From: a virus
DNA length: 23,441 bases
Direction: 5' to 3' (one strand)
IMG/VR virus record: IMGVR_UViG_3300018423_000067
Location: 1-23,441 of that record
Shown: positions 1 through 23,441 of the stretch, piece after piece
Layout of the letters: every line of letters begins with the position of its first letter
Numbering within the stretch: position 1 is the first letter of the stretch
The notes under the pieces: model-generated
The model's database searches: none
What the model saw: the letters and a program-made list of their open reading frames with translations, nothing else
What the model was told of the DNA's origin: nothing
Translations under genes and position numbers: made by a program

Positions 1-25
1 CGGAACTTTGGGTGATTAATAGAAG

Positions 26-60
26 CGAGGCACTCCTTACGGGGTGTCTCGTTTTTTTTT
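26..60 (+). terminator. Rho-independent terminator upstream of the tail chaperone gene
   Basis: An 11-bp stem (26-36 with 41-51, two G-U pairs) closes a TTAC loop and runs into a tract of nine or more T. It lies just downstream of stop codons in two frames (13-15 and 17-19), so it probably ends a highly expressed upstream gene. By lambdoid gene order that would be the major tail protein, but too little of it is present to identify. The tail genes that follow are thus read at a lower level or from another promoter. Confidence 0.85.
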
Positions 61-78
61 GCATGGAGGAGGTAAGTA

Positions 79-417
79 ATGGCGCTAAGTAGAGATCAAA
101 TTTTAGGAGCAGTCGATTTCAATTTCGTTGAGGTCGATGTTCCAGAGTGGGGAGGCAGTGTTCGTTTAAGAGGACTGTCCGCAGCAGAGAGGGATGACTT
201 TGAAGCAAGCCTGGGTGTCAGTCAGGACTTGGTCAACATGCGAGCTCGACTAGTCGTCAACTGCTTGGTCGATGAAAACAACGAGAAGTTGTTCAAGGCC
301 AGCGAGGCGAAAGAGCTCGGTAAGAAAAATGGACAGGTGATCAACAAGCTGTTCGATGAGGTTCGAAAGCTGTCGGGTATGGCAGACGAAGACCTGGGCA
401 TTGCCGAGGGAAACTAA
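79..417 (+). CDS. Tail assembly chaperone, lambda gpG-like
   Basis: This 112-residue acidic protein starts at an ATG after a strong GGAGGAGG ribosome binding site. It sits between a terminator and the gp10-like and tape measure genes, the position of lambda G. Its last codons form the heptamer G-GGA-AAC directly before the stop, a canonical slippery site leading into the next ORF. Proteins of this class coat the tape measure protein during tail assembly and are absent from the virion. The assignment rests on position, the slippery site and the recognisable downstream T-like domain, because the sequence itself is poorly conserved. Confidence 0.75.
   Translation: MALSRDQILGAVDFNFVEVDVPEWGGSVRLRGLSAAERDDFEASLGVSQDLVNMRARLVVNCLVDENNEKLFKASEAKELGKKNGQVINKLFDEVRKLSGMADEDLGIAEGN
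408..414 (+). promoter_or_regulatory. Programmed -1 ribosomal frameshift site (G GGA AAC)
   Basis: The heptamer GGGAAAC fits X XXY YYZ exactly in the frame of the gene at 79, with GGA and AAC as its last two sense codons before TAA (415-417). Slipping back one base gives GGG AAA CTA AGA and continues in the frame of the ORF ending at 740, with no stop between. Lambda G/GT uses the similar GGGAAAG. The predicted fusion is about 220 residues. Only a weak GCGG/CCGC stem (428-446) is visible downstream. Confidence 0.85.
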
Positions 418-425
418 GAAACCCG

Positions 426-740
426 GTGCGGCGATTTAAGTTCCGCTTGGCACTCGCACTGGGCATGACAGTCAGGCAACTCGAGACGCAGATCGAGAAC
501 TCTGAGCTCATGGAGTGGATGGCGTTTTTCGGTCTTGAGCCCTGGGGCTCAGTTCGTGACGACTATAGAGCCGGATTGATCGCTGCAACGTTGGTCAACG
601 TGAACGGCGGTAAGAAAGGCGGCAAGGCAGCAGAGGCAGGTGACTTCTTCCCGCTTTACAGCCGCCACAGCAACAGACGCCAAAGCAATCAACAACAGAT
701 GAACATTTTTAAACGCATATCGGAATTTCAAAATGGCTAA
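426..740 (+). CDS. Tail chaperone T-like extension (DUF4035-type), made mainly as a frameshift fusion
   Basis: The only usable start is a GTG at 426 with no convincing ribosome binding site. The frame is open back through the slippery heptamer at 408, so the real product is most likely the fusion read from 79. Residues 14-56 (GMTVRQLE, ELMEWMAFF, LEPWG, DDYRAGLIAAT) match the pattern I know from DUF4035 minor tail proteins, the T portion of lambda-like GT. In lambda the T domain binds tail-tube subunits while G binds the tape measure. The C-terminus is basic and glutamine-rich. The stop overlaps the start of the next gene by 8 bases. Confidence 0.8.
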   Translation: MRRFKFRLALALGMTVRQLETQIENSELMEWMAFFGLEPWGSVRDDYRAGLIAATLVNVNGGKKGGKAAEAGDFFPLYSRHSNRRQSNQQQMNIFKRISEFQNG

Positions 741-1248
741 AGACTTCAGAGTGGTACGTCGTTTCGGCGGCATCTACAACGAGTTCACGGTCGAAGGTTT
801 AGACAAGATCGAGCAGGAGTTCCTCCGCATGGACAAGGAGCTCAGAACTCAAGAAGGCAAAAGAGCAATGAGAGCGACCATGATGCCGGTCATGCAGGAT
901 GTTAAAGCCAACATCAGACAACAAAACCTCACCGACACTGAATCGTTACTTCGTTCTGGTCGTGTGACGAGTGGGCATGTCAGACCACAAGACCTCGTCT
1001 GTGATGTGCGATTCGGTACAGACAAGCGTGGGCGCTACAAGAGACCCAGCCGCGCATCGCAAAACATCAAAGGTGATCGCAAGCCAGCCTACGCGCTGCA
1101 AAACGAATTCGGCACGAAAGACAGTGCATTTGGTCCAACTAAAGAAAGGCCGTTTATGCGTCCCGCCTTTGACGGCAATGAGGTACGCATCGCCGAGAGG
1201 CTAAAGGCGCTGCTTAACAACCGAATCATTAGATACAAATTATCCTAA
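733..1248 (+). CDS. HK97 gp10-like tail completion / minor tail protein
   Basis: A basic 171-residue protein. The C-terminal part (YALQNEFGT near residue 117, then ERPFMRPAFD near 137-146) is the typical signature of HK97 gp10-family proteins, which act at the tail completion/neck stage of siphovirus assembly. The start overlaps the previous gene by 8 bases and has no clear ribosome binding site of its own, which suggests translational coupling. In many phages this family sits before the major tail protein; here it lies after the chaperones and before the tape measure. The family call is from motif recognition only. Confidence 0.65.
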   Translation: MAKDFRVVRRFGGIYNEFTVEGLDKIEQEFLRMDKELRTQEGKRAMRATMMPVMQDVKANIRQQNLTDTESLLRSGRVTSGHVRPQDLVCDVRFGTDKRGRYKRPSRASQNIKGDRKPAYALQNEFGTKDSAFGPTKERPFMRPAFDGNEVRIAERLKALLNNRIIRYKLS

Positions 1249-1260
1249 GAGGACTACACC

Positions 1261-3537
1261 ATGCCGACAGCAGTCCTAAGAACACTAGCAGTCCGATTAC
1301 GGATGAACTCGGCCGCTTTTCGAAAAGACATTGATAACGTAGATCGACGCTTTCGAAAGATGAGCAACAGCATGCGCCGATCTGCTAATCAGTTTCAAAA
1401 CCAACTGGGCCAGATCGGTGTGACCCTGGCGAGCGGATTTGGCATGGCAGCAGTCGTCAACGCTGCTGATGAGATGACCAACCTTCGCAACAAGATGAGA
1501 GCGACCTTCGAGAGCAGTAACGAAGTCGCCATCGGTATGAACCAAATCAGAGCTATTGCTAAGGCATCACGTTCGGACATCGCAGCGGTGGGAACGCTCT
1601 ATCAGCGTATCGCAGTGTCGACCAAGCACCTGGGCACAACGCAAGAAGAAGTCGCACAGGTCACTGAGGTAATTACCAACTCATTCCTAATGTCTGGAAC
1701 AACTGCGTCTGAGGCAGCGAACTCAGCGCGACAGTTTGCCCAGGGTTTGGCGTCTGGCGCGTTGCGTGGTGACGAATTCCGTTCTGTGTCTGAGAACAAC
1801 GTCGTATTGACCAACATGCTCGCAGACGGTTTGAACATGACGGTTGGTGAGCTCAGGAAGTTCAGCCACGAAGGCGGTTTAACGGCCGAGCGGATCTTGC
1901 CAATCTTGCAGAAAGAATTACAAAACACTCGCGATGCGGTGTCCGGCATGGACGTGACCCTCAGCCAGGCGCGGGTGTTATTCAATAACTCGTTCACTGA
2001 AATGATAGACCGCGTAAACACCACGTTTGGCGTTACTAATCGTCTAGCTATTGTGATGAAGACGCTGGCTGAAAACGTGCATATCGTCACGCTGGCCGCT
2101 GGAGCCCTAGCGACGATTCTTCTCACGAACGTTGTTAGAGGATTTGTTGCTTGGGTCGCTATGTCTACTGTAGCGACGGCAGCGGGTATCTTTGGGTTCG
2201 GCACGATGCTTTTTTCGCTTACAAAGATACTAGGGACGATGTTTGTCAAAGCGATAGGGCTTGCGGTTGCAGGCGTTGCACGCTTCGCGGCGGCGCTGAT
2301 CATGAACCCCATCGGCCTGACCATCACTGCGGTGCTTGGTTTGGGCGCGGCTTTAGTCTATTTGCAAGAACGGTTTGCCATCTTTGAGAACGCAGGCATT
2401 GCGTTTGAGAAGTTCAAAGACATCGCCAGCGCAGCTTTCGATTTCATGAAGTCAGGTTTTGAAAAAGCCATTCTTAACAGCGAAATCTTTTTCTCGAGCA
2501 TTAGAGAAAAGATAGCGAATGTATTGCGTGACATGGGGGCAGACACCCTAGCCGATGTCATCGCGCCGGATGAAAGCGTAGCGAAGCTGAAGGGCAAGCT
2601 AGGCACGATTAATGCCGACATTGACGATGCCAGCGACCGAATGAAGAAAGCACTAGCTAAACCTTTCAACTTCATTAGCGGTGAGGACGGTGTCTCGCCC
2701 ATCGACGCAATCAAAGACAAGGTCGCGGAGATGATGACGGCCCTTGGAATCGGCGACGGAGCAGAGGGTCTCAGTATGAGCTCTATGTTCGACAGCGTCG
2801 TTCAGTCGTTTGACAGCATGAGCGAAAGCGTCATGGCGAAGATGGCTGAAATGTTCCCAGGCTTGGTTAAGTTCTGGAAAGTACTAAAAGGTGCAAGCCC
2901 AGACGAAGTCGACGCACCAACCGTCGAAGAAGACAAACCAATGACCTGGGCCGAGCGTTGGTCAGCAGCCCTGGGCAAGTTCGGTGAGGCATGGGAAAGC
3001 CTCCGCATAGCAGCCGCTGGGAACATCGATAAGTTAAAAGAGAAGTACAAGACTCTCGATGATGTATTGAAGGCAGGCGCTGAAAAGTCCAAGAAGCTTG
3101 CAGCGATACGCCGGGCTATCTTGATTCGCGAGGCGATCATGATGGGCAAGTCTGCCATCTTGAAAGCCTGGAACAGCGCACCGTTCCCTGCCAACTTACC
3201 TGGCGTCTTACTGACGACTGCTCAAACGGGCTTGATCATTCGAGACATCATGAAGGGTCAGGCGCACGATGGCATGGACAGCCTCCCATCGACAGGAACA
3301 TACATGCTCGAGAAAGGTGAGCGCGTACTGTCAACTCGAGCGAACCGAGATCTGACTGAGTTCCTAGCGCACAACAACAACGCCAACCAAATGCGTGGCC
3401 CGGAAAACGTGACACTACAGGTCAACGGTGTTTCTGACCCTGACCTCGTCGTCAACGCATTGGCGTCACGCCGTGCTGAGCTCGAGGCAATGATTCGCAG
3501 CATCTCAGCCGAGAACGTCAGAGTCGCACCTTTTTAG
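1261..3537 (+). CDS. Tail tape measure protein
   Basis: This 758-residue protein sets tail length and probably helps DNA entry. The N-terminal third (about residues 1-240: SAAFRKDI, ADEMTNLRNKMRATF, SARQFAQGLASGALRGDEFRSV) matches the conserved N-terminal domain of tape measure proteins. About residues 270-370 are strongly hydrophobic with several possible membrane segments, and the rest is helical. At the usual ~0.15 nm per residue the tail would be about 110 nm. A good site (AGAGGA) precedes the ATG. The stop TAG lies inside the ribosome binding site of the next gene. Confidence 0.92.
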   Translation: MPTAVLRTLAVRLRMNSAAFRKDIDNVDRRFRKMSNSMRRSANQFQNQLGQIGVTLASGFGMAAVVNAADEMTNLRNKMRATFESSNEVAIGMNQIRAIAKASRSDIAAVGTLYQRIAVSTKHLGTTQEEVAQVTEVITNSFLMSGTTASEAANSARQFAQGLASGALRGDEFRSVSENNVVLTNMLADGLNMTVGELRKFSHEGGLTAERILPILQKELQNTRDAVSGMDVTLSQARVLFNNSFTEMIDRVNTTFGVTNRLAIVMKTLAENVHIVTLAAGALATILLTNVVRGFVAWVAMSTVATAAGIFGFGTMLFSLTKILGTMFVKAIGLAVAGVARFAAALIMNPIGLTITAVLGLGAALVYLQERFAIFENAGIAFEKFKDIASAAFDFMKSGFEKAILNSEIFFSSIREKIANVLRDMGADTLADVIAPDESVAKLKGKLGTINADIDDASDRMKKALAKPFNFISGEDGVSPIDAIKDKVAEMMTALGIGDGAEGLSMSSMFDSVVQSFDSMSESVMAKMAEMFPGLVKFWKVLKGASPDEVDAPTVEEDKPMTWAERWSAALGKFGEAWESLRIAAAGNIDKLKEKYKTLDDVLKAGAEKSKKLAAIRRAILIREAIMMGKSAILKAWNSAPFPANLPGVLLTTAQTGLIIRDIMKGQAHDGMDSLPSTGTYMLEKGERVLSTRANRDLTEFLAHNNNANQMRGPENVTLQVNGVSDPDLVVNALASRRAELEAMIRSISAENVRVAPF

Positions 3538-3546
3538 GAGAGTTAA

Positions 3547-4116
3547 ATGATCAGCATACCGTCTAGCGTGAGCACAGCCTTAGCGGCCTCTAACTACAGG
3601 ACTGCACTGCTGGTGGATCTCCCTGGAACTGACTTCAAAATAACTGACAACCATCTACCGATTACCTACAACTCAACAACCTATGTAACCAACGGCGAGA
3701 TTCTTCTGAAGACGAGCAACGTCTCGAGGACAACAGACATTGCAGCCAATAGTTATCAACTCACGTTTGCAGGTGCAGATCGATCAGCTTACATCGAGTA
3801 CACAAACAGCGGCGCTGATTACGTCAGACACGTCGGCAAGTCCGGCACGTTGTACCTGGCCTTTCTCGACGATAACTACGCGCTGCTCGACTCGACTAGC
3901 GTCCTCGAGCTCTACACGGGCGTCATTGATAGCTGGGAGCTAAGTGAGACCAACTCGAGCAGCGAATTTAGCGTAAAGCTGGCAAGCCACTGGTCAACCT
4001 TCCAGGTGACGAATGGCCGCTTCACCAACTCGAGCTCACAGCAAGAGTACTATCCGGGTGATGACATCTTTAAGTATTCGCATCAAGAAAAACTACTGAT
4101 TAAGTGGGGTAGCTAA
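3547..4116 (+). CDS. Putative tail-tip/baseplate protein (lambda gpL-like position, DUF2163-like)
   Basis: A 189-residue beta-rich protein located between the tape measure and the J-like protein, where lambda places M, L, K and I. The N-terminus (ALLVDLPGTDFKITD) and the ending (DDIFKYSHQEKLLIKWG) resemble DUF2163-type hub/tail-tip proteins of aquatic siphophages. An AGGAGAG site lies six bases before the ATG. No NlpC/P60 (gpK) or gpI gene follows, so the tail tip is reduced relative to lambda. Its stop abuts the next ATG (TAA-ATG), indicating coupled translation. Confidence 0.6.
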   Translation: MISIPSSVSTALAASNYRTALLVDLPGTDFKITDNHLPITYNSTTYVTNGEILLKTSNVSRTTDIAANSYQLTFAGADRSAYIEYTNSGADYVRHVGKSGTLYLAFLDDNYALLDSTSVLELYTGVIDSWELSETNSSSEFSVKLASHWSTFQVTNGRFTNSSSQQEYYPGDDIFKYSHQEKLLIKWGS

Positions 4117-7100
4117 ATGGCATTCGGATTTATTGCAGCACTAATCGCGATTGCGACTTCCGCAGGCGTCTACTACCAGCAGAAAAAGATGGAAGCGCAG
4201 GCTCGAAAGCAGGCGAACGAGGCGAAGGCTGTTCAACTGAGCGGCCACGACAGCAACCGTGGTCTCTACACGGTATATGGGAAGACACTAGTCGGATCGA
4301 CTGTAGTCTGGAAGAAGGTCAGCGACAAGCAAGCACGTATCACACAGACCGGGTTCACGACTTTCTCCGCAGCAACGGGTTCCGATTTAACGACCAACAA
4401 AGATTGGGATCACAATCGCTGGCTCTATCGAGCGGTGACACTCTGTAACGGCCCCGTCGAAAGTGTAACTAACGTAACCGTCGACGATGAATCCTATGAA
4501 TCTCCCAGATTCACGAACGGCGCTGACTTTCACTTCGCTACCTCAGTTAGCTTAGGCCCAACTGCCGGACAGAACTTCTCCGCGCTTCGAAACGCTTACG
4601 CGAGCGACTTTGCGACCTGGGATAGCAACGCTGTAGGTAAGGGTGTGGCCTACGCGATGGAACGGATGTACCTGTCTAAAAACTACACCGCCTTCCAGGG
4701 TGAGCCACAAACTCGATACCTAGTCAAAGGGCGAAAGGTTTACGATCCCCGAAAAGACAGCACCTCGAGCGCCTACGACTCGAGTCTTGGCGTTTCATCG
4801 CATCGCGCAGACACGGACAGCACATGGCAGTGGAGTGACAACCCGGTCATCTGTTTGCTTGACTACCTGCGAAACGAAGAATACGGGCGTGGCTTGCCGT
4901 TATCGGTTATTGATATCGCGAGCATAGCGGCCGCAGCAGATAAGTGTGACGTCTTAGTCGACGTCCCAGCAGTACTGACCAATGACACCGGATCAAATGT
5001 CACGCAGTACGATCCAGCAACCGGCATCACATACATTACGACGCCTCTTGGAACTTTTCCGTACTACCGTCCTGATCAGGAAACCACAGGCACTAATGCC
5101 AACAAGCAAAAGCGATTCAGACTTAACATCGCTGTCGATCCTGCAAAAGAGATCCTCGAAAATATCCAAGAAATACTTAATGTCTTTCGAGGCAACCTAA
5201 GCTACGCCAATGGCAAGTACATCGTTCACATGGCTGATGTCCAGAACCCGGTACTCACACTCGGTGATGACGACATTATTGGTGGACTCAAGATAGCGAA
5301 CGGTGACCGCTCTCAGCGCATGAACCGCGCGACGGTCAAGTTCATCAACGAAAACAAACAACATAAAACAGACCAGATTAGTTGGCCGAGTATTGACAGC
5401 AATCGAGACGGCGACCTTTACGCGACCTATTTGTCGCAAGACGAAGATGAAAAACTACATCGGACCTTCACAGTTAAAGGGTGCACAGATTTCTATCAGG
5501 CACAGGACACAGCAGAGTTTTTGGTTAGAGACAGCCGGTCAAACCTGACAGTCACTGGGACGTTCGGAAGTCGTTGTTTTGGGTTAGTGCCTGGAGACGT
5601 CATCTCGCTCACCTATGACAGCGCTGGATTCAGCGGCAAATACTTCCGCGTCCTGCAAGCCAACATCGACCTCGTATCGATGAACGTGCAACTCCAACTG
5701 AAGGAGTATGACAGTAGCGTATACACCTGGAACTCTACTCGAGCGAACGAACCGCTCGGTCTGTCGTGGCAAGAAGAGGTCGTCAACGCAGCACCTACCA
5801 GCCCCACCATTGGAACAATCACAACAAACACACGCACGCAGGGCGATGATTCAGCCAGGACGACACTGACAATTGCTTTTTCGGGCGTTCCCGAGGATGC
5901 CCAGTACGCTGAAATTAGTTGGGCGATCAACGGCACTAACGACTACAACACTCAATTGATTTTCGACACGGCAAACCAAACGTCAGTTGAGGTAGGAATT
6001 GATCGAGATGGTCAGACCTATGAGATAAGACTGCGCTACTTTGCAGCTAACGATTTTGGCACCTTGATGCCATCTGCCTACGCAACAACAACTCACGCAG
6101 TGGCCTCTCTTACTGGAACTAAGTTAGACGGTATTGCAACGGGCGCTACTGCCAATACGGGCGCTCTGGCTGATCTCGATTCTGTCGATACAGCACAGAT
6201 AGAAGACAACGCCGTCAACATAGACAAGCTGGCTGACGCTATCCAATCGACTAACTACAGCGCGCAGGCTGGATCTGAGGCCGGTTGGAGGCTGACAACC
6301 GACGGAACATTCACAGCCCAGGATGGTAATTTCCGAGGCGGCGTAACAGCTACCTCGGGTACGTTCGCGGGGTCCGTCAACGTAAACGCCAACGGCAAGA
6401 TGTACGGCGGCTCGATGACCTCGTTCAATAATGGCACTGGATTCTTTCTCGGTTATCACACAGACGCCTACAAGTTTTCGGTTGGAGATAGCAACAGCAA
6501 GGTGCTGACGTGGGATGGCGACAATCTAAACGTGCAAGCAAACGTTGTCAGCTTCACAACTGGCGGCGAGCCTGACTACGACTCGAACTCTCGCTTCCCA
6601 ACGAGCATGAGGAGCTCGGTGCTCGATCTCGGCAGCAATACAGCCTACGTTTTCTTCGACAACAAGTTCGATCAGAACCTGACGCTGTTCGTTTCTTACT
6701 ATGCAGGTCCACTAACGTCTGGGTCTATCTCTGGTGAAACGAACGCTAAGAATGCAGTCATGTCGCAGTTGAGCATGCAGGTTCAGTATGCGCCTAACAA
6801 CAGCGGCTCTCCTGGTACTTGGACGAATTTTGGCGGTGCGTTGCTTTCTCAGAAGAAGTACACGTCCGGGCAGTTGATCAGTAACTACTACGTCAAAACG
6901 ACTGACCTGGGAGGCGGCAACTTCCGCGCAGACCTAGCGACGAAATCACAAGCAGCCGCTGATTTCACCGGGCTTGGGTATTCGGAGACTGCCTACGGAA
7001 TTACGGACGAAGAGTACTACATGACCGAGCGTGTCACTCAGTACGCATTCCCTAAAGGTGAGTACTTTTTTCGAGTCGTGGTGACTGTAACAGATGGCTC

Positions 7101-10100
7101 ATACACACCGTACCCAGCAAGCGGCTCTCCCAGCGTTAGCAACAACCGCAGACTTTCTATCCCTAACGCGCTGACCTACACCGACTCAGACCACGGTCAA
7201 TCGGCAGTTTCAGTTGGTAATGACTTTACCTATTTCACCTCTACCAATGACAATCAGACCCTTATCGATGGCGGTAGCATCAGTATTACGCCCCCAGAAT
7301 CAGACAGTACTAGTAATAAATATGGCGGTATTTTTATAGGTGGCCGAGGCGCTAATGCTAGTTACTTTCAACCATTGGGCGGTATTTGGTTCTATGAAGA
7401 TATGGACGACATGGGGCAAGGGGCTGGCAGTGACGGTTCACCAGATTACGCCATATACATGCCGACAGAAGGCGGCAACCTAGTAATAAGTGGGAACGTC
7501 AACTTCAACCATGATGTAGACGTAGACGGTACACTCTCAATCAACGGTGTCACGGTAAACGCTGGAGCGGTTACAGGCCCAGCAGGATCTGATGGTCAGA
7601 TTCAATACAACAATGGTGGCGCATTAGGCGGTAGTTCTAATTTAACCTTTGATGACAGCACCAACACGCTATCCGTTACTAATTTAACCGTGTCGGGTAC
7701 GACTACGACCATCGACACTACGAACCTTAACGTGAGTGACAAGAACATCACTCTGAACTACGGAACGGGTGACACCTCAGCTAACGCAGATGGTGCGGGG
7801 ATAACCATTCAAGACGCTGTAGACGCTTCAACGGATGCGACGATTCTATGGGATGCGACTAATGACGAGTTTGATTTTAGTCATGGCGCAACCTTTGCTG
7901 GCCGCTTTGAGGCTGGGGATATAGCGCAGTTTAAGCGTGATGTGCGCGTCAACGGGATAATAAGAGCAACGGGCTGGTATAGCGACGCGGCAGATACCGA
8001 CTACACTGGTCTAGGCGTTGAGATGGGGGTAAGTGGGTCACAGCCCTACATCATTGCGTATGACCGCGATAACACTTCATACAGCGACCTTTACTTTAAC
8101 GCTACGGACTACTTTTTCCAGTCACAGCCAACATCAGCGGCGAATGCGAAGATCGCTACATTCCAGAGCAACAACTCGTCATCGGCCTACATACAGGTAG
8201 AGTCAGTAAATACAGGCGCAAATTATGCCTACTTAGAACTTAAAACAGCCTCAACCGTTTCTGGGTCTCCTATTGATCGTGGTTACTTAATTAAGAATAG
8301 AGAGGATGGAACAGGGAACAGTGTGGCGGCTGGGTCGCTCTACCTGTACAACGAAACAGGTCCGATTGATCTCATACCAAACTCAACGCAGGCGTACCGA
8401 ACAACAGTAGGCACAGATGGACAGTTAGTCGTTCGTTCGTCGAATGATGCGCCGATTACCGCAGAGTCTACAGACGCTTTCTCAGGTATACAATTCGTTG
8501 ACGCGGATGGGAACGATTATCTCTTCTACAACGGAAGCACAAATCACTATTACACTAATTCAGGGAAAATGAGCATTGCTGGCTCGTCAATCGCAACCGG
8601 CTACGAGTTTCAAGTCAATGGCGATGCAAACATCACAGGTCGCATTGAAGCAAACGCCATAACTACAGACGATGACTACCAAGTCCGTCTAGCTTCAACA
8701 GCCGCAGGTTACTTCAACAGCCTACCGAAAGATCAAGAAACGGGGTACATGAATTTTGGGGCTGGCGCGTTTGGTCTTTTGTTCAGAAATGGATACGACT
8801 CATATATCACAAACAATGCTTACTACTACCGCACGAACAATGTCAGTAATTGGTATGGAAAGTTCAGCAGTCGCAACGCTGGCTTGATTGAGATGTATGA
8901 CGGGAAATTTGTTTTCCGTAATACCAATGGTACAGACGTAACGTCAGGACAGTCGTTCTCATTCACCACTCAGATGGAGATAAGCGAGACCGGCAACGTC
9001 ACCATCCAAGGCGACCTCACGTCCAATGGCGATGTTACTGGGGATTCTTTCCACACGGAGAATGGCTGGATTGACTCCACGGTCAAAAACTCCATTCAAG
9101 TGATTGGCGATAACAAATCGCCATTCATGTTCCGTAACAGCTCATACAACAATGTTTTCTCTTCACTGCCTTGGTCAGGCGGGAACATATATTTAACCTT
9201 TGGCGGTTATCACAATGGAAGCGAATGGATAGAGCGATCAAATGCTTCAACTCCGTATTTGAGCCTATTACACGCCAACGCGGGTGGAATGAACTGGTAC
9301 TACACCACCGCGTTCAACGCAAACAGAGAGGTAACAAGTTGGAACATAGCGAGCAGTGTGTCTCTTTGGAATGAATATGGCGCGTGGGATGGCGATATCA
9401 ATACGTCTTCAGATATTGACGTTGGCGGCATGGTCTCTACCGGCAGAGTGTCTGCTTCAGAATTTGATCTGCCTTCTGGAGGAATGATTGACTGGGCGAA
9501 TGGTGATGCTCGGATTATTGAGGGCCAAACAGAAAACTTCTCGCTTTCATTCCAAACTTATAATGGATCGGCACTTAGCACAGCACTTCGGTTAGATGGC
9601 GATAACACGGCGCACTTCTTTGGGCCAGCGCACATAATCGGAAACGGTTCATACGTTGGAAACTACGGCTATAGCACCTTAATACTAGAAGACACCGCCG
9701 GCTACCCCGGCCTCAACTTTAGAGAAGGAAACTATAACTGGTTACAGCGTAAAAACGGTCAAGACCACGATATGGAGTTTGTGTATTCGTCCAATGCTTC
9801 AGCGCAGGGAACCGGCAACTACTATCCTAAGTTTACGATCCATAGTGGCGGCGGCGTAAATATTCACGGCGGCGATATTGATACAAACGGCGGCGATGTG
9901 GATGCCGGTAGCGGCATATTCAACTCTGATTCGGGCGTCTCAGTTTTTGCTGGAGCCAAGGTAAACGCTGGCGGTATGTACGTTCACGGGGGCGGCACTT
10001 ATTCTGACCCCGGCTCCCAAATGTTTCTCCATACAGACAGTAGCGGCTATGGTCGGCTTGCTGTTTATGATATGCGCTTTTTAGTGGGCGAAAACAGCGC

Positions 10101-12471
10101 CCGAACGATCCAAGCTCTGCGGTTAGAGTCAGATGGCGAAGCGTTTTTCTACGGCAACATCCACACGGGCCAAGCTCAGTTATTCCATAACACCGACAAC
10201 GTTTGGCGCGGCCTCACCATACAAAACAACGGCGACACTAACCAATGCACCGTTGACGGCAAAAGCAGTGACGGCACACAGCAGTTTGTCGTTTACGGCG
10301 GCTCTCAGTCGCAAGGCTTCCTGCACCCAACCGCATACACATGGCGTTTTAAAGTCCCTCTTACCGGAAGTCTACAGCGTGATAATGCTTATGACATATT
10401 TGATGCAGGGAACTACCCTACTGGCCTAAGTTTTACGGGCGACACCACAGGATCAGCCACGATAAGCGGTTCAACGGGAACCAAAGCAATAGGATTGACA
10501 ACCCGCAGTTTGACGAGTGTAGGTCAATACGTTTGGAAAGCCGGTGATAACCCTAGTCAAACAAGCGGAACGATCGGGTACGCATGGCATACCGGAATAA
10601 CAACGTCGTTTGTTCGAAGCGCTGATGGATACCCAAGCTATGGCTCAGTCATCCGCGTAAAGAACTACCCTAACGATGGGGGCGCTGGCGAGCTTTACTT
10701 CCCATATAACGCGACGTATGGCGGAAACCACTTACGATTCCGTCTTGGTCTTTATAACAACGCAGGAATGACTTCCTTCCGCGATGTCATTGACTCCAGT
10801 AATTATCATCAAATTAAGCAAGGCGACTTCAGCGCAGATGCCTTCAAGTGGCAGGGTAACTCAGCGTACTACTTTGATCCGAATCCGGCGGTTACTACGG
10901 GCTTGCGTATTGCTGACAGCGACATTGATATGCGCGGAGTCACTGACTCAGACACTGATACAGGTCAAATAATTTTAGGAGCATACAACGGCCCTAGTGC
11001 TGAAAATGGAACGACGCAGGGTCCGGCTATCGTTTGGAAACCGAATTATTCAGGTTATACCAAAGAAAGCCTAAAGATTGCTGGTATTGCTAAAGCCAGC
11101 TTCTTTGACATGGATATGGTGTTCTACACCAACGGCAATTCAAATACTGGCGGAGGGAATACTGAGCGATTTCGTCTTACGCAAGAAGGAACAGCATACT
11201 TCTCTGCGCCGCACGTTGGCATAAACACTACAGTGCTTGGTAATACCGCATGGGGCAGTACCAGTAACACCGGACAGCTTACTCTTTACGGTAGCAATTA
11301 CGGCGTAATCAATTTGAAGGGCGCGGCTGGAACGTCTACACACTACTCAATGGGCGGAGGTAATGATCGCTTTTACATGGCCTACAGGCAAGGCGGTTAC
11401 CACTCGATAACGGTTTACCAACAGACCGTTGGTCTAGGATCGAACAACACTACGCCAAACACCAGTTACAGTGTCGATATCGCTGGTGACACGCTGATCG
11501 ACGATGGGCAGCTGGTTGTTACATCGTCAGCAACAGCGGATACCATGATTGAGCTGGGTACTTCAACCCAAACCCTATATACAAATCAGGTTTGGTTCAG
11601 CAACTCAGGAGATGGGGAGATTTGGAAGTCTGGTACGGCACATACAAGTTGGGGCGGCTCTTCATCTTTTAACATTTACAACAGCAACGGTAACATCAAT
11701 TTCCATCCGGTTGGAACTGCTAATCAGTTCATAATTAGAAGCTCTTATTGTCAAGTTGATCAGGGCTTGCGAGCTAAAGCGACGGCTGGCGGAAACTACG
11801 GTCCTATGTTTTCAGCTAATGGCAAATACGCTCAAGCCTCAGTCGGCCACACCGCGACGAATAACGAAGGGATTTTTTGGCACCTTGGTGGTAATTCTTA
11901 CGCGATCTATCACACAGCAGGCACTTGGACTGGTAATACGTATCAGCAGTTAAGAATTGACTGGCCGACTGGAATCATCTTAGGAACAGAAAATGACGGC
12001 ACATATGCCAAAAGTTACATTGATGTAAATTCAGCAATCTATGCTGATGAAGCGATACACGCTCCTATCTACTATGACCAAAGTGGAACGTCGTACTACC
12101 TTGATTTAGCCAACACTGGAGACTCACTAAGAGTCGCTGGGAATGTCGTTGCGTACTACTCTGATGAAAGGCTCAAGGACATTGAAGGTCCAATTCAGAA
12201 TGCTCTGGAGTCTGTCAACACGCTTGAAGGTTTTTACTACACCCCTAACGAAAAAGCTCAACGCTTAGGCTACAAGAAAAAACGCGAGGTCGGGTTATCG
12301 GCTCAGAGTGTTCAAGCAATACTTCCCGAAGTTGTGACAGAAGCTCCCGTAGATCCCGAATATCTCACCGTGGATTATGCGCGGCTAGTTCCTCTCTTGG
12401 TGGAATCCATTAAGGAATTAACTCAACAAGTGAAACAGCTACAAAAGAAAATAGAGGATAACGAAAAATGA
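4117..12471 (+). CDS. Giant tail-tip host-specificity protein fused to a tail fibre, with C-terminal S74 chaperone
   Basis: 2784 residues, more than twice lambda J (1132). Residues 1-25 include a hydrophobic N-terminus. About residues 60-545 form the J-like hub: RAVTLCNGPVESV, NPVICLLDYLRNEEYGRGLP, ENIQEILNVFRGNL. A fibronectin-like stretch follows (about 555-660), then LDGIATGATANTG near residue 670. The long fibre includes GPAGSDGQIQYNNGGALGG at about 1154 and a TTNLNVSDKNITLNYG module near 1200, both common in aquatic phage fibres. The C-terminus (2682-2784) is a peptidase_S74 intramolecular chaperone with Ser2682-Asp and Lys2687, then VGLSAQSVQAILPEVV and a coiled coil. Thus hub and receptor-binding fibre are one polypeptide, trimmed after trimerisation. 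CTCGAG sites stop at 5743, near residue 542, suggesting a mosaic joint. Confidence 0.93.
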   Translation: MAFGFIAALIAIATSAGVYYQQKKMEAQARKQANEAKAVQLSGHDSNRGLYTVYGKTLVGSTVVWKKVSDKQARITQTGFTTFSAATGSDLTTNKDWDHNRWLYRAVTLCNGPVESVTNVTVDDESYESPRFTNGADFHFATSVSLGPTAGQNFSALRNAYASDFATWDSNAVGKGVAYAMERMYLSKNYTAFQGEPQTRYLVKGRKVYDPRKDSTSSAYDSSLGVSSHRADTDSTWQWSDNPVICLLDYLRNEEYGRGLPLSVIDIASIAAAADKCDVLVDVPAVLTNDTGSNVTQYDPATGITYITTPLGTFPYYRPDQETTGTNANKQKRFRLNIAVDPAKEILENIQEILNVFRGNLSYANGKYIVHMADVQNPVLTLGDDDIIGGLKIANGDRSQRMNRATVKFINENKQHKTDQISWPSIDSNRDGDLYATYLSQDEDEKLHRTFTVKGCTDFYQAQDTAEFLVRDSRSNLTVTGTFGSRCFGLVPGDVISLTYDSAGFSGKYFRVLQANIDLVSMNVQLQLKEYDSSVYTWNSTRANEPLGLSWQEEVVNAAPTSPTIGTITTNTRTQGDDSARTTLTIAFSGVPEDAQYAEISWAINGTNDYNTQLIFDTANQTSVEVGIDRDGQTYEIRLRYFAANDFGTLMPSAYATTTHAVASLTGTKLDGIATGATANTGALADLDSVDTAQIEDNAVNIDKLADAIQSTNYSAQAGSEAGWRLTTDGTFTAQDGNFRGGVTATSGTFAGSVNVNANGKMYGGSMTSFNNGTGFFLGYHTDAYKFSVGDSNSKVLTWDGDNLNVQANVVSFTTGGEPDYDSNSRFPTSMRSSVLDLGSNTAYVFFDNKFDQNLTLFVSYYAGPLTSGSISGETNAKNAVMSQLSMQVQYAPNNSGSPGTWTNFGGALLSQKKYTSGQLISNYYVKTTDLGGGNFRADLATKSQAAADFTGLGYSETAYGITDEEYYMTERVTQYAFPKGEYFFRVVVTVTDGSYTPYPASGSPSVSNNRRLSIPNALTYTDSDHGQSAVSVGNDFTYFTSTNDNQTLIDGGSISITPPESDSTSNKYGGIFIGGRGANASYFQPLGGIWFYEDMDDMGQGAGSDGSPDYAIYMPTEGGNLVISGNVNFNHDVDVDGTLSINGVTVNAGAVTGPAGSDGQIQYNNGGALGGSSNLTFDDSTNTLSVTNLTVSGTTTTIDTTNLNVSDKNITLNYGTGDTSANADGAGITIQDAVDASTDATILWDATNDEFDFSHGATFAGRFEAGDIAQFKRDVRVNGIIRATGWYSDAADTDYTGLGVEMGVSGSQPYIIAYDRDNTSYSDLYFNATDYFFQSQPTSAANAKIATFQSNNSSSAYIQVESVNTGANYAYLELKTASTVSGSPIDRGYLIKNREDGTGNSVAAGSLYLYNETGPIDLIPNSTQAYRTTVGTDGQLVVRSSNDAPITAESTDAFSGIQFVDADGNDYLFYNGSTNHYYTNSGKMSIAGSSIATGYEFQVNGDANITGRIEANAITTDDDYQVRLASTAAGYFNSLPKDQETGYMNFGAGAFGLLFRNGYDSYITNNAYYYRTNNVSNWYGKFSSRNAGLIEMYDGKFVFRNTNGTDVTSGQSFSFTTQMEISETGNVTIQGDLTSNGDVTGDSFHTENGWIDSTVKNSIQVIGDNKSPFMFRNSSYNNVFSSLPWSGGNIYLTFGGYHNGSEWIERSNASTPYLSLLHANAGGMNWYYTTAFNANREVTSWNIASSVSLWNEYGAWDGDINTSSDIDVGGMVSTGRVSASEFDLPSGGMIDWANGDARIIEGQTENFSLSFQTYNGSALSTALRLDGDNTAHFFGPAHIIGNGSYVGNYGYSTLILEDTAGYPGLNFREGNYNWLQRKNGQDHDMEFVYSSNASAQGTGNYYPKFTIHSGGGVNIHGGDIDTNGGDVDAGSGIFNSDSGVSVFAGAKVNAGGMYVHGGGTYSDPGSQMFLHTDSSGYGRLAVYDMRFLVGENSARTIQALRLESDGEAFFYGNIHTGQAQLFHNTDNVWRGLTIQNNGDTNQCTVDGKSSDGTQQFVVYGGSQSQGFLHPTAYTWRFKVPLTGSLQRDNAYDIFDAGNYPTGLSFTGDTTGSATISGSTGTKAIGLTTRSLTSVGQYVWKAGDNPSQTSGTIGYAWHTGITTSFVRSADGYPSYGSVIRVKNYPNDGGAGELYFPYNATYGGNHLRFRLGLYNNAGMTSFRDVIDSSNYHQIKQGDFSADAFKWQGNSAYYFDPNPAVTTGLRIADSDIDMRGVTDSDTDTGQIILGAYNGPSAENGTTQGPAIVWKPNYSGYTKESLKIAGIAKASFFDMDMVFYTNGNSNTGGGNTERFRLTQEGTAYFSAPHVGINTTVLGNTAWGSTSNTGQLTLYGSNYGVINLKGAAGTSTHYSMGGGNDRFYMAYRQGGYHSITVYQQTVGLGSNNTTPNTSYSVDIAGDTLIDDGQLVVTSSATADTMIELGTSTQTLYTNQVWFSNSGDGEIWKSGTAHTSWGGSSSFNIYNSNGNINFHPVGTANQFIIRSSYCQVDQGLRAKATAGGNYGPMFSANGKYAQASVGHTATNNEGIFWHLGGNSYAIYHTAGTWTGNTYQQLRIDWPTGIILGTENDGTYAKSYIDVNSAIYADEAIHAPIYYDQSGTSYYLDLANTGDSLRVAGNVVAYYSDERLKDIEGPIQNALESVNTLEGFYYTPNEKAQRLGYKKKREVGLSAQSVQAILPEVVTEAPVDPEYLTVDYARLVPLLVESIKELTQQVKQLQKKIEDNEK
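12160..12468 (+). other. Peptidase_S74 self-cleaving chaperone domain of the fibre
   Basis: The domain begins at Ser2682 in SDERLKD, with Lys2687 five residues later. This matches the Ser-Lys dyad of endosialidase-type chaperones, where cleavage occurs just before the serine. A predicted 103-residue C-terminal piece is released after it has helped trimerise the fibre. The following YLTVDYARLVPLLVESIKEL and a glutamine/lysine-rich helix are the usual end of this family. Confidence 0.9.
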
Positions 12472-12839
12472 CAATCACTTACACATGGCAGGTTCATCAA
12501 TTAAAAGTTAAGCAAGAAACCAATCAAGACGGGGATGTCCTTCCTGATGCGGTTTGCTCAGTAAAGTGGGCAAAACACGGTGTTGATGAAGATGGTAATA
12601 GAGGCATCTTTGGTGGGGTAACTGGATTTACAGCCTATGAAGTCGGTCTTGATGATTTTGTTGGCTTTCAAGATTTGACTGAAGAAATGGTCATCGGATG
12701 GGTCCAGAGCAAAGTTGTGGGATCGTATGCCGAACACGTCGATGAGAAAATCGCATCAAAAATTGCGGCATCAAAGATTGAAAATAAACAGCCGCCGTGG
12801 GTTCCAGAACTAGCTCCGGGCATTGAAGAGCCAGTATGA
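12468..12839 (+). CDS. Small conserved phage protein after the fibre (DUF7936-like)
   Basis: A 123-residue acidic protein whose ATG overlaps the fibre stop by four bases (ATGA). The start (MTITYTWQVHQLKVKQETNQ) followed by AVCSVKWAKHGVDEDG resembles a small family I know next to tail-fibre genes in aquatic phages. About residues 66-93 (LTEEMVIGWVQSKV) look like a helical segment. Tight coupling to the fibre suggests a virion or fibre-assembly role, but I cannot assign one from sequence. Confidence 0.7.
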   Translation: MTITYTWQVHQLKVKQETNQDGDVLPDAVCSVKWAKHGVDEDGNRGIFGGVTGFTAYEVGLDDFVGFQDLTEEMVIGWVQSKVVGSYAEHVDEKIASKIAASKIENKQPPWVPELAPGIEEPV

Positions 12840-13021
12840 CTATGACCGATTACACGGTTGAGGATGGTCGCATCTCTTTCCGCTTTACAACGGAAGGCGG
12901 TGAGCTTCACATCGTCAACGGACCTTTCGATAGTGATGATCCAGCGGCGTATGTCGCGGCGTGGATTTCACGTTGTAATGAGTTTGAGCAATGGCTTACA
13001 CAATTGAATCAAAAACCGTAA
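12836..13021 (+). CDS. Small hypothetical protein in the fibre operon
   Basis: A 61-residue acidic protein that starts with ATGA, overlapping the previous stop by four bases; a second in-frame ATG follows at codon 3. It reads MTMTDYTVEDGRISFRFTTE and continues into a helix ending in QWLTQLNQKP. It overlaps the following fibre gene by 31 bases in another frame. No family recognised. The nested overlaps on both sides support translation as part of the fibre operon. Confidence 0.6.
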   Translation: MTMTDYTVEDGRISFRFTTEGGELHIVNGPFDSDDPAAYVAAWISRCNEFEQWLTQLNQKP

Positions 13022-14268
13022 GCACGGACTCCGCTTTCGGATTTAATCCCCCAGCCATTCAGGGATATTGGGCCGAGGGTCCGGGCAACCTTTCTACTAC
13101 TATGTCAGACAATAGTAGCGTTTTGTACACTGGATCAGACTGGGTGATGATCATGTGGACAAACTCTAGCGACACGCTTGATTTGAGGATTGAAGGCCAT
13201 GTAAACGATCAAACGACTGACAACCTCGAAGGATGGGATGCCATGATAATTGATGGCACTACCTTCAACAGATCGTCGGCTACGATTACGACAGTGTTTA
13301 ATTCAAATCAAACGTACAAGATCACAACTCAGTGGACTTGGACAGGCGTAAGCACAAGCCCGTTCGGGGCTACTGGTCGAAATATCACCGTTTCATGGCG
13401 ACATAACGGTTACGCTCCAACGACAGGAGCGATTAGCCTTAACCAGATCCACCAAGAAGCAGGCGGGTCAAGCGGTACGCAAGGAAGCATCAACGACTCA
13501 GACGTTCGCGGGAAAAGCTGGTATGGGCGTGTAGCAGGCTCAACCCCTGCATCTGGAGCGACTCAGGACTTTGCTGATTTTTATTATCCCAAGCTATTCG
13601 GAGCGGATCAGGGACAAACAAGCTACCCTACGCGCGTTGTTCTAAACGGCGAATCGGCTAGTTTCACGTCGATAAAATCAGGTCGTTGCTATGGGTTTTA
13701 TGATCGTCAGGCTGGAAGCCAGAATTATGATGGCAGCGTCCGAGTCGGTATTGCTGTTCAGGCTGACGGAACGAATACATACATTTATCTGCACACTGGG
13801 ACGCAAGGCTTAATGGATACAATTCAGCGTCGATATTACGACTGGGGCGGGACTGAAAGAAGCACCTCAACCACGATGACCGAGGTATATCGGATTCCCG
13901 GCGTATCTTGTACGCAGTTTGCAATGGCAGCATCATTACAAAGTCAGTTACTCGCTAGTGACGCTGTTTTGTTTCAGTACGAAGACCCTACTACAACAGC
14001 TAACGGGAACAGCGGACCATCGTGGTCGAACGCTGCGAATGTTACAGCTAACTCCATTTCAACTATGCATGCTTTTGCAAGCACAACGGCCCGATACGGC
14101 AAACAGTACAGAATAAGGACTCAAACCAGTGATCAGGGTATTTTCGATTCCAATATAACGTGCCATTTCCACATTCGCCTAAGAAGATCGCCAGTTAGTT
14201 CGGCAGGCTATTGGGAGCGAGACTTCAGATTTAATTTGAAGTGTCATCACGAAGTAGACAACAGTTAA
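12991..14268 (+). CDS. Second tail fibre / virion-associated beta-rich protein
   Basis: 425 residues, rich in Ser, Thr, Gly and Asn and with no predicted membrane segment. Residues about 146-170 (GAISLNQIHQEAGG, then SSGTQGSINDSDVRG) match the GxISLxxI...E motif that recurs in phage tail fibre proteins of many aquatic and enteric phages. The gene overlaps the upstream small gene and is last in the forward fibre operon. Like the distal part of the giant fibre it contains no CTCGAG, so the two may have been acquired together. Receptor binding or fibre decoration is likely but not shown. Confidence 0.7.
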   Translation: MAYTIESKTVSTDSAFGFNPPAIQGYWAEGPGNLSTTMSDNSSVLYTGSDWVMIMWTNSSDTLDLRIEGHVNDQTTDNLEGWDAMIIDGTTFNRSSATITTVFNSNQTYKITTQWTWTGVSTSPFGATGRNITVSWRHNGYAPTTGAISLNQIHQEAGGSSGTQGSINDSDVRGKSWYGRVAGSTPASGATQDFADFYYPKLFGADQGQTSYPTRVVLNGESASFTSIKSGRCYGFYDRQAGSQNYDGSVRVGIAVQADGTNTYIYLHTGTQGLMDTIQRRYYDWGGTERSTSTTMTEVYRIPGVSCTQFAMAASLQSQLLASDAVLFQYEDPTTTANGNSGPSWSNAANVTANSISTMHAFASTTARYGKQYRIRTQTSDQGIFDSNITCHFHIRLRRSPVSSAGYWERDFRFNLKCHHEVDNS

Positions 14269-14296
14269 GGCCATAAGCTAACCTGCTAATCGCCCC

Positions 14297-14509
14297 TTAG
14301 ACAGGCGAACACTTGTTGAAGAACTCGACGATGTTTGGCCTAGTCGGATGTAACTCGTAGAAGTACAAGTTTTCATCTTCCCACATGTAGTAGTCATGAT
14401 AATCACGCCTTACTTTGTTGCGAAATTTGATAGCTTTTTCATAGCTCGTGAAGGCCATGGCAGATAGGTCTTTACCGTCCGAGCGAAACTCCAGCATGTA
14501 AATTTTCAT
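14297..14509 (-). CDS. Hypothetical 70-residue protein on the opposite strand (moron-like)
   Basis: Encoded against all surrounding late genes, with an excellent ribosome binding site (AGGAGGAGAACATT before ATG). The protein is rich in Tyr, Lys and Arg (RNKVRRDYHDYYMWEDENLYFYEL). No signal peptide, membrane segment or known family is evident. The gene converges on the second fibre gene with 28 bases between stops. Its AT-rich 5' region is shared divergently with the gene at 14679. The antisense placement and own leader are typical of morons, genes sometimes expressed from the prophage. Function unknown. Confidence 0.75.
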   Translation of the reverse strand: MKIYMLEFRSDGKDLSAMAFTSYEKAIKFRNKVRRDYHDYYMWEDENLYFYELHPTRPNIVEFFNKCSPV

Positions 14510-14678
14510 AATGTTCTCCTCCTGTCACTTAATAATATAAATCCGTGTTGGATTTTTTAGCCGTTCGCAAAATATTTTTTGCTCACCTATATATACGTAT
14601 TTGAGCTCTGAAAATTAAGTGATCGACCAAAATAATTATAGTAAACTCTTATACAGACAAACCCTATAGGATAATTTC
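14510..14678. promoter_or_regulatory. AT-rich divergent control region
   Basis: 169 bases without a gene, between two diverging genes. For the rightward gene a weak sigma70-like pair is visible: TTAAGT (14615-14620), 16-base spacer, TATAGT (14637-14642). An AGGA site (14669-14672) precedes the ATG. A small hairpin AAATCC/GGATTT with a T run (14539-14558) could terminate rightward transcription. A second hairpin GCAAAA/TTTTGC (14567-14582) has no clear role. No good leftward promoter was found. Confidence 0.45.
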
Positions 14679-14939
14679 ATGGCTGAGAAAGAAGCTCAAC
14701 AACAACCAGAGCAAACGCAGATAACCGCAGAGCAGTTTATGGTTAACAAAACTATCGACAACCTGGCTAACGCGAATGCTAATCAAGCACTCGAGATCGC
14801 CAACCTTAAAGCGCAGATTCAATTGATGCAGCAACAGCAGCAACAGCAAGCATCACCACAAGAGCCGCCGTCTGAGAAAACGGGCCAGGAGCTCGAGGGT
14901 GATCTCATCCCAAAGGACAAAAAGAAAGTTGAGCACTAA
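14679..14939 (+). CDS. Glutamine-rich coiled-coil protein
   Basis: 86 residues. About residues 12-70 are predicted helical with heptad-like spacing (TIDNLANANANQALEIANLKAQIQL), followed by a run of seven glutamines (71-77) encoded by alternating CAG and CAA codons. The end is charged (DKKKVEH). No membrane segment and no family recognised. It stands alone between a divergent control region and a strong terminator, so it is a single-gene transcription unit and may be well expressed. A structural or scaffold-like role is possible but unsupported. Confidence 0.7.
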   Translation: MAEKEAQQQPEQTQITAEQFMVNKTIDNLANANANQALEIANLKAQIQLMQQQQQQQASPQEPPSEKTGQELEGDLIPKDKKKVEH

Positions 14940-14977
14940 CTGGTCAGCTATCTAGTCAAAACTAGTCAACCAAAGAG

Positions 14978-14998
14978 AGCCCCGAAAGGGGCTTTTTT
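14978..14998 (+). terminator. Strong Rho-independent terminator
   Basis: A perfect 6-bp stem AGCCCC/GGGGCT with a GAAA tetraloop is followed by six T. It isolates the glutamine-rich gene at 14679 from the lysis block. Just upstream are three near repeats (CTGGTCA at 14940, CTAGTCA at 14952 and 14962). Confidence 0.92.
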
Positions 14999-15015
14999 GA
15001 TGGAGCTTTTTATAC

Positions 15016-15375
15016 ATGGATTTGTCAGAAGACACCCGTTTTAACATCCCGCTTCGCTCAATACTTTCACTCGTCGCAGCAGCGGTTGTAGCAACAGCAG
15101 CTTATTTGCAGTTGGACTCGAGGCTCAATTCTATCGAGGTCAACCTGATGATGATTGGCGTCGATATCAGCAAAAACAGCGAGTTTCGAGAGCACTGGCC
15201 TACGGGAGAGTGGGGCTCCGGCATGCTCCCTTCCGACAGCGAGCAGTTTTTGCGAATTGAAGCGCACGACCGCGATATCGAGAAGCTTTACAACTTACAA
15301 GAAGAGCTCATTGATGTCCGTATCCAGCTAGGGCAGCTACTCAGCGAAATTGAGCAGATCAAGAAGGAGAAATAA
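15016..15375 (+). CDS. Inner-membrane protein with coiled coil; lysis block (holin or spanin candidate)
   Basis: 119 residues. One membrane segment is clear at about residues 15-32 (ILSLVAAAVVATAAYLQL), followed by a soluble acidic part. A conserved-looking EHWPTGEWGSGMLP leads into a long charged helix (about 80-119, ending QIKKEK). A single N-terminal anchor plus a coiled coil is the layout of an i-spanin (Rz-like), although a holin role cannot be excluded. GGAG lies ten bases before the ATG. The stop overlaps the next ATG by one base. No o-spanin lipobox is visible nearby. Confidence 0.6.
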   Translation: MDLSEDTRFNIPLRSILSLVAAAVVATAAYLQLDSRLNSIEVNLMMIGVDISKNSEFREHWPTGEWGSGMLPSDSEQFLRIEAHDRDIEKLYNLQEELIDVRIQLGQLLSEIEQIKKEK

Positions 15376-15926
15376 TGGCGACCTTTACCTTTCAAAACGG
15401 CGATGGCCCTTATCAGCTATTCCCGACCAGCATCGAGCCAGAGAGTTTCGATATCAGGCATCCTCGGCGAACTCTTGTGGCTGACGCCAGGAGTATGCGT
15501 CGACAGTCACGTTCGGTGGGCGGTGTCAGGATCGAGGCGACCTTTCGATTCCCGCCGATGCATAAAGACAGCTACGCCGACTTCGCAGCCTTCTTTAGGC
15601 TCATAGACGGTCGTCACACCATTTTTGCAATGCGTTGGCCGCTACTACGCAGTGACAGCGCATATAACGACACGAGCCTACGCATTGGCGAGTACTACAA
15701 CCGAAACGACGCCAGCAACAACAATCAGCTACTCCAATATCTTGGATTGAGCGGTAGTGATCCTGTGGTCGATCCACCCGCTCGAGATACCGGCACTCTG
15801 TCTTTGAGTGCGCCTAACTCCTATCTACCCACTCTTAAGTGTTCCATGAACACAGACGCCCCGGTGATCGAGTACGGATCAGACGGATTCATTAGATACA
15901 GCATGGATGTGATCGAAAGATGGTAA
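15375..15926 (+). CDS. Minor tail protein (distal tail / lambda gpM-like), displaced into the lysis block
   Basis: 183 residues with RRQSRSVGGVRIEATFRFPPM (about 42-62) and AAFFRLIDGRHTIFAMRWP (about 71-89). This pattern occurs in small tail-tip proteins that join the tube to the hub. A middle loop is polar and variable, and the end is SMDVIERW. It is a structural gene by appearance, yet it sits between a membrane protein and the lysozyme, about 11 kb from the tape measure. It overlaps both neighbours, by one base upstream and seven downstream. Confidence 0.55.
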   Translation: MATFTFQNGDGPYQLFPTSIEPESFDIRHPRRTLVADARSMRRQSRSVGGVRIEATFRFPPMHKDSYADFAAFFRLIDGRHTIFAMRWPLLRSDSAYNDTSLRIGEYYNRNDASNNNQLLQYLGLSGSDPVVDPPARDTGTLSLSAPNSYLPTLKCSMNTDAPVIEYGSDGFIRYSMDVIERW

Positions 15927-16342
15927 AAGCAAAGCAAATGGCAATGGAAATGCTTAAGCACGACGAAGGGCTCCGGCTTTTTCCGTACCGCTGCACAGCA
16001 GACAAGCTGACAATCGGATACGGGAGAAATCTTCAAGACAACGGCATCTCCGAGCATGAGGCCGAGCAGATGCTAATGGCTGACACTCAGGTCGCGCTCG
16101 AGGACGCTAAAAAGTTTGTTGGTGAGGCTGTCTGGGAAAACCTCACTCCAGAGCGTCAGGCTTGCTTAATCAACATGGCGTTTAACCTGGGACTGCCAAC
16201 TTTAAAGAAGTTCGAAAAGTTCCGGCAGGCGCTCGAGGACGGAGACATGGAAGAGGCGAGCGCACAGATGCTCAACTCGAAATGGAGCCGCCAGGTAGGT
16301 AACCGTAGTCACAGATTAGCCGCGTTAATTAGAGGGTCATAA
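15920..16342 (+). CDS. Endolysin, T4-type lysozyme (GH24)
   Basis: 140 residues that cleave the MurNAc-GlcNAc bond of peptidoglycan at the end of infection. The catalytic motif is E16-8aa-C25-5aa-T31 followed by IGYGR, the cysteine variant of the E-D/C-T motif of GH24 lysozymes. The C-terminal lobe has LINMAFNLG and NSKWSRQVGNR, also typical of the family. There is no N-terminal signal or SAR segment, so export needs a holin; the membrane proteins on either side are the candidates. The start lies inside the end of the upstream gene. Confidence 0.95.
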   Translation: MVKAKQMAMEMLKHDEGLRLFPYRCTADKLTIGYGRNLQDNGISEHEAEQMLMADTQVALEDAKKFVGEAVWENLTPERQACLINMAFNLGLPTLKKFEKFRQALEDGDMEEASAQMLNSKWSRQVGNRSHRLAALIRGS

Positions 16343-16344
16343 AT

Positions 16345-16791
16345 ATGGTCGTAGAACTCGCAGCGGTTATCGCTGGAGTGAATACGGCAGCAAGTGCGAT
16401 CAAGAAAGCAGCAGAGGTCGGTCAGGATCTCCAAACAGTTGCCGGTATGATCAGCAAGCTGGGGGAGGGGGAAGCCCAGATAGGCAAAATGCAGCAGTCT
16501 GGCAAGCTGTCAGAGGCAGATGCTTTGAAGGCCACTCTAGCGCAAAAACAAATCGCAGATCACAAACAACAAATTAAAGACCTTTTTATAATGAGCGGAA
16601 ACGGCCATCTATATTCGCAGATGGTCACTCAAATGAATGAGGCACGTAAAGCAGAACACGCCCGTCAGGCGGCTTTGGCTCGACGTCGTAAGCAAAACCT
16701 AAAGTACCTGGTGCAGTTTTGTATGTTCATGCTTGGGGTGTTAATCATAGTCCCAATCATGATTTGGCTCATCATTACCCTGGTCTCGTAG
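16345..16791 (+). CDS. C-tail-anchored membrane protein in the lysis block
   Basis: 148 residues. The N-terminal half is helical and small-residue rich (AVIAGVNTAASAIKKAAE), the middle is charged, and RRRKQ precedes one membrane segment at about 121-147 ending the protein. The positive patch predicts a cytoplasmic N-terminus with a short outside tail. The gene follows the lysozyme stop by two bases and uses a GAGGG site. A holin or other lysis regulator is plausible from position. A single C-terminal segment is unusual for a holin, so the role stays open. Confidence 0.6.
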   Translation: MVVELAAVIAGVNTAASAIKKAAEVGQDLQTVAGMISKLGEGEAQIGKMQQSGKLSEADALKATLAQKQIADHKQQIKDLFIMSGNGHLYSQMVTQMNEARKAEHARQAALARRRKQNLKYLVQFCMFMLGVLIIVPIMIWLIITLVS

Positions 16792-16818
16792 TCGATAAAT
16801 ATAGTATTATCCTATATC

Positions 16819-16824
16819 TATAAT
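16819..16824 (+). promoter_or_regulatory. Candidate -10 box for the small gene at 16844
   Basis: A perfect TATAAT lies 20 bases before the ATG within a very AT-rich stretch (16795-16826). No good -35 element is present at 16-18 bases. The gap between genes here is only 52 bases. Confidence 0.35.
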
Positions 16825-16843
16825 CACTGCATAGGAGACCTCG

Positions 16844-17044
16844 ATGAGCAGCTTAAGTCATTACGCGAGAATGCTGCGAAATCATGATTGGACATACCGA
16901 TATAGCGACGACTATAACGAGTTCGCAAAAGGGGCGCGGCAGCGTGAGCGCATCCATATCATGCACGATTTTTTAATAAAGAAGGGTGGTGACAAGGCCC
17001 GTCTAGCTGATGCTTTGTGGCAGAAATACAATCGGGCAGTGTAA
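16844..17044 (+). CDS. Small hypothetical protein
   Basis: 66 residues, basic and aromatic (YARMLRNHDWTYRYSDDYNEF at the N-terminus, LADALWQKYNRAV at the end). It is preceded by a good AGGAG site and a possible -10 box. It lies just before the HTH-like gene at 17049 with a four-base gap. No family recognised. Its size, charge and place at the edge of the lysogeny block would suit a regulator or excisionase, but no motif proves this. Confidence 0.6.
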   Translation: MSSLSHYARMLRNHDWTYRYSDDYNEFAKGARQRERIHIMHDFLIKKGGDKARLADALWQKYNRAV

Positions 17045-17048
17045 AAAT

Positions 17049-17282
17049 ATGGAAGCTAAAGAAGCTTTAAGCCTGCTCGAGTCAAAGGTGGGTGGACCAG
17101 TAGAATGTTCTAGGTTGTTGCTCGTGGATTACACGGGTTCGTATGCTGCCTGGAAGGCGGGTCGCAAGCCCATCCCTCGCTATATTCATGCGTCAATCGC
17201 AGCACATTTGGGGGTGTTGGAGCGGGAAACGAGGTTCGAACTCGCGACCTCCACCTTGGCAAGGTGGCGCTCTACCAGCTGA
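17049..17282 (+). CDS. Small HTH-like protein whose end reads through the tRNA gene in antisense
   Basis: 77 residues from the ATG at 17049; an earlier in-frame ATG (17010) lies within the previous gene and is less likely. Residues about 1-55 ([47 protein letters not shown]) look like a small helix-turn-helix DNA-binding protein of the Cro/YdaS kind. Residues about 57-77 ([16 protein letters not shown]) are simply the antisense translation of the tRNA-Gly, which also supplies the stop codon. The original C-terminus was therefore probably replaced when the tRNA was captured. The ribosome binding site is weak. Confidence 0.55.
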
Positions 17283-17293
17283 GCTATTCCCGC
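17218..17293 (-). tRNA. tRNA-Gly (anticodon GCC), complete with encoded CCA
   Basis: All four arms fold: acceptor GCGGGAA/TTCCCGC, D stem GCTC/GAGC, anticodon stem CCACC/GGTGG with loop TTGCCAA, T stem GCGAG/CTCGT (one G-U) with TTCGAAC. Discriminator T at 17221 and CCA at 17218-17220 are encoded. Nothing is truncated. It lies 158 bases downstream of the integrase on the same strand, with no promoter or terminator seen between, so it may be read from the repressor-integrase unit. It resembles gammaproteobacterial tRNA-Gly(GCC) and could translate GGC/GGU codons. Confidence 0.96.
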
Positions 17294-17330
17294 AGTGTCT
17301 CACTGTAGTTGGCTACATGTGAGGTAAAAG

Positions 17331-17417
17331 TGTGTACCCCTTGTGTACCGTACAAAAATCCGTTTCCGAATTTCCAAACCCCTTGCTACAGCTAGGTTTC
17401 CGGGCCATTTGTGTACT
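17331..17417 (+). repeat. TGTGTAC direct repeats, candidate integrase arm-type sites
   Basis: TGTGTACC occurs at 17331-17338 and 17342-17349, exactly 11 bp apart, and TGTGTACT at 17410-17417, four bases before the core palindrome. Same-orientation short repeats on one side of a core site are the usual form of integrase arm-binding sites. The stretch 17294-17451 has no gene. Confidence 0.5.
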
Positions 17418-17420
17418 TGC

Positions 17421-17435
17421 AACCTTGGCAAGGTT
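17421..17435. other. Probable attP core: second copy of the tRNA-Gly anticodon arm
   Basis: AACCTTGGCAAGGTT is a 15-bp palindrome with one central base. Its inner 13 bases (17422-17434) are identical to the anticodon arm of the adjacent tRNA (17253-17265), in the same orientation. The 7-base centre TTGGCAA equals the anticodon loop, the classic crossover segment of tyrosine integrases that target tRNAs, and the flanking stems would be the core binding sites. It lies 16 bases from the integrase stop. Confidence 0.55.
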
Positions 17436-17447
17436 GTATATACAACC
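17432..17447. repeat. 16-bp perfect palindrome next to the core
   Basis: GGTTGTATATACAACC is perfectly self-complementary and shares four bases with the core palindrome. It starts five bases after the integrase stop (minus strand). There is no T tract on either side, so it is not an evident terminator. A binding site for integrase, an accessory factor or excisionase is possible. Confidence 0.7.
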
Positions 17448-17451
17448 CTTC

Positions 17452-18519
17452 CTATACTGTAACGCTATAGTTGACTTCAAAGAATTTTCGCTCATGTCCG
17501 ACCAGGTATAACTCCGTCGTTGACTCGTCGGTATGAGCCATTATTTCGCTGATTGCTTCTTTTGGGGCTCCTTCCTTCTCGAGCGTGCTCGCTGCCAAAG
17601 ACCTAATCTCGTGGAACGTTGGATGATCTCTACCGTCGTAGATTTCGCGTATGCATTCCGTGAACTGCTTACTTAGGAGATCAGGCGTTACCTGACATTC
17701 GTGCTCTTTGGTTTTGCCTGTTTTGTTAGTCCCAAAGTGGGACAAAACGAAGGGGCAATCCCGGTTCATCATTGCGATGCGTCGACACTCTTTTATCTCG
17801 GCCAGGAGTTGTGGGTGTTTATCGAAATCCCACTTCAGCCTAGTAGCAGCAACCTCACCTCGACTGGCGATGCTTTTCGTCACCACAACATGCAGCGCGT
17901 TATCGTGAATGTCGTCCCACCTCATTCTCACAAGATCACCACGTCGCAGTGTAGTAAGAAGCGATAGTCGGCATGCTTGTATCAATGCTTCATACCGTTT
18001 TTCGTGAGCGACTCTTAGCACGCCGTCGAGCAAGCCTGGTGTAAGGCGCTTACGTTTCTTTTCAGGTAGCGCCTTTTTGTCTAACAACTCAATAGGGTTT
18101 GCCGGTAACACGATCAACTGCGACAACATGCACCATTTGATAAATCGGTTGAGTTCAGGTCGAAGCGCATCTTGCTGGTGACGGGAGAGGCTGTCCCAAT
18201 AATCGAGGAAGTTAGCCATCTGGACTGATCGAGGCTTGCAGTCTTTTTCAAACTCTCGAGCGAAGCGTCTAATGGCGTACTTAACGTTCGTCCATTTATC
18301 TTTTCTAGTAAGTTCTGGTGAACCTGCTTCGCGTCGAGCGATGTGACGTTCGACTAGGTCTAGCCATTCGCCAGGCGGCGTCTCATACTGGACCAAAGCC
18401 GCTTTTCCGGCTTCGATGGCTTGCCTCTCTGATGCGGCTGTCAGCGTTTTATACTTACCGTTAGGTAGTTTGACGCGCCACTTATCTTTCCTGCCCTTGG
18501 GGTCTTTGTAGATCTTCAC
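17452..18519 (-). CDS. int: Tyrosine recombinase integrase
   Basis: 355 residues, normal for the family. The N-terminal part (about 1-60) is the arm-type binding region, and about 65-140 the core-binding helices. The catalytic domain carries Arg192 (LLTTLRRGDL), Lys215 (VVVTKS), His303 and Arg306 (HEIR), His329 (IMAHTDESTT) and the nucleophile Tyr338 (ELYLVGH). The start is a GTG overlapping the repressor stop (GTGA), without its own ribosome binding site, so it is translated by coupling. It catalyses site-specific integration, probably at tRNA-Gly given the neighbouring core. No recognisable excisionase is in the window. Confidence 0.97.
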   Translation of the reverse strand: MKIYKDPKGRKDKWRVKLPNGKYKTLTAASERQAIEAGKAALVQYETPPGEWLDLVERHIARREAGSPELTRKDKWTNVKYAIRRFAREFEKDCKPRSVQMANFLDYWDSLSRHQQDALRPELNRFIKWCMLSQLIVLPANPIELLDKKALPEKKRKRLTPGLLDGVLRVAHEKRYEALIQACRLSLLTTLRRGDLVRMRWDDIHDNALHVVVTKSIASRGEVAATRLKWDFDKHPQLLAEIKECRRIAMMNRDCPFVLSHFGTNKTGKTKEHECQVTPDLLSKQFTECIREIYDGRDHPTFHEIRSLAASTLEKEGAPKEAISEIMAHTDESTTELYLVGHERKFFEVNYSVTV

Positions 18520-18842
18520 AGCAAGTCACGCTTCGTGTTCTTGCCGTAGATCGCTTTGAAGTAATCATCTGTCTCGTAATAACGAACACATTCTTTCGCA
18601 AACGCTTGGGTATCGACACCCAAAACTCTAGCCCACAACTCTGTGTCGTCTGGCGGCACTCGAACCCGGCCATTTTCGATTTGGCTGATCATTGTGAAAT
18701 ATTTCTGACTAACCAGCTTCGCGAATTCGTGTTGTGTAAGCTGTGCTGACTCCCGCAAAGACTTAAGCACCTTTCCGAATTCTGCTCTTTTTTGTAGGTC
18801 TGCGCGTTGATTTTTAGGGCGTCCATTTTCTGCACCTCCCAT
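18516..18842 (-). CDS. XRE-family repressor/regulator
   Basis: 108 residues from the ATG at 18842, chosen because GCAGGAG lies seven bases upstream; an earlier ATG at 18881 has no such site. The helix-turn-helix spans about residues 23-76 (FGKVLKSLRESAQLTQHEFAKLV, SQIENGR, WARVLGVD). The C-terminal part (VRYYETDDYFKAIYG) lacks a LexA/CI-type self-cleavage domain, so induction would not be by RecA-driven autoproteolysis. Facing the polymerase promoter, it is the likely lysogeny repressor and is coupled to the integrase downstream. Confidence 0.85.
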   Translation of the reverse strand: MGGAENGRPKNQRADLQKRAEFGKVLKSLRESAQLTQHEFAKLVSQKYFTMISQIENGRVRVPPDDTELWARVLGVDTQAFAKECVRYYETDDYFKAIYGKNTKRDLL

Positions 18843-18860
18843 AGGAGTCTCTCCTGCTGT

Positions 18861-18967
18861 TATAAGGTTTATATAAGTCATGCTTATATCTTATATGCCG
18901 ATAGTACACCCGCTATGACACCTGTGTATACAGTTTGAGGGGGGATACAGTCACTTGCTATTATAAG
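18861..18967. promoter_or_regulatory. Candidate repressor operators: five TATAAG/CTTATA half-sites
   Basis: TATAAG starts at 18861, 18872 and 18962, and its complement CTTATA at 18883 and 18890. The second and third form a perfect inverted repeat ATATAAG-TCATG-CTTATAT (18871-18889). The first three start exactly 11 bp apart, one helical turn. The copy at 18962 overlaps the -10 box of the forward promoter, and the others lie in the repressor's own leader. This fits operators controlling both directions. Confidence 0.5.
18935..18964 (+). promoter_or_regulatory. Forward sigma70-type promoter for the RNA polymerase operon
   Basis: -35 TTGAGG (18935-18940), 18-base spacer, and extended -10 TGC-TATTAT (18956-18964). 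Transcription would start near 18971, leaving a leader of about 118 bases that is A-rich and apparently unstructured. The leader ends in a GAGGAGGGG ribosome binding site. The -10 overlaps a TATAAG half-site. This host-type promoter would be needed to make the phage polymerase first. Confidence 0.6.
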
Positions 18968-19088
18968 ACTTGTTGTAATGTTCTATCGATAATGTGTACA
19001 CTTGCCAACAACAACAATCAAAGTGATAAACAAAACAAACTAATAAACTGCGCGGGGACGCAAGGGGACAGAAACAGAGGAGGGGTAG

Positions 19089-21551
19089 ATGGTCAACAAA
19101 ACAGACTTCGAACTCTTAGAGGTTCTGTGGGAACACCGAATGGTTACAGATGCCAAAGATCATTATCTAGAAAGCATCAATCGGAAACATCTAAACGAGA
19201 CAAAGCTGGGCGAGCAGTTGCTACAAGAGATAGCGCCCGTTGTACAAGAGCACATAGCGGTACGTCAGCGACAAGCTGAAGACAACATCATCAACAATAA
19301 AACTGGTAAACGACAGTTAGCTTGGAAGTACTTAATCACATTGGTCGGAAGCGAAGAGCTCGCGTTCGCTGCAACTCAGAATCTAATGTCGACCTTGGCG
19401 ACTTCCAAGCCTCCAACTTATCAACATGTCTGCCTCGAGCTCGGCGAAAGTTGTGTCAGGGAGATAAGATTCCAACGCTGGAGGGAAGGGGAGGCAAGTT
19501 ATTCGGGGCCATTTCTACGACGAAATTCCCAGGCTTTAGCGAGCAAAGCGCAGCACCTCAGATTCGCCAGAAAACTCGAAAAAAAGATAGAAGGCTACCT
19601 CGATGGGGATGAGTACGATCTCACTCGAGATGCGTTATTCGGCGTCGGCGCACTCATTCTCGACTGCATACGACGGGCTCACCCAGACATGCTCACGCTG
19701 ACGGCGACCGGCCCTCGAGGCAAAATACGCGCTCAAACCGTCTTTTATTCTGATGAATTTTTGGGGGATGTTTCGAAGCTTCACGCTATCGCGTCGATCT
19801 CGCAGCCAATACGTCGCCCCATGCTTGTACCGCCTCGAGCGTGGAAGCAGAACGAAAACGGCAGAATAGAAGGTGGTTATTATCTGTTGAATCAGAAGGT
19901 CTATAGAACTGATTGGCATCCACACAGATTCACACCATCGGCCCAGGCGCTCGACAGTCTAAACGCGATTCAAAAAACACCATGGCGCATCAACCGGGAC
20001 GTATACGAGTTTCTGTGTCGAAACCCGTTCATAGGACCGCAGATGCCAGTGCAAAAGCCAAAGAAGCTCGCGCCCGAGCAGTGGCAGACGTTGTCGGAAG
20101 AAGACAAGCGCGTCGTACAGCAGCAGTTCAATGACGACCTCGCTCAATACGTATCCCAAACCTCAAAGGCTATGACGTTCGAGCGTCAGTTACTGCAAGC
20201 AGAAATGCTCGAGGGTAAGTCAGCGTTTTGGCAACCTCATTCTTTTGACTTTAGGGGGCGTTTATATCCTGCTAACCAAATGCTGACGAGCCAGGGCGAT
20301 CACGTCGCTAAAGCATTAATAGAGTTTGCGAACGGGAAGCGCATAAACGCTGATGGCATCTATGCTCTGAAGCTACAGGTCGCCAACACGTTTGGGTTTG
20401 ACAAACTGAACATCGAGGACCGGCTTGAGAAAGTTGCAGAGATGAAAAGCGACATCATGGCGATGCTCGAGGACGACAAAAAAGCAATCGAGCTCATCAT
20501 GAAGGCAGACGAGCCAATGGCTTTCTACGCTGCTGCGGTAGATCTCGCAAAAGCTTGGAAGCATCCTGTTCACATCAGCCACTTACCCATAGCAGTAGAC
20601 GGGACATGCAACGGTTTGCAGATTCTGTCGCTTTTGGGAAAGGATCAGGTCGGCGCGGAGAAAACGAACTGCACCACGTCGACGAAGCGAAAAGATCTAT
20701 ATCTAGAGGTAGGCGTAGCAGTGCGCCAAATTATCGAAAAAATTATCATGAATTCGCAGGACGACCTCGAGCTTCAAGTCGCTCACAGTTGGTTCGACGT
20801 CATGCAGGACGACCGTCTCGCAAGGAAGGTAGTAAAGCGTGCGGTTATGACAACGGCGTATGGCGTCACCCCGGAAGGGATACGAGAGCAGCTAGTCGCA
20901 GACAGGATGTGCGACAACCTGGACATCCCTACTGGCTTGCAGAACTTGCCTATTTTGCAGGCACGGCATCGGCTCGCATCGTACATGCGGGACTGGATTA
21001 TGGAAGCCAGGACTGAGGTCGTAAGCGAGGCTGTTCGAATCATGGACTACCTACGTGACGCGGCTAAGGTGCTCGCTGAGAACGGCTACCCACTAACCTG
21101 GCAGACGCCAGACGGATGTGAGGTCAGCCAAAAGTACGTCGTACTTAAAGAGAAGCACGTTCGCACCTTCGATAATTGGATGAGACGCCTACGCAAACGA
21201 ACAGACAAGTTGAGCCCGTCAAAGAACGCAGGGGCTGCGGCCCCTAACGTCGTCCACAGCTTAGACGCTGCGATGTGTCGAATGGTCGCTACTAGGTTAG
21301 TCGAAGCAGGGATCGATGACATGGCGTTCGTTCACGACTCATACGCTGTACACGCCTGCTATCTCGAACAACTCAACAACATCATTAGAGAAGTTGCAGT
21401 CGACATATTCAAAGGCAACTGGTTGTCTGATGAACTGCATCAAGGCTTGCTCGAGATGATACCCAATGACCTCCGCTTGCCTGAGCCTCCAAAGCAGGGC
21501 AAGCTCGACGTTAAATCACACCTACCGAATGCTCGGTATTTTTTCAGCTAA
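19089..21551 (+). CDS. Single-subunit DNA-directed RNA polymerase, T7-like
   Basis: 820 residues (T7: 883). Landmarks in order: DFRGRLYP at 387-394; motif A with Asp504 (AVDGTCNGLQ, T7 Asp537); motif B with Arg579, Lys583 and Tyr591 (RKVVKRAVMTTAYG, T7 Arg627/Lys631/Tyr639); PNVVHSLDAAM; and motif C His749-Asp750 (FVHDSYAVH, T7 Asp812). All catalytic residues are present. The shorter length reflects a compact N-terminal domain, the region that in T7 contacts promoter and early RNA. It is first in the rightward early operon, presumably transcribes later phage genes, and is likely kept off by the repressor in lysogens. Confidence 0.97.
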   Translation: MVNKTDFELLEVLWEHRMVTDAKDHYLESINRKHLNETKLGEQLLQEIAPVVQEHIAVRQRQAEDNIINNKTGKRQLAWKYLITLVGSEELAFAATQNLMSTLATSKPPTYQHVCLELGESCVREIRFQRWREGEASYSGPFLRRNSQALASKAQHLRFARKLEKKIEGYLDGDEYDLTRDALFGVGALILDCIRRAHPDMLTLTATGPRGKIRAQTVFYSDEFLGDVSKLHAIASISQPIRRPMLVPPRAWKQNENGRIEGGYYLLNQKVYRTDWHPHRFTPSAQALDSLNAIQKTPWRINRDVYEFLCRNPFIGPQMPVQKPKKLAPEQWQTLSEEDKRVVQQQFNDDLAQYVSQTSKAMTFERQLLQAEMLEGKSAFWQPHSFDFRGRLYPANQMLTSQGDHVAKALIEFANGKRINADGIYALKLQVANTFGFDKLNIEDRLEKVAEMKSDIMAMLEDDKKAIELIMKADEPMAFYAAAVDLAKAWKHPVHISHLPIAVDGTCNGLQILSLLGKDQVGAEKTNCTTSTKRKDLYLEVGVAVRQIIEKIIMNSQDDLELQVAHSWFDVMQDDRLARKVVKRAVMTTAYGVTPEGIREQLVADRMCDNLDIPTGLQNLPILQARHRLASYMRDWIMEARTEVVSEAVRIMDYLRDAAKVLAENGYPLTWQTPDGCEVSQKYVVLKEKHVRTFDNWMRRLRKRTDKLSPSKNAGAAAPNVVHSLDAAMCRMVATRLVEAGIDDMAFVHDSYAVHACYLEQLNNIIREVAVDIFKGNWLSDELHQGLLEMIPNDLRLPEPPKQGKLDVKSHLPNARYFFS

Positions 21552-21572
21552 AGACTATAGGAACATACTATC

Positions 21573-21899
21573 ATGCAAAGTACTGTAAATAAGCTAAGAG
21601 AGCTCACTCAAGACGATGTCGGTATCTATCATCACGTCGATGGTTGCTACACCGTACTCGGCCCCGTACCAATGGGCGTCGCGATTGGCGAGCCAGCCTA
21701 TGCGCCTGACGGGTCAGCTTTGATGCTTCGTGGCATCGCCGAGTTTGGCGCACCCGCAGCGGTGTACGAGCTCGAGTTCTCCGTCATCGATGACGTCCTG
21801 GTGACAGCACCAACAGCACCAAAGAAGAGCTCGAAGAAAGCCAAGAAAGCGGAGCCCGAGCCTGAGCCTACGGTCGAGGAACCGACTGAGGAAGACTGA
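21573..21899 (+). CDS. Hypothetical early protein with charged tail
   Basis: 108 residues. The first ~78 form a compact beta-rich segment (DDVGIYHHVDGCYTVLGPVP, LMLRGIAEFGAP, YELEFSVIDDV). The tail changes from alanine/lysine-rich (KKSSKKAKKAE) to glutamate/proline repeats ending EEPTEED, and is probably disordered. AGGA lies ten bases before the ATG. It lies between the polymerase and SSB genes, 21 bases after the polymerase stop. Small genes in this place in T7 relatives often inhibit host functions, but no motif links this one to any. Confidence 0.7.
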   Translation: MQSTVNKLRELTQDDVGIYHHVDGCYTVLGPVPMGVAIGEPAYAPDGSALMLRGIAEFGAPAAVYELEFSVIDDVLVTAPTAPKKSSKKAKKAEPEPEPTVEEPTEED

Positions 21900-21946
21900 C
21901 ACCAACGTCGACAGTATGACCAAACAACCGTTATGCAGGAGAACTC

Positions 21947-22465
21947 ATGTCATACGTCAAATTCGCAACTGAATCATTCAGTGCAAGCTTCCCATCAATC
22001 CACCAGCCGGACACGACCTCAAAGTACCCATCAGGTAAGTACGAGGTCACCGGCTTCCTCGACGAGGCTGAAGACAGCAAAACGCTCGAGACCCTTCGCA
22101 AAGCAATTCACACAGCCGCTGACGCTCAGTGGCCTGGTGTCAACGTCGATGCACTCCAGCACCCGCTGAAAACCCAACAAGACGGCACAGTCAAAGTGCG
22201 CTTTAAGTCTAAAGACAGACCCGCAACCCAAGACGCAAGCGGTGCAGCGTTAGACAGCGAGCTCGTGATAGGTCGAGGTGACCTTATTCGTGTTGCTGGT
22301 AACGCTAAAGCCTACGACATGGGCGGCAGCAAAGGCGTCACGCTTTATTTAAACACCGTTCGCCTCATCGACAAGAGGTCAATGGACGACGGCACTGATG
22401 ATCCATTCGGAGGTCCAGATGACGGCTTCTCGGCGCAGGACGCGCAAGAGCCCGAGTTCATGTGA
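21947..22465 (+). CDS. Single-stranded DNA-binding protein (T7 gp2.5 / DUF2815-like)
   Basis: 172 residues with a beta-rich core (KYEVTGFLDE, VKVRFKSKDRP, LIRVAGNAKAYDMGG, GVTLYLNTVRLIDKR), followed from about residue 147 by an acidic, glycine-rich disordered tail ending QEPEFM. An OB-type core with an acidic tail and a near-terminal aromatic residue is the gp2.5 design, where the tail contacts polymerase and helicase-primase. It coats replication intermediates. A strong AGGAG site precedes the ATG. Order after RNA polymerase and before resolvase and primase matches T7. Confidence 0.8.
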   Translation: MSYVKFATESFSASFPSIHQPDTTSKYPSGKYEVTGFLDEAEDSKTLETLRKAIHTAADAQWPGVNVDALQHPLKTQQDGTVKVRFKSKDRPATQDASGAALDSELVIGRGDLIRVAGNAKAYDMGGSKGVTLYLNTVRLIDKRSMDDGTDDPFGGPDDGFSAQDAQEPEFM

Positions 22466-22976
22466 ACTCATTAAGGCGCGTTGTGGTGTGGAGGTTGATC
22501 TGAACAGACTACCTCCCGACGCCATCTCAGAAGAGATGAGACAAAACAACAGCAAACACTTTTGGAATGAGCTCGATAAGCACGCCAAGAATTCGGCAGG
22601 TTTATCGAGAAGTCACTGGTGGTCATTACAGAAAACTGATCGTGACGAGCTCCGCAGCTACGTGCTCCAGCACTATGGCTGCTCAAACAAAAGCATAAGC
22701 AAACGATGGGTTTACATCATTACCCATCCCAAATTTGAAGGCGCGTGTAAGGTCGGCATCAGCAATAACGTCCGACAACGCCTAGCGCAATATCAAGTCG
22801 GTTGCCCGATGAGGGCTTATCGCCTCGAGTTCGCGCGTGAGTATCAAGACATATCAAACACAATCGACGAGGTTTACCGCCGCCTGGATGGTCACCGCCT
22901 GAAAGGAGAGTGGTTCGACCTTTCAGCGCAAGAAATCATCGATGTGTTAACCGAACTGTTTGAGGAGCGGTTATGA
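22419..22976 (+). CDS. GIY-YIG-type protein (T5orf172 / MUG113-like)
   Basis: 185 residues if started at the ATG 22419, which has GGAGG five bases upstream; this overlaps the SSB tail by 47 bases. GTG 22488 and ATG 22539 are alternatives. The N-terminal ~95 residues are helical and basic. The C-terminal domain has VYI (98-100), KVGIS (111-115), RQRLAQY (119-125), Glu151 and HRLKGEWFDL (159-168), the arrangement of compact GIY-YIG nucleases. It may cut DNA in recombination, host degradation or homing. The stop overlaps the next start (ATGA). Confidence 0.75.
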   Translation: MTASRRRTRKSPSSCELIKARCGVEVDLNRLPPDAISEEMRQNNSKHFWNELDKHAKNSAGLSRSHWWSLQKTDRDELRSYVLQHYGCSNKSISKRWVYIITHPKFEGACKVGISNNVRQRLAQYQVGCPMRAYRLEFAREYQDISNTIDEVYRRLDGHRLKGEWFDLSAQEIIDVLTELFEERL

Positions 22977-23389
22977 ACATCGACATCGGCTCGTTAGCTA
23001 AACCCCAGGAATACTACATACCCGTGGCTCCTGTGCCAGCAAGCCGCCCTAAGGTTGCTCGATTCGGAACGTACTACAGCAAACGACATCAACAATACGT
23101 CAAAGACTTCGCTACTTGTCTAGAACACTACCCACCAATCTGGGACTACCTGGACGCAGACTCGAGGTTAATCGTCGGACTCGAGTTCGTTTGCACGAGA
23201 CCAAAGCGCGTCACCAAGGCAGCGCCTCACTTCGATATTGACAACCTAAGCAAGCTTCCGCTCGATTGCATGACGTCGGCCGAGATCTTTTGGCACGACG
23301 ACAGACAGATAGAACTCTTGATTGCTCACAAGCGTTACGCCCGACGCAACGAGGAACCGCACACATTAGTGCGGGTTTACGCAATTTAG
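22973..23389 (+). CDS. Holliday junction resolvase, RusA-like
   Basis: 138 residues (E. coli RusA: 120). The N-terminal PVPASRPKVARFGTYYSKRHQQYV is typical. Catalytic positions match RusA by spacing: Asp88, Asp90 and Lys94 in DIDNLSK, and Asp109 in WHDDRQIELL (RusA Asp70, Asp72, Lys76, Asp91). It acts as a dimer that resolves branched DNA made in replication and recombination, before packaging. It occupies the slot that the endonuclease I resolvase has in T7, a non-homologous replacement. It overlaps the upstream gene by four bases. Confidence 0.93.
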   Translation: MNIDIGSLAKPQEYYIPVAPVPASRPKVARFGTYYSKRHQQYVKDFATCLEHYPPIWDYLDADSRLIVGLEFVCTRPKRVTKAAPHFDIDNLSKLPLDCMTSAEIFWHDDRQIELLIAHKRYARRNEEPHTLVRVYAI

Positions 23390-23397
23390 GAGGATTA

Positions 23398-23441
23398 ATG
23401 TCATCAGTGTTGGTAGAGAAACGAAGTTGTCCGATGTGTCC
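23398..23441 (+). CDS. Start of a zinc-finger protein, probably primase-helicase (cut by window end)
   Basis: ATG after a perfect AGGAGG site. Only 14 codons are visible, reading MSSVLVEKRSCPMC. The CPMC looks like the first half of a zinc ribbon. In T7-type order the gene after SSB and resolvase is the primase-helicase, whose N-terminus is a zinc finger. The reading frame is secure; the function is an inference from position and two cysteines. Confidence 0.5.
   Translation, partial: MSSVLVEKRSCPMC

Follow-up and report, generated by a model that had tools for sequence, protein, structure and literature searches.

Organization of the probable lysogeny module

The stretch of DNA analysed here (the window) comprises the 23,441 nt of IMG/VR virus record IMGVR_UViG_3300018423_000067 and, as judged by its gene content, comes from a tailed phage encoding a tape measure protein, a lysozyme, a T7-type RNA polymerase and a tyrosine integrase. 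On the - strand, a repressor-like HTH regulator (18516-18881; PF13560/PF01381) heads a series that continues with the tyrosine integrase (int) of 355 aa (17452-18519; PF00589 and phrog_1), a 13-bp copy of a tRNA anticodon arm (17422-17434), a spacer of 128 bp presumed to carry the P' arm of an attachment site (17294-17421), and a complete tRNA-Gly(GCC) gene with an encoded CCA (17218-17293), which is the sole tRNA found in the window by ARAGORN.

Sixteen IMG/VR contigs are related to the window, with integrases 63-100% identical, and a further scan added one contig with the same layout. In these relatives, too, the HTH regulator, integrase, core, arm repeats and tRNA-Gly follow one another on one strand; the regulator keeps its place, and the tRNA-Gly(GCC) gene is present in every one except L014/L028, a contig that stops right past the core. 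The module is constant across the window and its relatives even as the surrounding sequence diverges (integrase identity 63-74%); its gene order, with the RNA polymerase and lysis-side genes on the opposite strand, recurs in all sufficiently long contigs. The integrase residues read as catalytic (R193, K215, H303, R306, H329 and Y338) are all invariant among relatives. A frameshift or an assembly error interrupts the integrase frame of one relative (L016/L030; IMGVR_UViG_3300046167_000574) after about 80 codons, with the core and tRNA intact.

Outside the module, the T7-type single-subunit RNA polymerase (phrog_414; 19089-21551) is found beside a long tape measure protein (1261-3537), an unusual pairing, and the nearest isolated phages in an RNA polymerase search were only 26-29% identical, Stappia phage SI01 being top-ranked. 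A single ORF of 2784 aa occupies 4117-12471 on the + strand; its N-terminal part is similar to pelagiphage tail proteins and its C-terminus has the appearance of a putative intramolecular-chaperone end. A search through the RNA polymerase for relatives carrying another tRNA isotype returned only the known contig family and one sequence (L233, 24%) without the module.

A conserved anticodon-arm core and its arm-type sites

The direct repeat ACCTTGGCAAGGT occurs at 17253-17265, within the anticodon arm of the tRNA, and again at 17422-17434, 169 bp away; on the - strand the second copy reads ACCTTGCCAAGGT, the anticodon arm of tRNA-Gly(GCC). An earlier note on this DNA had remarked on this second copy between the integrase and the complete tRNA, and the comparison bears it out, the exact 13-mer being found in 16/16 IMG/VR relatives as well as in the contig added by the second scan. 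Of 20,000 Markov shuffles, 9 gave a 13-mer common to the tRNA and its 307-nt flank, and a chance origin is excluded because the 13-mer is conserved in relatives. The core is a palindrome but for its central base, which alone sets its direction, and this base is a C on the - strand in every contig, so that the core copy has the tRNA sense orientation that the same note had assigned to it.

Identity between the core and the phage's own tRNA covers 13-15 bp across the family and 13 in the window, as against 18 bp between the window core and the commonest gammaproteobacterial tRNA-Gly. This extended block (+ strand coordinates 17420-17437, annotated on the - strand; ACAACCTTGCCAAGGTTG) is identical to the common gammaproteobacterial tRNA-Gly(GCC), and the window core fits its own tRNA less well because the outer stem pairs of the phage tRNA are CC/GG rather than CA/TG. 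The best core matches in other family members are 15 or 16 bp, and 14 in one. It had been proposed that the identity falls short of the tRNA 3' end, and this holds throughout: against the phage's own tRNA and all compared chromosomal tRNA-Gly genes the block stops at 13-18 bp, within or just past the anticodon stem, and attP contains no 3' half. The hallmark of tRNA-rebuilding prophages, attP identity that starts at the crossover and reaches the tRNA 3' end, is thus absent, and the core is short enough, by the criterion of about 8-17 bp for tRNA-dependent lysogeny, that neither junction rebuilds the tRNA.

Three GTACACA repeats follow the core on the - strand, 6 nt (17410-17416), 74 nt (17342-17348) and 85 nt (17331-17337) past it, the latter two, with their 11-bp spacing, being of arm type. 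Repeats of GTACAC lie at these same distances on the tRNA sense strand in every relative, the third site being variant in one, and GTACACA occurs five times in the 23.4 kb window, three of these within the attP region. The distance from repeats to tRNA varies, the tRNA-Gly gene sitting on the same strand 125-143 bp behind the core in the relatives that reach it (128 bp in the window). Because the repeats hold their distance to the core and not to the tRNA, core and repeats form one fixed unit from which the tRNA is separate, and because the arm repeats stand at fixed distances of 6, 74 and 85 nt the core region is read, from the sequence comparison, as attP, resembling a lambda-type attP with a core and P' arm sites.

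This geometry bears on where the crossover would fall. The same 13 bases are present in the phage's own tRNA (17253-17265), and some chromosomal genes are letter-identical to phage tRNAs, so that identity could there span the whole gene and recombination would leave a full tRNA at both prophage ends. Such a crossover is extremely unlikely, however, given that the arm repeats are fixed relative to the 17422 core rather than to the tRNA, that the window tRNA is two stem pairs off the common host arm, with which the 17422 core agrees over 18 bp, and that the second core would be left unexplained. The attP is accordingly placed at 17422-17434, outside the complete tRNA, in agreement with the earlier note.

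The phage tRNA-Gly

Five distinct versions of the phage tRNA-Gly are found in the family, in which 100% of stem positions are paired and four pairs are altered on both sides; because all stem positions pair, with four pairs doubly changed over the five versions, the phage tRNAs are judged to be under selection as tRNAs. Two of the five versions are letter-identical to chromosomal genes of marine Gammaproteobacteria, one being of a Porticoccaceae/SAR92 type and the other of a type found in SAR86, Legionellales and other MAGs. The tRNA-Gly of one relative (L020, 6298-6373) joins the anticodon stem found in one group (GTACC) to the T-arm found in another (CGAG), and this mosaic is absent from the chromosomal tRNA-Gly genes compared. 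In the window, an ORF on the + strand (17010-17282) enters the tRNA-Gly gene from the opposite strand and ends within it, its C-terminus being tRNA antisense; an overlap with the 3' end of a gene on the other strand is also published for the tRNA of phage Fionnbharth (PMC10865867).

Phages carry tRNAs to supplement translation or to replace tRNAs cut by host defence. The tRNA-Gly could be an ordinary phage tRNA of this kind, and the 13-bp repeat could be unrelated to integration, but the window has no other tRNA, this one keeps its position next to int throughout the relatives, the 13-mer never varies and has arm repeats at set distances from it, and related integrases cross over in anticodon arms (see below), which together make this explanation very unlikely.

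Probable hosts and target gene

The identity of two phage tRNA versions with chromosomal genes indicates that the hosts are probably marine Gammaproteobacteria. Host tRNA-Gly genes with the anticodon stem CAACC/GGTTG, expected in the earlier note, are widespread: the tRNA-Gly(GCC) arm pattern that includes this stem matches 244/340 sampled gammaproteobacterial genomes, and among the matches listed all tRNA-Gly(GCC) genes are of the CAACC/GGTTG type. By our tally, a single match is present in about 219 of these 244 genomes, a count that other tRNA-Gly variants could escape, and tRNA-Gly(GCC) is not a single-copy gene in every host. Many Gammaproteobacteria have tRNA-Gly(GCC) as the first gene of a Gly-Cys-Leu cluster; in Porticoccaceae it comes after tRNA-Glu. 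Integration into a Gly-Cys-Leu cluster would sever tRNA-Cys and tRNA-Leu from the host promoter and place them downstream of int on the same strand.

Conserved peptide patterns of the integrase had no match in 84,980 species genomes, and an attL/attP pattern for a lysogen or host junction recovered only known contigs in IMG/VR. A pattern combining the core with a gapped tRNA gave 65 matches in IMG/VR with no new attP or attL among them, the new matches being complete tRNA-Gly genes upstream of another tRNA-like start. An integrase profile was run against about 1,150 gammaproteobacterial genomes: 20 from hosts whose tRNAs resemble those of the phages, 112 from the SAR92 H231 family, 391 from the order and 369 from the class to which that family belongs, and others from further families. 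It yielded no lysogen, only a distant group that rebuilds its tRNA. The search of bacterial genomes proposed earlier for prophages with this integrase hence returned none carrying the window's own enzyme, but it did uncover this distant group, about 34% identical, crossing over in anticodon arms.

Distant prophages that rebuild their target tRNA

Integrases of the distant group (~34% identical) were found by the profile search in 10/391 genomes of the order that contains the SAR92 H231 family (Pseudomonadales), and those examined further adjoin an intact tRNA-Ala(GGC), tRNA-Pro(GGG) or tRNA-Val(GAC). In the neighbourhoods fetched for three prophages (L109, L110 and L116), the distal part of the tRNA is duplicated about 31-38 kb away, as direct repeats that begin at tRNA positions 27-32 and extend towards the 3' end. 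Because the repeats start at these positions, the group appears from its sequences to cross over in the anticodon arm, normally rebuilding the tRNA. Downstream of the tRNA, on its sense strand, two of the three prophages have three tandem GCACAA sites, which are spaced by 11 and 13 bp and start about 70-95 nt beyond the anticodon arm. The three prophages thus resemble the window family in their anticodon-arm crossover, in the ~34% identity of the integrase and, in two cases, in similarly sided and spaced arm repeats, and differ from it in that their attP holds the tRNA 3' half and rebuilds the gene, without a replacement tRNA. On this comparison, the window attP looks like the layout of the distant prophages minus the tRNA 3' half, plus a whole tRNA behind the arms.

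The distant prophages also bear on the direction of integration. The core of the window is nearly palindromic, with direction set by one base, and the related integrase genes have the reverse orientation with respect to their tRNA; these features would suit an integration in the opposite orientation, with the phage tRNA facing away from the host promoter. This orientation is nonetheless very unlikely: every contig has the sense C at the central position, and two of the distant prophages also have their arm sites on that side of the core, along the sense strand of the tRNA. Judged by the central core base and the side of the arm sites, the phage tRNA follows the core in the sense direction of the tRNA, on the side that would be joined to the host 5' half. 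The direction postulated earlier for read-through is right on this evidence and also on that of Mycobacterium phage Gaia, whose junctions are proven and whose layout is the same (PMC10865867).

Proposed integration and expression of the phage tRNA

The region is very probably a lysogeny module by which a temperate marine phage carries out tRNA-dependent lysogeny, its tRNA coming to lie in line with the host promoter, a reading that draws on the anatomy of the sequence, its conservation, the geometry of the arm sites, the relatives that rebuild their tRNA and the parallel with Gaia. We infer both the integration event and the essentiality of the host tRNA. The integrase would recombine the core at 17422-17434 with the anticodon arm of a host tRNA-Gly(GCC) gene, and because attP carries the arm but no 3' half, the host gene would be cut into two useless halves. 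One junction would consist of the host promoter, the tRNA 5' half, the core, the P' arm of about 128 bp and the intact phage tRNA-Gly, all co-directional, with the predicted sequence tRNA-Gly 5' half + ACCTTGCCAAGGT + WGCARGTACACA; the other would consist of int, the core and an orphan 3' half, with the predicted sequence GGTTGTR...ACCTTGCCAAGGT + tRNA-Gly 3' half. With host promoter, 5' half, core, arm and phage tRNA collinear, the phage tRNA, a candidate replacement for the split host tRNA, would therefore fill the place of the broken gene. In the free phage, the tRNA is the end of the regulator-int strand; integration would detach it from that transcript and bring it downstream of the host promoter.

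That the host promoter drives the phage tRNA after integration is somewhat favoured. According to the predicted fold of the read-through RNA, the 3' acceptor strand of the phage tRNA is also paired by the host 5' acceptor strand, a competition that could hinder processing. A possible, if less probable, alternative keeps tRNA-dependent lysogeny but has the phage tRNA expressed from its own upstream promoter, or from the repressor-integrase transcript of the free phage, the alignment with the host promoter being incidental. The motif TACAGT (17302-17307, - strand), a candidate -10 element of such a promoter or else a protein site, is conserved in all relatives 5-14 nt before the tRNA, the tRNA is the final gene of the HTH-int strand, and a phage tRNA with its own proven promoter is known from Fionnbharth (PMC10865867). 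However, TACAGT is accompanied by no conserved -35 element, the best TTGACA matches being 1 to 5 of 6, and a sigma-70 scan found nothing upstream of the tRNA; integration would part the tRNA from the int transcript; and the in-line position is one on which Gaia and the window family have converged, which speaks against an incidental alignment.

Comparison with known systems

Replacement rather than repair of the broken tRNA, put forward in the earlier note, agrees with the arm core serving as attP, the lack of rebuilding and the intact cognate tRNA, but the idea had already been published. In tRNA-dependent lysogeny, as described by Guerrero-Bustamante and Hatfull in 2024, a short core leaves the host tRNA unrepaired and a phage tRNA of the same isotype is needed for lysogeny; its prevalence beyond actinobacteriophages was posed as a question by these authors (PMC10865867). 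The window family is apparently a case of this described strategy in a new virus family, arisen independently in gammaproteobacterial phages. It would add a conserved case in at least 17 uncultured marine phage contigs, aimed at gammaproteobacterial tRNA-Gly.

In the Fionnbharth (K4) and Cluster L phages, the core is 9-17 bp long and lies in an essential single-copy tRNA gene. The short core and same-isotype phage tRNA, theirs being required for lysogeny, are shared with the window, whereas their tRNA is located away from attP, that of Fionnbharth overlapping gene 37 on the other strand with its own promoter proven (PMC10865867). A proteobacterial precedent comes from S. meliloti prophages like Mesorhizobium phage Lo5R7ANS, in which the host tRNA-Leu(UAG) is split centrally and a prophage tRNA-Leu(UAG) substitutes for it (PMC11476347). 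According to its phage record, Lo5R7ANS resembles the window in being proteobacterial, in its T7-type RNA polymerase and in the order regulator, int and, further on, tRNA, but it is an alphaproteobacterial podovirus with restriction-modification genes between int and tRNA and a different isotype. No self-repeat of at least 11 bp that would place attP was found in Lo5R7ANS. Just downstream of the phage tRNA-Leu (L119, 8569-8700) lies GGAACAGATTTAGGTTCC, which resembles the tRNA-Leu(UAG) anticodon arm; if this were the attP core, the tRNA would lie on the other side of the core than in the window family.

On our reading of the sequences, Gaia is the closest match in layout to the window family. 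Gaia, together with Nebkiss, shares with the window a tyrosine integrase, a short core in the anticodon region (8 bp in Gaia), a host tRNA that is not rebuilt and a cognate phage tRNA (PMC10865867). It differs in its tRNA-Leu-CAA, its mycobacterial host, its unrelated phage type and its junctions, which were sequenced by Guerrero-Bustamante and Hatfull (PMC10865867), whereas the window has tRNA-Gly-GCC, gammaproteobacterial targets and a T7-type RNA polymerase. In Gaia, int is followed on the same strand by tRNA-Leu-CAA at 39120, and comparison with Courthouse places the core AAAAAATTCAAAA at 38994-39006, in sense orientation and 113 bp before the tRNA; AAAAAATTCAAAA contains an 8-bp stretch fitting the published core length (PMC10865867), and the Gaia relatives Courthouse and WXIN, which rebuild the tRNA, have its 3' half at the corresponding place. 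This core position and the in-line placement of the tRNA represent the present interpretation of the sequences, and no discussion of promoter capture was found in the parts of PMC10865867 consulted.

The Gaia-like in-line placement makes promoter capture plausible in the window family, and the two cases together point to a shared geometry in which the promoter of the broken gene passes to the substitute tRNA. If so, this would explain why one tRNA is kept exactly there, would tie lysogeny to an essential host gene and would provide a search signature, namely a short anticodon-arm repeat with a same-isotype tRNA about 110-145 bp behind. Whether in-line tRNA replacement is a distinct and recurrent design is, in our assessment, evenly balanced; Gaia and the gammaproteobacterial phage family would have come to it separately, the 3' half being dropped, a complete tRNA being set behind the P' arm, and integration transferring that tRNA from the lysogeny transcript of the phage to the host promoter.
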